Below are positions 1 through 64,000 of a stretch of 64,000 bases of DNA, in pieces. The notes beneath the pieces are model-generated. The model was not told the origin of the DNA, did not search any database, and saw only the letters and a program-made list of their open reading frames with translations. Source of the stretch: Ensifer aridi. GTDB taxonomy: Bacteria > Pseudomonadota > Alphaproteobacteria > Rhizobiales > Rhizobiaceae. The stretch spans positions 1 to 64,000 of the forward strand of contig NZ_LUAV01000031.1 in assembly GCF_002078505.1 (NCBI RefSeq), read 5' to 3'. Made by a program: the position numbers and the translations under genes. Every line of letters begins with the position of its first letter. Within the stretch, counting starts at the first letter, position 1.

Positions 1-252
1 TTTTCACACAGCCTGGGTCGAAGGGAGCCGTTCCTCACGAGCCCTGTGCGCGGCTTGTTGCGAGGATGTTCACGTTCTGGGCTAAGAGGATCGCATAATG
101 TATCAACGGGAACTCCTTCGCTGCGCAGGCGAGGCAGGCCTGTGAAACCGCATTGGTGAAGCCCTAAGGCGCCTGCTGCTCTTCGCTTCCTTTACATTCG
201 CCCTGGCGATGCTCACACTCGGCGAGGAGAGGGCATCCGTTGGGAGGCGGGC
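1..252. other. Upstream region of the AcoR-type regulator; no gene seen
   Basis: This is the left window edge. I see no convincing coding region. It holds one copy of a roughly 70-bp sequence repeated near 17.85 kb (listed separately) and, just before the first gene, a GGGAGG ribosome binding site at 242-247. Confidence 0.6.
36..107 (+). repeat. 70-bp direct repeat, copy 1, with Xer-like core
   Basis: Three blocks match copy 2 (17849-17918) in the same order and orientation with nearly equal spacing: CACGAGCCC at 36, GATGTTCAC at 65-73 and GATCGCATAATGTATC at 89-104. The last block contains CGCATAATGTAT, identical to the XerC arm plus central spacer of the E. coli dif site, but no XerD arm follows. 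It may be the end or crossover site of a tyrosine-recombinase element; that is inference. No recombinase gene lies nearby. Confidence 0.6.
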
Positions 253-2139
253 ATGTTTTCACATTCCGACCACATCCGTGAGATCGAGCGCGTCGGCCGC
301 GGCCTTCCTGTTAGCCGCGACGATATGGTCGTGAAGTCCTGGCTGCGCTGTCTCGAGCATCACCGGCTCGACCCGGCACAGACCTGTGAAGCCTATATCG
401 TGCCGGAACCGCGGCTCAAGGAGCACCGCCAGCAATCGGAGGATCTCATCAACATAGCCCGCTCCGGGCTCGAGCACCTGTTCCGGCAGGTAGCGGGGCA
501 AAACTACGTGCTGCTGCTTTCCGACCGGCAGGGCGTGACGGTCGAGTTCCTCGGCGATCCGCTCTTCGACAACAACCTGCGCAAGGCCGGCCTCTATCTC
601 GGCTCGGAATGGTCGGAATGGCGCGCCGGAACCTGTGCCGTCGGCGCCTGCCTCGAGACGGGGGAGGCGTTGACGATCCATCAGACCGACCACTTCGACA
701 ACACCCATACGCCGCTCTCTTGCACGGCGGCGCCGATCTACGACGCGCGCGGCGAGCTTTCCGCCGTCCTCGACATTTCGCTCTTGAGTTCGCCGATCCA
801 GAAGGCGAGCCAGAACCTCGCACTGCATCTCGTCACCGCGACCGCAAGGCGCATCGAGCTTGCCAACCTCATGGCCCAGGCGCCGCATCAATGGGTGCTG
901 CGCTTCTCCCGCTCGCCGGAATTCCTCGACGTCGACCCGGAGGCGGCGATCTCAATTGACGGCCTCGGGCGCATCGCCGGCATGACCCACGGCGGGGCGA
1001 AGATCCTGGCGCGCTCGACCGGGCTCGACTGGCGCGATCCGCGCCAGCTTATCGGCGAGCCGGTATCGCGCTTCTTCGACATGGAGATCGACGACCTCCC
1101 CGATCTTACGCGTCGGCGTCCGACGCAGGAGCGGCTCGTCTTCGCCCGCGACGGCAATGCACTCTTCGCCCATGCGATCGAGCCGCATTCCCGCACCCGC
1201 GCTCCGGCCGTCTCGCGCGAGCAGATTCCGCCGCCCTTGCGCCGGCTCGGCGGCGATGCGCCCGAGATCGTGTCGCTTCAGGTCAAGGCGACGAAGCTTG
1301 CGCGCACGGGCCTGCCGATCCTCATCCAGGGCGAGACCGGGACCGGCAAGGAACATCTGGCACGCGCCATCCACGAGGGCAGCGGCCTCAAGGGCCAATT
1401 CGTCGCGATCAATTGCGCGGCAATCCCCGAGCAATTGATCGAGAGCGAGCTCTTCGGTTACCTGCCGGGCGCCTTTACCGGCGCCTCCGCCAAGGGCCGC
1501 AAAGGCCTGATCGAACAGGCCGACGGCGGCACGCTCTTCCTCGACGAGATCGGCGACATGCCGCTAGTCCTGCAAAGCCGGCTCTTGCGCGTGCTTGCCG
1601 AGGCCGAAGTGCTGCCGGTCGGGGCAAGCGTGCCGCGTCCGGTGCAGATCCGCGTCGTCTCGGCCTCGCACCGGCCCTTGCAGACGCTCGTCGCCCAAGG
1701 GGCTTTCCGCGAGGATCTTTATTATCGTCTTAACGCCGCGACGCTGTCGCTTCCGGCGCTCAGAGACAGGCCGGACTTCGAGTGGATCGTGGCTCAGATC
1801 CTGGCGCGGCATTCCTATGGCGAGCGCGAATTGACGCTCTCTCCTGCGGCGCTCGTCGCGCTCAAGTCGCACGATTGGCCCGGCAACATCCGCGAACTCG
1901 ATAACGCCATCGCCGTCGGCGCCGCGCTCGCCGAAAACGGCGTCGTGGAGATTGGCGATTTGCCGGACCACCTCGTCGCGAAGGCCGGGGCTGCCGGTAT
2001 GGGCGAACCCGGTGCGGCCCTGGGCCTGATGCTGTCGGCCTGCGGCTGGAACATCTCCGAGGCCGCGCGAAGGCTAGGCCTCGATCGTTCGACGGTGCAT
2101 CGGCAGATCAAGCGCTATCGCCTCAAGCAGAAACACTGA
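253..2139 (+). CDS. Sigma54-dependent activator of the AcoR family
   Basis: A 628-residue bacterial enhancer-binding protein that would remodel sigma54 RNA polymerase by ATP hydrolysis. The N-terminal part (about 70-220) is the GAF-type sensing region seen in AcoR relatives. The AAA+ domain has Walker A GETGTGKE (about 360), the sigma54-contacting GAFTGA loop (about 406) and Walker B TLFLDEIGD (about 428). A Fis-type helix-turn-helix closes the protein (about 604-625). The start follows GGGAGG at 242-247. The next two genes are preceded by a textbook sigma54 promoter, so they are the likely targets. The inducer is unknown; relatives respond to acetoin or other small ketones and alcohols. Confidence 0.93.
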   Translation: MFSHSDHIREIERVGRGLPVSRDDMVVKSWLRCLEHHRLDPAQTCEAYIVPEPRLKEHRQQSEDLINIARSGLEHLFRQVAGQNYVLLLSDRQGVTVEFLGDPLFDNNLRKAGLYLGSEWSEWRAGTCAVGACLETGEALTIHQTDHFDNTHTPLSCTAAPIYDARGELSAVLDISLLSSPIQKASQNLALHLVTATARRIELANLMAQAPHQWVLRFSRSPEFLDVDPEAAISIDGLGRIAGMTHGGAKILARSTGLDWRDPRQLIGEPVSRFFDMEIDDLPDLTRRRPTQERLVFARDGNALFAHAIEPHSRTRAPAVSREQIPPPLRRLGGDAPEIVSLQVKATKLARTGLPILIQGETGTGKEHLARAIHEGSGLKGQFVAINCAAIPEQLIESELFGYLPGAFTGASAKGRKGLIEQADGGTLFLDEIGDMPLVLQSRLLRVLAEAEVLPVGASVPRPVQIRVVSASHRPLQTLVAQGAFREDLYYRLNAATLSLPALRDRPDFEWIVAQILARHSYGERELTLSPAALVALKSHDWPGNIRELDNAIAVGAALAENGVVEIGDLPDHLVAKAGAAGMGEPGAALGLMLSACGWNISEAARRLGLDRSTVHRQIKRYRLKQKH

Positions 2140-2191
2140 GCGTCTTCGCCCTGCAACAGATCGACCGCAACAGCTGTGGCAGTCGCATCAC

Positions 2192-2208
2192 CTGGCGCGA
2201 CACGCCAG
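2192..2208. promoter_or_regulatory. Inverted repeat, possible activator site
   Basis: CTGGCG and CGCCAG (2192-2197, 2203-2208) flank five bases. It lies about 50 bp upstream of the sigma54 promoter, where enhancer-binding proteins often bind, and about 50 bp after the activator gene. With no T-run it is less likely to be a terminator. Confidence 0.4.
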
Positions 2209-2255
2209 CCCCTCCCTACTTTTGAAAACACTGCATTTTCCCGGCGTTCCGACTC

Positions 2256-2271
2256 TGGCACGGCCATTGCA
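2256..2271 (+). promoter_or_regulatory. Sigma54 (-24/-12) promoter
   Basis: TGGCACGGCCATTGCA matches the sigma54 consensus TGGCAC-N5-TTGCA exactly: GG at 2257-2258 and GC at 2269-2270, ten bases apart. Transcription should start near 2282, giving a leader of about 27 nt before the dehydrogenase ATG at 2309. Confidence 0.9.
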
Positions 2272-2308
2272 GGTTGCTGCTAAAGCATAGCAGCGATCGG
2301 GAGGAAAC

Positions 2309-3382
2309 ATGCGAGCGCTCAGATTCCATGCGGCGAAGGACCTACGGATCGAAGACATCCCGGCACCCGGCGAGCCGGCCGCCGGCCAGGTACTGATCCG
2401 AAACCGATTTGTCGGCATCTGCGGCACAGACCTGCACGAATATGCTTACGGCCCGATCTTCATTCCGAAGGAGCCGCATCCTTTTACCGGCGCCCACGGG
2501 CCTCAGGTCCTCGGCCACGAGTTCGGCGGCGTGGTCGAGGCCGTCGGCGAGGGCGTGACCTCAGTTCGCGCCGGCGACCGCGTTTCGGTGCAGCCGCTGA
2601 TCATGCCGCGCGCCGGCGACTATTTCGCCGATCGGGGTCTGTTTCACTTGAGTACCGATCTGGCGCTTGCGGGCTTGAGCTGGCTCTCCGGCGGCATGGC
2701 CGAATACGCGCTCCTCAACGAGTACAATGTCGAGAAGATCCCGGACGGGATGACGGACGAGGAGGCGGCACTTGTCGAGCCAAGCGCGGTTGCGGTCTAC
2801 GCCTGCGATCGCGGCGGCGTCACGGCCAGCAGCAGCGTGCTCGTCACCGGCGCCGGTCCGATTGGCGTTCTGACGCTGCTTGCCGCACGCGCAGCCGGTG
2901 CCGCACAGCTCTTCGTTTCTGACATTAATGATGCCCGGCTCGAGTTCGCGGCATCGATCATGCCGGGTCTGACAGCGATAAATCCGCAGCGAGGCAGCCC
3001 GGGCGCGATGGTACGTGCCCTGACGGAGGGTAAGGTTGGCTGCGACGTCGCCATCGAGTGCGTCGGTAACGAGCACGCGCTCAAGGCCTGCGTCGATGCG
3101 GTGCGCAAGCAGGGTGTCGTCGTTCAGACGGGGCTGCATCCGCATGAAAACCCGCTCGACTGGTTCCAGGTCACCTTCAAGGACATCGATCTGCGCGGCT
3201 CCTGGGCCTATCCGACGCACTACTGGCCGCGGGTCATCCGCTTGATCGCCTCGGGCCTCTTGCCGGCGAAGCGGGTCGTCACCGGGCGTATCACCCTCGA
3301 CCGGGCCGTGCCGGAGGGTTTCGACGCGCTTCTCGATCCGAGCGGCAAGCACCTGAAGATCCTGATCGATCTCATGAAGTGA
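2309..3382 (+). CDS. Zinc-type medium-chain dehydrogenase (2,3-butanediol/alcohol dehydrogenase-like)
   Basis: A 357-residue MDR-family NAD(P)-dependent oxidoreductase, resembling 2,3-butanediol dehydrogenases by sequence and by its AcoR-type neighbour. Catalytic zinc ligands are visible: Cys38 in GICGTD and His70-Glu71 in GHEFGG. A Rossmann motif (VTGAGPIGVL) lies near 180-190. The four-cysteine structural-zinc lobe usual near residues 90-115 is absent; that stretch has no cysteines. A GGGAGGA ribosome binding site precedes the ATG, downstream of the sigma54 promoter. It should be co-transcribed with the monooxygenase 63 bp further on. The exact alcohol substrate cannot be read from sequence. 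Confidence 0.88.
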   Translation: MRALRFHAAKDLRIEDIPAPGEPAAGQVLIRNRFVGICGTDLHEYAYGPIFIPKEPHPFTGAHGPQVLGHEFGGVVEAVGEGVTSVRAGDRVSVQPLIMPRAGDYFADRGLFHLSTDLALAGLSWLSGGMAEYALLNEYNVEKIPDGMTDEEAALVEPSAVAVYACDRGGVTASSSVLVTGAGPIGVLTLLAARAAGAAQLFVSDINDARLEFAASIMPGLTAINPQRGSPGAMVRALTEGKVGCDVAIECVGNEHALKACVDAVRKQGVVVQTGLHPHENPLDWFQVTFKDIDLRGSWAYPTHYWPRVIRLIASGLLPAKRVVTGRITLDRAVPEGFDALLDPSGKHLKILIDLMK

Positions 3383-3445
3383 GCATGCATCGCCGCGAGC
3401 GGATGAGGAGCCGCCCGTGCCAATCCAAGCAAAAAGGAGGAGACT

Positions 3446-5248
3446 ATGCTTGAAGAAAGTCCCGGCATCCGTATCGACACCGCGCTTGCCAAGCTCGGCA
3501 AAGCCCTTGAACGCGGCGACATCGACGCAGCCGTTAACCTGTTCCAGGCCGATTGTTACTGGCGCGACCTCGTCGCCTTCACCTGGAACATCAGGACGTT
3601 GGAAGGACAGGACCAGATCCGCGACATGTTATCGAGCCAGCTGGCAGCCATCAAGCCGGCGCGCTTCCGCCAGGACGAGAAGGAACCGGCAAGTGCCAGC
3701 GACGGGTTGACCGAAGGCTGGTTCGAATTCGAAACCGAGGTGGCGCGCGGTTACGGCCATATTCGTCTGAAGAACGGTTTGATATGGACGCTCCTGACGA
3801 CGATGACGGAGCTCAAAGGGCATGAAGAGCCGAAGGGCTTCAGGCGGCCGCTCGGCGCCGAGCACGGCCACGATCCCGACCGCAAGACGTGGAAGGAGAA
3901 GCGCGAAAGCGAGGCGGCGGAACTCGGCTACGAAACCCAGCCCTATGTCGTCATCATCGGCGGCGGCCAGGGCGGCATCGCGCTCGGTGCCCGCCTCCGG
4001 CAACTGAACGTACCGACGATCATCATCGAGAAGAACGAGCGACCGGGCGACAGCTGGCGCAAGCGTTACAAGTCGCTCTGCCTGCACGACCCGGTGTGGT
4101 ACGACCACCTGCCCTATATCCCCTTCCCGGAAACCTGGCCGGTGTTTGCGCCGAAGGACAAGATCGGCGACTGGCTGGAGATGTACACCAAGGTGATGGA
4201 GCTCAACTATTGGACCTCGACCACCTGCAAGTCGGCGCAACACGACGAGGCGAAGAAGGCATGGAAAGTCGTCGTCGAGCGTAACGGCGAGGAGCTGGTC
4301 CTGCGGCCGAAACAACTTGTTCTGGCGACCGGCATGTCGGGCAAGCCGAACGTCCCGAAACTGAGGGGCCAAAATATTTTCCGCGGCGAGCAGCAGCATT
4401 CCTCGCAGCATCCCGGTCCCGACGCCTATCGCGACAAGAAGGTGGTGGTCATCGGTTCCAACAATTCCGCGCACGACATCTGCGCAGCGCTTTGGGAAGG
4501 CGGTGCGGACGTGACGATGGTGCAGCGATCGTCGACGCACATCGTCCGCTCCGACACGCTGATGGAGATCGGCCTCGGCGACCTCTATTCCGAGCGGGCG
4601 GTCGCCGCCGGCATGACGACGCGCAAAGCCGACCTGATCTTCGCCTCGCTGCCCTACCGGATCATGCACGAGTTTCAGATCCCGCTCTACGAGAAGATGC
4701 GCGAGCGCGACGCTAAGTTCTACGCGGATCTGGAAAAGGCCGGCTTCATGCTCGACTGGGGCGCCGACGGTTCCGGCCTGTTCATGAAATATCTGCGCCG
4801 CGGTTCCGGCTATTACATCGATGTCGGCGCCTGCGATCTCGTCATCGACGGCAGCATCAAGCTGAAATCGGGCTCCGACGTCAGTCATCTGACCGAGGAC
4901 GCGGTGGTCTTGAAGGACGGCACAGAGCTTCCCGCCGATCTCGTTGTCTATGCCACCGGATATGGTTCCATGAACGGCTGGGCCGCCGACCTCATCTCCA
5001 AGGAGGTCGCCGACAAGGTCGGCAAGGTCTGGGGGCTCGGTTCCGACACGCCGAAGGACCCCGGTCCCTGGGAGGGCGAGCAGCGCAACATGTGGAAGCC
5101 GACGCAGCAGGAGGCGCTCTGGTTCCACGGCGGAAACCTGCACCAGTCGCGGCACTATTCGCAGTATCTTTCGCTGCAATTGAAGGCCCGCGCCGAAGGT
5201 ATTTCGACCCCGGTGTACGGCTTGCAGGAGCGTCACCATTTCTCTTAA
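3446..5248 (+). CDS. SnoaL-like domain fused to an FMO/Baeyer-Villiger-like flavoprotein
   Basis: A 600-residue cytoplasmic flavoprotein. Residues 1-150 resemble the SnoaL/NTF2 cone fold. The remainder has a FAD-binding GGGQGG motif (about 171-176), a second dinucleotide site IGSNNSAHD (about 336) for NADPH, and a sequence near 310 (FRGEQQHSSQH) placed like the FMO/BVMO fingerprint FxGxxxHxxxW/Y but with variant ends. An AAAGGAGGAGA ribosome binding site precedes it. As the second gene of a sigma54 operon behind an alcohol dehydrogenase, it could oxidise the ketone produced by that enzyme; this pairing is inference. Confidence 0.87.
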   Translation: MLEESPGIRIDTALAKLGKALERGDIDAAVNLFQADCYWRDLVAFTWNIRTLEGQDQIRDMLSSQLAAIKPARFRQDEKEPASASDGLTEGWFEFETEVARGYGHIRLKNGLIWTLLTTMTELKGHEEPKGFRRPLGAEHGHDPDRKTWKEKRESEAAELGYETQPYVVIIGGGQGGIALGARLRQLNVPTIIIEKNERPGDSWRKRYKSLCLHDPVWYDHLPYIPFPETWPVFAPKDKIGDWLEMYTKVMELNYWTSTTCKSAQHDEAKKAWKVVVERNGEELVLRPKQLVLATGMSGKPNVPKLRGQNIFRGEQQHSSQHPGPDAYRDKKVVVIGSNNSAHDICAALWEGGADVTMVQRSSTHIVRSDTLMEIGLGDLYSERAVAAGMTTRKADLIFASLPYRIMHEFQIPLYEKMRERDAKFYADLEKAGFMLDWGADGSGLFMKYLRRGSGYYIDVGACDLVIDGSIKLKSGSDVSHLTEDAVVLKDGTELPADLVVYATGYGSMNGWAADLISKEVADKVGKVWGLGSDTPKDPGPWEGEQRNMWKPTQQEALWFHGGNLHQSRHYSQYLSLQLKARAEGISTPVYGLQERHHFS

Positions 5249-5255
5249 TCGGTAA

Positions 5256-5285
5256 ACGCCAGCCGGCCATAACCTCGGCTGGCGT
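5256..5285 (+). terminator. Hairpin after the flavoprotein operon
   Basis: A perfect 10-bp stem (ACGCCAGCCG at 5256-5265, CGGCTGGCGT at 5276-5285) with a 10-nt loop lies eight bases after the stop codon. The following bases are only moderately T-rich, so termination may be partial. Confidence 0.65.
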
Positions 5286-6186
5286 GCCACTTTCGTTCTT
5301 AAATTAAACTCCAATCGCTCTTGGTGGTGGACACGGCAGGACCCAGACGTGAACCGATTTCAATGGGGTCGGCAGTTCGATTCTCTTCAAGGCGATGGAT
5401 AGGAGTTTAGATTCCGGACTGGCAGCCATGTTCCCGGGTCCGATCGTCTCAGTAGGGCGGGGAGGGTCGCGCCGCTGCGGCCATGGCGAATGGCCGCGAT
5501 GCGGACTAAGCGGTCGTCGCCAAGCCGATTGCCGGATGACGTGTTTGGGGCCGCAGGCGGTCGCTCTGCTACAAGAACACGCAATGCGAAAAGCGGACCC
5601 TGAGTGCTGGGCGCCAACGTCTGGGTGGGCGGTTGCAGGCTCCAGGCTAGACATCGTGAAAGAAGGGGTGGCAGGAAGAAAGACGAAATCACCCTCCTCG
5701 AGCACGACCGTGCTACCGGACATGGTCTGACTATAGCTAGCTTAGTCAGCTCTGAACGTTAGTTTTCCTCCTCGAGCGCCACAGCCAAGATTAGTCAGGC
5801 AGCCTGCGGCGAGAGTCGCCAAAAAGAGGGTAAAGCAAAAGCTCCAAGCGCTTTCCCGAGCAGTAAGCCCTGTTTGAGCCGGCGGATTTGCACCTGACCA
5901 TACCAGATGAGGCAGCAGCCAGGACGATCAGTCCGGCTGCGTTGCCTACCACCTCCTGTCGCCGAGCGCCTTCTACACTCCTCACTGATACCAGTCACAG
6001 TGATTGGTGCAATCCTGCCAAGGTGGCTCGTCGCCAGCCCACCGATGCTATCAATGCACTTGAGCCGCCTAACAGCCGTAACGTTTCTTAACGCGATGAC
6101 ATACCTGCCAACCCCCGGATCGCTATCATCTGATCAGGATCATCCGAAGGCGCACATGCCGGTGGATCAAACTGAAGGTCGTATTC
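5286..6186. other. Gene-poor stretch with regulator debris
   Basis: No intact gene seen in these 900 bp. The part at 5600-5723 carries a decayed AraC cupin fragment (separate entry). From 5724 to the efflux start at 6187 I found no recognisable coding sequence, repeat or RNA. Confidence 0.5.
5600..5723 (-). pseudogene. AraC-type cupin domain remnant
   Basis: Reading down from 5723 the minus strand encodes VLEEGDFVFLPATPSFTMSS, typical of the cupin (AraC_binding/cupin_6) half of AraC regulators such as the one at 16386-17366. After about 40 residues the similarity stops, and the downstream reading frames show no DNA-binding half. I read it as a fragment of a lost regulator. The boundaries are approximate. 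Confidence 0.45.
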
Positions 6187-7419
6187 ATGGGTGGGATATC
6201 CCGATCACTCTTTTCCAGCCTGCGTCCGGTCATCGGCGCGCTGTCTCTCTGGCTTGCTTTCGTCCCGGCCGCACAGTCCGACGAGCAGATGCCCGTCACC
6301 GTCGTCGTTGCCCGTCAGGATGACATTATCGAAAGGGTGCCCGTCGTCGGCTCGCTGATCGCGCGGGAGGAAATCGAGGTTCACCCCTTCGTTCAAGCAC
6401 GGGCGATCGAGCATATCCTGGTCGAGATTGGCCAGAGGGTTGAAAAGGGCCAGCCGCTTGCGGTTCTCGACACGACCGAAGCGGTGATGCTGCTCGGCAA
6501 GAACGAAGTAAGCCTCCTGCGCGCCCGCGCCGCCGTCGAGGTGGAAGCGAGCAAGCTTGAGGTAGCCGCGGTGACCGAGGCGGAAACCCGCAAAAATTTG
6601 GAACGCAGCCGTGCGCTGCAGCCGAAGGGAGCCGTGTCGCAGCAAGTTCTCGACCAACACCAAAACACCCATGCCCGCGCACTGGCGGAACTGGGTCTCG
6701 CGCGGCAGTCGCTTCAGCTTGCCGAAGCCGACGCGGAACTGATCGTCCGCGAGCGCCGCGAGATAGAGCTCACGATCGAACGCAGCACGGTGAAGGCGCC
6801 GGATGCCGGGTTGGTTTTAAAGAGAAGCGCGCGCATTGGCGCGATGCCTTCGAGCTCCGCCAGTCCGCTCTTTGTCATCGCCAAGAACGCGGCAATCGAA
6901 TTCGTCGCTCAAGTCACTGAGACGAGCTTCATGCAGCTTGAAGAGGGCATGCGGGCGGAAATCTCGCTTTCGGGGCATGACCGTCCGCTCAGCGGCACGC
7001 TGCGGCTGAACGCGGCGGAACTGGATCCGACGACCCGCAGCGGCGAAGTGCGCATTGAACTCGACGAGACCGCAGGGCTGAAGCCGGGCGCCTTCGCCCG
7101 CGGCAGCATCTACGCCTCGGCGCGCCGCAACATTCTCCTTCCTGGCAGCGCGGTGAAGACCGCGAGCGGTGCAAGCAGCGTTCTCGTCGTCAAGGAGGGT
7201 GTCGTCGATGTCCGCCCGGTAACCGTCGGCGCGCGTCAGGACGGGCTAGTCGAGATTGTCGACGGCGTCAGCGACGGAGAGATGGTGGTCTTGAAATCCG
7301 GAAGCTTCCTGAAGGCCGACGAGAAGGTCCGCCCGGTTATCGCCACCTCGGTCCAGCCCTCCGCAAGCAATCTCGCAGCCGCCCTTCCCACGTCCGAAAC
7401 AACCGGAGCGATCCAGTGA
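6187..7419 (+). CDS. RND efflux periplasmic adaptor (membrane fusion protein)
   Basis: A 410-residue HlyD/AcrA-family adaptor that would link the inner-membrane pump to an outer-membrane channel. A signal peptide covers about residues 1-29 (hydrophobic ALSLWLAFVPAAQS). Then come the two lipoyl half-motifs around a helical hairpin (about 90-200) and the beta-barrel region. AAGGTCG precedes the ATG. The stop codon overlaps the pump start as ATGA (7416-7419), indicating translational coupling. No outer-membrane channel gene lies in the window, so a TolC-like protein would be needed from elsewhere. Confidence 0.9.
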   Translation: MGGISRSLFSSLRPVIGALSLWLAFVPAAQSDEQMPVTVVVARQDDIIERVPVVGSLIAREEIEVHPFVQARAIEHILVEIGQRVEKGQPLAVLDTTEAVMLLGKNEVSLLRARAAVEVEASKLEVAAVTEAETRKNLERSRALQPKGAVSQQVLDQHQNTHARALAELGLARQSLQLAEADAELIVRERREIELTIERSTVKAPDAGLVLKRSARIGAMPSSSASPLFVIAKNAAIEFVAQVTETSFMQLEEGMRAEISLSGHDRPLSGTLRLNAAELDPTTRSGEVRIELDETAGLKPGAFARGSIYASARRNILLPGSAVKTASGASSVLVVKEGVVDVRPVTVGARQDGLVEIVDGVSDGEMVVLKSGSFLKADEKVRPVIATSVQPSASNLAAALPTSETTGAIQ

Positions 7420-10400
7420 TGAACGGCAATATCTCGGCCTGGGCGATCCGCAATCCGCTCCCGTCCATCCTCCTTTTCGTCGTGCTGACGGTGGTCGGCC
7501 TCTACGGTTTCGCGAGGCTGCCGATCACCTATTTCCCGACGATCATCACCCCGGCCGTGAAGGTCACGATCGAGCAGTCCGGCGCGACGCCGGTCGAACT
7601 CGAAACAGAAGTTACGCGCCGGGTCGAGGACGCGATCGCCTCGCTGCCATCGATCAAGGAACTGTCGTCGACGATCGGCGAGGGCCGGTCGGTTACGACG
7701 GTGGAATTTGAACTCGGCGTGATCTCGCCCGACCGCGCGATGGCCGATGTGCGCGATGCGGTCACGAGGATCAGGGGCGATCTGCCCGGCACGATCGACG
7801 AGCCGCTGATCGAACGGATCGAGGAGGAGACGCAGTCCATCGTCACGTATGCGGTGTCGAGCCAGGACATGACCGTGGCGGAACTCTCCTGGTTCGTAGA
7901 CGACGTGGCGACCAGAGATCTGCAGGGCCTGGCGGGCGTCGGTCGCGTTCAGCGGATCGGCGGGGCCGATCGCGAAATCCGTGTCGAACTCGACGCCGAC
8001 CGCATGCAGGCGCTCTCGCTCTCCGTCAGTGCAGTAAACGAGGCGATCAGGCAGGCTCAGCTCGACCGGTCCGGGGGGCGAAGTGAGATGGCAGGCCGCG
8101 AGCAGGTCCTGACCACGGCGGCCGCAGCACGTACGGTGACCGAGCTAGCCGAGCAGCGCCTGTCTCTGTCCGGGGAAAACTCCGTGCGGCTCGGGGATAT
8201 CGCAAGCGTCCGCGACATCGTCGCCGAACCGCGTGATTTCGCAACCTTGGATGGGTCTGATATCGTCGGCTTCGCCGTCTATCGATCGCAGGGGGCAAGC
8301 GATGTCGCGGTAGCAGAGGCGGTGTCGGGGGCCGTCGAGAAACTGGCCGCCGACCATCCTGATCTTCGCTTCCGTCTCGTTGACGACAATGTCTCGTACA
8401 CCGAGGGAAACTACCGCTCCGCGATGAGCACCTTGCTGGAGGGCGCGGCACTATCCGTTGTCGTCGTCTTTCTCTTCCTGCGCGACTGGCGCGCAACCCT
8501 CATCGCAGCGGTGGCCTTGCCGCTTTCCATCATCCCCACCTTCTTCGCCATCGATCTTCTCGGCTTCTCGCTCAACATCCTCAGCCTGCTGGCGATCACG
8601 CTGGTGACTGGCATCCTCGTCGACGATGCGATCGTCGAGATCGAGAACGTCGTCCGCCATCGCAACATGGGAAAATCCCCCTACCGCGCCGCGCTCGAGG
8701 CGTCCGGCGAGATCGGCCTGGCGGTGATTGCGATCTCTGCGACAATCATCGCCGTCTTCGCGCCAGTTGGCCTGATGACCGGCGTGGTCGGCCTCTATTT
8801 CCGCGAATTCGGCCTGACGGTCGCCATTGCCGTCTTCTTCTCACTTCTGGTGGCGCGGCTAATCACGCCGATCATGGCCGCGTATGTGATGACTGGTGCG
8901 CCGCCGACAGACGGCCAAAGGGGCCGGTTCACAACGACGTACGAGCGTCTGTTGCTGGGGAGCCTGCGCTGGAAGTGGCTGACAGTCGGCTCCGCGGTCG
9001 CCCTGTTTGCGGCCGCGACGACCATGCTGATTTCGGTGCCGACCAGTTTTCTGCCAGACGAAGACACCGGCCGGCTGATGCTGACGGTCGAACTGCCACC
9101 CGGCGCCACTCTCGCCGAGACCCGCAGGGCCACAGACGTTATCGCCGCCGAGATCGGCAAGCGCGACGAGGTGGAGGGCGTACTGGCGAGGGCCGGAACG
9201 AGCATGGGCGGCCAACAGGACGTGCGCTATGCCACCGTCTCGCTCGACCTCACCCACAAGAGTGAGCGCGGGCTCTCGTCCGTCGCAATCGAGGCAGAAT
9301 TGGCAGCGGCGCTTGCGGGCATCCCGGACGTCCGCCTGCGCTTTCTCAACGACCGAGGCGGGCGCGACCTGACGTTTTCGGTTCTCGGCAGCGACGGCCA
9401 GGCCGTCCAGGCAGCGGCCGACCGGATCCTGAGGGACATGGCGGAGGACGATAGCTTCGTCAGTCCCGCGAGCGACAACACCGCCATGCGGCCGGAACTG
9501 AGGATGATGCTTCTCTCCGACAAGGCGGCGACGCTTGGTGTCTCGGCCGCGTCGGTGGCCAGTACGATGCGCGTCTCGACCATCGGCGAGGTGGATTCAC
9601 GACTCGCTAAATTCGTTGAGGGATCGCGACAGATCCCGATCCGGGTCGTGCTCGATCGTGAAGCACGCGGACGACTGCCGATCTTCGAGACGCTGAACGT
9701 ATCTGCCATCGACGGAAAGCAGGTACCGCTCTCGGCGGTTGCCGAGATCGGCTTCGACGAGACGGTTGCGGCGATCGACCGTTACGACCGCCAGCGCCGT
9801 ATAGAGATCGGCGCGAACATGGCGGCGGGCCTCACCTCCGGCCAGGGGCTCGACCGGCTGTGGCAACTTGAAAGCGTCAGGAACCTTGCCGACGGCGTGC
9901 GCATCCGGGCAACGGGCGATTCCGACACGGAGGGTGAAGTGTTTGCGAGCTTTGCGGTCGCCATGGGTGCTGGGATCATGCTCGTCCTCATCGTCCTGAT
10001 CCTCTTGTTCAAGAGCGTGCTGTTCCCCTGGACCATTCTCGCCTCGCTGCCATTGTCGATCGGTGGTGTCGCGGCTGCACTTCTCTTGACCGGTTACGCG
10101 ATCTCGCTGCCCGTCGTGATCGGCATCCTGATGCTGATGGGCATCGTGACGAAGAACGCCATCATGCTGGTCGATTTCGCCATCGAGCGGGAGGCGCACG
10201 GGCTTTCGCGTCGAGACGCCATGGTGGAGGCCTGCCTGGAACGGGTGCGCCCGATTGTAATGACAACCCTCGCAATGACTGGTGGCATGCTGCCCTCCGC
10301 CTTCGGCGTGGGCGATGGCGGAGAATTTCGCGCGCCGATGGCGGTCGCCGTCATCGGAGGGCTGCTCGTCTCCACCGTCCTGTCGCTGGTCGTCATCCCT

Positions 10401-10517
10401 TCGCTGCATCTCATCCTGTCGGGCGTCGGCGATTGCCTGCGTCGTCTCCTCCAGCCTTTCCTCCAGTCGGCTGAAGCGGATGACAAAAGCCCCGGCACCA
10501 GCGCGCCGAATCTCTGA
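7416..10517 (+). CDS. RND-family efflux pump, inner-membrane subunit
   Basis: A 1033-residue HAE1-type resistance-nodulation-division permease that exchanges protons for exported drugs or hydrophobic compounds. Twelve membrane segments fit two repeats: one helix at the N terminus, a large periplasmic loop, then six helices, and again. The proton-relay residues are present: paired aspartates in GILVDDAIVEIENV (about 403-404) and lysine in IVTKNAIML (about 912). It overlaps the adaptor gene by 4 bp. The two-component system further downstream (11392, 13290) is a plausible regulator. Confidence 0.93.
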   Translation: MMNGNISAWAIRNPLPSILLFVVLTVVGLYGFARLPITYFPTIITPAVKVTIEQSGATPVELETEVTRRVEDAIASLPSIKELSSTIGEGRSVTTVEFELGVISPDRAMADVRDAVTRIRGDLPGTIDEPLIERIEEETQSIVTYAVSSQDMTVAELSWFVDDVATRDLQGLAGVGRVQRIGGADREIRVELDADRMQALSLSVSAVNEAIRQAQLDRSGGRSEMAGREQVLTTAAAARTVTELAEQRLSLSGENSVRLGDIASVRDIVAEPRDFATLDGSDIVGFAVYRSQGASDVAVAEAVSGAVEKLAADHPDLRFRLVDDNVSYTEGNYRSAMSTLLEGAALSVVVVFLFLRDWRATLIAAVALPLSIIPTFFAIDLLGFSLNILSLLAITLVTGILVDDAIVEIENVVRHRNMGKSPYRAALEASGEIGLAVIAISATIIAVFAPVGLMTGVVGLYFREFGLTVAIAVFFSLLVARLITPIMAAYVMTGAPPTDGQRGRFTTTYERLLLGSLRWKWLTVGSAVALFAAATTMLISVPTSFLPDEDTGRLMLTVELPPGATLAETRRATDVIAAEIGKRDEVEGVLARAGTSMGGQQDVRYATVSLDLTHKSERGLSSVAIEAELAAALAGIPDVRLRFLNDRGGRDLTFSVLGSDGQAVQAAADRILRDMAEDDSFVSPASDNTAMRPELRMMLLSDKAATLGVSAASVASTMRVSTIGEVDSRLAKFVEGSRQIPIRVVLDREARGRLPIFETLNVSAIDGKQVPLSAVAEIGFDETVAAIDRYDRQRRIEIGANMAAGLTSGQGLDRLWQLESVRNLADGVRIRATGDSDTEGEVFASFAVAMGAGIMLVLIVLILLFKSVLFPWTILASLPLSIGGVAAALLLTGYAISLPVVIGILMLMGIVTKNAIMLVDFAIEREAHGLSRRDAMVEACLERVRPIVMTTLAMTGGMLPSAFGVGDGGEFRAPMAVAVIGGLLVSTVLSLVVIPSLHLILSGVGDCLRRLLQPFLQSAEADDKSPGTSAPNL

Positions 10518-10531
10518 AGGGGCGCGCACGC

Positions 10532-10558
10532 GGGGCCGCTCGACCATCGGTCGGCCCC
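10532..10558 (+). terminator. Hairpin after the RND operon
   Basis: GGGGC (10532-10536) and CGACC (10541-10545) pair with GGTCG (10549-10553) and GCCCC (10554-10558) around an ATC loop. It starts 15 bp after the pump stop. There is no T-run, so it may be a Rho-assisted or processing hairpin. Confidence 0.45.
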
Positions 10559-10665
10559 GTCACATCTCTCTGCAGTTCGCAACAGATCACAATATATCGT
10601 CATGCCGGCGCCGCCCCGGCTTTGAGAAAACATGAAGACGTTTTCCCTCAAAGGCTTGGACATTC

Positions 10666-11283
10666 ATGAACCACGCGCAAGTCCCCTTCTTCCAGCTCTA
10701 CCGCATCAACGCGCTTCGAGCGCTTGGCGGCCTTGCCTTCGGACTGCTTTCCGTCACCGCTGCGCCGCCCGTCGCTCCCTTGGCCGGAGTCGTCTTCGAC
10801 GTATTGGGCACACTGGCAATTTTCGTCGCGATAGCAGGCCGCGCCTGGTCGCTCTTATATATCGGCGGGCGAAAGAACGCCGAACTGGTCACCGAGGGTC
10901 CCTATTCGGTCACTCGTAACCCGCTGTACTTCTTCAGTCTGATCGGCATTGCCGGCGTCGGCGCGCAGAGCGGCAGCATTCTGTCGATGGCGGCCTTCCT
11001 GCTGACGGCCTATCTGGCCTTCGACATGGCGATGCGCGGCGAAGAGACGTACCTGCGCAGCCGCTGCGGCAAGGATTTCAACGACTATGCGCGCTCCGTG
11101 CCGCGCCTCTGGCCGGACATCTCGCTGTGGCGGGAATGCGACGGCCTGCCGCTTCGTTCGTCGAGTGCGGTCAGGAGCCTGCGGGACGGTGTCGTCTTCC
11201 TCGCGGCCTGGGCCGCGATAGAGTTCATCAGGCTCGGCCAGTCGGCCGGCATCCTCCCCGTCCTGTGGACCTTGCCGGTCTGA
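10666..11283 (+). CDS. ICMT/PEMT-like integral membrane methyltransferase
   Basis: A 205-residue polytopic protein of the isoprenylcysteine carboxyl methyltransferase-like family. The family signature is clear: GPYSVTRNPLYFF (about 85-97), then the conserved Glu-Glu-x-Tyr and ending DFNDYARSVPRLWP (about 137-151). Several hydrophobic helices are seen. Bacterial members methylate unknown lipid or small substrates; no prenylated proteins are implied. It lies 148 bp after the pump gene on the same strand and 108 bp before the response regulator, so it may belong to the same envelope module. Confidence 0.82.
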   Translation: MNHAQVPFFQLYRINALRALGGLAFGLLSVTAAPPVAPLAGVVFDVLGTLAIFVAIAGRAWSLLYIGGRKNAELVTEGPYSVTRNPLYFFSLIGIAGVGAQSGSILSMAAFLLTAYLAFDMAMRGEETYLRSRCGKDFNDYARSVPRLWPDISLWRECDGLPLRSSSAVRSLRDGVVFLAAWAAIEFIRLGQSAGILPVLWTLPV

Positions 11284-11391
11284 AACGACCCGCGACGCCT
11301 TCCCAAGCTTCGCAACAAAACTTAATAAAGCGAAACACGTGCGTCCTGCGGCAACGGTAGTGTTGCCCCTTTCAGGCAGGGAAGAACGGCA

Positions 11392-12114
11392 GTGCAAGCG
11401 ACAAGCGCCAACGCGAAAATTCTCATCGTCGAGGACGATCCGGAGATCGGCAGGCTGCTTGCGTTGACCGTGCAGGAGAACGGCATGAGCCCGACCGTCG
11501 CCGAAGACGGTCACGTGATGAATGCCCTTTTGCGCAGCAACGATTTCGACCTCATCATCCTCGATGTCATGCTGCCGGGCGAAGACGGCCTGAGCATATG
11601 CCGCCGCATCCGCTCGGAAAAGACCACACCGATTATCCTTCTGACCGCGCTCGGCGAGGAGATCGACCGCATCGTCGGACTGGAAGTCGGTGCCGACGAT
11701 TATGTCACGAAGCCCTTCAGCCCGAGGGAGGTCGTGGCCCGTATCCGTAGCCTGCTGCGGCGGGCCTCCTACGGCCTGGTCAACACCGCCGCCCAGCGCA
11801 AGCTGCGCTTCGAGGGCTGGCAGATCGATCCGCTGCGCCGGCAGTTGCACGATCCGAGCAGCGCCCGCGTAGCGGTGACGACCACGGAATTCGACCTTCT
11901 TCTCGCCTTCTGCCGGAATCCCGGCCGGGTCATCACACGCGAGGAGTTGCTCTCGCTCACCCATACCGGTCTCGCCGGTCCGATCGAACGCAGCGTCGAC
12001 GTCCATATCAGCCGGCTGCGACAGAAGATCGAGGCGGATCCGAAGAACCCTGTCCTGCTGCAGACGGTCAGGCTCGGCGGCTACATGTTCACTGCCAGCG
12101 TTGAGCAGGCTTGA
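11392..12114 (+). CDS. OmpR-family response regulator
   Basis: A 240-residue two-domain regulator. The receiver has the acidic pair in VEDDPE, the phospho-acceptor Asp in LIILDVMLPG (about 56), LLTA and the conserved Lys in VTKPFS (about 106). The C-terminal winged helix ends with RQKIEADPKN and LGGYMF. The start is a GTG behind GCAGGGAAG. Its likely kinase is encoded at 13290-14618, separated by the oppositely oriented MipA gene, an unusual split. Target genes are probably the outer-membrane gene between them or the efflux pump; inference. Confidence 0.92.
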   Translation: MQATSANAKILIVEDDPEIGRLLALTVQENGMSPTVAEDGHVMNALLRSNDFDLIILDVMLPGEDGLSICRRIRSEKTTPIILLTALGEEIDRIVGLEVGADDYVTKPFSPREVVARIRSLLRRASYGLVNTAAQRKLRFEGWQIDPLRRQLHDPSSARVAVTTTEFDLLLAFCRNPGRVITREELLSLTHTGLAGPIERSVDVHISRLRQKIEADPKNPVLLQTVRLGGYMFTASVEQA

Positions 12115-12130
12115 GGAGTTCCGCGCAACA

Positions 12131-12157
12131 AAAAAGCCGGGCGCTCGCCCGGCTTTT
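12131..12157. terminator. Bidirectional intrinsic terminator
   Basis: A 12-bp G/C-rich stem flanked by A5 and T5 (AAAAAGCCGGGCG, CTC loop, GCCCGGCTTTTT) sits between the convergent response regulator and MipA genes. The A-tract and T-tract let it work in both directions. Confidence 0.92.
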
Positions 12158-12178
12158 TGCTTTTCTGCAGCATGGTTT

Positions 12179-13027
12179 TCAGAACTTGTAACCGACGAAC
12201 AGCGAGGCGGACGGCTGCAGTTCCTCCTCGGCGATCGGGCTGTCGGCCGCGTCGCCGGTCAGGACGCCGACACCGGCTTCACCGCGGATGAGCCAGTTCT
12301 CGTCCAGCAGATAAGTGGCGGAGGCCGCGACGTTAACGCGTTTCAGGCCAGCCTTCGCCTCGTATTGGGGAAGGCCGGAGCGTGCCGATTGGGCCGCGTT
12401 GACGCCGAAATAGGCCTCCATATGCTTGTCGTTGGCCACGACCGCCTCGATACTGGCGCCAAGGATCAGCCGCTCGGTGACGGGCGCCTGGTATTCCGCG
12501 CCGAAGGTTCCGATCAGGCTTTCGCTGCCATCGATCGTCTGGTCGACTGCCGCATAGAGTTCGAGCCCGTTCCAGTCGTAGGACAGCTTGGCGCCCACCG
12601 TCGCCGCAAAGTCGATGTCGCCCAGACCGTTGAGCCGATCTGCATCGTCCTCATCGCGGCCGCCCTCGTAGCCTACCGTTGCAGACAGGGCGAAGCCGTC
12701 TTGCCGGAACGGTGTGATCGTCACGCCTCGCGGGTCGATCTCCAGCCATTCGCCATAGGTGAACACGATGAAGGGAACGGCCTGCACTTCGAACTCGTCG
12801 CCGCCTTCATATTCCGGCTCGTAGATGCCGCCGGCGCCGACGATCAGGCTCCAGTTCCGCTCAGGTTTCTCGACGCTGAACCGCTCCTGGTCGAAGGGCG
12901 GTTCAGGGGCCGCGTTCGACAGGCTCGCATCGGCGCCTAGTGCGCCATGGATCGTGCCGATAAGCATGAAGGTGACGCAGAAGGCGCCGGATAGAAGTCG
13001 CCAATCGGTCCGTTGATGAAATGACAT
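12179..13027 (-). CDS. MipA/OmpV-family outer-membrane protein
   Basis: A 282-residue outer-membrane beta-barrel of the MipA/OmpV family. I start it at the ATG of MSFHQRTDW (13025-13027), which has GGAG just upstream and gives a signal peptide ending GALGA-DA; an upstream extension would bury the signal. The body alternates aromatic and polar residues, with a terminal Phe (SLFVGYKF) that suits BAM recognition. The gene lies convergent with the response regulator and divergent from the histidine kinase, so it is a natural regulon member. Family roles vary from scaffolding to antibiotic-linked porin behaviour. Confidence 0.87.
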   Translation of the reverse strand: MSFHQRTDWRLLSGAFCVTFMLIGTIHGALGADASLSNAAPEPPFDQERFSVEKPERNWSLIVGAGGIYEPEYEGGDEFEVQAVPFIVFTYGEWLEIDPRGVTITPFRQDGFALSATVGYEGGRDEDDADRLNGLGDIDFAATVGAKLSYDWNGLELYAAVDQTIDGSESLIGTFGAEYQAPVTERLILGASIEAVVANDKHMEAYFGVNAAQSARSGLPQYEAKAGLKRVNVAASATYLLDENWLIRGEAGVGVLTGDAADSPIAEEELQPSASLFVGYKF

Positions 13028-13289
13028 GGGTGCTCCAGTGGTTTGACACGGCGCCGCCAGGGCGGGCTGCGTATGCAACACTTTGCTCATGTCATGGATG
13101 AATTCGGGGGCGCGTGTCTTTATGTTACGGTTTGTTGCCGATGCGACATGGCCATCCAGTCGACCAGCCGTCGCTTGTCGACACAAAACTTAATGTCGGA
13201 CGGGCGGGGAAATGGCTATCCTTCCGGTGCGTTCGGAAACATGGGCCGGCTGTTCGCGGGAAGCAGGGGCAGGACTCCGAGGAGAATTT

Positions 13290-14618
13290 GTGCGACTTCG
13301 ATTGCCCCGATGGACCTCGACGATCCATGGCCAGATAACCGCCGTCATCTTCGCGTGCCTGATCATCGCCTTTGTCATCGGCTCGACGCTGGAGCGCTGG
13401 GTGCGGAACGAGTACAACGCTCCTGACCTGGAAGCCATGTCAGCCCGCATTTCCGCCATCGCCTCGGTTCTCGCGGAGGCAACTGCGGAGGAAAGGAAGG
13501 TCGTGCTGGCGGCGGCCAACCGGGGCGGGCAGGCACTTTCCCTGCGTCCGCTCTCCTATTTCGATGATGTCACGACTTCATCGCCGGACGAGCCACTCGT
13601 TCAGGTTGCCATCGATCGTCTGCTTCCTCCTGAGGACTGGCCTGTTCCCTTCGGAGGGTGGAGAACCTTCGTCGACGGCAAGCGCGTCCTCGCTGCAAAG
13701 GTAGACGCACACACGCTGGTCGTGACGGAACTGCAGCCAGACAGCTTTCTCCGCAATGACGCGCTGAGGTTCGGGTCGAATTACCTTGTGGCGACGGTGA
13801 CGCTGATCATTTTGTTTTCCGTCTTCGCCGTCTGGGCGATCACCAGACCACTGCGCCGCATCGCGTCGTCGGCCATGAAGGCTGATATCTCGGTCGGGTC
13901 GGCACCCTTCGAAGAGCGCGGTAGCGTCGAGATCGTCACGCTCGCCCGCGCGCTTAACACCATGCAGAACCGCATTTCCACTATGGTTGAGGCACGTACG
14001 CGGATGCTGCGTGGCATCAGCCACGATCTGCGCACCCCCCTGACGCGTCTACGGCTTCGCGCCGAGCGCGTGAAGGAGCAGGAGGTGCGCGAGGCTCTGC
14101 TGACCGATATCGAGCGCATCGACCGCCTGCTGAAGGAAAGCCTCGGCTATTTGCGCGACAATCACCAGCAAGAAGCGTTTCAGCGTGCAGATCTCGCCTC
14201 CATACTACAGACCGTATGCGACGAATTCGCCGATATGGGGTACAAGGTAAGCTATAGCGGCCCGGCACGGATGGTGGCGAACTTCAAGCCTCTCGCGCTT
14301 ACGCGCGCTGTCACCAATCTTTGTGAAAACGGCGTAAAATTTGCAACGAAGCTCGATGTCGAACTTCGGACAGACGGCCGCCATGCAATCATCGATGTCA
14401 TGGACAACGGCCCAGGCATTCCCGAAGAATATCGAAGCCGCGTTCTCGAACCCTTCTTCAAAATGGACGCCGCACGCGGGAATACGGACTCGGGCTTAGG
14501 CCTTGGTCTGTCTATCGTGACGGAGATCATTCAAGCCCACGGCGGCAAGCTGGAACTCCTTGACCGACGCCCGAATGGACTCACCGCTACCATCACCTTG
14601 GCATTGTCGCGCGCGTAA
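13290..14618 (+). CDS. EnvZ-like sensor histidine kinase
   Basis: An inner-membrane kinase of 442 residues when started at the GTG at 13290, which follows GAGGAG; a longer reading from 13212 is less likely. Two membrane helices (about 8-30 and 163-185) flank a periplasmic domain; a HAMP linker follows. Catalytic motifs: H-box GISHDLRTPLTRLR (about 244-257), N-box NLCENGVKFA, G1 DNGPGIP, G2 GLGLGLSIV. The N-box has Glu-Asn rather than the usual Asp-Asn. The partner is most likely the response regulator at 11392. Confidence 0.9.
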   Translation: MRLRLPRWTSTIHGQITAVIFACLIIAFVIGSTLERWVRNEYNAPDLEAMSARISAIASVLAEATAEERKVVLAAANRGGQALSLRPLSYFDDVTTSSPDEPLVQVAIDRLLPPEDWPVPFGGWRTFVDGKRVLAAKVDAHTLVVTELQPDSFLRNDALRFGSNYLVATVTLIILFSVFAVWAITRPLRRIASSAMKADISVGSAPFEERGSVEIVTLARALNTMQNRISTMVEARTRMLRGISHDLRTPLTRLRLRAERVKEQEVREALLTDIERIDRLLKESLGYLRDNHQQEAFQRADLASILQTVCDEFADMGYKVSYSGPARMVANFKPLALTRAVTNLCENGVKFATKLDVELRTDGRHAIIDVMDNGPGIPEEYRSRVLEPFFKMDAARGNTDSGLGLGLSIVTEIIQAHGGKLELLDRRPNGLTATITLALSRA

Positions 14619-15117
14619 GATGACAGTATGGAAGAACAGGGTGCCATTGCCCGATCGATATCTGCAACGCGACAGGACGGCTTCCCAATGAAGTCACCGC
14701 CGAAACAAGCTTTCTGCGCATACTAAACAAGATTCGTCAGGCTCCCGCCGCCGGCGATACGGCGAGAAGCGCAGACAGCTAGCCGGCGGTTCAATGTCCG
14801 CTGTCGGCGCTCCCGTACCAAGGCGGGAGTCAACCCATTCAGTACGTGGCCAATAGTTTAGCGGACTGGCAGCTTTCAGGAACTCGAGCGGGTGGTGCTG
14901 ACGTCCGACATGGAGGCGCAAACCTGCCGCGCCATTCGTGAGTGCCGATCTGCAGCGCCGCTCAATCCAGATTGTTGTGATTGCGGTCATGGGCGATCGG
15001 TCGATGCTCCTCGCCGCAACGAGAAAGCATCGCCACGTCCCGGATTTAGCCTCACCCGGCCTTCTGGTCCAACTGAGATCTCGCCTCTTCTGCTCAGCTT
15101 CGCTGGGGCCTTAAGAG
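14619..15117. other. Intergenic stretch; nothing recognised
   Basis: About 500 bp between a kinase and the convergent end of the MFS gene. Short open frames occur on both strands, but none has a family signature, ribosome binding site and plausible length together. I see no clear terminator, repeat or RNA. Confidence 0.5.
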
Positions 15118-16326
15118 TCAGCTGCGGGGCTGCAGCAACGCCAGGACGATGGTCGATGCCGCCAAGACGGCGGTAATGATCAACGGCCCGGAAGCGCCAT
15201 GGTGATCGACGATGTAGCCGCCGAACACCGCACCCATGCTGATGGCGACCTGGAACGAAACGACCATCAAGCTGCCAGCAGCCTCCAAGGCATCCCCTGC
15301 GCCCCGGGACAAGTTAGTAGGCAATACCACCGGAGCCATTCCAAAAGCTAGACCCCAAAGTGTAACCAGGGCAAACGCGATGCCGCTATGTGCACCCCAG
15401 AGTACGAGAGCAAGCGCCGCAAACGCCATCAATACGCCGGTGACCGCGAGTGCCATGCGGATATTGGCGTCTGCCAGTCGGCCGCCGGCGACATTGCCGA
15501 TCACAGCGGCGATGCCAAACCCGAGGAGCGCCAAGGCAATCGACCCCGTGCCAAGGAGCGTCACTTGTTCGAGGAAGGGTCGCACGTAGACCGAGCCGGC
15601 AAAATGTCCGGTCATCAGCAAGAGGATGGCAAGCATTCCGAGTTGAACAGTGCGCCGTTTCGTCAGCCGGAAGACGTCAGAAAGACTGTTGCTTGTGCTT
15701 GCGGGTAGTGTCGGCAAACTGAGTATCTGTAGCAGCATCGCAACCGCTGCGAGCCCTGCCGTCATGCCTGTGGCGGCACGCCAGCCGAGCCAATCGCTGA
15801 TCAAAGCACCCATCGATGGTGCAGCGATGGTGGCAAGAGAGACGCCTAGGGTGACTATAGCCATGCCCCGACCTGTCGCATTGGTGCCAACCAATCTCGC
15901 CACGACGGCAACTGAAAGCGCCCAGAAACCACTCAGCGCCACGCCCAGCCCGGCTCGGCCCAACAACAATAGCCAAAAATCGGTCGCGAGCGCGGCCAGA
16001 AGATTGGAGCCGACAGCCAAGGCACTTAGGCCAACCAGGACAGTCTTCCGGTTCAGTTTGCCGATGAGAACATTGCTCAACAAGGCCGTCACCGCGCCAA
16101 CAGACGCGGTGGCGGTGACAACCTGACCGGCGGTTCCCTCGCTGATGCCAAGGTCACGCGCCATTGGCGTCAACAGGCCTGCCGGCAGGAATTCAGCTGA
16201 CACCAGCGCAAAGCTTGTGGCCGCCATTGAAATAACGGCAAGCCAGGTAGTGGGGCTCCATGCACTCGGAACGGCAGAATCGAGGCCAATCGCGGGGCCG
16301 TCAAGCTGTGATGTTGTGTCCGTCAT
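15118..16326 (-). CDS. MFS exporter of the DHA1 (AraJ/YdhP-like) type
   Basis: A 402-residue major facilitator with twelve predicted helices in two six-helix halves. The N half holds LIGKLNRKTVLVG, in the place of the family loop 2-3 motif (GxLaDrxGrr type), and ASVGAVTALLSN. It resembles proton-driven exporters of sugars, amino-acid derivatives or drugs. It is preceded on the same strand, after 59 bp, by an AraC regulator, a common local-regulator arrangement. The substrate cannot be assigned. Confidence 0.87.
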   Translation of the reverse strand: MTDTTSQLDGPAIGLDSAVPSAWSPTTWLAVISMAATSFALVSAEFLPAGLLTPMARDLGISEGTAGQVVTATASVGAVTALLSNVLIGKLNRKTVLVGLSALAVGSNLLAALATDFWLLLLGRAGLGVALSGFWALSVAVVARLVGTNATGRGMAIVTLGVSLATIAAPSMGALISDWLGWRAATGMTAGLAAVAMLLQILSLPTLPASTSNSLSDVFRLTKRRTVQLGMLAILLLMTGHFAGSVYVRPFLEQVTLLGTGSIALALLGFGIAAVIGNVAGGRLADANIRMALAVTGVLMAFAALALVLWGAHSGIAFALVTLWGLAFGMAPVVLPTNLSRGAGDALEAAGSLMVVSFQVAISMGAVFGGYIVDHHGASGPLIITAVLAASTIVLALLQPRS

Positions 16327-16385
16327 TGAAGTACCTCCAAGGTTTGGAGGTCTTCATAGCCGAGTATTTCAGGATGATATGTTCC

Positions 16386-17366
16386 CTAAAGTCCGAATTC
16401 TATGTCCGTTCGTCCGGAAATGGTGCGGCGCACAACGCCAGGTGAAACGCTGGTGATGCGCTTGAAGGCGCGAGCGAAAGAAGCTTCAGATTCATAGCCC
16501 AGTTGAGAAGCGACCTCGGCAACCGACATGTTTTGACCGAGTAACTCTCGTGCAAGCTGCATGCGCAGACGGGCGAGATAGCGTGCCGCGCCTTCCCCCA
16601 AAATGGCGCTGAAGCGTTCCGCGAAGATCGAGCGCGATTGACCTGCCACGCCAGCAAGGGTCTCAAGCGTCCAGTCATGGCCGGGATCTCGGTGCATGGC
16701 TGCGAGCGCACGACCGATATGAGGATCACGGATCGCGGCGAGCCAGCCGCTGGTCGAGGCTCCGCTGCAATTGACCCAGCAGCGAATAAGCCGCGCGACG
16801 AGTACGTCCGCCATGCGTGACAAGACCGTGGCGCTGCCTATCTGGGGCTGCGACGCCTCTGCCGTCATGGCGGCGAGGAGGGGGCCGACGATCGGATCAT
16901 TGCCCGCAACATCACAGCCCTTGATGATCGGTGGCATCAGAGCGATCAAAGGGTTGAGGGCATTCGCACCCAAAGCCATGGAACCGCAGAACAGGGTGCT
17001 AGTCGCTCCTGTTCCTTCATGCACCACTTCGCAGACATTGCCCCCCAACTTGGTGACGTGACAGCTCTTAAGCGAGTCCCCGACAACATCAGGCTTGCTG
17101 GCCAGTCGGTGTTCGACACCTTGTGGCAACAACACCAGATCGCCGTCTTGTAACTCCTGCCATCCCTGGGCTTCGCTATGGACCCAGCATGGCCCCTCAC
17201 TGACGAAATGAAAGCGAAGCAGCTGTTGCTGCGGAAAGGCGATGCTCCATGGATGGCGTAGCTCACAACGGCCGTAGTTGACCCCACTCAGGCGAAAGTC
17301 CTGTAGAACTTCGCTTAGTGCGTCCGTAGGAATATGTGTCGGAGATTGGGATGAACGATCAAGCAT
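16386..17366 (-). CDS. AraC-family regulator with cupin sensor domain
   Basis: A 326-residue transcription factor. An N-terminal cupin_6-type half (about 30-190) includes QDGDLVLLPQGVEH. The C-terminal double helix-turn-helix (about 220-315) has the AraC signature: first HTH LETLAGVAGQSRSIFAERF and second VAEVASQLGYESEASFARAF. It lies directly upstream of the MFS gene in the same direction and probably controls it. The same regulator type appears as debris at 5600-5723 and as a frameshifted gene at 24033-25032. Confidence 0.9.
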   Translation of the reverse strand: MLDRSSQSPTHIPTDALSEVLQDFRLSGVNYGRCELRHPWSIAFPQQQLLRFHFVSEGPCWVHSEAQGWQELQDGDLVLLPQGVEHRLASKPDVVGDSLKSCHVTKLGGNVCEVVHEGTGATSTLFCGSMALGANALNPLIALMPPIIKGCDVAGNDPIVGPLLAAMTAEASQPQIGSATVLSRMADVLVARLIRCWVNCSGASTSGWLAAIRDPHIGRALAAMHRDPGHDWTLETLAGVAGQSRSIFAERFSAILGEGAARYLARLRMQLARELLGQNMSVAEVASQLGYESEASFARAFKRITSVSPGVVRRTISGRTDIEFGL

Positions 17367-18014
17367 TGGGCCAATTTATATGCCAGGCGTCCGGCATGCA
17401 AGTAAGGCATCTGTGCCATGGCCGCCTTCGGCGTCATCATTGGCGATGGGCAACTGACCCTTTTCCTTTGTGGAAGTCCAATGTCTCGGCCTAGCTGACG
17501 CCCGGACGTACCCGTGCGTTCTGGCCGCATGGGCAGGCAGCGGGGAAGGCCGATGGCACGTACCCTCCGTCAGAAGCCCTGCTCCCAACTGAACAAGAAG
17601 CCCACCAGGGCTCCATTCGGAAGGCAATGTCCGCCGTCCGGCAGATGCAACTCCGTTTATTGAGTCGCTTATCCGACGCGAAATCGGTAGACGTTATTTG
17701 CCGCACAAATGGCGATGCATCAAGCGATTCAAACGGCTCCTTTCGGGCAGCGGTGAGGACTGCCTCTATGACCGATAAGAAGGCGCAATGCTGCCGTTAA
17801 CAGACTTAAGCGTGGACGTCGCCTTAGGGGCGGACGGAATCGTGCTCGCACGAGCCCGGCACGGCGGGTTGCTGTGATGTTCACCTTTTTGGGCCGATAA
17901 GATCGCATAATGTATCGTCTGGAAGCGATTTTGCACGGCACCAGTAGGCTGCTAAATTCTAGCGAGCCGATCTAGGACCTCGTGCGGTCCCGATGCCGAA
18001 AAACGGAGGCCAGC
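17367..18014. other. Intergenic stretch carrying the second direct repeat
   Basis: About 650 bp between the AraC regulator and the cupin gene. Apart from the repeat copy at 17849-17918 I see no credible coding sequence; short minus-strand frames lack family features. Confidence 0.5.
17849..17918 (+). repeat. 70-bp direct repeat, copy 2, with Xer-like core
   Basis: Matches copy 1 (36-107) in three ordered blocks: CACGAGCCC at 17849, GATGTTCAC at 17876-17884 and GATCGCATAATGTATC at 17901-17916. Block spacings are 27 and 25 bases against 29 and 24 in copy 1, so the two are homologous, not chance. The core again equals a XerC arm plus spacer with no XerD arm. It lies about 100 bp before the cupin gene. 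Confidence 0.6.
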
Positions 18015-18530
18015 ATGTCGGATCACCCTCATCACCACGGTCATGACCACCATCACGCAGAGGACCGGTGGAAACATAACGGCGTTCGCGTCATCAAGGG
18101 GGACCAACTCGATGACAATACGGCCCAGACTCCCGGCATGTATCGGCAGGCGGCCATCAATCATGCGCGTGTCGGCGCCCAGAAGATCTGGGCCGGCACC
18201 GTGTCGATCGAGCCTAATGCCAAGACCGGCGTGCATCACCATGGTCTGCTCGAAAGCGTAATCTTTGTCGTTCGCGGCAAGGCGCGCATGCGTTGGGGCG
18301 ACAGGCTTGAGTATGTCGCGGAAGCCGGCCCAGGCGACTTCATCTACGTACCACCCTTTGTGCCGCACCAGGAAATCAATGCCGATCCCGACAACGTGCT
18401 CGAATGCGTGCTGGTGCGGTCCGACAACGAGGCGGTGGTGGTCAATATCACCGATGTCGATCCGGTGGAAAAGCCGGAGGAAGTCTATTGGGTCGATCCA
18501 ATCCACAAGCATCCAAGCGCTGGGCGGTAG
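18015..18530 (+). CDS. Cupin-domain protein with His-rich N terminus
   Basis: A 171-residue single-domain cupin, started at the ATG behind GGAGG. Residues 1-17 are strongly His-rich (HPHHHGHDHHH). The cupin has motif 1 GVHHHGLLESV (about 76-86) and motif 2 with PFVPHQE (about 117-123), giving the usual metal-binding His/Glu set. Members include small isomerases, dioxygenases and uncharacterised sensor-like proteins. The His tract could bind zinc or nickel, or buffer the active-site metal. An overlapping minus-strand frame lacks any family signal and was rejected. Confidence 0.8.
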   Translation: MSDHPHHHGHDHHHAEDRWKHNGVRVIKGDQLDDNTAQTPGMYRQAAINHARVGAQKIWAGTVSIEPNAKTGVHHHGLLESVIFVVRGKARMRWGDRLEYVAEAGPGDFIYVPPFVPHQEINADPDNVLECVLVRSDNEAVVVNITDVDPVEKPEEVYWVDPIHKHPSAGR

Positions 18531-18541
18531 TGGCGCAATGA

Positions 18542-18558
18542 CCCGGCTCGTCGCCGGG
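18542..18558. terminator. Hairpin between convergent genes
   Basis: CCCGGC and GCCGGG (18542-18547, 18553-18558) form a 6-bp stem 11 bp after the cupin stop and 19 bp from the end of the convergent VCBS-like gene. There is no T-run. Confidence 0.45.
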
Positions 18559-18577
18559 CCATGCTGTTTGCGGCACT

Positions 18578-19771
18578 CTAGGCCCAGTAATCGTATTGGA
18601 GTTGAATGCTAATCGAGGAACCGTTCGCGACTTGCTGACTGAACTCACCGTTAAACGCGATCGTTCCGTCGGTGAAATCGGCACCGCTGAGTATCACCGC
18701 ATCGGAATACGGAGTTAAGCTTTCGGTTGTGGAGCTGTTCGGGGCGGCGCCCGCGAAGTCGAACGAATGCGTGTCAATCAAACCTTCAAGGCTCTCGTTT
18801 TTCGCGTTCAGGTCGGCTTCTCCGCTCACCGTGACAATGCCATCGAAACCCTCTGAATCGACCGTGAAGAATCCCGAAAACGACCGTTCATCCTCACCGC
18901 CGCCGATCTTCTGGAAGCTGAATGAGTCGGTGGCGGTATAGATGTCCGCCGTGCCAGCTATCTGAACGGTCAGCGAATTGGTCGTCGAGCCGCCCTGGCC
19001 ATCCTCAATCATGTAATTCACGACCAAGCTCAGCGTCTCCCCGACCTTAAGATCGACGGCTCCGCCCGGCTGCAGGTCGGAGTGCGAAGTATCGACCGTC
19101 ACTATGCCGTCCACTATGCTGACGTAACCAGGAGGAGTCGTGGACGCAGGTCCGCCAGCAACGGAAAAACTCAAGCTGTCAGCGACAACCGAAACCGTTC
19201 CGCCATCCGCGTCAGATGCGGTCGCGAGAAGATCAATAGGAGACGCGACGACGTCCTCGGTCAACTCCTTCAAGATCGGCTCGGCACTGGGGGGTTGGTT
19301 CGTGTTGGCCCAACTGGCGTCGTAGTCGGCCGGCTCCTGCGTATCCGTGTAGAATTCTCGGGTATGATAGATCGTATCGAGTTTCTTGCCGTTCGTCTGG
19401 ACAGTCGACCAAGTTTCGGTGTCGAGACCGGTGAGGGTGGCTGCCAAGTCAATTTCAACGCCATTGACCAGCATCTTCGGCGCGGGGTCCGTAATGCTGC
19501 TGCCGTCGACAGCGCCAGTCTTGCTTTGTGCCGCTCCGAACAAGCCCGTAAGCGTAAAATCACCGGCGATCACTGAAGCCTTCACGGCCAATGCGTCATC
19601 GATCGAGAGGCCAGCCTGATTGGCCAGGAAGCCGATGTAGTCAGCGGCCGCCGCGTCCTTCAGCGCTTCCGTCAGCGCATTGGTGTAGCTGGATGAGAGC
19701 TGCCCTTGTGCGGATTGGCTGAGACTGGCGCTGTACCCGTCCGACATGAAGTTTGTTGTGAAAAAAGTCAT
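18578..19771 (-). CDS. VCBS/cadherin-like domain protein
   Basis: A 397-residue acidic, Ser/Thr/Gly-rich, cysteine-free protein. Residues about 165-280 match the VCBS/cadherin-like pattern: NQPPSAEPIL followed by LLATASDADGGTVSV and closing with LKVGETLSLVVNYMIEDGQGG. No N-terminal signal peptide is visible, and no RTX nonapeptides, yet the composition suggests secretion, possibly by a type I route. The C-terminal part (about 280-397) is beta-rich and unassigned. AAGGGG precedes the ATG. No secretion genes are adjacent. Confidence 0.7.
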   Translation of the reverse strand: MTFFTTNFMSDGYSASLSQSAQGQLSSSYTNALTEALKDAAAADYIGFLANQAGLSIDDALAVKASVIAGDFTLTGLFGAAQSKTGAVDGSSITDPAPKMLVNGVEIDLAATLTGLDTETWSTVQTNGKKLDTIYHTREFYTDTQEPADYDASWANTNQPPSAEPILKELTEDVVASPIDLLATASDADGGTVSVVADSLSFSVAGGPASTTPPGYVSIVDGIVTVDTSHSDLQPGGAVDLKVGETLSLVVNYMIEDGQGGSTTNSLTVQIAGTADIYTATDSFSFQKIGGGEDERSFSGFFTVDSEGFDGIVTVSGEADLNAKNESLEGLIDTHSFDFAGAAPNSSTTESLTPYSDAVILSGADFTDGTIAFNGEFSQQVANGSSISIQLQYDYWA

Positions 19772-20351
19772 TTTGCTTACCCCTTTGCCGCATTTGCCGG
19801 CGTTTTGATCGACACGCCGCGTTCAGTTTCAAGAAATTCAATCGCTCTCGTCCACCCACGCGTAGCGCGACATGGAGGATCTAAATCAAGGGAACTTCTC
19901 AATAGATGCGCGGCTCCTCACCTGACCGACGCGCTGAATCGCCGGCCGAACGACACTTGGTTTTTGGCTTAGCCCGCCGCAGTAGTTTCTAAGTACCGCT
20001 TTAGGGATAGGTAATGTGAAATTTATATTTGAGCGCTTTCGACATGTCGTTAGCGCTGCGTCCGAAAAGTTGTCCGCACGTACATTTCGCCATTTAATGG
20101 CGTGAACGATTTTCGCGGCGCTGGGCAGCGCACTCCAACGTATTTAACCTGAATCGCTGAGCGTAGTAGAAACCCGCCGAAGCGGGGGGTTCCTTAGACA
20201 AGCACGAGGAGGTAGCTCTCGCACTCACAAACTTGCCACAGCCGCCTCCGCTGTCCATCGCAATTCTAATTACAGTTCATCTTGCTCCAGGGTTACCATA
20301 AAGGGTGAGCAAGCGGCGTGCAGTCCGACCAACCGCCACGCCTGGTATGAT
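19772..20351. other. Intergenic stretch; nothing firm
   Basis: About 580 bp, more AT-rich than its surroundings, upstream of the VCBS-like gene. A weak hairpin resembling a decayed terminator (AACCCGC and GCGGGGGGTT near 20171-20191) is present, but I see no gene that would end there on the plus strand. Confidence 0.45.
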
Positions 20352-20633
20352 GTCCACCGTTATTCAGGAGCCATTCGCTCCGGAGATCTTCTCTTCGTAT
20401 CGGTCAGGTCGGCAGCCGTGAAGACGGCTCGCCAGAGCCCCTTTTCGAGGATCAGGTCCGGCGGGCCATTGCCAATATGCGCGCGGTTCTGGCCGCCGCC
20501 GGCTGCAGCCTGGACAATGTCGTCAACGTCACCACCTTTCACACCAACCGGCCGAACAGGACACACTGCGGTGGGCGTCAATTGGCTCGCGGGCTTCGAC
20601 TTCGAGATCAAGGTGATTGCCCGCATTCCTTGA
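20352..20633 (+). pseudogene. Decayed RidA/YjgF-family gene
   Basis: Three frames together rebuild a RidA-like protein: VHRYSGAIRSGDLLFVS from 20352, then GQVGSREDGSPEP and RAVLAAAGCSLDNVVNVTTF from 20402, then AVGVNWLAGFDFEIKVIARI ending at 20633. A single missing G near 20400 causes the first shift. The part between TTFHTN and the C-terminal block is about twenty codons shorter than the family expects. RidA proteins hydrolyse reactive enamine/imine intermediates; this copy cannot make one. Confidence 0.8.
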
Positions 20634-20736
20634 GGATCGGCAACGAACTGGCGGACAGGCGCTGATGCCCCTGAGCGGTTATCGTCCGTAACCGCTTGAT
20701 TCAGCCTCCAAGATACCGACACGGGGCTTTCATTGC

Positions 20737-21660
20737 TCAACCGGGTCCACCCGGCGGCATGCCCCTGATGAAGTCGACGAAGGCGCGCAGGGGCGCCGGC
20801 ACCAGCCGGCGCCCGGGGTAGTAGAGGAAGGGCCCGGAAAAGCTCAGCCACCACGGCTCCAGCACGGGTTCCAGCGCTCCGCTTTCGAAGTGCGAACGCA
20901 GCCAGTCTTCGAAGATCGAGACGATGCCAGTTCCGGCAATGGCCGCTGCGATCCCGAGATCCGAGCCGCCGCCCGCCTGCACCACGAGGGACGTGGGCGG
21001 GTCGATCGTGACCACCTCGCCGTCGCGCTCGAACTCCCAGGGACTGATCGGCCGGCCGGCGAAACGGCTCCGAATGCAGCTGTGAGACAGCAGGTCGCGC
21101 GGATGTTGCGGCCGGCCATGCGCGGCGAGATAGGCCGGCGAGGCGCCGCTCGCATAGCGCTGGATGCGAGGTCCGAGCGGCACCGCGATCATGTCCTGCT
21201 GCAACCGCTCGTCGTAGCGGATGCCGGCGTCGCAGCCCGCGGCGATCACATCGACGAAGCTTTCGTCAGTCATGATCTCCAGTCGGGTATCGGGATAGGC
21301 AGCGAGGAAGGCGGGGACGATATCCGGCAGCACAAGCCGCGCGGCGCTCACCGGCACGTTCAGTTTCAGCACGCCCGCCGGGCGGTCGCGAAAGCCGCGG
21401 GCGAAATCGAGCGCGGCGTTGATCTCGCCGAATGCCGGCCCGAGCCGCTCCATCAGCCCCCGGCCAGCCTCGGTGGGGACTACGCTACGCGTGGTGCGGT
21501 TGAGAAGCCTGACGCCGAGTTCCGCCTCGAGGCGCCGCACGGCGTCGCTCAGCGCCGACGCGCTGATGTCGCTCGCCCGAGCCGCCTCCCGGAACCCTGC
21601 GGCCCGCGCCACTTTCATGAAGGCGCCCACATCCGCCATGTCGGGCCTGTCACGCTCCAT
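20737..21660 (-). CDS. LysR-family transcriptional regulator
   Basis: A LysR regulator of about 307 residues from the ATG of MERDRPDMADVG; a longer reading exists but adds non-conserved residues. The N-terminal winged helix contains AARASDISASALSDAVRRLE and RLLNRTTRSVVPTEAG, close to the CrgA/DsdC-like LysR group. The effector-binding domain follows. It is divergent from the aldo-keto reductase at 21778, with 117 bp between the starts, so it likely regulates that gene. A decayed RidA gene lies at its 3-prime side. Confidence 0.92.
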   Translation of the reverse strand: MERDRPDMADVGAFMKVARAAGFREAARASDISASALSDAVRRLEAELGVRLLNRTTRSVVPTEAGRGLMERLGPAFGEINAALDFARGFRDRPAGVLKLNVPVSAARLVLPDIVPAFLAAYPDTRLEIMTDESFVDVIAAGCDAGIRYDERLQQDMIAVPLGPRIQRYASGASPAYLAAHGRPQHPRDLLSHSCIRSRFAGRPISPWEFERDGEVVTIDPPTSLVVQAGGGSDLGIAAAIAGTGIVSIFEDWLRSHFESGALEPVLEPWWLSFSGPFLYYPGRRLVPAPLRAFVDFIRGMPPGGPG

Positions 21661-21777
21661 ATCCTCCGCCTTTCCAATTGTTCGGGGTGCCGTACAGCCC
21701 GTCCGGATACTAGCTGATTGTCCTGCCAATGGAACAGGCTTAACTCCGTCTTCGTGGCTCAAAACGGAGATCAGCGC

Positions 21778-22647
21778 ATGTCCAGTGTTAAGAAATCAGG
21801 AACCTTCAAGCTCGGCGACCGCTTGGTGAAGCGCCTCGGCTATGGCGCGATGCAGCTTGCCGGCAAGGGCGCGTTCGGCCCGCCTCATGATCGTGCCGAA
21901 GCGGTCGCCGTGCTGCGTGAAGCAGTCGAAAGCGGCGTCAACCATATCGACACCAGCGACTTCTATGGCCCGCACGTCACCAATGAGATCATCCGGGAAG
22001 CGCTCCATCCCTACCGTGACGACCTCGTGATCGTCACCAAGGTCGGCGCGAAGCGCGGCCCGGACGCCTCGTGGAATCCTGCGTTTACGAAGGATGAACT
22101 GACGCAGGCCGTGCATGACAACCTGCGCAATCTCGGGCTCGACGTGATCGAGGTGGTGAACCTCCGCGCCATGTTCAGCGTGCACGGCCCGGCCGAGGGT
22201 TCGATCGAGGAGCCGCTCACCGTGCTGGCCGATCTCAAGCATCAGGGGCTGATCAGGCATATCGGCCTTTCCAACGTGACGTCAAGCCAAGTCGAGGAAG
22301 GTCGCAGGATCACGGAGATCGTCTGCGTGCAGAACATGTACAACCTGGCCAACCGCCGCGACGACTCCATGATCGACCGGCTCGCCGTGGAAGGCACCGC
22401 CTATGTGCCCTTCTTCCCGCTCGGTGGCTTTTCGCCCCTGCAATCCTCGACGCTGTCGGATGTGGCGGCCCGGCTCGGCGCGACGCCGATGCAGGTGGCG
22501 CTCGCCTGGCTGCTGAAGCGCGCGCCAAACATCCTGCTGATCCCCGGCACCTCCTCGCGCGTGCATCTGAGGGAGAACCTCGCCGCCGCCGAAGTCGATC
22601 TCCCGGCAGGAGCGATGGCCGAACTCGATGGAATGGTGCCCGCCTGA
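21778..22647 (+). CDS. Aldo-keto reductase
   Basis: A 289-residue NADPH-dependent reductase of the TIM-barrel AKR superfamily, started at the ATG behind ACGGAG. The first block GDRLVKRLGYGAMQL and the catalytic Asp-Tyr pair region (IDTSDFYGPHVTNE, about 60-73) are present. The C terminus (LLIPGTSSRVHLRENLAAAE) is the cofactor-phosphate site. The usual catalytic Lys may be in VTKVGAKR. Divergent from the LysR gene. A broken copy of a similar C terminus lies at 56326-56512. The carbonyl substrate is unknown. Confidence 0.92.
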   Translation: MSSVKKSGTFKLGDRLVKRLGYGAMQLAGKGAFGPPHDRAEAVAVLREAVESGVNHIDTSDFYGPHVTNEIIREALHPYRDDLVIVTKVGAKRGPDASWNPAFTKDELTQAVHDNLRNLGLDVIEVVNLRAMFSVHGPAEGSIEEPLTVLADLKHQGLIRHIGLSNVTSSQVEEGRRITEIVCVQNMYNLANRRDDSMIDRLAVEGTAYVPFFPLGGFSPLQSSTLSDVAARLGATPMQVALAWLLKRAPNILLIPGTSSRVHLRENLAAAEVDLPAGAMAELDGMVPA

Positions 22648-22668
22648 AGGTGAACCTGCGAATGGACC

Positions 22669-22700
22669 AAGGCGGCGGGCGACCGCCGCGCCCGCCTTTT
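22669..22700 (+). terminator. Intrinsic terminator of the aldo-keto reductase
   Basis: AAGGCGG with GCG on the left arm pairs with CGCCCGCCTT on the right with a 3-nt bulge, followed by TTTT. It lies 22 bp after the stop. Confidence 0.65.
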
Positions 22701-23053
22701 GTACCGGCCGAACCTGCGGCAGCGGCGGGGAGACCTCGGGCGGCCATTCTGGACAGTCGCAACAGAAAACTGGACTTTGACCCATGGTCGGTGCCGCCTG
22801 TCGTGGGTACCTTGAGGACCCGATCCGCGCCACGATGGACCTCCGAAAGCGAGCGCCGGCATTTCGGACGATCGCAAAGATATGCCGTACCGCCGAGAAT
22901 GGTTGGCGCGCTCCCAAGCGCTTATCGAAATGCCCGCGTCGGATACAGACACGAGATGGCGGAATGGGACGGCGCGCCGTTTTTTAATGACGCGCGGCCC
23001 CAATCGACGGCGAGCGACGCCTCCAGCGCTCGTAGACCAGTAGGAGCAAAGGC
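22701..23053. other. Intergenic stretch; nothing recognised
   Basis: About 350 bp before the hydrolase gene. Open frames on both strands here have no family similarity I recognise. Only a short purine-rich AGGAGC before 23054 looks functional, as a ribosome binding site. Confidence 0.5.
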
Positions 23054-23977
23054 ATGACACCCGACCAGATCGAACAGACGCTGCAAAAGCTAGCGGAGGG
23101 TTTCCGCACTTGGCCTCGCGCGCCGATCCTGCATTGGCCCGACGAAGAGGGGCTGGATTATGAAGAGATCTTCTTCCCGTCCGAGGATGGCATTCCGCTT
23201 GAAGGCTGGTTCATCCCCCGGCCCGGCTCCGACAAGATCATCATCGCCAATCACCCGCGCTGGTTCAACCGCGCCGGCCTTCCTTCGCATCTGGAGCCGT
23301 GGAAGTCCTTCGGGGCGTCCGCCGGCAATGATTTCGAAGTCAATTTCGTGCCGGACTACAAAATCCTGCACGATGCGGGCTACAATGTGTTGGCCTACGA
23401 CCTGCGCAATTTCGGGCAGAGCGGCGCTGCGAACGGCGGGGTCTTCTCGGCCGGTCGCTACGAGTCGCGCGACGTAATCGGGTCGCTGAACTACGTCCGC
23501 CGCCGCGCAGACACACGCGACATGACGATCGGCCTCTTCAGTCGCTGCGTCGGCTGCAACGCCACGATGTTCGCGATGACGCGGCGGCCCCAAGCCTTCG
23601 ACGGGGTACGCTGCATGGTCGCGCCGCAGCCTCTGTCGAGCGGCGCCGCGCTTCGGAGGGCGCTCGAGCGCTTCGAGATTCCCGCCCACTACATCGAGGA
23701 TCTGAACGAACGCATCCGGCTACAGACCAGCTTCACGATCGACCAGTTCTCCCCGGTCCCTTGGGCTCGGAGCATGACGATCCCGACCTTCCTCTATCAG
23801 GTCCGCGACGACCTCTACACCACGCCCGACGACATTCAGGCGATGTACAACAATATGCCCGTAGCAGATAAAGAGCTGCACTGGATCGAGGGTACGACGC
23901 GGCGATGGGACGGCTATACCTATTTTCAGCGCGAGCCGGCGCAGATGCTGGAATGGTTTGCCCGGTTCATAGCTTGA
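23054..23977 (+). CDS. Alpha/beta-hydrolase with non-canonical active site
   Basis: A 307-residue alpha/beta-hydrolase fold protein. The nucleophile elbow reads FSRCVGCNA (about 162-170): the Gly-x-Ser-x-Gly position holds Ser-x-Cys-x-Gly, so Cys would be the nucleophile as in dienelactone hydrolase. The usual late His is not evident; that region reads GTTRRWDGYTYF. A possible acid is in VRDDLY. The oxyanion area includes NHPRWFN (about 65-71). It may be a Cys-hydrolase or a non-hydrolytic member. AGGAGC precedes the ATG. It stands alone, convergent with the next regulator. Confidence 0.78.
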   Translation: MTPDQIEQTLQKLAEGFRTWPRAPILHWPDEEGLDYEEIFFPSEDGIPLEGWFIPRPGSDKIIIANHPRWFNRAGLPSHLEPWKSFGASAGNDFEVNFVPDYKILHDAGYNVLAYDLRNFGQSGAANGGVFSAGRYESRDVIGSLNYVRRRADTRDMTIGLFSRCVGCNATMFAMTRRPQAFDGVRCMVAPQPLSSGAALRRALERFEIPAHYIEDLNERIRLQTSFTIDQFSPVPWARSMTIPTFLYQVRDDLYTTPDDIQAMYNNMPVADKELHWIEGTTRRWDGYTYFQREPAQMLEWFARFIA

Positions 23978-24032
23978 AAGCGCCATAGCAAGAGGAACGG
24001 CTGAAAATGCTGTGTGCCGGGCGGTCCGGCTT

Positions 24033-25032
24033 TTACGTTCCGGCCAGCGTGAGCGTCGCCTCCGCTGCCGTATGGCTGTTTGGCACCTCGTCGGCTGGCG
24101 CGACCTGCCTATTGGAGCCGTGGAGGCCTCTGCCGCGCGCGTGCTGGCGCGGCGAGCAGCCCATCACCCGCTTGAAGGCCGTGCTGAAAGCGCTTTCGGA
24201 TTCATAGCCGAGCGAGAGAGCGATCACGGAAATGGAATCGGCGCTGTTCTCCAGCCGATCCGCCGCCAGCAACATCCGCCAGCGCGTCAGATACTCCATC
24301 GGTGTTTGCCCCACCGCCTCCCTGAACCTGGCGGCAAAGCTCGATCGCGACATGCAGGCGCGCTCGGCCAGCGCCTGCACGGTCCAGCGGTGCGCCGGTT
24401 CTTCATGCATCGCCTCGATCGCCGCACTCATCTGCCTGTCTGTTAGCGCATGGAACCAGCCGACGCCGGCCGGCGCCCCTTCCGCAAGATAGGCCCGGAG
24501 CGCATGGATCAGCATCATATGGGCAAGATGCTGCGCGATCAGCGCGCCGCCCGGCTGCTGCGCGTGAAGCTCATGCATCATCTGCTCCACCGACCATCGC
24601 AGCGCCGTCTGGTCCGGTTCCTTATGGATATGCACGATTGGCGGCAGCGTGCGCAGCAGCCCGGCCGTATGCGGGCCGCTGACGGCGAAGCGGCTGCCGA
24701 CAAGGAAGAAATCGCCCCCGCCATTGTAGGTGACAACACCGCCGGGCCGAGCCGGCGGGAAGACCGCGCTTGAATCGACAGGCTCCAGCGCGGCATCGCT
24801 GGCGAGACGAAAAGGCCGGCCGCTCGGTAGCACGAAGCAATCACCCGCCCGCAGGCGAACGGGCGGATACATCGTCGACGGTGAGCCAACACGCGCCCGA
24901 AACGACCGCGTAGCATTTGATGCGGCCCTGCTGGTCGGTGAAGCGGATCGCCCAGTCTCCGCCTGCATCGAAGCCCGCCGACACATAGCTGCGCGGCTTC
25001 AGCAGCGACAGGATGTCAGAGAGCGGGTCCAT
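24033..25032 (-). pseudogene. AraC-family cupin regulator with a frameshift
   Basis: The N-terminal part (MDPLSDILSLLKPRSYVSAG from 25032 to about 24872) and the remainder (YPPVRLRAGDCFVLPSGRPF onward to 24033) lie in different frames. Joined, they give a normal AraC regulator of about 330 residues with cupin half and both HTH motifs (ALAERACMSRSSFAARF, VIALSLGYESESAFSTAF). One extra base in or near GACGATGTATCC (about 24870) explains the break. It is divergent from the NmrA-type gene and would be its regulator if intact. A sequencing error is an alternative. Confidence 0.78.
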
Positions 25033-25159
25033 TGGCATCTGGGACGATCCAGCAAAAATCGCGTACTGCGCAGCATAGATCGTATTCTCTCGCTGGACTA
25101 TCCCTCATCAGCCAAGCCGCCGCGTGGCGGAATCCACCTATCAAGCGAAAGAAGCGACG

Positions 25160-26044
25160 ATGATCGTCATTACCGCTCCCACCAGCCAAATCGGGCGCCA
25201 GCTCGTCGAGATCATCGTCGGCAGCGGCGAACCGGTCCGCATGATCGCGCGCGAGCCTTCACGCCTTCCGGCACGCATTCGAGAGCAAGTCGACGTCGTG
25301 CAGGGTTCGCACGGGAATCGCGAAGTCGTGCTGAGAGCATTCGCGGGCGCCGACGCCCTGTTCTGGCTCGTTCCTCCCGACCCGGCCGCGGAGAGCCTCG
25401 AGGCCGCCTACCTCGATTTCAGCGCTCCGGCCTGCGAGGCTGTTGAGCGCTGCGACGTTCGGCATGTGGTTGGCGTCTCGGCGCTTGGCCGCGGTACTGC
25501 GCTTGCCGGTCGTGCCGGGCTCGTCACGGCATCGCTGGCGATGGACGATATGATAGCCGACACGGGCGCCTCCTACCGCGCGCTGGCAAACCCTTCGTTC
25601 ATGGACAATCTCCTCCGCCAGGCGGCATTGATCCGCGACGAGGGATTGTTCAGCCTGCCCCTCGATGGCAACCGCAGGCATCCTACCTGTGCCACGCGCG
25701 ACATCGCCGCCGCCGCCGCGAAGCTGCTGCTCGACCGGTCGTGGCGCGGGCGCGCCGACGTGCCGTTGCTGGGTCCGGAGGACCTGTCCTGTAACGACAT
25801 GGCCGCGATCCTCACCGAAGTGCTGAGGTGGCCGGTGCGGTTCCAGCAGGTCTCCCTCGAAGCCTTCAAGGACGGGCTTGCCGCACGCGGCATGTCGCCG
25901 GCTTTCGCCCTGGGCTATGCAGAGATGTTTGCGGCCAAGGATTCCGGTCTCGACGATGCCGAGTCGCGGACGCCCGCGAATTCGACGCCGACCAGCTTCC
26001 GGGAGTGGTGCGAGACGGTGCTCAAGCCGACGATCCTCGGCTAG
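25160..26044 (+). CDS. NmrA-like NAD(P)-binding reductase
   Basis: A 294-residue atypical short-chain dehydrogenase/NmrA-HSCARG type protein, started at the ATG of MIVITAPTSQIG. The glycine-rich cofactor loop is ITAPTSQIGRQLVE (about 4-17), a variant of GxTGxxG in which the first Gly is Ala. Further family blocks are DALFWLVPPD (about 66-75) and a conserved Asn-Pro-Ser-Phe-Met-Asp-Asn-Leu segment near 145. It may act as a redox sensor or quinone/isoflavone-type reductase. The divergent AraC gene is broken, so its control may be altered. Confidence 0.82.
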   Translation: MIVITAPTSQIGRQLVEIIVGSGEPVRMIAREPSRLPARIREQVDVVQGSHGNREVVLRAFAGADALFWLVPPDPAAESLEAAYLDFSAPACEAVERCDVRHVVGVSALGRGTALAGRAGLVTASLAMDDMIADTGASYRALANPSFMDNLLRQAALIRDEGLFSLPLDGNRRHPTCATRDIAAAAAKLLLDRSWRGRADVPLLGPEDLSCNDMAAILTEVLRWPVRFQQVSLEAFKDGLAARGMSPAFALGYAEMFAAKDSGLDDAESRTPANSTPTSFREWCETVLKPTILG

Positions 26045-26053
26045 AGCTAGCAG

Positions 26054-26071
26054 TCCGCCGCCCCAGGCGGA
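26054..26071. terminator. Small hairpin after the NmrA-like gene
   Basis: TCCGCC and GGCGGA (26054-26059, 26066-26071) form a 6-bp stem ten bases after the stop codon, without a T-run. Weak evidence. Confidence 0.35.
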
Positions 26072-26253
26072 GCGGGGAGGGTCGTTATGCGCAGACCGAC
26101 GCGCGCTTGAACGGGACAAGATGACCAGATCAGGCCCGTCGCGGCAAAGCCGGCAACCAGTCGTTCAAAGACGGCCGACATTCCGCACACACGGTTTTGA
26201 TTGGGCCAGCGAGGACGGTGCCTTATAGATGCTCCTGAAGACCGTCGAGGCTC

Positions 26254-26307
26254 GTGATGGAATGCAGACTGGCTGCGATCGTAGTGGGCGACATCGTCGG
26301 CTACACT
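26254..26307 (+). pseudogene. N-terminal stub of an adenylate/guanylate cyclase gene
   Basis: From the ATG at 26254 the frame encodes CRLAAIVVGDIVGYT, the characteristic first strand of rhizobial class III cyclases (usually RRLAAILAADVVGYS). The similarity ends abruptly after about 17 residues, and the rest of the frame is unrelated. The convergent DmeF gene ends at 26375. I read this as a gene truncated by a deletion. Confidence 0.55.
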
Positions 26308-26374
26308 TGTGAAGCGGGCCGTATATTGCTCAGTTCAAGAGTTATATCTGGCTGCATATTGCACAGCTCGGCGC

Positions 26375-27325
26375 TCACGTGCTGCAGTTCACTTCCACCG
26401 TCAGATGAGCAAGCTCGTGAACATGTGCAAGGCGGGCCTTGTAATGGTCCGGTTCTTTCGGCCGGACTGAGATGAGCGATAGGATCGCCGCGTAATGTCC
26501 AGGCCCGACCTGCCAGACGTGGAGATCTGTAATCCTATCGCCCTCGATCTCGATCACCTCGCGGATCTCTCGTTGGATGAGTTCGGCTTCTGGCACCCGG
26601 TCCAGCAGGACGCTGCCGGCGTCGTGCAAGAGACCCCACGACCAGCGCGCTATCACCAGAGCGCCTAAAATGCCCATCAACGGGTCGGCCCACAGCCAGC
26701 CATAGCTCCTTCCGACGAGCAGCGCGACGATCGCCAGGATCGAGGTCAGAGCGTCGGCGAGAACATGCAGATAGGCTGCGCGGAGGTTGTTGTCCCGGGC
26801 ATGGCCATCCTGTTGACTGTGTTCGTGTGCGTCATCGTGGGCATGGTGATGGCCATGATGGTCGTACGTCCGGTCGTCCTTCAGCAACCAGGCACTTACA
26901 AGATTTACGACCAGGCCGACAGCCGCCACCGCAATTGCCTGTTCGAATTGGATCGAGATCGGATTTGCGAAACGCAGCAGGCTTTCCCAGCCAATAAGGA
27001 GAGCGACGAGAGCCAGAACGACAGCGCTTGAGAAGCCTGCGAGATCGCCAAGTTTGCCCGTTCCGAACGTGAAGCGAGGATCGCCGGCATACCGGCGGGC
27101 ATACGAATAGGCAAGGGCGGTGATGAGCATGGCACCGGCATGCGTGGACATGTGCCATCCGTCGGCAACGAGCGCTAACGAGCCGTACACCGTGCCGGCG
27201 GAGATTTCGATCACCATCATGGTGGCGGTCAGCACAATGACGAGCCAGACCTTCCTCTCGTTACGCCGATGGTCAGCGCCGAGGAACACATGGTCGTGGT
27301 ACAGACCCGAGGTGGATGAAGCCAT
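26375..27325 (-). CDS. dmeF: Cation diffusion facilitator, DmeF-type Co/Ni efflux
   Basis: A 316-residue CDF transporter that exports divalent cations from the cytoplasm in exchange for protons. Six helices are predicted. Metal-site signatures are DGWHMSTHAGAM (helix II) and HVLADALTSI (helix V). A His/Asp-rich cytoplasmic loop (about 172-190, HHGHHHAHDDAHEH) is typical of DmeF. The C-terminal domain includes ITDLHVWQVGPGHYA. It follows, after 18 bp, a RcnR-type repressor on the same strand, the dmeRF arrangement described in Rhizobium leguminosarum, where it gives nickel and cobalt resistance. Confidence 0.93.
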   Translation of the reverse strand: MASSTSGLYHDHVFLGADHRRNERKVWLVIVLTATMMVIEISAGTVYGSLALVADGWHMSTHAGAMLITALAYSYARRYAGDPRFTFGTGKLGDLAGFSSAVVLALVALLIGWESLLRFANPISIQFEQAIAVAAVGLVVNLVSAWLLKDDRTYDHHGHHHAHDDAHEHSQQDGHARDNNLRAAYLHVLADALTSILAIVALLVGRSYGWLWADPLMGILGALVIARWSWGLLHDAGSVLLDRVPEAELIQREIREVIEIEGDRITDLHVWQVGPGHYAAILSLISVRPKEPDHYKARLAHVHELAHLTVEVNCST

Positions 27326-27343
27326 GGGATTTCCCTGCCAAAC

Positions 27344-27616
27344 TCACTTCAAATAGGTGCGGATGACCTCGATCATCTCCTCGGCCCCGTCCCGGCGGTC
27401 CGCCTCGGTCTCGACGTTAAGGACATGGCCCCGCAGGTGATCCTCCATCAGTTCCGCCGTCAACCCACTCATCGCACCTCGTATGGATGCGAGCTGCCGT
27501 AACACCTCACCGCAGGGTACTTCCGCTGCCAGAGCCTTTTCGACGCCATCGAGCTGCCCCTTCAGGCGCCGAACACGCGCAATGAGTTTTTCTTTTTGTC
27601 GGATGGTGTGGCCCAT
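27344..27616 (-). CDS. dmeR: DmeR, RcnR/CsoR-family metal-responsive repressor
   Basis: A 90-residue all-helical repressor. The RcnR metal-ligand set is intact at the standard positions: His3, Cys35, His60 and His64. This Cys/His/His/His pattern marks Ni/Co sensing rather than the copper-sensing Cys-His-Cys of CsoR. It lies 18 bp upstream of dmeF in one transcription unit. Metal binding should release it from a promoter in the 27617-27660 region and let the exporter be made. Confidence 0.93.
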   Translation of the reverse strand: MGHTIRQKEKLIARVRRLKGQLDGVEKALAAEVPCGEVLRQLASIRGAMSGLTAELMEDHLRGHVLNVETEADRRDGAEEMIEVIRTYLK

Positions 27617-27632
27617 GGTTCAGTCCCGGTAA

Positions 27633-27646
27633 TATAACCCTCTATA
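27633..27646. promoter_or_regulatory. Candidate DmeR operator
   Basis: TATA-ACCCTC-TATA: AT-rich arms around a C-rich tract, the general layout of RcnR/DmeR operators (AT-rich inverted arms flanking a G/C tract). It lies 17 bp upstream of the dmeR start. Assignment is by layout only. Confidence 0.45.
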
Positions 27647-27938
27647 CTACAGTGGGAGATGAAGGAAAAGCCTTGCAGCCGGACGAGGCGCGCTTGAACT
27701 GGCAGGTCGACGGAAAAGGATAGAGATCAGTATGAACGGCCTCGGCGCCGCCGCGAAACCGACACGCCGAGACTTTCCGAGCTATTCAAACGCGACGAGC
27801 GGCATCACGGTCAACTCAAGACGGGTCCACGCGGGCGATGCGGGCGGCGACAACTCTCCGGCATCGAGACTTTGTTGGCTCGGGCCGCAAGGATGCGTTC
27901 GTCGGAAGAGGATGCGCCGATTCCTGGCTCCATGGATG

Positions 27939-29165
27939 CTAAGCAGCTTTCGGCGCCCAGCTTGCGAATGGGTCCGGCAGATTGCGCCAGAGCTCGGGCG
28001 CAAACACCCGGCTATCGATGAGGCAAGCATCGAGCTCCGCCCGGATCCTCCACTCATCCATCGGGTCGGCGCCGATGAAGACGATCTCCTGCCGACGGTC
28101 GCCCCAGATCGGATCGAGATAGGGCCTCAGCATTTTCACGAAGCCGGCATCCTGCGGCCATTGCTCCCGCGGCACGGAGGACCACCACAGACCCATCTTG
28201 CCCGTCCTCACGAGAGCGCCCGCCTGGCTGATTTCACCGACGTGGTGTGGCCGCGTCGCCAGCCAGAAGAACCCCTTGGCGCGCACGACGCCCGGCCACG
28301 ACTTGTCGATGAAGGCCTGGAACCGCATGGGATCGAAAGGCTTCCTCGCCCGATAGACGAAGGAGCGAATGCCGTATTCTTCCGTTTCAGGGATGTGGTC
28401 CTTGAATCCGTGCAGTTCCTTGAACCAGAGGGGATGCGTCTCGGCTTTGGCGAAGTTGAAGCGGCCGGTACCCAGAACCTCCTTGAGGTCGACCTTGCCG
28501 AAGTCGGCTTCGATCAGCTTGGCGTCGGGATTCAGGCCAACGATGATTTTGCGCGCCGCGTCGCGTTCTTCCGGCGTGGCCGTGCCGATCTTGTTGAGGA
28601 TCATGACGTCGGCGAACTCGATCTGCTCGACCAGGAGATCGACGATGGTGCGGGTGTCGCCGTCGCCGGCCGTCTCGCCGCCGTCGGACAGGAAATCCGC
28701 CGAGCTGTAGTCTTTCAGCAGGTTTGCGGCGTCGACAACCGTCACCATCGTGTCGAGCCTTGCCACGTCCGACAGGCTTTGCCCGCTCTCGTCGCGGAAA
28801 TCGAAGGTTGCGGCCACCGGGAGCGGTTCGGCGATGCCGGTCGATTCAATCAACAGGTAATCGAACCGGCCCTGTTCGGCTAGCGCGCGGACTTCCTTCA
28901 GCAGGTCGTCGCGCAGCGTGCAACAGATGCAGCCGTTGGTCATCTCGACGAGCTGCTCTTGCGTGCGCGAAAGATTGGCGCCGCCGTCGCGCACGAGCGC
29001 GGCGTCGATATTGACCTCACTCATGTCGTTGACGATGAGCGCGACGCGCATACCCTGTCGATTGGCAAGGATGTGGTTGAGGAGCGTGGTCTTGCCGGCG
29101 CCAAGGAAGCCGGAGAGAACGGTGACGGGAAGTTTGTTCGTCAATTCAAGATTCCTGTTTAACAT
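27939..29165 (-). CDS. COG0523 (CobW-like) GTPase, ZagA/YciC-like subgroup
   Basis: A G3E GTPase of about 408 residues thought to deliver zinc to client enzymes during limitation. Walker [10 protein letters not shown] lies near the N terminus and the metal motif GCICC (Cys-x-Cys-Cys) near 65-70. The G4 site reads LNKIG rather than NKxD. The C-terminal CobW_C domain contains RGxFWLATRP-like and [12 protein letters not shown] blocks. Start uncertain: ATG at 29165, or a TTG 8 codons on with AGGA upstream. It follows zur by 22 bp on the same strand, so it is probably in a zur-cobW transcript. Confidence 0.9.
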
Positions 29166-29187
29166 CGATCGGGGTGTTCCGACTGGA

Positions 29188-29601
29188 TCAATGGCAATCG
29201 GCACAGAGGCCGTGGACTTCAATCGTCGTGGTCCTGATCTTAAAGCCGCTGCTTCGCGCATGTCTGGTCAACGCGTCTTCGATTTTTGTGTCGTGGAATT
29301 CGTTGACCTTTCCGCAGGCCTCGCAGATCTCGAAGGCGGTGATCCGCGGATGGATTTGCCCGCGTAGCGAGTGACAGCAGACGACAAAAGCGTTCATGCT
29401 TTCCAGACGGTGGACTCGGCCGGTTTTCAGCAGCCTGTCGAGCGCTCGATAGACCTGGAGCGGCGCCTTTAGGCCGTGTTCACGCAGACGGTCGAGGATA
29501 CTGTAGGCGCTGAGCGGTTGCGCGGACGATTGCAACACCGCGAGCACGAGGCTCTGGTTCTTCGTCAGCTTCAGCGCGTCAGCATGGGTGGTCTGCGGCA
29601 T
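29188..29601 (-). CDS. zur: Zur, Fur-family zinc uptake repressor
   Basis: A 137-residue Fur-superfamily repressor. The winged helix comprises about residues 10-75 ([33 protein letters not shown]). Structural zinc cysteines form CxxC pairs at CEAC (about 93-96) and CADC (near the C terminus). The regulatory-site candidates include [12 protein letters not shown] and [15 protein letters not shown]. The setting among zinc-uptake and zinc-GTPase genes supports Zur rather than Fur or PerR. It should bind the two palindromes at 32028-32069 when zinc is sufficient. Confidence 0.93.
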
Positions 29602-29672
29602 TCTTCTCTCCCGAACAGGTTGTCCAAGTGGTCCGGAACTGACGCCCAGTTCCGGACCACGGCATCATCGCT

Positions 29673-30908
29673 TCAGTGCGATGCGCCCGAACCACCGATA
29701 GCGACGATCGAGAACGGCTGGCCTTCGACTGCGATGGTGCGTGTCTCTTTAAGGGTTTCGGCATCGATGACCCGGACAAGCGAGTGCCGCGGGTCGGTGA
29801 TGGCGATCTGGCCATCGGCCACGGCCAGACGTGGACGGGGGTCGCGCCAATGGCCATCCTTGCTATAGGGCTCGGTCACCTTGCCCTTGCGAACGATCTC
29901 GCCCTTGACCACGTCCAGCACGTGAAGATCGCCGTCCTCCGTCAGGATGTAGGCATTGCGTGGCGTCGCAGGGTCAAGGCGGAAATCGACCCTGCGGGTC
30001 GGAAGCTCAACCAGCCGGTAGGGTTGCTTGCTGTCCGGGTCGATGAGCACGACCTTGTCCTCGCCGTAGTTACCGAGGAAGAACTGCATCGCCTTGCCGC
30101 CCAACAGGGTTCCCGTATGGCCCTTCGGGAAATCCGCGGGATAGGGAAGCATTTCCAGCTTCGGCCCATCGATACCGCCAGGGCGCGCAATGAGGATACC
30201 CTCTTTGCAGCCAAAGGCGACGAGGCGCGCGGAGGTCGCCTCACCATGAAGGTCGGTGCATTTGGCTATGTCGCCGACCTGGTGGCCGTTTTCATCGATG
30301 ACACGCAGACCGACGCGCGGGGGCAACTCATCCGGCTTAGTCTCAACCTCAGTATTGGGCACAGATACCAGCACGTAGCGTCCTAAGGTGACTGCAACAC
30401 CGTGATGGGGCTTGGTTGCATCGACCGTGCGGACCTCGGCCTTGCCCTCGAGCAACGCCGCTTCATCGACAATGTCGGCTTTGCCATCACGGTCATAAAA
30501 CAGGATTGCGTGGTCGTCGTGCGGAACGACATGGACCGGGCGCTTGCCCTCGAAGGTTACCGGGATAAGCGCAACATCCGACACACCGAGGTCGCGATGC
30601 TCACCATGATCGGAAAACACAATTCCAGTCTTGATGACATGCACGACGTCATGATCCGACTGCGTCGCGAACACCGTCTGTCCGGATGCGCTCGCCGTGA
30701 GCGCCGCATAGCCTTTCACGTCGTAGCGGCCGAGTTCCTTGCCCTCAGAAAAGTCGATGGCTCGAACGACTGGGTGCGTGTGATCGGCGACGAAGATCCG
30801 CCAAACCTCTTGCGTTTCGTGGTCTTCGGCGAGCGCGCCCTGGGCCGCAAACACGAGGGTCGCGGCCACTGCCGTCAGTAGGCGGCTTCGAGTGAGAGAC
30901 AATCTCAT
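29673..30908 (-). CDS. aztD: AztD, periplasmic zinc metallochaperone
   Basis: A periplasmic protein of about 411 residues, started at MRLSLTRSRLL, which gives a clean signal peptide ending AQGALA. The mature part is a beta-propeller with many His residues, including the N-terminal DHETQEVWRIFVADHTHP and HVVPHDDHAILFYD. It matches AztD of Paracoccus denitrificans, which passes zinc to the binding protein AztC. It lies 50 bp after a COG0523 gene on the same strand, opposite the aztABC operon, and behind the Zur-like sites. Confidence 0.88.
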   Translation of the reverse strand: MRLSLTRSRLLTAVAATLVFAAQGALAEDHETQEVWRIFVADHTHPVVRAIDFSEGKELGRYDVKGYAALTASASGQTVFATQSDHDVVHVIKTGIVFSDHGEHRDLGVSDVALIPVTFEGKRPVHVVPHDDHAILFYDRDGKADIVDEAALLEGKAEVRTVDATKPHHGVAVTLGRYVLVSVPNTEVETKPDELPPRVGLRVIDENGHQVGDIAKCTDLHGEATSARLVAFGCKEGILIARPGGIDGPKLEMLPYPADFPKGHTGTLLGGKAMQFFLGNYGEDKVVLIDPDSKQPYRLVELPTRRVDFRLDPATPRNAYILTEDGDLHVLDVVKGEIVRKGKVTEPYSKDGHWRDPRPRLAVADGQIAITDPRHSLVRVIDAETLKETRTIAVEGQPFSIVAIGGSGASH

Positions 30909-30958
30909 TGGGTTTCTTCCTTTACTGAAACTGTTGTGATTGGAGGGCTTGCGCGAAG

Positions 30959-31948
30959 CTACTCGGCGGCTTCTCGCGTCGCGCGGCAATTGCAAAAGCC
31001 GTGGCTGATGATGTCCTTCGGAAGGTTGCGTCCGATGAAGACGAGGCGAGTTATCCGCTCTTCACCGGTTTTCCATGGACGTTGATGATCGCCTTCCATC
31101 AGCATGTGCACGCCCTGGACGACGTACCTGTCGTCGTCTCCGGCAAACGAGACGATCCCCTTCATTCGCAGCATGTCAGTGCCGAAGCGCTGGACTGTGG
31201 TCTGGAGCCAATTGAAGAACTTGGTCGGATCCATCGGCTCCCGCTCGACGAGTGAGAAGCTCGTCACATGATCGTCGTGATCATGCTCATGTTCCTCATC
31301 GAGGAAGTCGGGCTCCACTTCGAGAATGCGATCGAGATCGAAGGCCTTGCGATCCAACAAGCTGGCAATATCGAGATTGCAGCGTTCGGAGCGCAGAATG
31401 CTGGCTGTCGGATTGATGCGCCGAATCCGCTCTTCGACGGAGGTTATCGCCGCCTCCGCTACGAGATCGATCTTGTTGAGGATGATGGTGTCGGCGAATG
31501 CCAGTTGTTCCTGGGCCTCGTGCGCCCGGTCGATCTCGCCGAGCAGGTGCCTGGCATCGACAACGGTGATGATCGAATCGAGGCGTGTCTTTGACCGAAC
31601 GTCCTCATCGACGAAGAAGGTCTGCGCCACGGGCGCGGGGTCTGCGAGGCCGGTGGTCTCAATGAGTATGCCGTCGAAGCGGTCGCGGCGACGCATCAGC
31701 GTTTCGATGATGCGGATAAGGTCGCCGCGCACCGTGCAGCAAATGCAGCCATTGTTCATTTCAAAGACTTCTTCGTCCGCATCGACGATGAGATCGTTGT
31801 CGATGCCGACCTCGCCGAACTCGTTGACGATGACGGCGAACTTCTTTCCGTGCGGCTCCGACAGGATGCGGTTCAGAAGCGTGGTTTTGCCCGCGCCAAG
31901 ATAGCCCGTGAGCACTGTGACAGGGGTTGGCTCGCTCTGCTTCGGCAT
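30959..31948 (-). CDS. COG0523 (CobW-like) GTPase, second copy
   Basis: A 329-residue G3E GTPase, started at the ATG of MPKQSEPTPV behind GAGGAG. Motifs: Walker A GYLGAGKTT, metal motif GCICC (about 66), G4 LNKID, and a His/Asp-rich linker EEHEHDHDDH (about 217-226) that probably binds zinc. CobW_C domain at the C terminus, ending with CNCR. It is the first gene left of the divergent Zur-like promoter and is followed by aztD after 50 bp, so zinc-starvation expression is expected. Role inferred: zinc allocation. Confidence 0.92.
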   Translation of the reverse strand: MPKQSEPTPVTVLTGYLGAGKTTLLNRILSEPHGKKFAVIVNEFGEVGIDNDLIVDADEEVFEMNNGCICCTVRGDLIRIIETLMRRRDRFDGILIETTGLADPAPVAQTFFVDEDVRSKTRLDSIITVVDARHLLGEIDRAHEAQEQLAFADTIILNKIDLVAEAAITSVEERIRRINPTASILRSERCNLDIASLLDRKAFDLDRILEVEPDFLDEEHEHDHDDHVTSFSLVEREPMDPTKFFNWLQTTVQRFGTDMLRMKGIVSFAGDDDRYVVQGVHMLMEGDHQRPWKTGEERITRLVFIGRNLPKDIISHGFCNCRATREAAE

Positions 31949-32027
31949 AGTTGATCTCCTCAATTAACGGGCTCTGACACCGCCGACCGGGTTTCCCGTC
32001 GGGCTTAGTTCACGTGTCTTGAGATAC

Positions 32028-32040
32028 GTTATTACGTAAC
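32028..32040. promoter_or_regulatory. Zur-like palindrome 1
   Basis: GTTATTACGTAAC, an AT-rich GTTA/TAAC dyad like alphaproteobacterial Zur boxes. It lies in the 153-bp gap between the divergent cobW-aztD and aztABC units. Confidence 0.72.
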
Positions 32041-32056
32041 ATTTCATTTGACGAAC

Positions 32057-32069
32057 GTAATAACATTAC
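32057..32069. promoter_or_regulatory. Zur-like palindrome 2
   Basis: GTAATAACATTAC: GTAAT and ATTAC arms around three bases, 29 bp from the first palindrome (centre to centre). Two sites so close could each serve one direction or bind cooperating dimers. Confidence 0.75.
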
Positions 32070-32101
32070 ATATGCAGTCGCTGTCAATCCCAGAGGACGC
32101 G

Positions 32102-32899
32102 ATGACCGACATTTGCCTAGAATTCAAAAATCTGACGCTCGGCTACCAAGGCCATGCTGCTGTTCACCACCTGAGGGGCACTGCCGAGCGCGGTGTTCTG
32201 ACTGCGATCGTCGGCGCCAATGGATCAGGCAAGTCGACCCTGATGAAGGGGATCGCCGGCATCCTGAAGCCGATCAGCGGCACCTGCGAGCAGCACTTCG
32301 GGCGGCTGGCCTATCTTCCGCAGCAATCGGAATTGGACCGGACCTTTCCAGCGCGCGTTGTCGACCTAGTATCCCTTGGCTTCTGGCAGGACCGGGGATT
32401 CCTAGGCCGCATTACCGGCAAGGACAGGGCGAAACTTGCGGGGTGCCTCGATGTCGTCGGACTGACCGGCTTTGAGAAGCGCCCTCTCGACAGTCTGTCC
32501 GGGGGGCAAATGCAGCGCGCTCTATTTGCGCGGACGATGCTCCAGGATGCCGATCTGATCCTGCTGGACGAGCCCTTTAATGCAGTCGACGGGCGGACGA
32601 TCCAAGATCTGATTCGTCTGATCAAGAAGTGGGCCGCGCAGCGGCGCACGGTGCTTTGCGTACTCCACGATCATGCGCTTGTGCGCGAGCATTTTCCGCG
32701 CACGCTGCTGATTGCCCGCAAGCTGGTGGCCTGGGGGCCGACATCGGATGTCCTGACCTCGGAGAACCTGTCGCGTGCACGGAACTTCCAGGAAGCATGG
32801 GACGAGAACGCCGGTTGGTGCGAGGACGAGCGGCCGGGTTTCAGTCCCACTCACGAGCCGGACGCTGGTCGTAAGCAAAGGGTTGCCGCCAATGTATGA
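32102..32899 (+). CDS. aztA: AztA, zinc ABC importer ATPase
   Basis: A 265-residue ABC ATPase. I start at the ATG of MTDICLEF behind AGAGG; a start at 32048 would place the operator inside the gene. Motifs: Walker A GANGSGKST (about 38-46), Q-loop YLPQQ, signature LSGGQMQRAL, Walker B LILLDEPFNAVD, switch His in LHDHAL. The closest family is the Mn/Zn (ZnuC/AztA) group. It overlaps aztB by 8 bp and is behind the Zur-like sites, so it should be induced by zinc shortage. Confidence 0.92.
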   Translation: MTDICLEFKNLTLGYQGHAAVHHLRGTAERGVLTAIVGANGSGKSTLMKGIAGILKPISGTCEQHFGRLAYLPQQSELDRTFPARVVDLVSLGFWQDRGFLGRITGKDRAKLAGCLDVVGLTGFEKRPLDSLSGGQMQRALFARTMLQDADLILLDEPFNAVDGRTIQDLIRLIKKWAAQRRTVLCVLHDHALVREHFPRTLLIARKLVAWGPTSDVLTSENLSRARNFQEAWDENAGWCEDERPGFSPTHEPDAGRKQRVAANV

Positions 32900-33758
32900 C
32901 AGTTTGCTCGGCCCCTTCCTGCAATACGGCTTCATGCAGCGGGCGCTGCTTGGTTCTGTGGTTCTTTCCGTCAGTTGCGCGCCCGTTGGCGTGTTTCTGA
33001 TGCTTCGACGCATGAGCCTCACCGGTGATGCAATGTCGCACGCCATCCTGCCAGGGGCCGCACTCGGCTTTCTCCTCTTCGGGCTCGACATCCTGCCAAT
33101 GACGATAGGTGGGCTGGTGGTTGGCCTGGTTGTTGCACTCGGCTCCGGGCTGGTGTCGCGCTTCACGGTCCAGAAGGAGGATGCCTCGATGGCCGCCTTC
33201 TACCTGATCTCACTGGCCGCGGGTGTTCTTCTGGTTTCATGGCGTGGGTCGAGCGTCGATCTGATGCATGTGCTGTTCGGCTCCGTACTCGCCCTGAATG
33301 ACGAGGCGATCGGCTTGATCGTAAGCATCGCCGCAGTCACCTTCCTCGCCTTCGGGCTTTGCTGGCGCGCGCTCGTGGCCGAATGCCTCGATCCTCTCTT
33401 CTTGCGATCGGTCAGCCGGTTCGGCGGGCCAGTCCACTTGCTGTTCCTGGTGTTGGTGGTGCTTAATCTCGTCGGCGGATTTCAGGCGCTGGGCACGCTG
33501 CTGTCCGTCGGTCTGATGATGCTGCCGGCGGTGGCAGCCCGCTTCTGGTCAAACGATGTCCGCACCTTGTGCCTGATCGCCATCGTCATCGCCGTGGTTT
33601 CGTCGCTCGGCGGCCTCCTCCTTTCCTATCACGCATCGATGCCGTCCGGACCGGCCATCATCATGGCCGCCGGGGGCGCATACATCCTGTCTACTATCTT
33701 CGGCCGAAGAGGCGTGCTGGCGAGCGCGCTGCCGTCGCGCCGCCATAGATCTGCCTGA
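32892..33758 (+). CDS. aztB: AztB, zinc ABC importer permease
   Basis: A 288-residue ABC-3 family membrane permease with about eight helices, started at the ATG overlapping the end of aztA. The family block SLTGDAMSHAILPGAALGF (about 44-62) is the cytoplasmic coupling segment typical of ZnuB/MntB proteins. LLSVGLMMLPAVAARFWS appears in the C half. It would form a dimer with AztA and receive zinc from AztC. Operon order aztA-aztB-aztC with an 8-bp overlap and a 19-bp gap. Confidence 0.93.
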   Translation: MYDSLLGPFLQYGFMQRALLGSVVLSVSCAPVGVFLMLRRMSLTGDAMSHAILPGAALGFLLFGLDILPMTIGGLVVGLVVALGSGLVSRFTVQKEDASMAAFYLISLAAGVLLVSWRGSSVDLMHVLFGSVLALNDEAIGLIVSIAAVTFLAFGLCWRALVAECLDPLFLRSVSRFGGPVHLLFLVLVVLNLVGGFQALGTLLSVGLMMLPAVAARFWSNDVRTLCLIAIVIAVVSSLGGLLLSYHASMPSGPAIIMAAGGAYILSTIFGRRGVLASALPSRRHRSA

Positions 33759-33777
33759 TCAACAGAAGGAGACTTCC

Positions 33778-34761
33778 ATGTTCACGACACTACGCCTCGC
33801 AACCTATGCCAGCCTTCTGACCCTTGGCGGCCTCGCGTCCAGCGCGTCTGCTGCCAATCTAAAGGTCGTCGCCAGCTTCTCCATCATCGCCGATTTCGCG
33901 AAGAACGTGGGCGGCGATCGGGTTGAAATCTCGACGCTGGTACCGGTTGACGGCGACGCCCACGTCTACGAACCGCGCCCGGCCGATGCGGCCGCCCTGG
34001 AGCGCGCCGATGTCATTCTGGTCAACGGTCTTCAGTTCGAAGGCTTCATGTCGCGCCTGGTCGAGACGAGTGGCACCAAGGCTCCCGTCGTCGAGGTGAG
34101 CAAGGGCATCGAACCACTGAAGACTGCGGAGGAAGAGCATGCTCATCACGAAGGCGAGGAGCATGCGAAGGCCGAAGAACATGTCAACACCAGCGACGAC
34201 CATGGCCATGAAGGTCATCACCATCATGGCGAGTTCGATCCGCACGCTTGGCAGTCGATCCACAATGCCAGAATCTACGTGAAGAACATCGCCGACGCCT
34301 TCTGCCAAGCCGACAAGGCTGGTTGCGCGACATACACGGCCAACTCGGAAGCCTATCGCGCCAAGCTCGGCGAGTTGGAGACGGAGGTGAACGCCGCAAT
34401 CGACGCCATTCCGCAGGACAAGCGCACCATCATCACCTCGCATGATGCGTTCGGCTATTTCGAGCACGACTACGGTCTTAAGTTCATCGCACCTGAGGGC
34501 GTCTCGACGGAAGCGGAAGCATCCGCCGCCGACGTCGCCCGGCTCGTCGATCAGGTGAAGGAGGACAAGGCCTCGGCAATCTTTGTCGAGAGCATCACCA
34601 ATCCCCGCCTCGTCGACCAGATCGCGAGCGAAACCGGTCTGAAGGTCGGCGGGACGCTCTATTCCGACGCGCTCTCCAGCCAAGAGGGTCCGGCATCCAC
34701 CTACATCGACATGTTCCGCTACAACGTGAACACCATCAAGGCTGCCATTCTCGGAAGCTAA
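33778..34761 (+). CDS. aztC: AztC, periplasmic zinc-binding protein
   Basis: A 327-residue cluster A-I (ZnuA-like) solute-binding protein. The signal peptide ends ASSASA. Zinc ligands expected from the family: His in DGDAHVYEPRP (about 61), the His in FDPHAWQS (about 157), His in SHDAFGYF (about 221) and a late Asp in YSDALS (about 300). A flexible His/Glu/Asp-rich loop at about 120-150 (HAHHEGEEHAKAEEH, HGHEGHHHHGE) would collect zinc and accept it from AztD. GAAGGAGA precedes the ATG. Confidence 0.94.
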   Translation: MFTTLRLATYASLLTLGGLASSASAANLKVVASFSIIADFAKNVGGDRVEISTLVPVDGDAHVYEPRPADAAALERADVILVNGLQFEGFMSRLVETSGTKAPVVEVSKGIEPLKTAEEEHAHHEGEEHAKAEEHVNTSDDHGHEGHHHHGEFDPHAWQSIHNARIYVKNIADAFCQADKAGCATYTANSEAYRAKLGELETEVNAAIDAIPQDKRTIITSHDAFGYFEHDYGLKFIAPEGVSTEAEASAADVARLVDQVKEDKASAIFVESITNPRLVDQIASETGLKVGGTLYSDALSSQEGPASTYIDMFRYNVNTIKAAILGS

Positions 34762-34768
34762 CCCGAGG

Positions 34769-34794
34769 GCCTGCCCGGCGCCGGTCGGGCAAGC
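34769..34794 (+). promoter_or_regulatory. Intercistronic hairpin
   Basis: GCCTGCCCG and CGGGCAAGC (34769-34777, 34786-34794) form a 9-bp stem with one mismatch and an 8-nt loop, just after aztC. No T-run follows, so it more likely protects or partly terminates the aztABC message than ends it. Confidence 0.5.
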
Positions 34795-34894
34795 CCGTTG
34801 AACACCCGTGTGAACCAATGTGGGACGCGATCGCGACATGATTGCCGGACTGTTCAAGCGGCGCAATGCGGTGCCCGAGAGATCGGAGAAGTGC

Positions 34895-35965
34895 ATGAGG
34901 CGGATCTACGACCCGGTGCCCGTGACACTGCTCACCGGCTTTCTCGGTTCGGGCAAGACGACATTGCTGAACGAGATTCTTGCAGATCCCCGGATGGCAG
35001 GCGCCGCGGTTATCATCAACGAGTTCGGCACGATCCCGATCGATCACCACCTGGTGCGCAGCGGTTCTGAAAGCTATTTCCGCACCACGAGCGGCTGTAT
35101 CTGCTGCACGGCGACGAGCGACATCTGCATATCCTTGCACGAACTGCACGAGGCACGGCTCCGAGGCGAAATTCCGCCGGTTTCGCGCGTCATCGTCGAG
35201 ACCACCGGACTCGCCGATCCCGCCCCGATCATCAACAGCCTCATTCCCGGAGGCGTACCTGCCGTGGGACTGAGGGACCATGTCGTCGCGGCTCACTTCT
35301 ACCTCGCTGAGGTCATCACTGCTTTCGACGTCATGAACGGCCGCGCAACTCTTGATAGTTTCCTCGAAGGTTGGAAGCAGCTTGCCTTCGCCGATCACGT
35401 CATTCTGACGAAAACCGATGTCATTGGCGATGGTCGCGATTGGGCCGGGGAGCTCGGCGCGTTTAACCCGGCCGCCCAGTATCATGACCGCCATGGCCCG
35501 GGTTTTGAGCTAGCGGCTTTGTTCGGCAACCGTGCCTATTCTCTTAACGGCAAGGGCGAAGACGTGGGCGGCTGGCTTGCGATCGAGGCCCTCGCATCCC
35601 ACCCCGACCATAAGCATGATCCCAACCGCCATGGTGACGGGATCCAGGCGTTCAGTCTCACTCATGATCTTCCGCTCGAGCGGCATGCGGTTGAAATCTT
35701 CCTTCAGATCGTGACGAGCAATATCGAATCCGGCCTGCTGCGACTGAAGGGCATATTCGCACTTTCCGACGCTCCGGATCGCCCGATGATTGCGCACGCG
35801 GTGCAACACCGGCTCTATCCCTCCCAGCGTCTGGAAGGGTGGCCAAACGACGATCGTCGCACCCGCGTCGTTCTGATCGGGCAGGACATGCCCGCAAAGC
35901 CGATCCGCGACCTTTTTGACGTGTTGGCACCGCGTTCGTCCAGGAAGCAGCGGAGGTCGGCATGA
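34895..35965 (+). CDS. COG0523 (CobW-like) GTPase, third copy
   Basis: A 356-residue G3E GTPase started at MRRIYDPVPV behind GGAG. Motifs: Walker A GFLGSGKTT, metal motif GCICC (about 66), G3-region ETTGLADPAP, and G4 LTKTD as in YjiA-type members. A His/Asp patch HPDHKHDPNRHGD lies near 235-247. It follows aztC by 133 bp and overlaps the next small gene by 4 bp. It differs from the other two copies in its G4 site and insertions, so the three probably serve different clients. Confidence 0.92.
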   Translation: MRRIYDPVPVTLLTGFLGSGKTTLLNEILADPRMAGAAVIINEFGTIPIDHHLVRSGSESYFRTTSGCICCTATSDICISLHELHEARLRGEIPPVSRVIVETTGLADPAPIINSLIPGGVPAVGLRDHVVAAHFYLAEVITAFDVMNGRATLDSFLEGWKQLAFADHVILTKTDVIGDGRDWAGELGAFNPAAQYHDRHGPGFELAALFGNRAYSLNGKGEDVGGWLAIEALASHPDHKHDPNRHGDGIQAFSLTHDLPLERHAVEIFLQIVTSNIESGLLRLKGIFALSDAPDRPMIAHAVQHRLYPSQRLEGWPNDDRRTRVVLIGQDMPAKPIRDLFDVLAPRSSRKQRRSA

Positions 35966-36240
35966 GCAGTCCGTTCGTCAACCCTCTCGCACGTGGCACG
36001 CCTGGCGTCGTCAATAGCGTGCGTGTGATCAAACAATGGACGCGCGAGGTCCTCAAGCTGGACGACGACGCCATCGTCTGCGTCAACGAACTTGCCTGTC
36101 ATCTGCCGGGCTGCCCCCCAAAGGAGACCGTCGTTCTCGTCATGCAGGGATCTGGATCAACCATGCAGGCATCGCTTCACAAGCCAATGAAGGACATCGT
36201 CATCGAGGATATTGCGAGCGCGTTTCGCGGCGGGGGGTAA
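35962..36240 (+). CDS. Small conserved-looking protein in the zinc operon
   Basis: A 92-residue soluble protein of unknown function. Its start overlaps the GTPase stop as ATGA, so the two are translationally coupled. It has two cysteines and a His in VCVNELACHLPGCPP (about 39-53), spaced like a metal site, and a hydrophobic strand ETVVLVMQG. I do not recognise a family. Coupling to a metallochaperone GTPase suggests a client or partner; that is inference. Confidence 0.7.
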   Translation: MSSPFVNPLARGTPGVVNSVRVIKQWTREVLKLDDDAIVCVNELACHLPGCPPKETVVLVMQGSGSTMQASLHKPMKDIVIEDIASAFRGGG

Positions 36241-36788
36241 ATTGAGGTTTGCGGGAGCAGGTCCAACCGTAGCGGACACTCGGCTCTGCTAGCGGCGAAA
36301 TGTATTCATGGGAGCGTACGCGAAATAGTTCGGCGAGGCTTTGTTCGTGCTTGCCGAACGTCGAACCCCGGTGTGGCTGCATGACCAGGAGGTAGGCGAG
36401 CACTTCGTCTCCGATCGCTTGGCCGATGTCATGGTCAGTCTGACGGTGGAATACCTTGATCCGTTCTTAAGTGAGTCCCATCGGTGCGATAATAGGAACG
36501 ACCGTTCCGGAGGAAGGCCGAAGACGGAGACCAATGCTGGCCTATTCGCCCATCCTTGGCGCCGCGCCTCGGCGCAAGGCGGTGACGCAACCGCAATTCG
36601 CGCCTGCGAGGGAGCTCGCCTGCCGATCTGCCCGTTCCGGAATCACACGGGCTGACGCGCAAGATGATCGCGCGGTGACACTCAGTTCCTACGGCCAGCT
36701 TCTGCCGACCAGGATTGCCAGCTTCAAATCTGTTGTCGACTATCGAGACGAGACCTTCGCCGCGTTGAGCGGCCCGATAAGAGAGACA
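36241..36788. other. Intergenic stretch; nothing recognised
   Basis: About 550 bp between the zinc operon and the phosphatase gene. Open frames on both strands here are short, Arg-rich and without family signal. No clear terminator or RNA found. Confidence 0.45.
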
Positions 36789-37349
36789 TTATCCAAAGAT
36801 GATCCTTTCGAAATCCTCCCAGCTCTCATCCATGGCAAAGGCCGCGGAAATGTAGGGAATGCCAATGTGGCCGTAGCGGACAGACAACTGCCTTTCCGCA
36901 GTCTCTTCGTCGACGCCCGCGATCTGTTGAAGATAGATCATGGAGGCTAGTCCTGTTCTGTCGGCTCCCGCCTGGCAGTGAATGAGGATCGGTTTTGGGG
37001 CATCCTGCAGCAAAGCAACCAGTTGTCGCACCTCATCTGATGAAACCTTCTTGGAGGCCGACAGCCGGAAATCGATATGAGCAATGCCGGCTCGATTGGC
37101 AGCGTCGACTTCCTGCCGGTACCAGCCTTCCTTGCTCTTGCCGCGCAGATTCACAATCGTCTTGATCGCGTATTGCCGTGCATAGGTCGCGATGTCGGCA
37201 GCCGACGGCTGTGCCGATCGGTAAAGCTCCCTCGGCAGCACCTCGTGGAAATTGCCCGTAAGTTGCAGAACGCCTAGAAAGCCGCCGAAAAGCAGGGCGG
37301 CCGCGCCGGCGGCACCTGCCAGCAAATTTGAAAAGTTCTTCATGTTCAT
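36789..37349 (-). CDS. Membrane-anchored dual-specificity phosphatase
   Basis: A 186-residue cysteine-dependent phosphatase. An N-terminal helix (about 8-32, rich in Ala/Gly/Leu) anchors it in the inner membrane. The catalytic loop is HCQAGADRTG (Cys-x5-Arg, about 119-128), and the general-acid region probably includes HIDFRL. Bacterial members dephosphorylate proteins, phosphoinositides or lipid phosphates. It is the third gene of a response regulator-kinase-phosphatase operon and overlaps the kinase stop as ATGA. Confidence 0.88.
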   Translation of the reverse strand: MNMKNFSNLLAGAAGAAALLFGGFLGVLQLTGNFHEVLPRELYRSAQPSAADIATYARQYAIKTIVNLRGKSKEGWYRQEVDAANRAGIAHIDFRLSASKKVSSDEVRQLVALLQDAPKPILIHCQAGADRTGLASMIYLQQIAGVDEETAERQLSVRYGHIGIPYISAAFAMDESWEDFERIIFG

Positions 37350-38716
37350 TCCAGTTGTTGCGCAGGAAAACGGAGGATTGCATCGAGCCCTGGCTTTCGG
37401 TCCTCGAGCACTATGCTGGCGGAATGCAGATCGGCAATTGCCTTCACGAGACTAAGGCCAAGGCCACTACCGGGCGTCGTTCGGCTTTTGTCGAGCCGAT
37501 AAAGGCGCCGGAACACGAGCTCGCGTTCCCCCGCCGGAATGCCCGGCCCGTCATCCGCAACGGTGGCGCGGAAGCTGCGACCATCCACCGCGAGCTTCAT
37601 CGTGATCTGTGTTTTTGGGGGGCAGTGGGTGATCGCATTTTCGACCAGATTGACGAAAAGTTGGGTGAGCAACTCACGGTCGCCGACGATCATACAGGGG
37701 AGCTTCACTTCGGATATGAACTCCAGCTCCTGATCGTTATCTTCGGCGACGCTGCGATAGACCTCTGACACAGACTGCATGATGTCCATCAGGTCGACGG
37801 GTCGGAATCGCGTCTTTCGCGCGCCAGCCTCGATCTGCGATATGCGCAGTAAGGCCTCGAATGTAGTCTTGATCCGATCGCTCTCTTCACGCGCTTCGAC
37901 GAGACGATCCTGAACATCTTCGCCGCGCTCGCTTTGCTGCATCGCCTGCTCAATCGTCATCCGCAGACGGTTCAGTGGCGTCTTAAGATCATGGGCAATA
38001 TCAGCGCTGACCTGGCGCATGCCCTCGACTAGCGCCGACAGCCGATCGAGCGCCTCGTTCATGTGCTTGGAGAGGACGTCGATGTCGTCGCCGTTCCCGC
38101 TCAGCGGAATTCGTGGAGAAAGATTGCCGTTCGACACCTCGCTCATCGTGCGCGCAATACCCTCCAGCCGATGCTGGGCGCGGTTGGCGAGAAAAGCCCC
38201 GCCGCCGAAGGCGAGCGCGACGATCAGAAAGGCACCCCAAGCGAAGCTCGCTAATGCGGTTTCCTCGAGTTCGTCGGTTTCCGTGAAACTATGGCCGAAA
38301 ACGAGCCGATACTTGCCGACGTCGCCGGCCATTATTCGAAACTGCTTGTCGCCCTTTAGACCCAGGTGAGAGGCGCTAACGCTCGACAGGCCATCATCAA
38401 CAGACACGATTCCAATATTGCCGGCCAGTCGCTCGCCCTTGTCGTCAAGCAACAAATACACCTGATCCTCGGACCGACTAAGCCTGGCGTAAGTGTTGAT
38501 GGCCGCTGACAGATCCTCCAGATCGCCGGATGAGTAGGTGGAGGCTACCACCGAATAGGTCTCGCGCACGGAGGCGTCGAGCGCCTCCGACAATTCCCGC
38601 TTGAGCATTGCATAAACGATGGTGCCGGTGACGAGGAATGCCAGTACGAAGAGGAAGCCGAACGTGAGCGCCAGACGGAAGGGCGTGCTCCGTAACAATC
38701 TAGCGGCGCGCATCAA
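37346..38716 (-). CDS. Sensor histidine kinase (PmrB/QseC-like layout)
   Basis: A 456-residue inner-membrane kinase. Helices at about 13-35 and 160-182 flank a periplasmic sensor; a HAMP domain follows. Motifs: H-box ADIAHDLKTPLNRLR (about 243-257), N-box NLVENAITH, G1 DDGPGIP, G2 GSGLGLSLV. It overlaps the upstream response regulator gene by 17 bp and the downstream phosphatase by 4 bp, so all three are made together. The signal is unknown. Confidence 0.92.
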   Translation of the reverse strand: MMRAARLLRSTPFRLALTFGFLFVLAFLVTGTIVYAMLKRELSEALDASVRETYSVVASTYSSGDLEDLSAAINTYARLSRSEDQVYLLLDDKGERLAGNIGIVSVDDGLSSVSASHLGLKGDKQFRIMAGDVGKYRLVFGHSFTETDELEETALASFAWGAFLIVALAFGGGAFLANRAQHRLEGIARTMSEVSNGNLSPRIPLSGNGDDIDVLSKHMNEALDRLSALVEGMRQVSADIAHDLKTPLNRLRMTIEQAMQQSERGEDVQDRLVEAREESDRIKTTFEALLRISQIEAGARKTRFRPVDLMDIMQSVSEVYRSVAEDNDQELEFISEVKLPCMIVGDRELLTQLFVNLVENAITHCPPKTQITMKLAVDGRSFRATVADDGPGIPAGERELVFRRLYRLDKSRTTPGSGLGLSLVKAIADLHSASIVLEDRKPGLDAILRFPAQQLE

Positions 38717-39377
38717 GGCGATATCCGATATTGCGCACCGTATGGAGCAGCGGAGCGTCGAACGGCTTGTCGATCTTCGCTCTTAGACGGCTGATATGTG
38801 TTTCGACGACGCTAGTCTTTGGGTCGAAGTGGAAATCCCACACGCGTTCCAGAAGCATCGTCCGCGTCAGCACCCTGCCTTCTGCCCGCATCAGCACCTC
38901 GAGCAATGTGAATTCCCGCGGCTGCAGATCGATCGTCTGCCCCCGGCGGCTGACCTGTCGCTTGACGACGTCCATTTCCAGATCGGCAAATCGAAGAAGC
39001 GTTTTCTGATCCTGGACCGGAGGGCGCCGGCAAAGCGCGTTGACACGGGCGAGCAGCTCCGAAAAGGCGAAGGGCTTTGTCAGGTAATCATCTCCGCCCG
39101 CCTCAAGTCCTTCCACCCGGTCGTCGACCCCACCGACCGCTGTCAGGAACAACACCGGGGTCTTCACCTTCGCCGCTCGGACCGCCTTGACCAGGGAAAG
39201 TCCGTCCAGACCCGGTAGCATTCTATCGACGATCATGACGTCGTACGGCTCACGGCTGGCCTGAAAGAGGGCGTCACGACCGTCCTCGATGACATCGCAG
39301 ACATGACCCGCTTCGCACAGGCCCCTCAAAATATATTCCGATGTCTTTTGGTCGTCCTCGATGACGAGAATGCGCAT
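38700..39377 (-). CDS. OmpR/PhoB-family response regulator
   Basis: A 225-residue regulator. The receiver has acidic residues in VIEDDQ, phospho-acceptor Asp in VMIVDRMLPG (about 51), FLTA and Lys in LTKPFAF (about 101). The winged helix ends HTVRNIGYRLD. It is the first gene of the operon with kinase and phosphatase, and it is divergent from the COG4705 membrane protein gene 604 bp away, a likely target. Confidence 0.93.
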   Translation of the reverse strand: MRILVIEDDQKTSEYILRGLCEAGHVCDVIEDGRDALFQASREPYDVMIVDRMLPGLDGLSLVKAVRAAKVKTPVLFLTAVGGVDDRVEGLEAGGDDYLTKPFAFSELLARVNALCRRPPVQDQKTLLRFADLEMDVVKRQVSRRGQTIDLQPREFTLLEVLMRAEGRVLTRTMLLERVWDFHFDPKTSVVETHISRLRAKIDKPFDAPLLHTVRNIGYRLDARR

Positions 39378-39981
39378 TGCCGTCCGACTCCACCGTTATC
39401 CTGCCACCGTAAACTCTCTTCGGTGTATAAATCGCGCAACATTGTGTCCCAGACCTGATCGAATTTTTACAAATTCGTAAGGCGGTTCGGGTCAGCCGCA
39501 ATTCAATGCTCAAAAGACGTTCTTACGAACGGCATCCTGTCGGCAAGAGCACTGTATGGGAGCCTCTCTACAACTGCGGCGCAGAAGGTTCATCCGATCG
39601 CTTGGGAATGCCCGGCCCTGTCTCGGACGGTTGGCGTAGCGGCCTGTCGCTCTCCAGTTGGCAAGCCGTCGAAATCGGCCGGGCGCGCGTCCCCGCGCCG
39701 CTCCCGCCTGGTGGCCCGGGGCCGAAAAGTGGGTCGGAAGCATCAGCATTGAAGCGTCGGCGTGGCCCCCGCGCGCTCGCATTGCGCCAGGACGGCGGCT
39801 GGTTCACCTGCATGCGTAGAGGCATCGCCCAGCCGCACGCGGAGAAAGTAGCGCCTGCGCGCCAATAACAGCCAAGTTTTACATATCCGTATGTTGACGG
39901 CCAGGCCTGGGTGAAAGTGCCGTGCAACTTGGGTCGTCGCGGACAGGTGTCCGCAAGCACTCAAGCGGACGAGAGACGAAA
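39378..39981. other. Divergent control region; no gene seen
   Basis: About 600 bp between the response regulator and the COG4705 gene. The first 120 bp are AT-rich and probably hold the regulator promoter. The middle is GC-rich with only implausible overlapping frames. I could not pick a clear response-regulator box. Confidence 0.45.
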
Positions 39982-40758
39982 ATGGTTCAACCAGACATCC
40001 CAAACAAGGTCGCAGCGATCACTGGATCCTTCTGGATCGCAAAAATCATCGCGACCACACTAGGCGAAACTGCCGGGGACTTTATCGCCCACACCCTGGG
40101 CCTCGGCTATGTTGTTGGATTCTTCGGAACGGTCGCGCTGCTTGTCGGCGTCCTGCTCACGCAGATCCGGTCCAATGCCTTCCACCCGGCCCTGTTCTGG
40201 GCCGCGATCGTCGCCACCACCACTACAGGTACTGAAATCTCGGATATGATGGACCGTACGTTCGGGCTCGGCTACGTGCTGGGCTCGACGATCCTGGTCG
40301 CCGGTCTGACTATCACCCTGACGCTTTGGTACTGGCGCAAGCGGACGTTGAGCGTCGAGCCCATCCTCGCCAAGGACAGCGAGCTGTTCTTCTGGATCGC
40401 AGTGGTCTTCTCCAACAGCCTCGGTACCGCGTTCGGCGATGCTTTGATCGACCCGATTGGCCTGAATTTCATACAGGGCGCCCTGGTATGCGCGGCCCTA
40501 ATTGCCGTGATCCTGGTGCTCCACTACTTCACCAAGATCAACACCGTCCTCCTCTTCTGGGCGGCCTTCATCTTCACCCGTCCGTTCGGTGCAACCTTCG
40601 GCGACTTCCTGGTCAAAGAACACACCCATGGCGGTCTCGAGCTCGGAACGCTTGCGACGTCGCTTGTCGCCTCCGCTCTTCTTGCGGGGGTCGTTTTCAT
40701 CGGCTCGCGTCGCGAGCGCAAGATGCGGCTCGAGCTTTCGGATGCGAAGGCGTCGTGA
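39982..40758 (+). CDS. COG4705-type membrane protein with four internal repeats
   Basis: A 258-residue integral membrane protein, started at the ATG after GAGAGACG. It has about eight helices arranged as four repeats, each with a motif of the form T-x-G-[TE]-x-x-[GS]-D: TTLGETAGDFI, TTTTGTEISDMM, NSLGTAFGDAL and RPFGATFGDFL. Intramembrane Asp/Glu/Thr at repeated positions suggest an ion or small-solute path. The family is uncharacterised. Its stop overlaps the cyclase start as GTGA. The divergent two-component operon may control it. Confidence 0.82.
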   Translation: MVQPDIPNKVAAITGSFWIAKIIATTLGETAGDFIAHTLGLGYVVGFFGTVALLVGVLLTQIRSNAFHPALFWAAIVATTTTGTEISDMMDRTFGLGYVLGSTILVAGLTITLTLWYWRKRTLSVEPILAKDSELFFWIAVVFSNSLGTAFGDALIDPIGLNFIQGALVCAALIAVILVLHYFTKINTVLLFWAAFIFTRPFGATFGDFLVKEHTHGGLELGTLATSLVASALLAGVVFIGSRRERKMRLELSDAKAS

Positions 40759-42173
40759 GCCTGCTGCGCGAAAGCTATAAACAATCCCAGCAGAACCTGG
40801 ACCGGCGCCCGCAAGGCGCCGGTCTGATCGTCAGTGGCGGCACGACGGAAACCGCCGCTTACCAGCAGGAGACGAAGCAAAAATACGAGCGCTCGGCATA
40901 CCAGTTGCGGCGTCGCTTCGTCTTGCTCGTGCTACCGTCACTTGCTGCCGCCCTGATCGGCTTGTTGTTTGCATTCGCGCAGGCGCTCTCAAGCAGCGCC
41001 GAATATGCTTATGAATCCCAGGCCGCAGCCTGGCATACTGCTTTGGTCGCAACCGCAGAGCGTGCCGATCCGGCGGCATGGCAGGGACGCCAACTGGGCG
41101 CGACCAAGGGCGAGGTGGCGGTGGCGTCTTCGGCCCTGTCAAGGGAAGCCGAGGAAATGAACTGGCTATGCGCCGTCATTCTCGATCCGTCCGGTTCCAT
41201 TATCGCGGGAACGGCATATCGCGGCTGTCGAAATTTGAGCCTTGGCGAATTGAAGAGCGTAAAGGATGGCTTCTCTCTGTTCCGCGAGCAGGACGGACCG
41301 TCGATGTATTGGCTGGCGGCAACCAAGATCCAAGCCAGTGCGAAAGAACCGCCGCTGATCGTCGTCACTGCGGAGGCATCTGCAAATTGGGAACGCGCGC
41401 TTTCCACCTACACGTTGCTCTGGCTCGGAGGGGTAGGCTCCGTCTTTGCCATTTCGGTCGGCATGGCCATCCTGTTTGTCTCGAAGGCGCAATCCGAGAT
41501 CGACCACCGAACCGCAGCGTTGAACGAGGCCCATTCCTCGCTGGCGCGATTCGTTTCGAAGAATGTTAGCCGGCGAGCCGAGGCCTGGTCGAGCAGTCCG
41601 CGGCAAATCAACGCGTCGGTGCTGTTCCTCGACATTCGCGACTTTTCGAGCTTTGCCGAAGCGGCGTCGCCGTACGAAGCTGCAGCGCTGGTCTCCGCGG
41701 TGGCAAATATCGGCTTCCAGGCTGTCATCGCTCATGGCGGCGATGTCGATCGCCTCCTGGGCGACGGTCTCGTGGCATGGTTCGAGGGCAACGATCGAAG
41801 GGAGAATGCCTGGCGAGCGGCGAACGAGATGCTGACCCGGCTGCGCCAGTGTGACTTCCCTCGACAAGTCGGCATTGGCATACACGACGGCTATCTCGTC
41901 GAGGCCGAAATCGGAGCTGGCGAGCGGAAGGATGCCACGATCCTCGGAGACACCGTCAACATCGCCGCCGCGCTTTGCGCGGGCGCGCAGCCGTCGGAGT
42001 TGATAGTGTCGTTCGAGGTCGGCAGACCGCCAGACGGCCTGTCGTTCGTGGAGACGGCCATGGTGCCTCTGGAAATCAAGGGACACCAACGCGCTGTAAA
42101 AGCTCGCCGTCTAAGGCTGCGGTCCGGTTCGCAGTGCGAACGTGAAACGCCAAACGTTGCGAAGCTTACATAA
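40755..42173 (+). CDS. Membrane-bound class III adenylate/guanylate cyclase-like protein
   Basis: A 472-residue protein with a GTG start overlapping the previous stop. Helices at about 54-77 and 219-242 enclose a periplasmic sensor-like domain. The C-terminal catalytic domain (about 285-420) keeps both metal aspartates (FLDIRDF and LLGDGL) and LGDTVNIAA. However, the substrate Lys position is Arg (DRLLGDG), and the transition-state Arg expected as NxxxR is Ala (NIAAAL). Activity is therefore doubtful or altered; a regulatory role is possible. Confidence 0.85.
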   Translation: MSLLRESYKQSQQNLDRRPQGAGLIVSGGTTETAAYQQETKQKYERSAYQLRRRFVLLVLPSLAAALIGLLFAFAQALSSSAEYAYESQAAAWHTALVATAERADPAAWQGRQLGATKGEVAVASSALSREAEEMNWLCAVILDPSGSIIAGTAYRGCRNLSLGELKSVKDGFSLFREQDGPSMYWLAATKIQASAKEPPLIVVTAEASANWERALSTYTLLWLGGVGSVFAISVGMAILFVSKAQSEIDHRTAALNEAHSSLARFVSKNVSRRAEAWSSSPRQINASVLFLDIRDFSSFAEAASPYEAAALVSAVANIGFQAVIAHGGDVDRLLGDGLVAWFEGNDRRENAWRAANEMLTRLRQCDFPRQVGIGIHDGYLVEAEIGAGERKDATILGDTVNIAAALCAGAQPSELIVSFEVGRPPDGLSFVETAMVPLEIKGHQRAVKARRLRLRSGSQCERETPNVAKLT

Positions 42174-42208
42174 TGAAAGGCAGAGGCCAGAGGCGGGCAA
42201 ACTTTCGG

Positions 42209-42225
42209 CGGGACGGGCTGTCCCG
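42209..42225 (+). terminator. Hairpin after the cyclase gene
   Basis: CGGGAC and GTCCCG (42209-42214, 42220-42225) form a 6-bp stem with a 5-nt loop followed by TTTG, 36 bp after the stop codon. Confidence 0.5.
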
Positions 42226-42852
42226 TTTGCGGGACGGACTTCGCTTCACGTTGCATTGCAGTGCGCGTCGTCGGAAAACGCTATGGAAGTGAACCGCTTG
42301 CGCCAGGATCACGCGCCCGCCTAATGGCAGGGTTTGCGCTTCGAATCCTTTCAACTGCCCCGATACTGACAGAGCCTATGGGGGGCATGGGCAATGGCAT
42401 CAAACGACAGCACTAAACGCTGCGTATCGTTGGCGGGAACAACGATTTATGACGTTCGATGAGCTTCGGGTCTGGCAACTGCGGTAATCGGCTATCCGTT
42501 TCTTCTCGACTGAAGTCTATGTTGTAGCCCCACGTGTCGATCAGGTTTATCCAGAGTTCCAGCTTGATTGCGTTTTCCGAAGTGCGTGTGTCGGTGCTGG
42601 CCGTCGCTACCCAGCGCAGTGCCATACGATATCAGGCAAGCTAGCATTGCGCAGGTTTAGAAAACTAAGCCTGGAGTGGACCGCTGAACTATGCGTCGGG
42701 AGCCGGTTCATCGGACTGGAAAGGAGAACTCGGCTTGCCACCTAACAGCGCATCTCATAGCGTGACGAGGAAAATCATGCTGGAGCTCAACATAATCACA
42801 CCTGGATCTGCGCGCTTCGCGTCTCGCCCAATGCTTAAAGAGGAGGGTTCTT
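42226..42852. other. Intergenic stretch with one doubtful small frame
   Basis: About 630 bp before the molybdenum hydroxylase operon. The only frame of interest is the 70-residue minus-strand one at 42413-42625. A GAGGAGGG ribosome binding site for the next gene ends it. Confidence 0.45.
42413..42625 (-). CDS. Doubtful small protein
   Basis: A 70-residue frame whose composition looks more protein-like than the surrounding noise (LELWINLIDTWGYNIDF, then charged residues). No ribosome binding site is visible and no family is recognised. It could be a fragment of a lost gene. Confidence 0.22.
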   Translation of the reverse strand: MALRWVATASTDTRTSENAIKLELWINLIDTWGYNIDFSREETDSRLPQLPDPKLIERHKSLFPPTIRSV

Positions 42853-43713
42853 TTGCGCTACATTCGTCCGAGTTCATTGGAGGACGCCATCGGCCTACTG
42901 GTTGAAGCGTCAGGCAAGGCCGCCATTCTGGCCGGTGGAAGCGATCTGCTGGTGAGAATGAAGGGGGGCTTCATCGAACCCGAACTCATCATCGACATCA
43001 AAGCTATAGACGCCCTGAGACACATAACTGAAAGCGAGGATGGTTTCGTCATCGGCGCTGCGGTGCCTTGCGCGGTCCTCGGCGAGAATGCAGCGCTCCG
43101 GCGGGCGTGGCCCGGCGTGGTGGAAGGCGCCAATCTCATCGGTTCCAAGCAAGTGCAGGGGCGCTGCACCATCGTCGGAAATCTCTGCAACGCATCGCCT
43201 GCGGCCGACAGCGTGCCCGCGCTGGTGGCGGCCGGTGCAAAGGCTCTGATCAGGGGGCCGGCCGGCTCCCGCACGATCGCTGTCGAAATGGTGCCGGTCG
43301 GGCCGGGCAAGACGTCGCTTGCGCCCGGCGAGATCATCGAGGCCATTCTGCTCGACAAGCGCCAGCCGCGTTCGGGCGACGCCTATCAACGGTTCACGCC
43401 ACGTACCGAGATGGATATTGCGGTCGTCAGTGCCGCGGTGAATCTCACTCTTGATGACCAGGGTGTCGTCCAGTCGGCGCGCGTCGCGCTTGGCGCGGTG
43501 GCGCCGACGGTGCTTCTGGTCGAGGAAGCGGCCGAAATCCTCACTGGTTCCCGCGTCGACGACAAGACGCTTGACCGCCTGGCCGCGGCCTGTTCAGGCG
43601 CCTGTCGTTCCATAGACGACAAGCGGGGCACTGTGGAATTCCGAAGGAAAGTCGCGGGAGTGCTGGCCAAGCGGGTCGCACTGGCCGCCTATCAGCGTGC
43701 AGGACAGAAATGA
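42853..43713 (+). CDS. Molybdenum hydroxylase, FAD subunit (CoxM/CutM type)
   Basis: A 286-residue FAD-binding subunit that passes electrons from the 2Fe-2S protein to the acceptor. It starts with TTG behind GAGGAGGG. FAD-binding blocks: ILAGGSDLLVRMKGG (about 21-35), which matches AGGTDLL-type motifs, and the second glycine block GRCTIVGNLCNASPAAD (about 101-117). It overlaps the 2Fe-2S gene as ATGA. Gene order medium-small-large is that of CO-dehydrogenase-like operons. Confidence 0.92.
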   Translation: MRYIRPSSLEDAIGLLVEASGKAAILAGGSDLLVRMKGGFIEPELIIDIKAIDALRHITESEDGFVIGAAVPCAVLGENAALRRAWPGVVEGANLIGSKQVQGRCTIVGNLCNASPAADSVPALVAAGAKALIRGPAGSRTIAVEMVPVGPGKTSLAPGEIIEAILLDKRQPRSGDAYQRFTPRTEMDIAVVSAAVNLTLDDQGVVQSARVALGAVAPTVLLVEEAAEILTGSRVDDKTLDRLAAACSGACRSIDDKRGTVEFRRKVAGVLAKRVALAAYQRAGQK

Positions 43714-44189
43714 TGGTAGGCATAGCAGTTTCAACGAACATCAATGGCGACAACGCCGAGTTTCTCTGTCACGCCGACGAGACGCTGCTTGACGTATTGC
43801 GTGATCGCCTGGGGCTCATGGGAGCGAAGGAAGGCTGCGGCACGGGCGACTGCGGCGCCTGCAGCATCATTCTCGACGATCGCCTGGTCTGCTCCTGTCT
43901 CGTGCTTGGGGCAGAGGCGGAAGGCCGGCGCATCGAGACCGTCGAGGGCATGGCACAGGGTGACCAGCTTCATCCGCTGCAACAAAAGTTCCTCGAGCAT
44001 GCCGCCTTGCAATGTGGCATCTGCACACCCGGCTTCCTCATTGCCGCAAAGGATCTGCTGGCGAAGAATCCGGATCCGACCGAAGAGGAAATACGCTTCG
44101 GCCTTGCCGGAAATCTCTGTCGTTGCACCGGCTACGACAAGATCGTGCGCGCCGTTCAGGACGCAGCAGGCGTGATGAGAGGAGCTTGA
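43710..44189 (+). CDS. Molybdenum hydroxylase, 2Fe-2S subunit (CoxS type)
   Basis: A 159-residue protein with two 2Fe-2S clusters. The plant-ferredoxin-like N half carries [10 protein letters not shown] and a later Cys (VCSC) and the helical C half has CGICTPGF and CRCTGY. These four blocks provide the expected eight cysteines. It moves electrons from the molybdenum centre to FAD. Its start overlaps the FAD-subunit stop, and it is followed by the large subunit after two bases. Confidence 0.95.
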
Positions 44190-44191
44190 CC

Positions 44192-46444
44192 ATGAATTTT
44201 GATCCCAGCCACTCGAAACGCAGCTTCTCCTCCGTGGGCACCCGACCCATCCGGCCGGATGGAGTCGACAAGGTGACGGGCCGCGCGCGCTACGGCGCGG
44301 ACTTCAACATGCCCGGCCAGTTGGTCGGACGGATTTTGCGCAGCCCGCACGCTCATGCCATCATTCGCAAGATCGACACGTCAAAGGCCGCGCAACTTCC
44401 TGGCGTTAAGGCGGTTTTGACGGCGGCGGACCTGCCCGACCTCACCAATGGTGATGCGGCGATGTATGACATTCTCGACAACTGCATGGCGCGCAAGAAG
44501 GCGCTCTACGACGGTCACGCCGTGGCCGCCGTGGCAGCAATCGATGCGCGAACCGCCAAGCAGGCGCTCAAGCTCATCGAGGTCGAGTATGAACTCCTGC
44601 CGCACGTTACCGATGTTGACCAGGCGTTCGCGCCGGATGCTCCGCTCATCAACGACACGATCTTCACAACGGGCGTTGATCCCAAGCCGGATCGCCCTTC
44701 GAATGTCTCGATGCGGAGCCAGTTCGGGCATGGCGACGTCGACGCCGGTATGGCAAGGGCCGATTTCGTGGTCGAACGGACATTCAAGACCGAACAGACT
44801 CATCAGGGCTACATCGAACCTCACGCCTGCGTCGCCAATGTCTGTTCGGACGGCACAGCGGACCTGTGGGTTTGCACCCAGGGCCACTTTGTCTATCGCC
44901 AGCACTGCGCAGAACTGCTCGGCATGGATGCTTCCAAGCTGCGCGTGACGTCGTCGGAAATCGGCGGCGGCTTCGGCGGCAAGACCCATGTCTGGGCCGA
45001 GCCTGTCGCGCTTGCACTGTCGCGCAAGGCCGGGAGGCCGGTCAAGCTGGTGATGACGCGTGACGAGGTGTTTCGCGCCTCCGGCCCGACAAGCGCCACG
45101 TCGATCGACGTGAAGATCGGCGCATTGAAGGACGGAACGATCATCGCCGCCGATGCGACGCTGCGCTATTCCTGCGGCCCCTATGCCGGAGCATGGGCTG
45201 AGGTTGGCGCCATGACCGCATTCGCCTGCTACAAGCTCGAGAATGTCAGGACGGTCGGCTATGAGGTGCTGGTGAACCGGCCGAAGACCGCGGCATATCG
45301 CGCGCCTTCGGCGCCGATGGCGGCGTTTGCAGTGGAAAGCGCCATCGACGAACTTGCCAAGAAGGTCGGCATGGATCCGGTCGATTTCCGGATCCGGAAC
45401 GCGGCACAGGAAGGGACCAAGGCATCCTACGGTCCAGTCTACGGCCCGATCGGCATCGGGCCGACACTGGAGGCCGTGAAGAACCATCCTCACATGAAGG
45501 CACCCCTTGGCAAGAACCAGGGGCGCGGCATGGCATGTGGGTTCTGGTTCAACTTCGGGGGCCAGACGTGTACCGATCTCAACATCGGTATAGATGGCAC
45601 AGTATCGCTCGCGGTTGGCACGGTGGATGTGGGCGGTTCGCGCGCATCGCTGTCGCTGGTGGCCGCAGAGGAGCTCGGGATCGACTATTCGCAGGTCAGA
45701 ACGGTGATCGCCGACACGTCCACTCTCGGCTACAATGACATGACCGATGGCAGCCGAGGAACGTTCTCGTCGTCGATGGCCACCATTTCTGCTGCCCGCA
45801 ACGCTATCAAGATTCTCCGAGAGCGTGCGGCACAGATGTGGGACATTCCGGTCGAGGACGTGACCTGGGAAAAGGGCCATGCCGTCGCCAAGGGCGAGAC
45901 GCACGGAAACCTTCCGAAACTGTCTCTGAAGGAGATTGCCGCGGCATCGGGCACCACGGGCGGCCCGATTGCGGGGCACAGCGAGATCGTCGCCGACGGC
46001 GCCGGCGTATCCTTTGCCACCCATATCTGCGATATCGAGGTCGACCCGGAAACCGGGGCCACCAAGGTGCTGCGCTACACCGTGGTGCAGGATGCCGGCA
46101 AAGCCGTGCATCCGACCTATGTCGAAGGACAGTACCAGGGTGGCGCCGCGCAGGGCATCGGCTGGGCACTCAACGAAGAATATATCTACGGCAAAGACGG
46201 CCGGCTGCAAAATGCGGGCTTCCTCGACTACCGTATCCCGGTGTGTTCGGATCTGCCTATGATAGACACGCAGATCTTGGAGATACCCAACCCCAATCAT
46301 CCCTATGGGGTTCGCGGCGTCGGGGAAACGTCCATCGTCCCTCCGCTTGCAGCGGTGGCCAATGCCGTGTCCAATGCGGTCGGCGTGCGAATGCTGCATA
46401 TTCCCATGTCGCCGCCGCGGATCCTGGCAGCGCTCGAAGCGTAA
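44192..46444 (+). CDS. Molybdenum hydroxylase, molybdopterin-binding large subunit
   Basis: A 750-residue xanthine-dehydrogenase/CO-dehydrogenase-family catalytic subunit, started at the ATG after GAGGAGC. It has the cofactor-binding GGGFGGK block (about 261-267) and the catalytic Glu in GVRGVGETS (about 706-714). The active-site loop reads AYRAPSAPM (about 369), not AYxCSFR (form I CO dehydrogenase) nor AYRGAGR (form II). CO oxidation is thus unlikely; an aromatic or N-heterocyclic substrate is more plausible. Accessory maturation genes other than the MoaD-like protein are not adjacent. Confidence 0.92.
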   Translation: MNFDPSHSKRSFSSVGTRPIRPDGVDKVTGRARYGADFNMPGQLVGRILRSPHAHAIIRKIDTSKAAQLPGVKAVLTAADLPDLTNGDAAMYDILDNCMARKKALYDGHAVAAVAAIDARTAKQALKLIEVEYELLPHVTDVDQAFAPDAPLINDTIFTTGVDPKPDRPSNVSMRSQFGHGDVDAGMARADFVVERTFKTEQTHQGYIEPHACVANVCSDGTADLWVCTQGHFVYRQHCAELLGMDASKLRVTSSEIGGGFGGKTHVWAEPVALALSRKAGRPVKLVMTRDEVFRASGPTSATSIDVKIGALKDGTIIAADATLRYSCGPYAGAWAEVGAMTAFACYKLENVRTVGYEVLVNRPKTAAYRAPSAPMAAFAVESAIDELAKKVGMDPVDFRIRNAAQEGTKASYGPVYGPIGIGPTLEAVKNHPHMKAPLGKNQGRGMACGFWFNFGGQTCTDLNIGIDGTVSLAVGTVDVGGSRASLSLVAAEELGIDYSQVRTVIADTSTLGYNDMTDGSRGTFSSSMATISAARNAIKILRERAAQMWDIPVEDVTWEKGHAVAKGETHGNLPKLSLKEIAAASGTTGGPIAGHSEIVADGAGVSFATHICDIEVDPETGATKVLRYTVVQDAGKAVHPTYVEGQYQGGAAQGIGWALNEEYIYGKDGRLQNAGFLDYRIPVCSDLPMIDTQILEIPNPNHPYGVRGVGETSIVPPLAAVANAVSNAVGVRMLHIPMSPPRILAALEA

Positions 46445-46453
46445 GGAGGTGCG

Positions 46454-46699
46454 ATGGTCGAGGTGACGCTCTGGGGCTCTCTCGCCGCGGCAGCTGAGGG
46501 CAACAGCAAGATCGAGATCGAGGCAAAGAATATCAGGGAACTGTTCGAGAGGTTGAGCGAACGGTTCCCTCGGCTCGAGCCGCTCATGACACGAGGGATC
46601 GCAGTCGCAATTGACGGAACGATCTATCGGGACACCTGGTCGAAGGAACTGCCGACGGGCGCGGAAATCTATTTGCTGCCGAGACTGGCAGGCGGTTGA
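46454..46699 (+). CDS. MoaD/ThiS-family small sulfur carrier
   Basis: An 81-residue ubiquitin-fold protein ending in Gly-Gly (LPRLAGG), the residue pair that becomes a thiocarboxylate. MoaD-family features are the hydrophobic first strand EVTLWGSLA and the helix IRELFERLSERFP. It lies nine bases after the hydroxylase large subunit behind GGAGG. A dedicated MoaD for this operon, or a carrier that sulfurates its cofactor, is a reasonable inference. Confidence 0.88.
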   Translation: MVEVTLWGSLAAAAEGNSKIEIEAKNIRELFERLSERFPRLEPLMTRGIAVAIDGTIYRDTWSKELPTGAEIYLLPRLAGG

Positions 46700-46797
46700 A
46701 GGCGGGTCGCGAGAGCGCCCGTGTAGACGCACTGTTTCGACGAGGCAATGCGCATCTCACCGTGATCGTCGTGCTGCTGTCGCTTGGCACTTAAATT

Positions 46798-47412
46798 GGT
46801 TCTTCCTCACTTTGTGTGGTTCACGCGCCGTTAGACATGATGCCGCCATAGGCGGGTATGCGAACGAAAATGAAATGGTCGCCCGGCTCAGGGGCAATAG
46901 TTCTGGGTGTTGCGCTCACAGATGATGATGGTTGGGTTGTTTCCGCTGCCGGGCCAGCTTTTGGCATTTGCCCTGATTGCGGACGGCGGACCCGAAATTG
47001 GCATGGCTGGTCCGACCGAAGCCTCCAAGATCTGCCGGTCCAGGGCAAAACCGTAACGGTGAAGCTTCGGTTGAGCCGCTGGCGGTGCGCGCATCAGAAA
47101 TGTGAATGACAAACGTTCACCGACCGGCTGCCGACGATTGCCTCCCCTTATGCGCGCCGGACAAGGCGGGTCTCCGAGATTGTCGGTCTGCTCGGCCATA
47201 GCGCCGGCGGCCGTCCCGGCGAGCGCTTGATGCGACGGCTCGGCATGCCGGTCAGCGACGACACGATCCTGCGGCAACTGAAGCGGGATGCCGCGCTCGC
47301 TCATCGCGACGCCACGATCCGGGTTGTTGGCATAGATGATTGGAGCTGGCGGCGATCGTGGCGCTACGGCACGATGATCGTCGACCTGGAGCGCCGTTCG
47401 GTCGTCGACATC
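46798..47412 (+). mobile_element. Truncated ISL3-family insertion sequence
   Basis: The left end starts near 46798 (GGTTCTTCCTCACTTTGTGT). The transposase begins at 46858 with the zinc-finger pair CPDC and CAHQKC, then an in-frame TGA at 47107, then TFTDRLPTIA and the DDE part up to VVDIL at about 47412. There the element stops and an AraC fragment in another frame begins. So this copy has a premature stop and has lost its right half; it is inactive. A related end lies at 52905-52945. Confidence 0.85.
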
Positions 47413-47413
47413 C

Positions 47414-47737
47414 TTGGCGCTGATGCAGCAAAATCTGGACGCGCCACTCTCCGTTGCCGAGATGGCAAGACATCTGAACGTCGGCAAACGATCTCTCGAA
47501 CGGCATTTCAGGCAGGCACTTGGAATCTCGCCTCTCTCCGCGTTCATCGCAATGCGGCTCTCGCTCGCGCGGCACATGCTGGAAAACACCGGCAAGTCGA
47601 TTGCGATGATCGCAGTGGAAAGCGGCTTTTGTGATGCCTCGCACCTCAGTCGGATGTTCCGGAGGCGGTTCTCCAGTACACCACAGTATTTCCGCGCATC
47701 CATACGCCGATCAGCAAATGGCAAATCACCCGGTTAA
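47414..47737 (+). pseudogene. C-terminal fragment of a GlxA-type AraC regulator
   Basis: About 105 residues covering only the DNA-binding half: LSVAEMARHLNVGKRSLERH and IAMIAVESGFCDASHLSRMF. The sensor domain is missing because the sequence joins the ISL3 remnant at about 47412-47418. A free start (ATG at 47414 or 47423) exists, so a short protein could still be made, but no ribosome binding site is obvious. Best read as the remains of a regulator cut by the IS. Confidence 0.82.
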
Positions 47738-48006
47738 ACGTCGATATTGCGTCTGATTCTTGCGCCGGCGCATGACGGGCCGTTTTACCGCAGCCGCCGA
47801 AACGGGGCCAGCGACGTTCCCTTCCGCAGGTAGTTTATTCCTCGTACGGGCATCGGCGCTTTGCCAGCGCCGGCGCGATAGCAATCCTCATTCCAGGCGC
47901 ATCCATGACGCATTCCGCGTGCTGCTCGGCGCATATGAGGTCATCTTTCTGACGTGTCCGATCCAATATCGCGCATCCTCACGCCTCGACAACAGATAGG
48001 CAGATC

Positions 48007-50982
48007 ATGACGAACATCGCGCAGATGCAGGAACAGCGACTGAAGGCACTCGAACTGACGAGGAATGGTGCGCCGAAGTTGCCGTCCAATCCGTTTTTCG
48101 GCGTCGGCCCGATCACCGATGCGACCACCGACGAAGTGGACAGCCGCCTGCGGCGCATCGCCTTCGACGCCTGGATCGAGAATACCTATCGCAAATTCGA
48201 CGACAGGGGCAACGACATCGGCGGCTTCACCACTGCCGAGATTTCGCGGAGCATGCACCGCGGCTATCCGGCAGACAAGATCCTGACCGACATGATGCGG
48301 GCGATCCATCGCTATTTCGGCTTTCCGAAGACAAACCGTATGGCCGTCGGGCTCGGCGGTGGCCACAGCGGCTTCACCGTCTGCGTCCAGCATCTGATGA
48401 ACGCGAACGACACTTCGCAACGCATATATGTCGACACCCCGCAGCCGGAGAGCGATCCGTCCAAGGCCGCCGGGTTCTTCCGCCAGTCCTGGGCCACACA
48501 GCTGATCGAGATGCAGCGCTTTGCCGAAAAGGGCTGCGAGAGCCGAATCCATTTCGCCGTTTCCGAAGGCGTGATCCCCACGGCCGCGGAGCTCTCCGGC
48601 CTCGGCGTCTCTATCTTCGTCGGTGTCGGTCACGAGACGACTGGCGCCAATACCTATACCAGTCGCGAGATCAGCGAACTCTTGAGCTGGCTGGACGGCG
48701 ACCCGGCAAACCGCCATGCGGTGTTCGATGCTACCTCGATGCTCGGCGCCATGCCGTGGGAGCCCGAACTGGTCGAAGCCGTGATGGCGAAGTGCTGCCT
48801 TTTCATGCCGTTCCAGAAGGCGATCGGCGGGATTTCGGGCTATTTTGTCGCCTCCTTCACGCCGCATGCCCTGGCATTGATCGAGAAGAACCAGCAGGAT
48901 CCCGCCTGGGCAATTCCGCGCCAGTTGAAGATCGCTCCGCCGATCGATCCGAGGCAGCCGTTTTCGGCCAAGCGCTCTGTTGATGCCGGGCCGTTCTACG
49001 ATGCCGCCGAAGACCGCATGCTTGGCGGCGTCATCAACACTTACAGCGCGCTTGCCTTTGCCGAGACCACCTTCGGCCTCTTGCAGTCGGAGGCCCGGGT
49101 CGGGTCGGTCGTCGATCTCAACCGCCGCTCTGCCAAAAATCGCAAGGTGATCGACGAGTGGGTCGCATCGCATCCGCTATTGTCGCTGACGGTCACCGAT
49201 GCCGAACGGCGCGGCGCGGCAGTGACGCTGCTCAAGGTCGAGGACCCAGGCATTACCGATCCAGACATCCACGCCCGCATCATCGCCCGTTCGAAGCAAC
49301 TGCTCGGGTATGAGGGAATTACTCATCCGAACGGCGAATACGAGCCCGGCCTCGATGCGGCCCGCTACGTCAATGCCTTCCCGGGCACGCCCGGCGACTA
49401 CCGCGCCTGGGTCGGCGGCATCCGCGAGCCGGAAGATGTCGTCGCGCTGCTGGAAAATCTGCAATACGCCTATCTGCGTGCCAAGATCGTCGTTCTCGAA
49501 GAGGAGTTGGCGAAGCAGGGCGTCACTTTCGAGGCTCCGGCGAAGGCCGACGGGCCCGTCCGCAAGGACGATCCCGAGCGCGCCTATACAGTGCTGATCG
49601 CCGATCTGGTCGGCCTGCGCTTCGGCGCTGACGGCCAGCCGGATCACAGCGAGATCAAGGCTTACATCGAGGACAAGGGCGGCGTCTTCCATGTCGGGCC
49701 GCTCGGCGACCGGTCCGCGCTCGAGAAGGGGCGCATCCACTTCTTCTACCAGCCGAACCTCAGCACGGAGGCGGAGATCCTACCGCAGACCGATAAGGGG
49801 CAGTACGATGCGCTGATCGCGGCGGCGTCATTCATTCCGAAGGCCTCCATATTCCCGCTCGGTGGCGTGCGCATCGGTGCAGGCACCGGCAATATGGGCT
49901 CGGCCTCCTGGGGCGGCGGTAACGGCGAGGGCGGCGAGGCGCCGCTCATGAACACGCCGGGCATCAACAGCCGCGCGACCGCCCAGATGGCAATGAAGGC
50001 GATCCTGAAGGTCGTTCCAGACCTGCCGGTCGACAGGCTGCACCGGATGGTCGCCGGGGGCGACTTCGATACCGGCCGCCAGCTCAAGGATTTTCCGACT
50101 GCCAAGCTCGAGGGCCGGAAGATTGCCATTCTCGGCTACGGCAACATCGGCCGCGAAGTGGCCAAGCTCGCCAAGGCCTTCGGCATGAAGGTGGCGATCT
50201 ACGCGCGCGAGCATCACAAGCGCTGGATCGACGCGGAAGGGTTCGAATATGCCGCAAGTCCGGTCGCAGCGGCGACCGATGCGGACGTGCTCTCCGTCCA
50301 TATCGGCCTTGGCCGCCTGGACGCGGCGACCGGCGTCTATTCCAACGCCGGAACCGTCGATGCGAAGGTGCTCGGCGCGATGAATGACGGCGCGGTGCTG
50401 GTCAACTACGACCGCGGCGAGGTGGTCGATGTCACCGCCCTCGATGAGGCGCTGTCCTCCGGCAAGATCGCGCATGCGGCGATCGACGCCGACCTCTTCA
50501 AGGACGCGGCGACCGGCAGGCTCAGCGGACCGATGCTTCCCTATCTGCCGCTCGAAGAGCGCCACAAGGGCAAGCTGGAGCTGCTGCCGCATGCGGCCGC
50601 TGACACCGACCATCCCTCGCGGGTGACCGGTGCGAAGCAGGCGGTCGATCAGGTCTTCGACGTCATCCGCTTCAAGTCGGTCACCAATCTCAAGGGCGAC
50701 CTTCCAGAGGGCTACGTGTCAGCCGGCAGCCGCACGCCCGCTGGCATCGGCCGAGTGACGAAGGGGGTGATCACCGAGGTCGGCGGCAAGGCGGAGCTCC
50801 TGGGGGAACTGCGGCAAACGTCGGAAAAGGTCGCGGCGATCCTGGGCGCGCTCTCTGGCGTTTCTGATCCGAACCACCGCGGCCGGATGATCGATCGCTA
50901 TACCGGCCTTCTCGTGGAAAGTGTCGACCGGCAGCGGGCGCTGTTAGAGCAGCTCGGTCTCTACGGGCCGGCGGAGGAGTAA
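48007..50982 (+). CDS. SerC-like aminotransferase fused to SerA-like dehydrogenase
   Basis: A 991-residue two-enzyme protein. The N half (about 1-500) resembles phosphoserine aminotransferase (PLP fold type I), with the likely PLP lysine in PFQKAIGG (about 272). The C half (about 530-990) is a D-isomer 2-hydroxyacid dehydrogenase with GYGNIGREVA (about 708-717), catalytic Arg in VNYDRGEVV and catalytic His in LLPHAAADTD (about 861). These match consecutive serine-synthesis steps in reverse gene order. Start ATG after GGCAGATC. Linker about 500-530. The real substrate is not proven. Confidence 0.85.
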   Translation: MTNIAQMQEQRLKALELTRNGAPKLPSNPFFGVGPITDATTDEVDSRLRRIAFDAWIENTYRKFDDRGNDIGGFTTAEISRSMHRGYPADKILTDMMRAIHRYFGFPKTNRMAVGLGGGHSGFTVCVQHLMNANDTSQRIYVDTPQPESDPSKAAGFFRQSWATQLIEMQRFAEKGCESRIHFAVSEGVIPTAAELSGLGVSIFVGVGHETTGANTYTSREISELLSWLDGDPANRHAVFDATSMLGAMPWEPELVEAVMAKCCLFMPFQKAIGGISGYFVASFTPHALALIEKNQQDPAWAIPRQLKIAPPIDPRQPFSAKRSVDAGPFYDAAEDRMLGGVINTYSALAFAETTFGLLQSEARVGSVVDLNRRSAKNRKVIDEWVASHPLLSLTVTDAERRGAAVTLLKVEDPGITDPDIHARIIARSKQLLGYEGITHPNGEYEPGLDAARYVNAFPGTPGDYRAWVGGIREPEDVVALLENLQYAYLRAKIVVLEEELAKQGVTFEAPAKADGPVRKDDPERAYTVLIADLVGLRFGADGQPDHSEIKAYIEDKGGVFHVGPLGDRSALEKGRIHFFYQPNLSTEAEILPQTDKGQYDALIAAASFIPKASIFPLGGVRIGAGTGNMGSASWGGGNGEGGEAPLMNTPGINSRATAQMAMKAILKVVPDLPVDRLHRMVAGGDFDTGRQLKDFPTAKLEGRKIAILGYGNIGREVAKLAKAFGMKVAIYAREHHKRWIDAEGFEYAASPVAAATDADVLSVHIGLGRLDAATGVYSNAGTVDAKVLGAMNDGAVLVNYDRGEVVDVTALDEALSSGKIAHAAIDADLFKDAATGRLSGPMLPYLPLEERHKGKLELLPHAAADTDHPSRVTGAKQAVDQVFDVIRFKSVTNLKGDLPEGYVSAGSRTPAGIGRVTKGVITEVGGKAELLGELRQTSEKVAAILGALSGVSDPNHRGRMIDRYTGLLVESVDRQRALLEQLGLYGPAEE

Positions 50983-50997
50983 CACCCGTTGAACCCC

Positions 50998-51230
50998 CCG
51001 ACGAGCGCCGCCGGTTTAGGACCTCGCTTTTTGATGCCGCCGTCGCCGCTGCCGACCCGGCAAAGGTGATCGCCGCCGGCGTGCCGCTGCGGCTCCTGCC
51101 GCCGGAAGAGCCAACGTGGCCCAAAAACTTATTGCTGAGGAACGGGACTCGCGAATCGAGAACAGTCCTCCGTGATGCGAGAGATGCTTTACCGGCAATT
51201 GTCCGGGTGATTCCGTCAGCGGCGGCGTGA
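50998..51230 (+). pseudogene. Remnant of a glycerate 2-kinase gene
   Basis: Just after the fusion gene a frame without a proper start reads FRTSLFDAAVAAADPAKVIA, the standard N-terminal helix of MOFRL-type glycerate 2-kinases (GckA/TtuD). The similarity is lost after about 30 residues and the frame ends at 51230. Glycerate kinase would process glycerate derived from serine/hydroxypyruvate, so it probably once formed an operon with the fusion gene. Confidence 0.65.
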
Positions 51231-51473
51231 GAGGGGGCGATGCGCCGTTCCCCTTGGCGCATCGTACGAGAATATTGTCAAAGCCGCCGTCGCATTAATG
51301 CCTGCCGTGACGATCAGAACGATGCAATTTGTAGGGGTATAAAGGGGCACCCTATTCCGCTGTATCGATTGCAGGAAATAGCCTATCGGGCTTCTGTCGT
51401 TCTGCCATAGACGCCCGCTTCTATAAAATTCTGTTTGATCGCCGCGCGGCACTCGCTCACAAGGAACAAAGCA

Positions 51474-52400
51474 ATGAGATTGACCTATATAGCATTTGTC
51501 CTTCTCGGCTTATTTTGGGGGTCGAATTTCTTATACATGAAAATGGCTACTCAATATATTACGGCGTCACAAATTACACTTTTACGAATCCTATTTGGGT
51601 TTCTCCCCCTGTTAGCCTTTGCGTTGCAGAAAAGAGTGCTTACTCGCTCTCAATTCCACTGTGTCGGGCACTTTGCAGTTATGGCGGTCGTAGCGACGGC
51701 CTACTACTACTACGCGATTGTAAAGGGCACGGCCCTCTTGCCGTCGGGTGCCGCCGGCATCCTGGGTGGGTCAATCGCGATGTTTACCACTATCGCGACG
51801 CTCCTTTTCCTTCGATCAGAGAAGTTAAATGGCATGATGGCAGGTGGGGTGCTGCTTGGCTTCTGTGGCATTGCCCTGATCGCCCGCCCGTGGGAGGTCT
51901 TAGGGCGAACGATTGACATTTGCGGCGTCCTTTGGATGTTGTCTGCAACTTCAATCCTTGGAGTCTCGTACGTCTACGTTCGCCGGTTCCTGGCGCCCTA
52001 TAACCTCCCGCCGCTCGCCTTAGCGACGTGGCAGACCGGCCTCGCCCTCGTCGTCCTGCTGTTGCTGACCGACACGACCGGAATCCAGAACATTCTTCAG
52101 GATTGGCACGCGACAGCGGGTGTCGTGGTTGGGCTGGGTGTTCTCGGCACGGGCACTGCGTTCCTACTTTACTACTATCTGCTTCAAGAGCTTGGTGCTG
52201 TCGCTGCTTCCGGAGCGACATACGTCACGCCGATCGTTGCACTGTCGATCAGCTGGATTGCAGGTGAGCCGGTAGGCATTCTTGAGATCGGCGCGGTTTT
52301 GCTCGTGATCGCAAGCATCGCGATGCTTCAGATTGGTCGGCAACGCGCGCAGCGGGGATCCGTGGGCATTTCTGCAATAATACCCGCTAAGGGAATTTGA
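51474..52400 (+). CDS. EamA-family (DMT) exporter
   Basis: A 308-residue drug/metabolite transporter with ten helices made of two five-helix EamA repeats: first repeat from GLFWGSNFLYMKMA, second from LLYYYLLQELGAVAASGATYVTPIVALSISW. Started at the ATG behind AAGGAACA. Such proteins often export amino acids or small metabolites; location after the serine-type fusion gene invites an amino-acid export role, but that is only suggestive. The upstream 240 bp are unusually AT-rich for the window and may hold its promoter. Confidence 0.88.
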   Translation: MRLTYIAFVLLGLFWGSNFLYMKMATQYITASQITLLRILFGFLPLLAFALQKRVLTRSQFHCVGHFAVMAVVATAYYYYAIVKGTALLPSGAAGILGGSIAMFTTIATLLFLRSEKLNGMMAGGVLLGFCGIALIARPWEVLGRTIDICGVLWMLSATSILGVSYVYVRRFLAPYNLPPLALATWQTGLALVVLLLLTDTTGIQNILQDWHATAGVVVGLGVLGTGTAFLLYYYLLQELGAVAASGATYVTPIVALSISWIAGEPVGILEIGAVLLVIASIAMLQIGRQRAQRGSVGISAIIPAKGI

Positions 52401-52535
52401 AGTTGGATTGAAGCGGTTAGCGCGGATCGGCCTGAAACGTTCAAGGGGTCGGTCAATTTCGTTCCAGAGGTAGTCGCCGGTCGAGTGCGGCAGAGTTCAT
52501 GTCCCGGGCATCGCTGCCATCGTGAGCGAGGTATG

Positions 52536-52778
52536 TTACGGGGTCCGTTCCAAGACGATTTTCAGTGCCCTGATGACGTCGGCCGCCTCCACCAGGGCAT
52601 CCCTGACCTCCTCCGCCGAAGGGTCGCGAGCCCGCTCCGACGACATCCGGAGATCAATCAGGACGTCTCGTGCACGATGGGCTCAACGGTGCGCTCGCGC
52701 ATGTCGCGGATCGTGTCTATCGCGCGGTCAAGGAGCCGGCTTATCTCATAGTGTGTCAGCCGGTCCGACTCATTGCCG
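52536..52778 (-). pseudogene. Decayed small conserved-looking gene
   Basis: Two adjacent minus-strand frames give one protein-like sequence: ESDRLTHYEISRLLDRAI and IRDMRERTVEPIVHETS, then after a frameshift near 52665 VLIDLRMSSERARDP and EEVRDALVEAADVIRALKIV. Together about 80 helical residues. The first frame has no start codon. I do not recognise the family; it is likely a former small helical protein. Confidence 0.4.
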
Positions 52779-52881
52779 CCCTAATCAGCTCTGAGATGAA
52801 ATCGGTCGTAAGACTCATCGTGCTGCGCAGTAAGCTGCTCCTGGTGTCGCTTGACACGTAAATGTGAGAATGCAGCTGTTT

Positions 52882-53187
52882 TCAGCCGGATGTGGCATTT
52901 AAAGAGGGCATCCTCAATTTGTGTGGTTCACTCCCGGTTAGACACACGCCTACATTCCAGAACCGTTCCTTATAGAAGACTAGCGCAGGTCTGCGCATTG
53001 CAGCAGTCCGGCGTGCGACCACCGACTTGAGGCGGGTGACCGTCTCATAGGAGGGGCGGGAGGTCTCGCCTTTGGCGATCCGCCACACCGTCATGCGCGA
53101 GAGGCCCGCCTCGCGGGCGATCTCGCTCGGTGTCATGCCTTGGCTTTCCAGTCCCGCGATAGTGGCGGCGAATTCTTGCGGCTTCAT
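52882..53187 (-). CDS. HTH DNA-binding protein truncated by an IS end
   Basis: A 101-residue frame whose N-terminal 70 residues form a Cro/XRE-like helix-turn-helix: MTPSEIAREAGLSRMTVWRI, followed by KGETSRPSYETVTRLK. The last 22 residues (from about CLTGSEPHKL) are encoded by the ISL3-type end at 52905-52945, so the natural C terminus was replaced. A TATAAT box lies only 8 bp from the ATG, suggesting a leaderless transcript. Function unknown; a phage-type repressor or antitoxin is possible. Confidence 0.6.
   Translation of the reverse strand: MKPQEFAATIAGLESQGMTPSEIAREAGLSRMTVWRIAKGETSRPSYETVTRLKSVVARRTAAMRRPALVFYKERFWNVGVCLTGSEPHKLRMPSLNATSG
52905..52945 (+). repeat. ISL3-type terminal sequence, second copy
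   Basis: CATCCTCAATTTGTGTGGTT then CAC, six bases and GTTAGACA matches the left end of the IS at 46798-46838 (TTCCTCACTTTGTGTGG, CAC, GTTAGACA). No transposase follows here, so it is a solo end left by deletion. Confidence 0.65.
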
Positions 53188-53195
53188 AAGGCGCG

Positions 53196-53201
53196 ATTAT
53201 A
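53196..53201 (-). promoter_or_regulatory. -10 box (TATAAT) for the HTH gene
   Basis: A consensus TATAAT on the minus strand ends 8 bases before the ATG at 53187, so transcription would begin at or next to the start codon. No clear -35 is visible at ideal spacing (TTCGCT at 18 bp). No ribosome binding site is seen. Confidence 0.45.
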
Positions 53202-53339
53202 GCAGCGAAATCGTGTTAAAGCGAAAATCGCCGGGTGCGAGGCAAGCGGCAGGTATCAGCCGGTGACACTGACACATGTGTCACCAATTCTTGTCGGAGA
53301 ACGCTTTCTTGCGTTTCTGCCAGTTAACCACACCTCGAA

Positions 53340-53516
53340 GATGCAACGATCTAGCTACTTTTTGCTACTTTGAGATGCGCCGGCCCGGTGGCATCATCGC
53401 GATGTCGCCGGGAAATTGCTGCCCGGCACCATCGCCCTCGCTGCAACCGGCCCCCTCCGAAACAGCGGCTTGGTAGGGCGAAAAGGAAGCCTCGGCAGTG
53501 CCCGCCGGGGCTTTTT
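53340..53516 (+). ncRNA. Candidate structured small RNA
   Basis: A 12-bp hairpin (CCCGGTGGCATC at 53384-53395, GATGTCGCCGGG at 53401-53412, two G-T pairs, 5-nt loop) is followed about 75 bp later by a strong intrinsic terminator (53488-53516). No credible protein-coding gene ends at that terminator. This is consistent with a small RNA of roughly 100-170 nt. No known RNA family recognised; the 5-prime end is a guess. Confidence 0.4.
53488..53516 (+). terminator. Intrinsic terminator
   Basis: AGCCTCGGC (53488-53496) pairs with GCCGGGGCT (53504-53512), one T-G pair, 7-nt loop, followed by TTTTC. A classical Rho-independent terminator. Confidence 0.8.
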
Positions 53517-53754
53517 CGTGCCCCCATGTCTGCCGGTTGATTCGCACCACCAACTTTCTCCTTGCGCCCTTGGTCGCCGAATCGACGAGGCCCGCCTGGG
53601 CGGGGAAACCGCGTCGCATTTATCGGCACCGGAGAGACAACGGCGGCAGAAGGATCCCTGATGGGAGGAACGCAAATGAGGCCGGGAACGACCACTGGCC
53701 TCTACGTCGTATGCCTCGGACTTTCCGGGCAGATACACATGCCGCTGTCAGACC

Positions 53755-53910
53755 GTGCTTCACGGCGGCGAGGGCGGAACTGAAACCTCACCAGGGGTGC
53801 GGGTCGTGGATCGCATCGAGCCGATCCGGGCCGAAATGCGGAAGCGGGGCCTTTACCGGATTCCGCGCTTCCCCACGGACGATCCGATGATCGCCGAATG
53901 CTGGCTTTGA
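53755..53910 (+). CDS. Small basic protein, possibly phage-like
   Basis: A 51-residue frame (GTG start) ending in RIEPIRAEMRKRGLYRIPRF and PTDDPMIAECWL. The last 37 residues look like a real small protein rather than noise, with a compact charged helix and a Cys-Trp-Leu end. No ribosome binding site or family recognised; such short proteins occur in rhizobial prophage regions, an inference only. Confidence 0.35.
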   Translation: MLHGGEGGTETSPGVRVVDRIEPIRAEMRKRGLYRIPRFPTDDPMIAECWL

Positions 53911-54169
53911 AGTGTCAAATTATCACTGTCCGCTTCGTCTCAAGATAGTTGAAGGTGGATGACAGCTCTGAGCCCGAAGGGGACTGTCAATTCGTTGCGC
54001 GGGGACGGCAGGTTTGCGCCCCCAAGACGGTCGTTGGACCACCCGGGTTGTCTGTCTCAAAGCTGCCGGTCGGCTACGATAGTGACAACGCCCAGTGGCC
54101 GGTTCAAGCGGCTTCGGTTTTCCCGCAATAATCGGGGTGTCCCTTTCCGATCACAATTGCTGCAAGGGT

Positions 54170-54679
54170 TCAAGTGAGGTTAGCGAGGATATCGTCGACA
54201 ACACGTGCGACGGTATTCGCCGTGTCGATGGTGATGCCGGCAGGAAGATGTTCCCGAGTATGATGGTAGTGGAGTACCAGTGCCCGCTCAGCCGGTTCGA
54301 AGCCAGGCTCATTCGGCCGTCCATCTAATCTTCGGTTCAACGTCTCAGCGTCGATGTCGAGCACGAATATCTTGTCGAATAGGTGCAGGAATTTTTGGAA
54401 ATTGCGCGAGCCGCCACAGAAGAATGTGGCAGGATGGGTGGTGTCGGCAGCAATGGTCCGGACCTTGTCGGCGGGCCAGATCCAGTGCGCGTAGCCCCAA
54501 GCGATGCGGTCTGCGCCTTTGGGAGGGCCTGCGAGTGCCTGGCCTGTCTCGGGGTCACCGACATAAGCTAAGACCCGATCACCATGGATCACATGGTAGC
54601 CCCGCCGCTCCAGTTCTGTAGCGACAGACGTTTTTCCAGTGCCGGAACCGCCTTCGATCAGATAGTTCTTGATGCCCAT
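54170..54679 (-). CDS. Small P-loop kinase (adenylate/nucleoside-kinase-like)
   Basis: A 169-residue AAA_33-type or nucleoside-kinase-like protein, started at MGIKNYLIEGG. Walker A is GGSGTGKTS (about 9-17). A later FDKIFVLDIDAETLNRRL block (about 110-127) resembles the second core strand and LID start of small kinases, and the C-terminal helix follows. The phosphate acceptor is unknown. It stands alone between debris and a methyltransferase gene. No strong ribosome binding site is visible. Confidence 0.75.
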   Translation of the reverse strand: MGIKNYLIEGGSGTGKTSVATELERRGYHVIHGDRVLAYVGDPETGQALAGPPKGADRIAWGYAHWIWPADKVRTIAADTTHPATFFCGGSRNFQKFLHLFDKIFVLDIDAETLNRRLDGRPNEPGFEPAERALVLHYHHTREHLPAGITIDTANTVARVVDDILANLT

Positions 54680-54875
54680 AGGTTTATCATGGCTTCCAAT
54701 CGGGTAAGAAGACACCCTACCTCAGAGTGCTCAGGTCACAAGCTGAGCGATCAGGTCAGCTGTCCATCCGCTACGTTAGTGCAGCCACGCCCAGAACGCG
54801 CCCTCAAGTACGTTATTCAGGACGACTTGCCACCATCTTGAAAGCAGTCATCCGTTCAGCCGCCGCCGCACGATT

Positions 54876-55655
54876 TCAGCGGCGCGCGACACCGATCAGT
54901 GCGGTAGATGGTATCGGCAGAACCGCTCGATCGGCAGCAATTCTGCGGACCTCGGCGACGACTGCCGCTTTCTCCTGGTCGGAAAGGCTAGTCCAATCCG
55001 GAGACATGCCAAACAATGTGTCGGGCTCGTTGAGTGTCGCGACCTCAAGTTCATATTCATACATGACTTGATCGATCTGCGGATCCCGATAGCCTGCATC
55101 GATCAGTTCCCGCGCGAAATCCTTCGGATCGGTTAGCGCCTGGACGGCTTCCGGCATCGCCATGCTCTGAAGGTCAGGAAACAGCGTCTGGCGGATCTGA
55201 CCTAGCAGCAGAAACGTCGCCGCGCCACGACTCTGCCAGGTTGCGACCACACCATATCCACCCGGACGAGTCACTCGCGCCATCTCGGCGAGGCCCTTGC
55301 GCCAGTCGGGGAACATAATCACGCCGAATATCGAGAAGACTGCGTCGAAACCCGCGTCAGGAAGGTCGAGGTTCTGCCCATCCATGACGCGCGCCTCCAC
55401 ATTGGGCAGTCGGGCAGCCGCGATGCGGGTGACCATGCCGGGCGAGAAGTCGGTCGCGAGCACCTGAGCGCCCGTGCGCGCCGCAGCCAGTGCCAATGCG
55501 CCGGTGCCGGCCGCGACATCCAGGACTCGAGCCTCCGAGGTCAGCGGCACGCGTGCCAACGCCGCTTCGGCATAGCGCGCAGTGAAGGGGTGCGCGGTCT
55601 TCTCGTAGTGCAGAGCAGCAGTATCCCAATGATCGGGGTTCTCAAATTCACGCAT
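54876..55655 (-). CDS. Class I SAM-dependent methyltransferase
   Basis: A 259-residue Rossmann-fold methyltransferase, started at MREFENPDHWD behind GAGGCG. Motif I is VLDVAAGTGALALAA (about 44-58); the post-I acidic residue is in VLATDFSPGM; motif III-like VTRPGGYGVVATW (about 128-140). It resembles UbiE/Methyltransf_11 proteins. It is divergent from an Rrf2 regulator with a dyad between them, so it is probably controlled by it. Substrate unknown. Confidence 0.87.
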   Translation of the reverse strand: MREFENPDHWDTAALHYEKTAHPFTARYAEAALARVPLTSEARVLDVAAGTGALALAAARTGAQVLATDFSPGMVTRIAAARLPNVEARVMDGQNLDLPDAGFDAVFSIFGVIMFPDWRKGLAEMARVTRPGGYGVVATWQSRGAATFLLLGQIRQTLFPDLQSMAMPEAVQALTDPKDFARELIDAGYRDPQIDQVMYEYELEVATLNEPDTLFGMSPDWTSLSDQEKAAVVAEVRRIAADRAVLPIPSTALIGVARR

Positions 55656-55673
55656 GTCACGCCTCTTCGAATC

Positions 55674-55692
55674 ATGTAACATTTAATGTAAC
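55674..55692. promoter_or_regulatory. Candidate Rrf2 operator
   Basis: ACATTTAATGT (55679-55689) is a dyad with a central T, inside two direct ATGTAAC repeats (55674-55680, 55686-55692). It lies between the divergent methyltransferase and Rrf2 genes. Confidence 0.6.
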
Positions 55693-55740
55693 GTGAGTTG
55701 CCGACGCTGCCAATCCACTCCACCGTGCAAGGATGAAACC

Positions 55741-56196
55741 GTGCGCAACGACAGCCGCCTTTCCCGCATGCTCCATGTGTTGCTCCACATGGCACGCCAC
55801 GATGGACCTATGACGTCCGAGGTGGTCGCGCGCATGCTTGGGACCAACCCGGTGGTCGTACGCCGTACGATGGCGGGCCTGCGTAAAGCGGGTTATGTGC
55901 GATCGGAGAAAGGGCATGGCGGCGGTTGGTCGATCGCCATGGACCTCACGAAAGTGTCGCTGCTCGATGTTCATCGGGCAGTGGGAGGTCCGCGCATCTT
56001 CGCCATCGGTAGCGAGCATCCCAACCCCGACTGCGCCGTCGAGAAGATCGTCAACGAGGCGGTCGAAGGCGCCATGCGTGAGGCTGAGGCATTGTTGATC
56101 AGCCGTCTCGGGGAGGTCAGCCTGGCGGAACTCGCCAAACGCTTCGACATGCGTTGTGCTGGGGCGATTGAGGCGCGGGCGCCGAAGCAAACCTAA
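55741..56196 (+). CDS. Rrf2-family transcriptional regulator
   Basis: A 151-residue regulator started at the GTG of MRNDSRLSRMLH behind AAGGATG. The winged helix includes MTSEVVARMLGTNPVVVRR, with the recognition helix and the wing KGHGGGWSIA (about 59-68). The three cysteines that bind a 2Fe-2S cluster in IscR/NsrR are missing: only single cysteines occur (DCAVEK and RCAG). It probably senses something other than an Fe-S cluster or is redox-thiol based. Divergent from the methyltransferase. Confidence 0.9.
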   Translation: MRNDSRLSRMLHVLLHMARHDGPMTSEVVARMLGTNPVVVRRTMAGLRKAGYVRSEKGHGGGWSIAMDLTKVSLLDVHRAVGGPRIFAIGSEHPNPDCAVEKIVNEAVEGAMREAEALLISRLGEVSLAELAKRFDMRCAGAIEARAPKQT

Positions 56197-56325
56197 GCAT
56201 ACTAGCAGGCGGGATACACTTTAGGCGTGTCCGCAATGCGCCTTCATTTCGGAAGTTCGAATGCTGGGTATCGCCGCCTGATAGCGGTCATTCATTCCGC
56301 AGGTGAGCCCGTATAGGTCCTTCGC

Positions 56326-56512
56326 CTAACCCACCTCCCGCTGAATCGCTTCACCGATCCGCGATACCATATCCTGCGGCAGTGAAAGGTCGGCCGCGGC
56401 CAGGCTCTCGCGCAGCTGTACGGGGCTCGAGGTGCCCGGCATCGACAAGATGCTGGGCGAGCGGGGCGAGGAGGCCAGAGCTATCTGCATCGGCGAGACG
56501 CCATTCCCTTGT
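56326..56512 (-). pseudogene. C-terminal remnant of an aldo-keto reductase
   Basis: The minus strand reads GVSPMQIALASS, then MPGTSSPVQLRESLAAADLS and a normal stop at 56326. This is the C-terminal NADPH-binding part of an aldo-keto reductase like that at 21778 (compare IPGTSSRVHLRENLAAAE), with local damage where LAWLL...ILLIPG is expected. Everything upstream is missing. It sits just downstream of the MBL gene, probably once its operon partner. Confidence 0.7.
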
Positions 56513-56527
56513 TACAGCAGTTGCTGA

Positions 56528-57523
56528 TTAGGCTCTCTGCTGAAAGTATCGGAGTGCTGGCGAAATGAACTCCGGATTCTCCCATGTTGCATAACGCGCG
56601 CGAAGGAGCGACGGAAGCTTGGCCGTCTGCGGACCGGCCTCGGCGGGCATTCCACGCACCGTTTGGAAATAGCCAAGCACGGCCTCAGGAAGCTCGGCGC
56701 CGCCGAGATTTCCGTGCCCCGGTACAATGAGGCGCGGCTGCAACCGCATCAAATCGTTGAGAGCGGTTTCCCACTTTGCAACGTCAATGTCGCCGGCACC
56801 GATCATAGGCGGGAAGAACGGCACGATTGGAAACATACGCTCTTCGAGAAGGTCTCCCGCGAACAGGATGCGCTCCTGGGGCAGGAAGAGGATCTGATCC
56901 CCCGGAGAATGGGCGGTGCCCCAAGTCCGAAACCGGACTTCACGACCACCCAGATCGATCACGGTCTCCGCGGTGTCATATGTCTCATGCGGTGGCGTCA
57001 GTTTGATCCCGTCCAGCAGATGCTTCTGCCCTTCCGGCAGAATGGCCGCTCTGAAGCCGTCCAACAAGGTCTGACCTGAGCGCTGCAAATAGTCCCGTTG
57101 CGCGCTGTTGTAGTAGATGCGTGCGTCGTTCCCAAACACTTGGGCACCGAAGCCGTGTTCCGGATGGGCGTGGGTGACCGTCAGGATGATCCGGCGACCC
57201 GGTGCGAGTTCTCGCGCCAGGCGCAGGACGTTCTCGGCGCTCTCGAGACCAAGACCGCAATCAATCACCAGCACGCTTTCCGTGCCGACGATGATCCCGA
57301 TATTCGGAACGAGCGGGATGCGCTTGTCGGGCACAAGAAAGACACCTGGCGCCATCTCCGCCGGAAAACGTGTATCCACGGTTGGCAGGGGCCGCGCGGG
57401 CGGTTGCAAGATGTCCTGCCCTTGTGCGCTAGCGCGGATCGGAACCATTCCCGCCAGTCCAGCCAAGACCGTCAGCTTCAGCAAATCGCGTCTGTCTGTG
57501 TATGCTGTCTTTTCAGTCTCCAT
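56528..57523 (-). CDS. Tat-exported MBL-fold metallohydrolase
   Basis: A 331-residue metallo-beta-lactamase-fold protein. The N terminus has a twin-arginine signal (DRRDLLKLTVLAGLAG, cleaved after RASA), so it acts folded in the periplasm. The metal motif reads HAHPEHG (His-x-His-x-x-His, with Glu in place of the usual Asp). Later ligands are His in GTAHSPGD, Asp in FAGDLL and His in VPGHGNLGG. The family includes sulfatases, glyoxalases and quorum-quenching lactonases; the substrate is open. Third gene of the SDR-tautomerase-MBL operon. Confidence 0.85.
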   Translation of the reverse strand: METEKTAYTDRRDLLKLTVLAGLAGMVPIRASAQGQDILQPPARPLPTVDTRFPAEMAPGVFLVPDKRIPLVPNIGIIVGTESVLVIDCGLGLESAENVLRLARELAPGRRIILTVTHAHPEHGFGAQVFGNDARIYYNSAQRDYLQRSGQTLLDGFRAAILPEGQKHLLDGIKLTPPHETYDTAETVIDLGGREVRFRTWGTAHSPGDQILFLPQERILFAGDLLEERMFPIVPFFPPMIGAGDIDVAKWETALNDLMRLQPRLIVPGHGNLGGAELPEAVLGYFQTVRGMPAEAGPQTAKLPSLLRARYATWENPEFISPALRYFQQRA

Positions 57524-57567
57524 CACACATGTCTTCCTGTGTTCAGCAGCTCTCTATCGATACGGCG

Positions 57568-57780
57568 TCAGTCCTTTGCCCGGTATTCCTCCGGCATGAC
57601 GAAGACTTCGTCCGCACGGCCGTATCCGCCATCGGGCACTTCCTCGATCAGGACCATCGTGGTCGGACGCACGACCTCGCCGAAATAGCCGACCATGAGT
57701 TCGGTCGTCTTGTGGATCAGGTCTTCCTTCTGCGCCGTCGAAAGCGAGGCCTGGGGCAGTTTGTAGTTCGCGAAAGGCAT
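57568..57780 (-). CDS. 4-Oxalocrotonate tautomerase-family protein
   Basis: A 70-residue tautomerase. Pro2 after the initiator Met becomes the catalytic N-terminal proline (PFANYKLP). The rest fits the short beta-alpha-beta subunit: helix QKEDLIHKTTELMVGYFG and strand TTMVLIEEVPDGGYGR. It interconverts enol and keto acids or dehalogenates small acids. It lies 29 bp downstream of the SDR gene and 44 bp upstream of the MBL gene. Confidence 0.9.
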   Translation of the reverse strand: MPFANYKLPQASLSTAQKEDLIHKTTELMVGYFGEVVRPTTMVLIEEVPDGGYGRADEVFVMPEEYRAKD

Positions 57781-57809
57781 GGTGTGTTCCTTGGATTTGA
57801 GGGTTGCGA

Positions 57810-58547
57810 TTAGACCGCGCCGCCATTGGCGCGGATGGTTTGACCATTGATCCAGCCGCTTTCCGGCCCAGCCAGGAAAGCGACGGCGTTAGCGATGTCA
57901 TCGGGACGGCCCAGGCGGCCGAGCGGGATCATCCGCGTGATGCTGGCGACCAGTTCCTCAGACTTGCCGCGCATGAAGAAATCGGTCTCGACCGGGCCGG
58001 GCGCGATTGCATTCACGGTGATCCCGCGTGGGCCCAACTCCTTGGCAAGCACGTGCGTCACCGCCTCGATCCCCGCTTTCGTCGCGGCATACAATCCGTA
58101 ACCGGGCTGGTAGAAGCCCACCACGCTTGAGGACACGCTGATGATCCGCCCGCCATCGCGCAGCCGCTTGGCGCCTTCGCGCATGCCGCGGAACGTGCCG
58201 CCGAGATTGATGGTGCAGTGGTCTTCGATGTCCGCGTCCGTCGCGTCGGCTACAGGTGAGAGCCGCATCATGCCTGCATTGTTGACCAGTAGATCGACCG
58301 GGCCGAACGCGGCTTCAGCCGCATCGAACAGGGCGGGCATGCCGGCCGGATCGCCGACGTCAGCCTGCACCGCAACCGCCTTGCCGCCCGCCTGCTCGAT
58401 GTCCTGCACGACCTGACGGGCAGCAGCCTCATCGCGGGCATAGTTCACCGCAACAGCACAACCCTCATGGGCAAGCCGTCGCGCGATTGCCGCGCCGATG
58501 CCCTTGCCGGCGCCGGTCACGATTGCGGTTTTGTCTTTCAGCCTCAT
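57810..58547 (-). CDS. Short-chain dehydrogenase/reductase (FabG-like)
   Basis: A 245-residue classical SDR, started at MRLKDKTAIV behind GGAGGTC. Cofactor motif TGAGKGIG (about 11-18), NNAG (about 89-92), catalytic Ser in SVSSSVVG, and Tyr-x3-Lys in YAATK (about 152-156). C-terminal GWINGQTIRANGG is typical of FabG/glucose-1-dehydrogenase relatives. First gene of a minus-strand operon with the tautomerase and MBL genes, divergent from a LysR regulator. Confidence 0.93.
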   Translation of the reverse strand: MRLKDKTAIVTGAGKGIGAAIARRLAHEGCAVAVNYARDEAAARQVVQDIEQAGGKAVAVQADVGDPAGMPALFDAAEAAFGPVDLLVNNAGMMRLSPVADATDADIEDHCTINLGGTFRGMREGAKRLRDGGRIISVSSSVVGFYQPGYGLYAATKAGIEAVTHVLAKELGPRGITVNAIAPGPVETDFFMRGKSEELVASITRMIPLGRLGRPDDIANAVAFLAGPESGWINGQTIRANGGAV

Positions 58548-58623
58548 TTTTTGACCTCCGTTGCTAGGCAAGGAAGTATCGAAACTTGGGAGCGGGATAA
58601 TCGCCCTTTTTCGGGCAACAAAA

Positions 58624-58638
58624 TTCGGCTATACCGAA
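58624..58638. promoter_or_regulatory. LysR-type operator
   Basis: TTCGG-CTATA-CCGAA, containing the T-N11-A core of LysR boxes, ends five bases before the lysR ATG and about 80 bp from the SDR start. Expected to control both directions. Confidence 0.7.
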
Positions 58639-58643
58639 CAAAT

Positions 58644-59537
58644 ATGGATCGCCTCGATGCAATGCGTCTTTTCGTGCGGGTCATCGACCGTCGCAGCTTC
58701 ACGGCCGCGGCGGCCGATCTTGGCATTCCGCGTTCGACGGCCACCGAAGCGATCAGGCGGCTCGAGCGCCAACTCGGCAGCCGGCTGCTGGAACGCACCA
58801 CCCGGCATGTGGCGCCCACGCCGGATGGCGAAGCCTATTACCGGCGGTGCCTGTCGATCCTCGCCGATATCGACGAAGCGGAGGGCGCCTTGCGGGGCGG
58901 TGAACCCTCGGGGGTGCTCCGCATCGATGCGCACGGCGTACTGACGCGGGCTTTCCTACTGCCGCGCCTGCCGGACTTCCTGGAAGCGTATCCACAGATC
59001 AGGTTGCAGATCGGCCAGGGCGACAGGCTGGTCGATCTGGTGCGCGAGGGGGTGGATTGCGTCATCCGGGCGGGCGAACCGGATGACAGCGGCCTGATCA
59101 TGCGCAGGCTCCCCGATATTCCGGAGCAGACCTGCGCCAGCCCGCAATATCTTGAGCGTCACGGGATGCCCTCTTCGGTCGATGATCTCGACCGACACCA
59201 GATGATTGGCTTCGTGTCGTCACGCACGGGCCGTGTGATGCCGATGGAGTTCCAGACCGCCGAGGGAATAAGGGAGGTGACACTTCCCTGCCGAGTGACC
59301 GCCAACGAGGCGGAGACAGCGCATCATCTCGCACGGATGGGCTACGGGCTGATTCAGGCGCCCCGCTATCGCTTCCGGGAGGATCTGGCGCGAGGCGCCC
59401 TTGTAGAAATCCTGCCGGCCCAGCCGCCGCCGCCACTGCCGCTCGCTGCCTATTATCCGCAGAACCGTCAGCTATCGCCACGTGTGCGGGTTTTCCTCGA
59501 CTGGGTGGCTGCGGTTTTCGATGCGACAGATTTGTAG
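58644..59537 (+). CDS. LysR-family transcriptional regulator
   Basis: A 297-residue LysR regulator, started at MDRLDAMRLFVR; upstream codons in the frame cross the operator and overlap the divergent gene, so were excluded. The winged helix has FTAAAADLGIPRSTATEAIRR and LLERTTRHVAPTPDG. The effector domain includes GVDCVIRAGEP. Divergent from the SDR operon, which it most likely regulates. Confidence 0.93.
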   Translation: MDRLDAMRLFVRVIDRRSFTAAAADLGIPRSTATEAIRRLERQLGSRLLERTTRHVAPTPDGEAYYRRCLSILADIDEAEGALRGGEPSGVLRIDAHGVLTRAFLLPRLPDFLEAYPQIRLQIGQGDRLVDLVREGVDCVIRAGEPDDSGLIMRRLPDIPEQTCASPQYLERHGMPSSVDDLDRHQMIGFVSSRTGRVMPMEFQTAEGIREVTLPCRVTANEAETAHHLARMGYGLIQAPRYRFREDLARGALVEILPAQPPPPLPLAAYYPQNRQLSPRVRVFLDWVAAVFDATDL

Positions 59538-59874
59538 TTTGATGTACTTGCCTGCGCCCGAGGCTCGGGCGTCCGCCCCCGCTGCCAGTCGTGACGCTTT
59601 GCCCCAACCGAACGACGCCGTAGAGTAGGCACTTTCGCGACAGTCGCAACGTCTTGACGCAACCTGCTCGTTACAGGACGAACAACGGTCTTCCACTCTT
59701 CTGCGACCGCGGTGAATGCGGAGAAACGACCCTGTGCGGCCGTCTGATATGCAATGGGGCAAAGACTGCTTCGAGCCCAATCCGGTCCTTCGAGGTGTCG
59801 CCGTCAGCGGCACAGGCGGGTGATGGCGTGGACACCCCCGACGGCATCGCTGTGCCAGAATGGCGGTGTTGCAA
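59538..59874. other. IS-flanking debris
   Basis: About 340 bp between lysR and the IS110 remnant. Several overlapping frames on the minus strand have no recognisable family. I see no intact gene here. Confidence 0.45.
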
Positions 59875-60197
59875 CCATTTAAGAACGGCCGCCAGTTCGC
59901 GGCCTGGCTTGGCCTGGTGCCGAAGAAGCGATCCAGTGGAGGGCGAGCCCGTTTGTTCGGCATCAGCAACCGCGGCGATCGCTATCTGCGCACACTGATG
60001 ATTCATGGCGCTCGCGCCGCTTTAAGCCGGGCTAGCGGCAAGCAGGACCCACGAAGCCTCTGGCTCGGCAAGATGCGGCAACGGCGGCATCCCAACGTCG
60101 CGGCCGTTGCGCTTGCCAACAAAATGCGCGGATCGTGTGGGCCATGCTCTCGGACGACACCGCTTACGAGCCCGCGCTGTCGGTGAAGGCGGCCTGA
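59875..60197 (+). mobile_element. C-terminal part of an IS110-family transposase
   Basis: The frame from about 59875 reads FKNGRQFAAWLGLVP, GISNRGDRYLRTLMIHGARA and RRHPNVAAVALANK, the Tnp20 (C-terminal, serine-containing) domain of IS110-type transposases. After ANK one base is lost (near 60124); the ending NARIVWAMLSDDTAYEP continues in the next frame to the stop at 60197. The N-terminal DEDD RuvC-like part is absent. An inactive remnant. Confidence 0.87.
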
Positions 60198-60812
60198 GCC
60201 CAAGCGGCGAATAAGCAAAGGAGGTCTCACCCCGGCAATTGAGCAAATGGCAGGAGATCGAAAAACGGTCACCCCGTCGCTTCCCGAACCTGATCTGTGG
60301 ACCGGCATGGCGGTAGCCAATGTCACCGGGGCTTTGAGGTGGAAGCGGGCGAAAACCCATCGAGGCTCGCGGCGAAGACGTTGTCCAGCCGCATCACGAA
60401 GCCGGATATACGTCAGCAGTTGTGACCAATGATCCTGATCCAGCCGACTGTTAAAATCGGGCGGGGTCCATATACGTCCACAGATGGAGAGCGAAGCTGA
60501 AGAGCCAAGCGCTGAGTGAGGGCAATGCGCGCAAAGCCGCCGTTCAGCCGATGAGCAGTCAAGTGATGTCGTGTGCCGAACGGAAACGCCCACCCAGTCT
60601 TCCTTTGCCTTGTCGGCGGCTTCGCGACACCGGGCCACGCCGCTGAATTCAAGCCGGTAACGTACGCTTCGAATGGCGCGGGTGAACGGAGCACGGCTGG
60701 TGCCGGCCACCGCTACTGGCGGAACGGCTGGGAGGGTCCGCTCGTCGCCGTTCCTGCAGTCAGGCTTTTTGCATTGGCTCCGGAGAGACTCTGCGGCGTG
60801 CGCAAGGGCAAT
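60198..60812. other. Non-coding stretch after the IS110 remnant
   Basis: About 600 bp without a gene. The first 220 bp directly follow the transposase stop and include AAAGGAGGTCTCACCCCGGC at about 60218. In the IS1111 subgroup this position holds the non-coding region specifying the guide (bridge/seek) RNA. The remaining part has only shadow frames. Confidence 0.45.
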
Positions 60813-61691
60813 TCAATGCGTCGCGATCGACTTTAGCTGCCTATCAGTCCATTCCGGCGGTGCACCGACCTTACTTGCCACAACGCCGGCGAGGCCGGGC
60901 GCTCGGCCGAACGCGTCGCATGCCGCATATTTCGGTTTGCCTCCCAGCCAAGACTTCATCCTCTGCCCCGAAGGCAGCGATAAGTCTAATCCCTTTGGCT
61001 CCTTACGGGCGATCAGTACTCGAGAAAAATCGCTCCCGAACTTGGAAGCCAGGCTGTACGCGTCCCCGACCTCGGAAACGCGCGGGCTGTTCTGGATGGA
61101 GTTGGCGCCCCGCGCCCACACCATGGCCGCACGTTGCACGCCGCTCCTGTCGAGAGCCTCCGCCTCGACGGCCAATCCCCCGAGGCCAATGGGGAGCCGT
61201 GGCACGCTGACAGGAAGCACAGCGCCGCTGCCCAGCGTTACCGCGGTCGACACACCCGCCATCGCCTTGTTTGTCGGCACCACTTCGGTAAAGACTGATC
61301 GGATCGTCAGATCCGCCGGTTGGCCGGCTGAGACCATTTGGTACTTGTCACTGAGTGCGACACAGAGCGCCCGGTCCAGTGCGTTCGAAACCAATGCCCG
61401 ATCCGTGTCTGATTTAATGCGCGATGCGGCGCTGAACGCGAAGCTCGTCGGCACGATGCTTACCGTCTTCACCGCGGCCAAACCTTGGCCGTCCACATAA
61501 GTGCGAGATTTGGCGAGCTTTCCATTTACCGCGCCAAGATTGCCGTAGGAGGTCAGCGTGCCGCCTTCTTTGAGCGGGACTGAGGCGCAGGCCGTTATTG
61601 CTGCCAAAGGAAGAGCCAGGCAGGCAAATCTCAAAGGGAACACGGCGGCCCTAAGCAGGTGGATTGATTTGGATGTCGGATTATTGCGCAC
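60813..61691 (-). CDS. DUF3313 lipoprotein
   Basis: A 292-residue predicted lipoprotein. A GTG start with GGAGGG upstream gives a long signal with lipobox AITAC at about 31-35. The mature part matches the DUF3313 pattern: alternating short strands, Tyr-Gly-Asn-Leu near the N terminus, VSIVPTSFAF and a basic stretch near the end. Function unknown. It is downstream of the kinase/response-regulator pair on the same strand but 114 bp away, so it may be a target rather than an operon member. Confidence 0.75.
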   Translation of the reverse strand: MRNNPTSKSIHLLRAAVFPLRFACLALPLAAITACASVPLKEGGTLTSYGNLGAVNGKLAKSRTYVDGQGLAAVKTVSIVPTSFAFSAASRIKSDTDRALVSNALDRALCVALSDKYQMVSAGQPADLTIRSVFTEVVPTNKAMAGVSTAVTLGSGAVLPVSVPRLPIGLGGLAVEAEALDRSGVQRAAMVWARGANSIQNSPRVSEVGDAYSLASKFGSDFSRVLIARKEPKGLDLSLPSGQRMKSWLGGKPKYAACDAFGRAPGLAGVVASKVGAPPEWTDRQLKSIATH

Positions 61692-61805
61692 GCCGCACGA
61701 CCCTCCGTTGCGGATGAATTTGCCGGACGTTGCGAAGGAAGGATTGCAGCAGCATTACACATGGCATTGGAGAATGCGCAGATCGTGCGTTCCGGGAAAT
61801 CAGCC

Positions 61806-63146
61806 TTAGACCTTTAGCTTCACCTGCGTTCCGCCCGGTCCGCTGACGAGCGTGATCTGGCCGCGATGGTTTGCGGCAACCTGCTTCGCCAGGCTCAAAC
61901 CAAGACCCGCGCCAGTGCTTCGCGGCGTGACACGATAGAAGGGTTCGAAAACAAGCTCTTGATGCTCGGGAGGAATACCCGGCCCTTCATCGGTCACCGA
62001 CACTGCGCCGTCCGCCGAGACCGAAACCGAAATCATCCCGGTATTGCCGCCGTGATCGATCGCATTGCGAACCAAATTGCCGATCGCTCTTGGCAAAGCG
62101 GAAGGGCAGCCCCTGCGTTCGAGACTTTCCACCCGGCTTTGAAAGGAAATCTCGTAACCCGCCGCGATCGCTAGCGGTGCGAAGTTGGCAACGACCATGC
62201 GTGCGACATCGACGAGATCAAGCGTCTCATGCAGGTCGGTCACCTGATCGTTCCGCTCGAAATCGAGCAGCTGCTCGGCCGTTTCCGCGAGCCGCGCCAC
62301 GTCGTCCAGCAGTCGCCGGCGGTCCTGCCCTTCAGGCATTCCGTCGATCCGGGTCTGCATGATGGCGATCGGTGTTCTGAGCTCATGCGCCGCATCGATC
62401 AGGAAGCGCTGGCGTTTCTTAAACTCGTTCTCAAGCCGCTCAAGCGTTCCGTTGAAAGCAATCACCAGCGGAGCCACTTCTTTGGGAATGCCGTCCGCCG
62501 AAAGGCGCGCCCCGTGGCGGCGCGGTTCGATTTCCGATGCTTCGCGAGCGACCTCGCTCAACCTTGCAAGAGCGCGCCGCACAATTCGGGGAACGGTAAG
62601 GAAGATCGCAGGCAAGGCAAGGGCGATCAAAGGGATATAGATCGGGTAGGTGCCGGCCAGAAGAGCGAGAACGGGCCAGCCTTTGTCAGCGAAGCCACCG
62701 AACAGAATTCGGACTTCACCCACCGCAGTCTCGACGCGTTCGATCGTTGCAATCTCATTCGTGCCGGTCGATCCCCGTATGTCCGCGTCGTGGAACAGGT
62801 ACGCCAGATGCGCAAGCTCGGCATAGGGCGCAGGTACGGTGCCATAGGATACCGAGGCGCCGTCTGTCGTGGCCGCGACATACCAAAGCCCCTTGTTCAG
62901 CGCTTTAAGCGATTGCAGTTCCGGCGTATCGCGGAGTTGAAACTTTCCTTGCGCATCGCGTTCCACTGCCTTCGCCACCGCGGCGCTGATTTTGTCCTCC
63001 ACGGCGACGTTCGGAGAGAGGATCATCACTCCGTAGACGCTAAGCCCGATGATCACCGCGGCAACCACAGCGACAATGACGAGACTGAGCTGCCAGCTCA
63101 GCTTCCACCAAAGCGACGGGGTCGGCTTGTTCGCCTCGGGCATCAT
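61806..63146 (-). CDS. Sensor histidine kinase
   Basis: A 446-residue inner-membrane kinase. Helices at about 15-42 and 163-187 flank a periplasmic domain. H-box DAAHELRTPIAIMQTR (about 247-262), N-box NLVRNAIDH, G1 DEGPGIP, G2 GAGLGLSLA. The central N-box has Arg-Asn instead of the usual Asp/Glu-Asn. Its start overlaps the response regulator stop as ATGA. The partner is the downstream-in-map, upstream-in-transcript regulator at 63143-63814. Confidence 0.91.
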   Translation of the reverse strand: MMPEANKPTPSLWWKLSWQLSLVIVAVVAAVIIGLSVYGVMILSPNVAVEDKISAAVAKAVERDAQGKFQLRDTPELQSLKALNKGLWYVAATTDGASVSYGTVPAPYAELAHLAYLFHDADIRGSTGTNEIATIERVETAVGEVRILFGGFADKGWPVLALLAGTYPIYIPLIALALPAIFLTVPRIVRRALARLSEVAREASEIEPRRHGARLSADGIPKEVAPLVIAFNGTLERLENEFKKRQRFLIDAAHELRTPIAIMQTRIDGMPEGQDRRRLLDDVARLAETAEQLLDFERNDQVTDLHETLDLVDVARMVVANFAPLAIAAGYEISFQSRVESLERRGCPSALPRAIGNLVRNAIDHGGNTGMISVSVSADGAVSVTDEGPGIPPEHQELVFEPFYRVTPRSTGAGLGLSLAKQVAANHRGQITLVSGPGGTQVKLKV

Positions 63147-63814
63147 TCTTCCTTCAGAAGATATCCGACACCTCGGATGTTGTGGATGGCGACGCCGGCG
63201 GCGGCGTCCAGCAGTCGTTTGCGCAGCCTGGAGATATGCGCATCGAGGGCATTGGATTGGATCTCATCCTCGTAGTTGTAAACCGCCGTCTCAAGCGTCG
63301 ATCGAAGCACCGTTTTGCCTTTCCGCTTGGCAAGCGCCACAAGGACAAGAAGCTCTCGTCTGGGAAGATCGAGGGGAGCGGCATCGATAGCAACATTGAG
63401 ATGCAGCGGATCGATCACCATACGACCCGCAACAATCCGCTGTTCAGTCAGGTTGGACGGCCGTCGAAGCACCGCGCGAACGCGCGCCATCAGCTCTTCG
63501 ACGAGGAAAGGCTTGCCCAGATAATCGTCAGCGCCGATATCCAGGCCCTCGACCCGCTCCAATGGCTCATTGCGCGCCGTCAGCACGATAATGGGGGTGT
63601 CGTTCCCGGCCCGCCTCAACGTCGGAATGAACGTCAATCCTTCACCGTCAGGCAAACGTCGGTCCAGAAGGATCGCGTCATAGGCATTCTGGCGCGTCAG
63701 CTCGAAGGCGTCTGCGAGATGCATCGTGTGGTCGGTGACGATGCCGAGTTTGCTCAGCGCCACCGACAGCGCGGTCGCCAGCTCCCTCTCATCTTCAATC
63801 AACAACAGTCTCAT
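63143..63814 (-). CDS. OmpR/PhoB-family response regulator
   Basis: A 223-residue regulator started at MRLLLIEDERE; a longer start adds 13 residues of non-receiver sequence. Phospho-acceptor Asp lies in AILLDRRLPDG (about 51), VLTA and Lys in LGKPFLV. The winged helix ends HNIRGVGYLL. It overlaps the kinase gene by 4 bp, forming one two-gene operon. Confidence 0.92.
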   Translation of the reverse strand: MRLLLIEDERELATALSVALSKLGIVTDHTMHLADAFELTRQNAYDAILLDRRLPDGEGLTFIPTLRRAGNDTPIIVLTARNEPLERVEGLDIGADDYLGKPFLVEELMARVRAVLRRPSNLTEQRIVAGRMVIDPLHLNVAIDAAPLDLPRRELLVLVALAKRKGKTVLRSTLETAVYNYEDEIQSNALDAHISRLRKRLLDAAAGVAIHNIRGVGYLLKEE

Positions 63815-63901
63815 CGACCCTTCGCTCTCTGGCCCGTCCTTTGTCTGCCGCAAAACATTGCGGCAGCATTACGGGAATGGAAGGGCCGACCCATCATCCT
63901 G

Positions 63902-64000
63902 CTAAAATTCTAAGAGGCTGACCCTGAGAACATCCGGTCGCGAAAACAGCGTGATGAACTGTCTCAGACCCATACTGCGCAGGTACCGCTTATCCGCCAT
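63902..64000 (-). CDS. Partial open frame at the right edge
   Basis: The minus strand encodes KRYLRSMGLRQFITLFSRPD and VLRVSLLEF before a stop at 63902-63904. The frame runs off the window, so the product is unknown. An ATG at 63998-64000 could be a start or an internal Met. Confidence 0.3.
   Translation of the reverse strand: MADKRYLRSMGLRQFITLFSRPDVLRVSLLEF

Follow-up and report, generated by a model that had tools for sequence, protein, structure and literature searches.

A fused aminotransferase and D-2-hydroxyacid dehydrogenase of rhizobia, probably acting from serine to glycerate in a serine-cycle-like route

The stretch of Ensifer aridi DNA analyzed here, a window of 64,000 nucleotides, contains an open reading frame of 991 codons in which an aminotransferase-like half is followed by a dehydrogenase-like half. 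The question raised by this locus is what reactions two such enzymes would catalyze in a single polypeptide. An earlier note, made from the sequence alone, described the product as SerC-like and SerA-like enzymes in one protein, and the intact frame, the conserved layout and the recovery of both folds bear out this description. As to function, the protein is probably a bifunctional serine aminotransferase/hydroxypyruvate reductase of a serine-cycle-like route. The N-terminal pyridoxal phosphate (PLP) domain would transaminate serine, with glyoxylate or pyruvate as the probable keto acid acceptor, to give hydroxypyruvate. The C-terminal domain would reduce hydroxypyruvate to D-glycerate, probably with NADPH, and a glycerate 2-kinase, encoded by the next gene, carried as another fusion partner or located elsewhere in the genome, would form 2-phosphoglycerate. 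We infer the substrates, the direction, the cofactor and the hand-over of hydroxypyruvate between the halves, and the case for the dehydrogenase activity is stronger than that for the aminotransferase. The gene is laid out as follows.

48007..50982, + strand: fused aminotransferase / D-2-hydroxyacid dehydrogenase gene, 991 aa from ATG, zero internal stops
48007..49500, + strand: N-terminal half, residues 1-498, predicted class V aminotransferase fold
49567..50721, + strand: C-terminal D-2-hydroxyacid dehydrogenase (2HADH), residues about 521-905
50722..50979, + strand: C-terminal tail, residues about 906-991, helical in the model and without a matched ACT-like domain

The fusion is shared by many independent assemblies, which rules out a frameshift or assembly artefact. 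Matches of the same layout run essentially throughout the protein in 62 of the 65 related contigs from a genome contig search (61-95% identical). Among 58 plasmid records with matches, 31 cover at least 80% of the query in one place; where the full-length ones listed are annotated, the product is named only 'NAD(P)-dependent oxidoreductase.' Both halves of the gene are under purifying selection, with dN/dS against six relatives of 0.07-0.15 for the N-half (residues 1-498) and 0.08-0.23 for the C-half (residues 521-990). The dN of the N-half was below that of the C-half in five of the six comparisons and equal to it in the sixth. An AlphaFold2 model of the full-length protein had a pLDDT of 74.8 and a pTM of 0.56.

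The fusion is scattered across the Alphaproteobacteria, mostly the Rhizobiaceae. Full-length relatives occur in Sinorhizobium/Ensifer, Rhizobium, Shinella, Mesorhizobium, Paracoccus, Labrys, Aestuariivirga and others, including several MAGs. At E <= 1e-60, either part was matched in 8 of 398 genomes of the phylum, host included, all of them from the host family. Within that family, a search at E <= 1e-100 found relatives in 42 of 297 genomes. The full fusion accounts for 21 of these, including one copy that contains a stop and another that is shortened, and the other 21 have the dehydrogenase part only. Both forms occur together in at least three of the 297, a lower bound given that two candidates were scored per genome. 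The fusion is accessory and often on plasmids, and 29 of 33 host-genus genomes carry it. The aminotransferase half rarely occurs on its own: its profile found matches in three of 385 genomes of the class, the host among them, each time in a frame of about 1000 aa. The exceptions seen are a copy without the dehydrogenase in a Paracoccus MAG, one broken Paracoccus copy and three Ensifer adhaerens records with a truncated copy. A phage gene is ruled out by the lack of any match at E <= 1e-20 among 50,697 phage records; two IMG/VR contigs carry the fused gene and are perhaps pieces of plasmids or chromosomes. A single origin of the fusion could not be upheld, as a quick tree of the C-halves (78 rows) needs four changes for the fused label and does not distinguish one fusion with losses from repeated events.

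The C-half is a member of the D-2-hydroxyacid dehydrogenase superfamily. The Pfam family 2-Hacid_dh_C matches residues 677-827 (E 1.4e-27, 96.7 bits against a cut-off of 25.1). The closest structure is phosphoglycerate dehydrogenase 1yba (Z 24.4, rmsd 5.7, 321 aligned), in a tie with phosphite dehydrogenase, glyoxylate reductases and others that score less than 1 Z unit apart. Models of SerA or phosphoglycerate dehydrogenase did not reach their cut-offs (73.7 bits against 404 and 69.9 against 454), and the Pfam search matched no ACT domain in the window protein. The key residues that had been claimed as kept, namely the PLP lysine, the dinucleotide loop and the catalytic Arg and His, could all be located (K271, GYGNIG, R803 and H862), those of the dehydrogenase at the following positions.

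50134-50151, + strand: dinucleotide loop GYGNIG, residues 710-715
50203-50208, + strand: cofactor motif A733-R734
50413-50415, + strand: catalytic Arg R803
50590-50592, + strand: catalytic His H862

All 17 dehydrogenase halves aligned have R803 and H862. The Glu of the catalytic triad (of DVFE), which the earlier note leaves unmentioned, varies, with DAD[LIVM]F being followed by K, V, S, A, R, T or E. The conserved Asp827 and Asp829 lie near this position and are candidates to stand in for the missing Glu. Formate dehydrogenases likewise deviate at the catalytic Glu position, according to an excerpt of PMC6303947. At the end of the second Rossmann strand, the fused family has Ala-Arg where the SerA-like protein of the host has Asp. 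In printed alignments, 4DGS and 3WNV carry Asn-Arg at the same position, which we take to be of the NADP type. The replacement of Asp by Ala-Arg suggests NADPH as the cofactor. As described in the same excerpt, the second-strand loop sets cofactor specificity, with Asp as the mark of NAD(H) use; the natural dehydrogenases of the superfamily, SERA included, nearly all depend on NAD+, and the reductases use NADH or NADPH (PMC6303947).

The reduction of hydroxypyruvate to D-glycerate by the C-half is suggested by a kinase fusion and by an exclusion between genes at one type of locus. In a single Rhizobiaceae genus, four genomes encode an 819-aa protein that joins the same type of dehydrogenase (52-53% identical), as its N-terminal part, to a C-terminal glycerate 2-kinase. 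In the one of these four that was domain-searched (L146), the kinase part matches DUF4147 (E 1.1e-78) and MOFRL (E 3.1e-35), both over cut-off, and scores 212 bits with the glycerate 2-kinase model NF041176, whose cut-off is 550. According to an excerpt of PMC2063504, the glycerate 2-kinase family phosphorylates D-glycerate, and the MOFRL-class enzymes are glycerate kinases among which no hydroxypyruvate reductase was identified. Upstream of this fusion, on the same strand, lie genes for a DAO-family oxidoreductase and an amino-acid-binding protein. Four stand-alone relatives of the dehydrogenase (L164, L165, L168 and L091) likewise have a DAO-family oxidoreductase gene immediately upstream in the same orientation, a possible further source of 2-keto acid.

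The kinase also adjoins the fused gene itself. At one locus (L038), an intact kinase, 61% identical to the L146 kinase and below the NF041176 cut-off at 226 bits, starts about 20 bp after the fused gene, and a kinase follows stand-alone dehydrogenases on the same strand in three others (L151, L166 and L167). With the L038 kinase DNA as query, which diverged kinases would escape, 15 of 119 rows, window included, showed kinase-like DNA immediately 3' of the fused gene and 104 showed none, the rows including duplicates, truncated copies and four with less than 31 bp of downstream DNA. When identical alignments are counted once, there are 10 places with kinase-like DNA, of which one (L038) is intact. 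At the protein level, a kinase was seen among the fused loci only in L038 (whole) and L017 (146 aa). All of the kinase-followed fused genes belong to the clade that is at least 89% identical to the window protein. In the window, the fused gene is flanked by two remnants.

50994..51077, + strand: decayed 5' remnant of a glycerate 2-kinase gene, 85.7% over 84 bp to the L038 kinase gene, beginning 12 bp past the stop codon of the fused gene
47411..47704, + strand: remnant of a GbdR-like regulator of the AraC family, with 98 aa that match the C-terminal end of the L048 regulator at 78.6%

Seven loci (L048, L053, L019, L020, L026, L070 and L022) have the regulator intact, some 0.2-0.26 kb upstream of the fused gene; the L048 protein scored below the GbdR cut-off in the family search. 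The window thus seems to preserve an eroded unit of regulator, fusion and kinase, a picture with a gap in it, as no locus with all three intact was seen among those examined. An identity table showed no kinase group specific to the fused gene: kinases found beside it resemble one another no more than they resemble the host's own kinases.

The exclusion concerns an operon with malate thiokinase. On host contig C41, genes on one strand encode a BhcA-like aminotransferase (598.9 bits, cut-off 650), a malyl-CoA-lyase-like protein, so named from its gene context (best model RipC, 184 bits, cut-off 375), malate-CoA ligase beta (727.5 bits, cut-off 604), succinate/malate-CoA ligase alpha (445 bits, cut-off 336), a 2HADH (best model glyoxylate reductase, 307.6 bits, cut-off 455) and a BCCT transporter. 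For the transporter, the family scan covered relatives, and the proteins of L021, L101 and L140 score 638, 633 and 640 bits with the glycine betaine BCCT model (cut-off 650) and pass the general BCCT cut-off. At nine other loci, whose fused genes fall into two clades (one 92-95% and one 70-71% identical to the window), the operon is without the 2HADH, there is no room for one between its neighbors, and the fused gene lies downstream of the transporter.

A survey of 33 host-genus genomes (mtkA at E <= 1e-180, read by hand) found 29 malate-thiokinase (mtkA) loci in 28 of them. A 2HADH adjoins mtkA in six of the 29 (G000, G744, G1046, G804, G748, in which the match is without the first 71 residues, and G1058-C196). 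None of these six has the fused gene on the same contig, and four of the genomes (G000, G1046, G804 and G748) have it on another contig. Of the 23 loci without a 2HADH, 18 have the fused gene within 12 kb and four have it elsewhere in the genome (G1055, G1050, G752 and G891). The last, G1058-C137, has neither gene, and the fusion is nowhere in this genome, which is 85% complete. Beside malate thiokinase, the fused gene and the stand-alone hydroxypyruvate-reductase-like gene are thus mutually exclusive per locus (Fisher p = 0.001, a value that ignores shared ancestry and contig breaks). Since all 33 genomes contain some 2HADH at least 48% identical to the operon reductase, the two genes exclude each other within a locus rather than within a genome. 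In the six loci whose operon start is complete, the fused gene still has the BhcA-like gene as a neighbor. Therefore, the reductase is what gets replaced, and the N-half is not simply a substitute for BhcA.

The N-half is predicted to have a class V aminotransferase fold with the PLP Lys and its Asp. The residues below are invariant in an alignment of N-halves, with D241 and K271 found in 32 of 32 rows.

48727-48729, + strand: invariant D241
48817-48819, + strand: invariant K271 (PLP Lys)
49402-49404, + strand: invariant R466

Known families are matched only distantly. Pfam gave no match to this half of the window protein and four chance-level families only in a scan of 18 N-halves. The SerC models NF002841 (52.3 bits against 477) and TIGR01365 (42.4 against 448.2) stayed below their cut-offs, no serine-glyoxylate aminotransferase model appeared among the 25 NCBIfam families listed for the window protein, and a profile search of the PDB with the N-half returned nothing at E <= 0.01. 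Because fold searches with the full-length model listed dehydrogenases only, the N-half was folded alone (pLDDT 79.5, pTM 0.81). Its nearest fold was the phosphoserine aminotransferase of Mycobacterium tuberculosis (3vom; Z 25.3, rmsd 3.1, 352 aligned), and human alanine:glyoxylate aminotransferase (1j04) followed at Z 24.6, rmsd 3.2 and 343 aligned. On the modeled structure, phosphoserine aminotransferase and the alanine/serine:glyoxylate aminotransferases tie as the nearest fold. Local hhalign comparisons of the N-half with SerC and BhcA-like alignments were uninformative, the profiles being too shallow. The substrate pocket of SerC has phosphate-binding His/Arg residues. In the N-half, H84-R85 is invariant, and the HYR region of the host SerC falls on a gapped stretch where the model is partly of low confidence (457-462).

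These results leave room for an N-half that serves another amino acid, donor or direction, such as the formation of serine from hydroxypyruvate, beside a C-half that is still a hydroxypyruvate reductase. The operon keeps its own BhcA-like aminotransferase, the N-half forms a family of its own without a Pfam match and with dN no higher than that of the C-half, and the neighborhoods differ from clade to clade. This arrangement is nonetheless unlikely, as the fusion to a likely hydroxypyruvate reductase and the repeated proximity of glycerate 2-kinase point to hydroxypyruvate as the natural shared intermediate.

The resemblance to SerC and SerA could instead indicate a fused pair that makes phosphoserine from 3-phosphoglycerate via phosphohydroxypyruvate. 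The nearest folds of the two halves (3vom and 1yba) are enzymes of this pathway, the best NCBIfam matches include SerC and PGDH models, though far below cut-off, and a PGDH-PSAT fusion in the reverse order exists in oomycetes (excerpt of PMC2705460). Both folds, however, are tied within 1 Z unit with other superfamily members. SerC scores over its family cut-off in 20 of 20 relatives searched, host included. Among the 12 host-genus genomes in that search, all keep SerC and 11 have the fusion, so that the fusion is hardly a serine-biosynthesis pair. On host contig C14, a 2HADH of SerA length, which we take to be SerA, directly follows SerC. The accessory distribution (42 of 297 family genomes, 21 with the fusion) with many plasmid records, the Ala-Arg cofactor motif, the lack of a matched ACT domain and the glycerate 2-kinase partner also argue against this pathway, which is improbable for the fused gene. 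The phosphohydroxypyruvate route considered in the earlier note consequently fares badly, given that SerC coexists with the fusion and that the repeated partner of the dehydrogenase is glycerate 2-kinase. Its suggestion of two consecutive activities is supported insofar as the two enzymes could share an intermediate. The proposed direction from serine to glycerate puts the aminotransferase first, and the odd order of second enzyme first would disappear.

The neighborhoods are otherwise diverse. No constant neighborhood was found over all the fused loci examined, links being clade-wise only, and at most fused loci neither a kinase nor a reductase or serine-cycle gene was seen close by. In a divergent group of six (L064, L067, L068, L069, L078 and L080), the fused gene is convergent with an M20 amidohydrolase gene followed by amino-acid ABC transporter genes, and three stand-alone relatives adjoin an aromatic amino acid lyase; the hydroxypyruvate reading leaves both unexplained. 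An unrelated pair of 2-keto acid and 2-hydroxy acid, with the kinase and thiokinase links a coincidence of gene traffic on rhizobial plasmids, would suit such variable neighborhoods at many different sites but is very improbable, because the kinase link recurs as a fusion, beside the fused gene, as remnants and beside stand-alone genes, and this kinase family is sparse, with two places in the 6.6 Mb host.

A serine aminotransferase joined to a hydroxypyruvate reductase would be new in form, while serine-cycle chemistry itself is known. In the serine cycle, serine-glyoxylate aminotransferase and hydroxypyruvate reductase are separate proteins. The predicted reactions are those of the serine cycle enzymes with glycerate 2-kinase, and some of the loci share the malate thiokinase, malyl-CoA-lyase-like and glycerate 2-kinase genes as neighbors. 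In contrast, the window protein is one polypeptide from two divergent families that score far below the curated cut-offs shown. The N-half resembles SerC (M. tuberculosis 2fyf/3vom) in its fold, its QK lysine, its Asp and an Arg aligned with the GLRIW Arg of the host SerC. It differs in having 18% identity to the M. tuberculosis enzyme in the structural alignment, 10-15% to the other phosphoserine aminotransferases listed, and gaps in the sequence alignment around 302-338 and 445-460. Similarly, the C-half shares the Rossmann domain and the triad Arg and His with SerA, GhrB/GRHPR and GHRC but has a conserved DAD[LIVM]F in place of DVFE, longer loops and a conserved GTGNM-S-SW stretch. In the excerpt of PMC2705460, the oomycete protein Ps142688 is a bifunctional phosphoglycerate dehydrogenase-phosphoserine aminotransferase assigned to phosphorylated serine biosynthesis. 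It fuses the same two superfamilies, but unlike the window protein it has the dehydrogenase first and is eukaryotic. Searches of open-licence papers yielded no description of a bacterial aminotransferase-hydroxypyruvate-reductase fusion or of a bacterial enzyme with the halves in this order, in line with the earlier note, to whose author no such layout was known.

On a bolder view, which we hold only tentatively, the protein would represent an undescribed class that couples serine deamination to hydroxypyruvate reduction with direct hand-over. It would replace the separate reductase in a rhizobial serine-cycle operon with betaine uptake, so that betaine-derived methyl groups and glycine are assimilated via serine, glycerate and 2-phosphoglycerate. 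If the proposed function is true, a bifunctional serine-to-glycerate enzyme has been built from two uncharacterised families, and a gene present in 29 of 33 genomes of the host genus gains a function. The resemblance to SerC and SerA would then be a warning against taking such similarity as serine biosynthesis. For the rhizobia, it would mean a serine-cycle-like route linked to betaine uptake and a step in the assimilation of small carbon compounds.

The fused gene, an aminotransferase half followed by a D-2-hydroxyacid dehydrogenase half and a helical C-terminal tail, also occurs in shortened form. At positions 8001-9698 of locus L079, from a Paracoccus metagenome-assembled genome, the aminotransferase half is followed by a short tail and the dehydrogenase is missing; to the eye, this tail is similar to the fusion's helical end. 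A truncated fused gene is likewise present in three plasmid records of Ensifer adhaerens (for example, L087:11998-13746), where it is annotated as a hypothetical protein and encodes 582 residues in the one record examined. In the window itself, what is by visual impression a decayed transposase (46888-47634) adjoins the remnant of a GbdR-like AraC-family regulator ahead of the fused gene.

The fused genes have varied neighbours. In six loci (L064, L067, L068, L069, L078, and L080), an M20-family amidohydrolase lies downstream and directly convergent with the fused gene, and beyond it are amino-acid ABC transporter genes. The downstream families of this group were searched on L069 and L068 only. 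In Paracoccus aminovorans (L086:9043-11601), the gene directly upstream is annotated as an FAD-dependent oxidoreductase, the second half of which is GcvT/SoxA-like. In L065, a second protein with a weak match to class V aminotransferases (104-1324) is encoded about 60 bp ahead of the fused gene. This contig is filed as a SAR324 metagenome-assembled genome and is possibly misbinned. Among the stand-alone dehydrogenases, which lack the aminotransferase half, those of L090, L091, and L094 each face a convergent gene for an aromatic amino acid lyase (PF00221). A further neighbour is an MFS transporter in L090 and L094 and a DAO oxidoreductase in L091.

The operon on contig C41 of the host genome, which is of a rhizobial genus, is a tight cluster of serine-cycle-type genes (positions 6610-13570 of locus L139) whose last gene encodes a BCCT transporter, probably for glycine betaine. 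Of the 33 genomes of the host genus, 28 contain a match to the beta subunit of its malate thiokinase at E <= 1e-180. After the transporter, the same place is taken in different Sinorhizobium by two clades of the fusion, one (L051, L101, and L141) with 70-71% identity to the window protein and the other (L018, L021, and L140) with 92-94%. The shared site looks as if one copy had been replaced by another.
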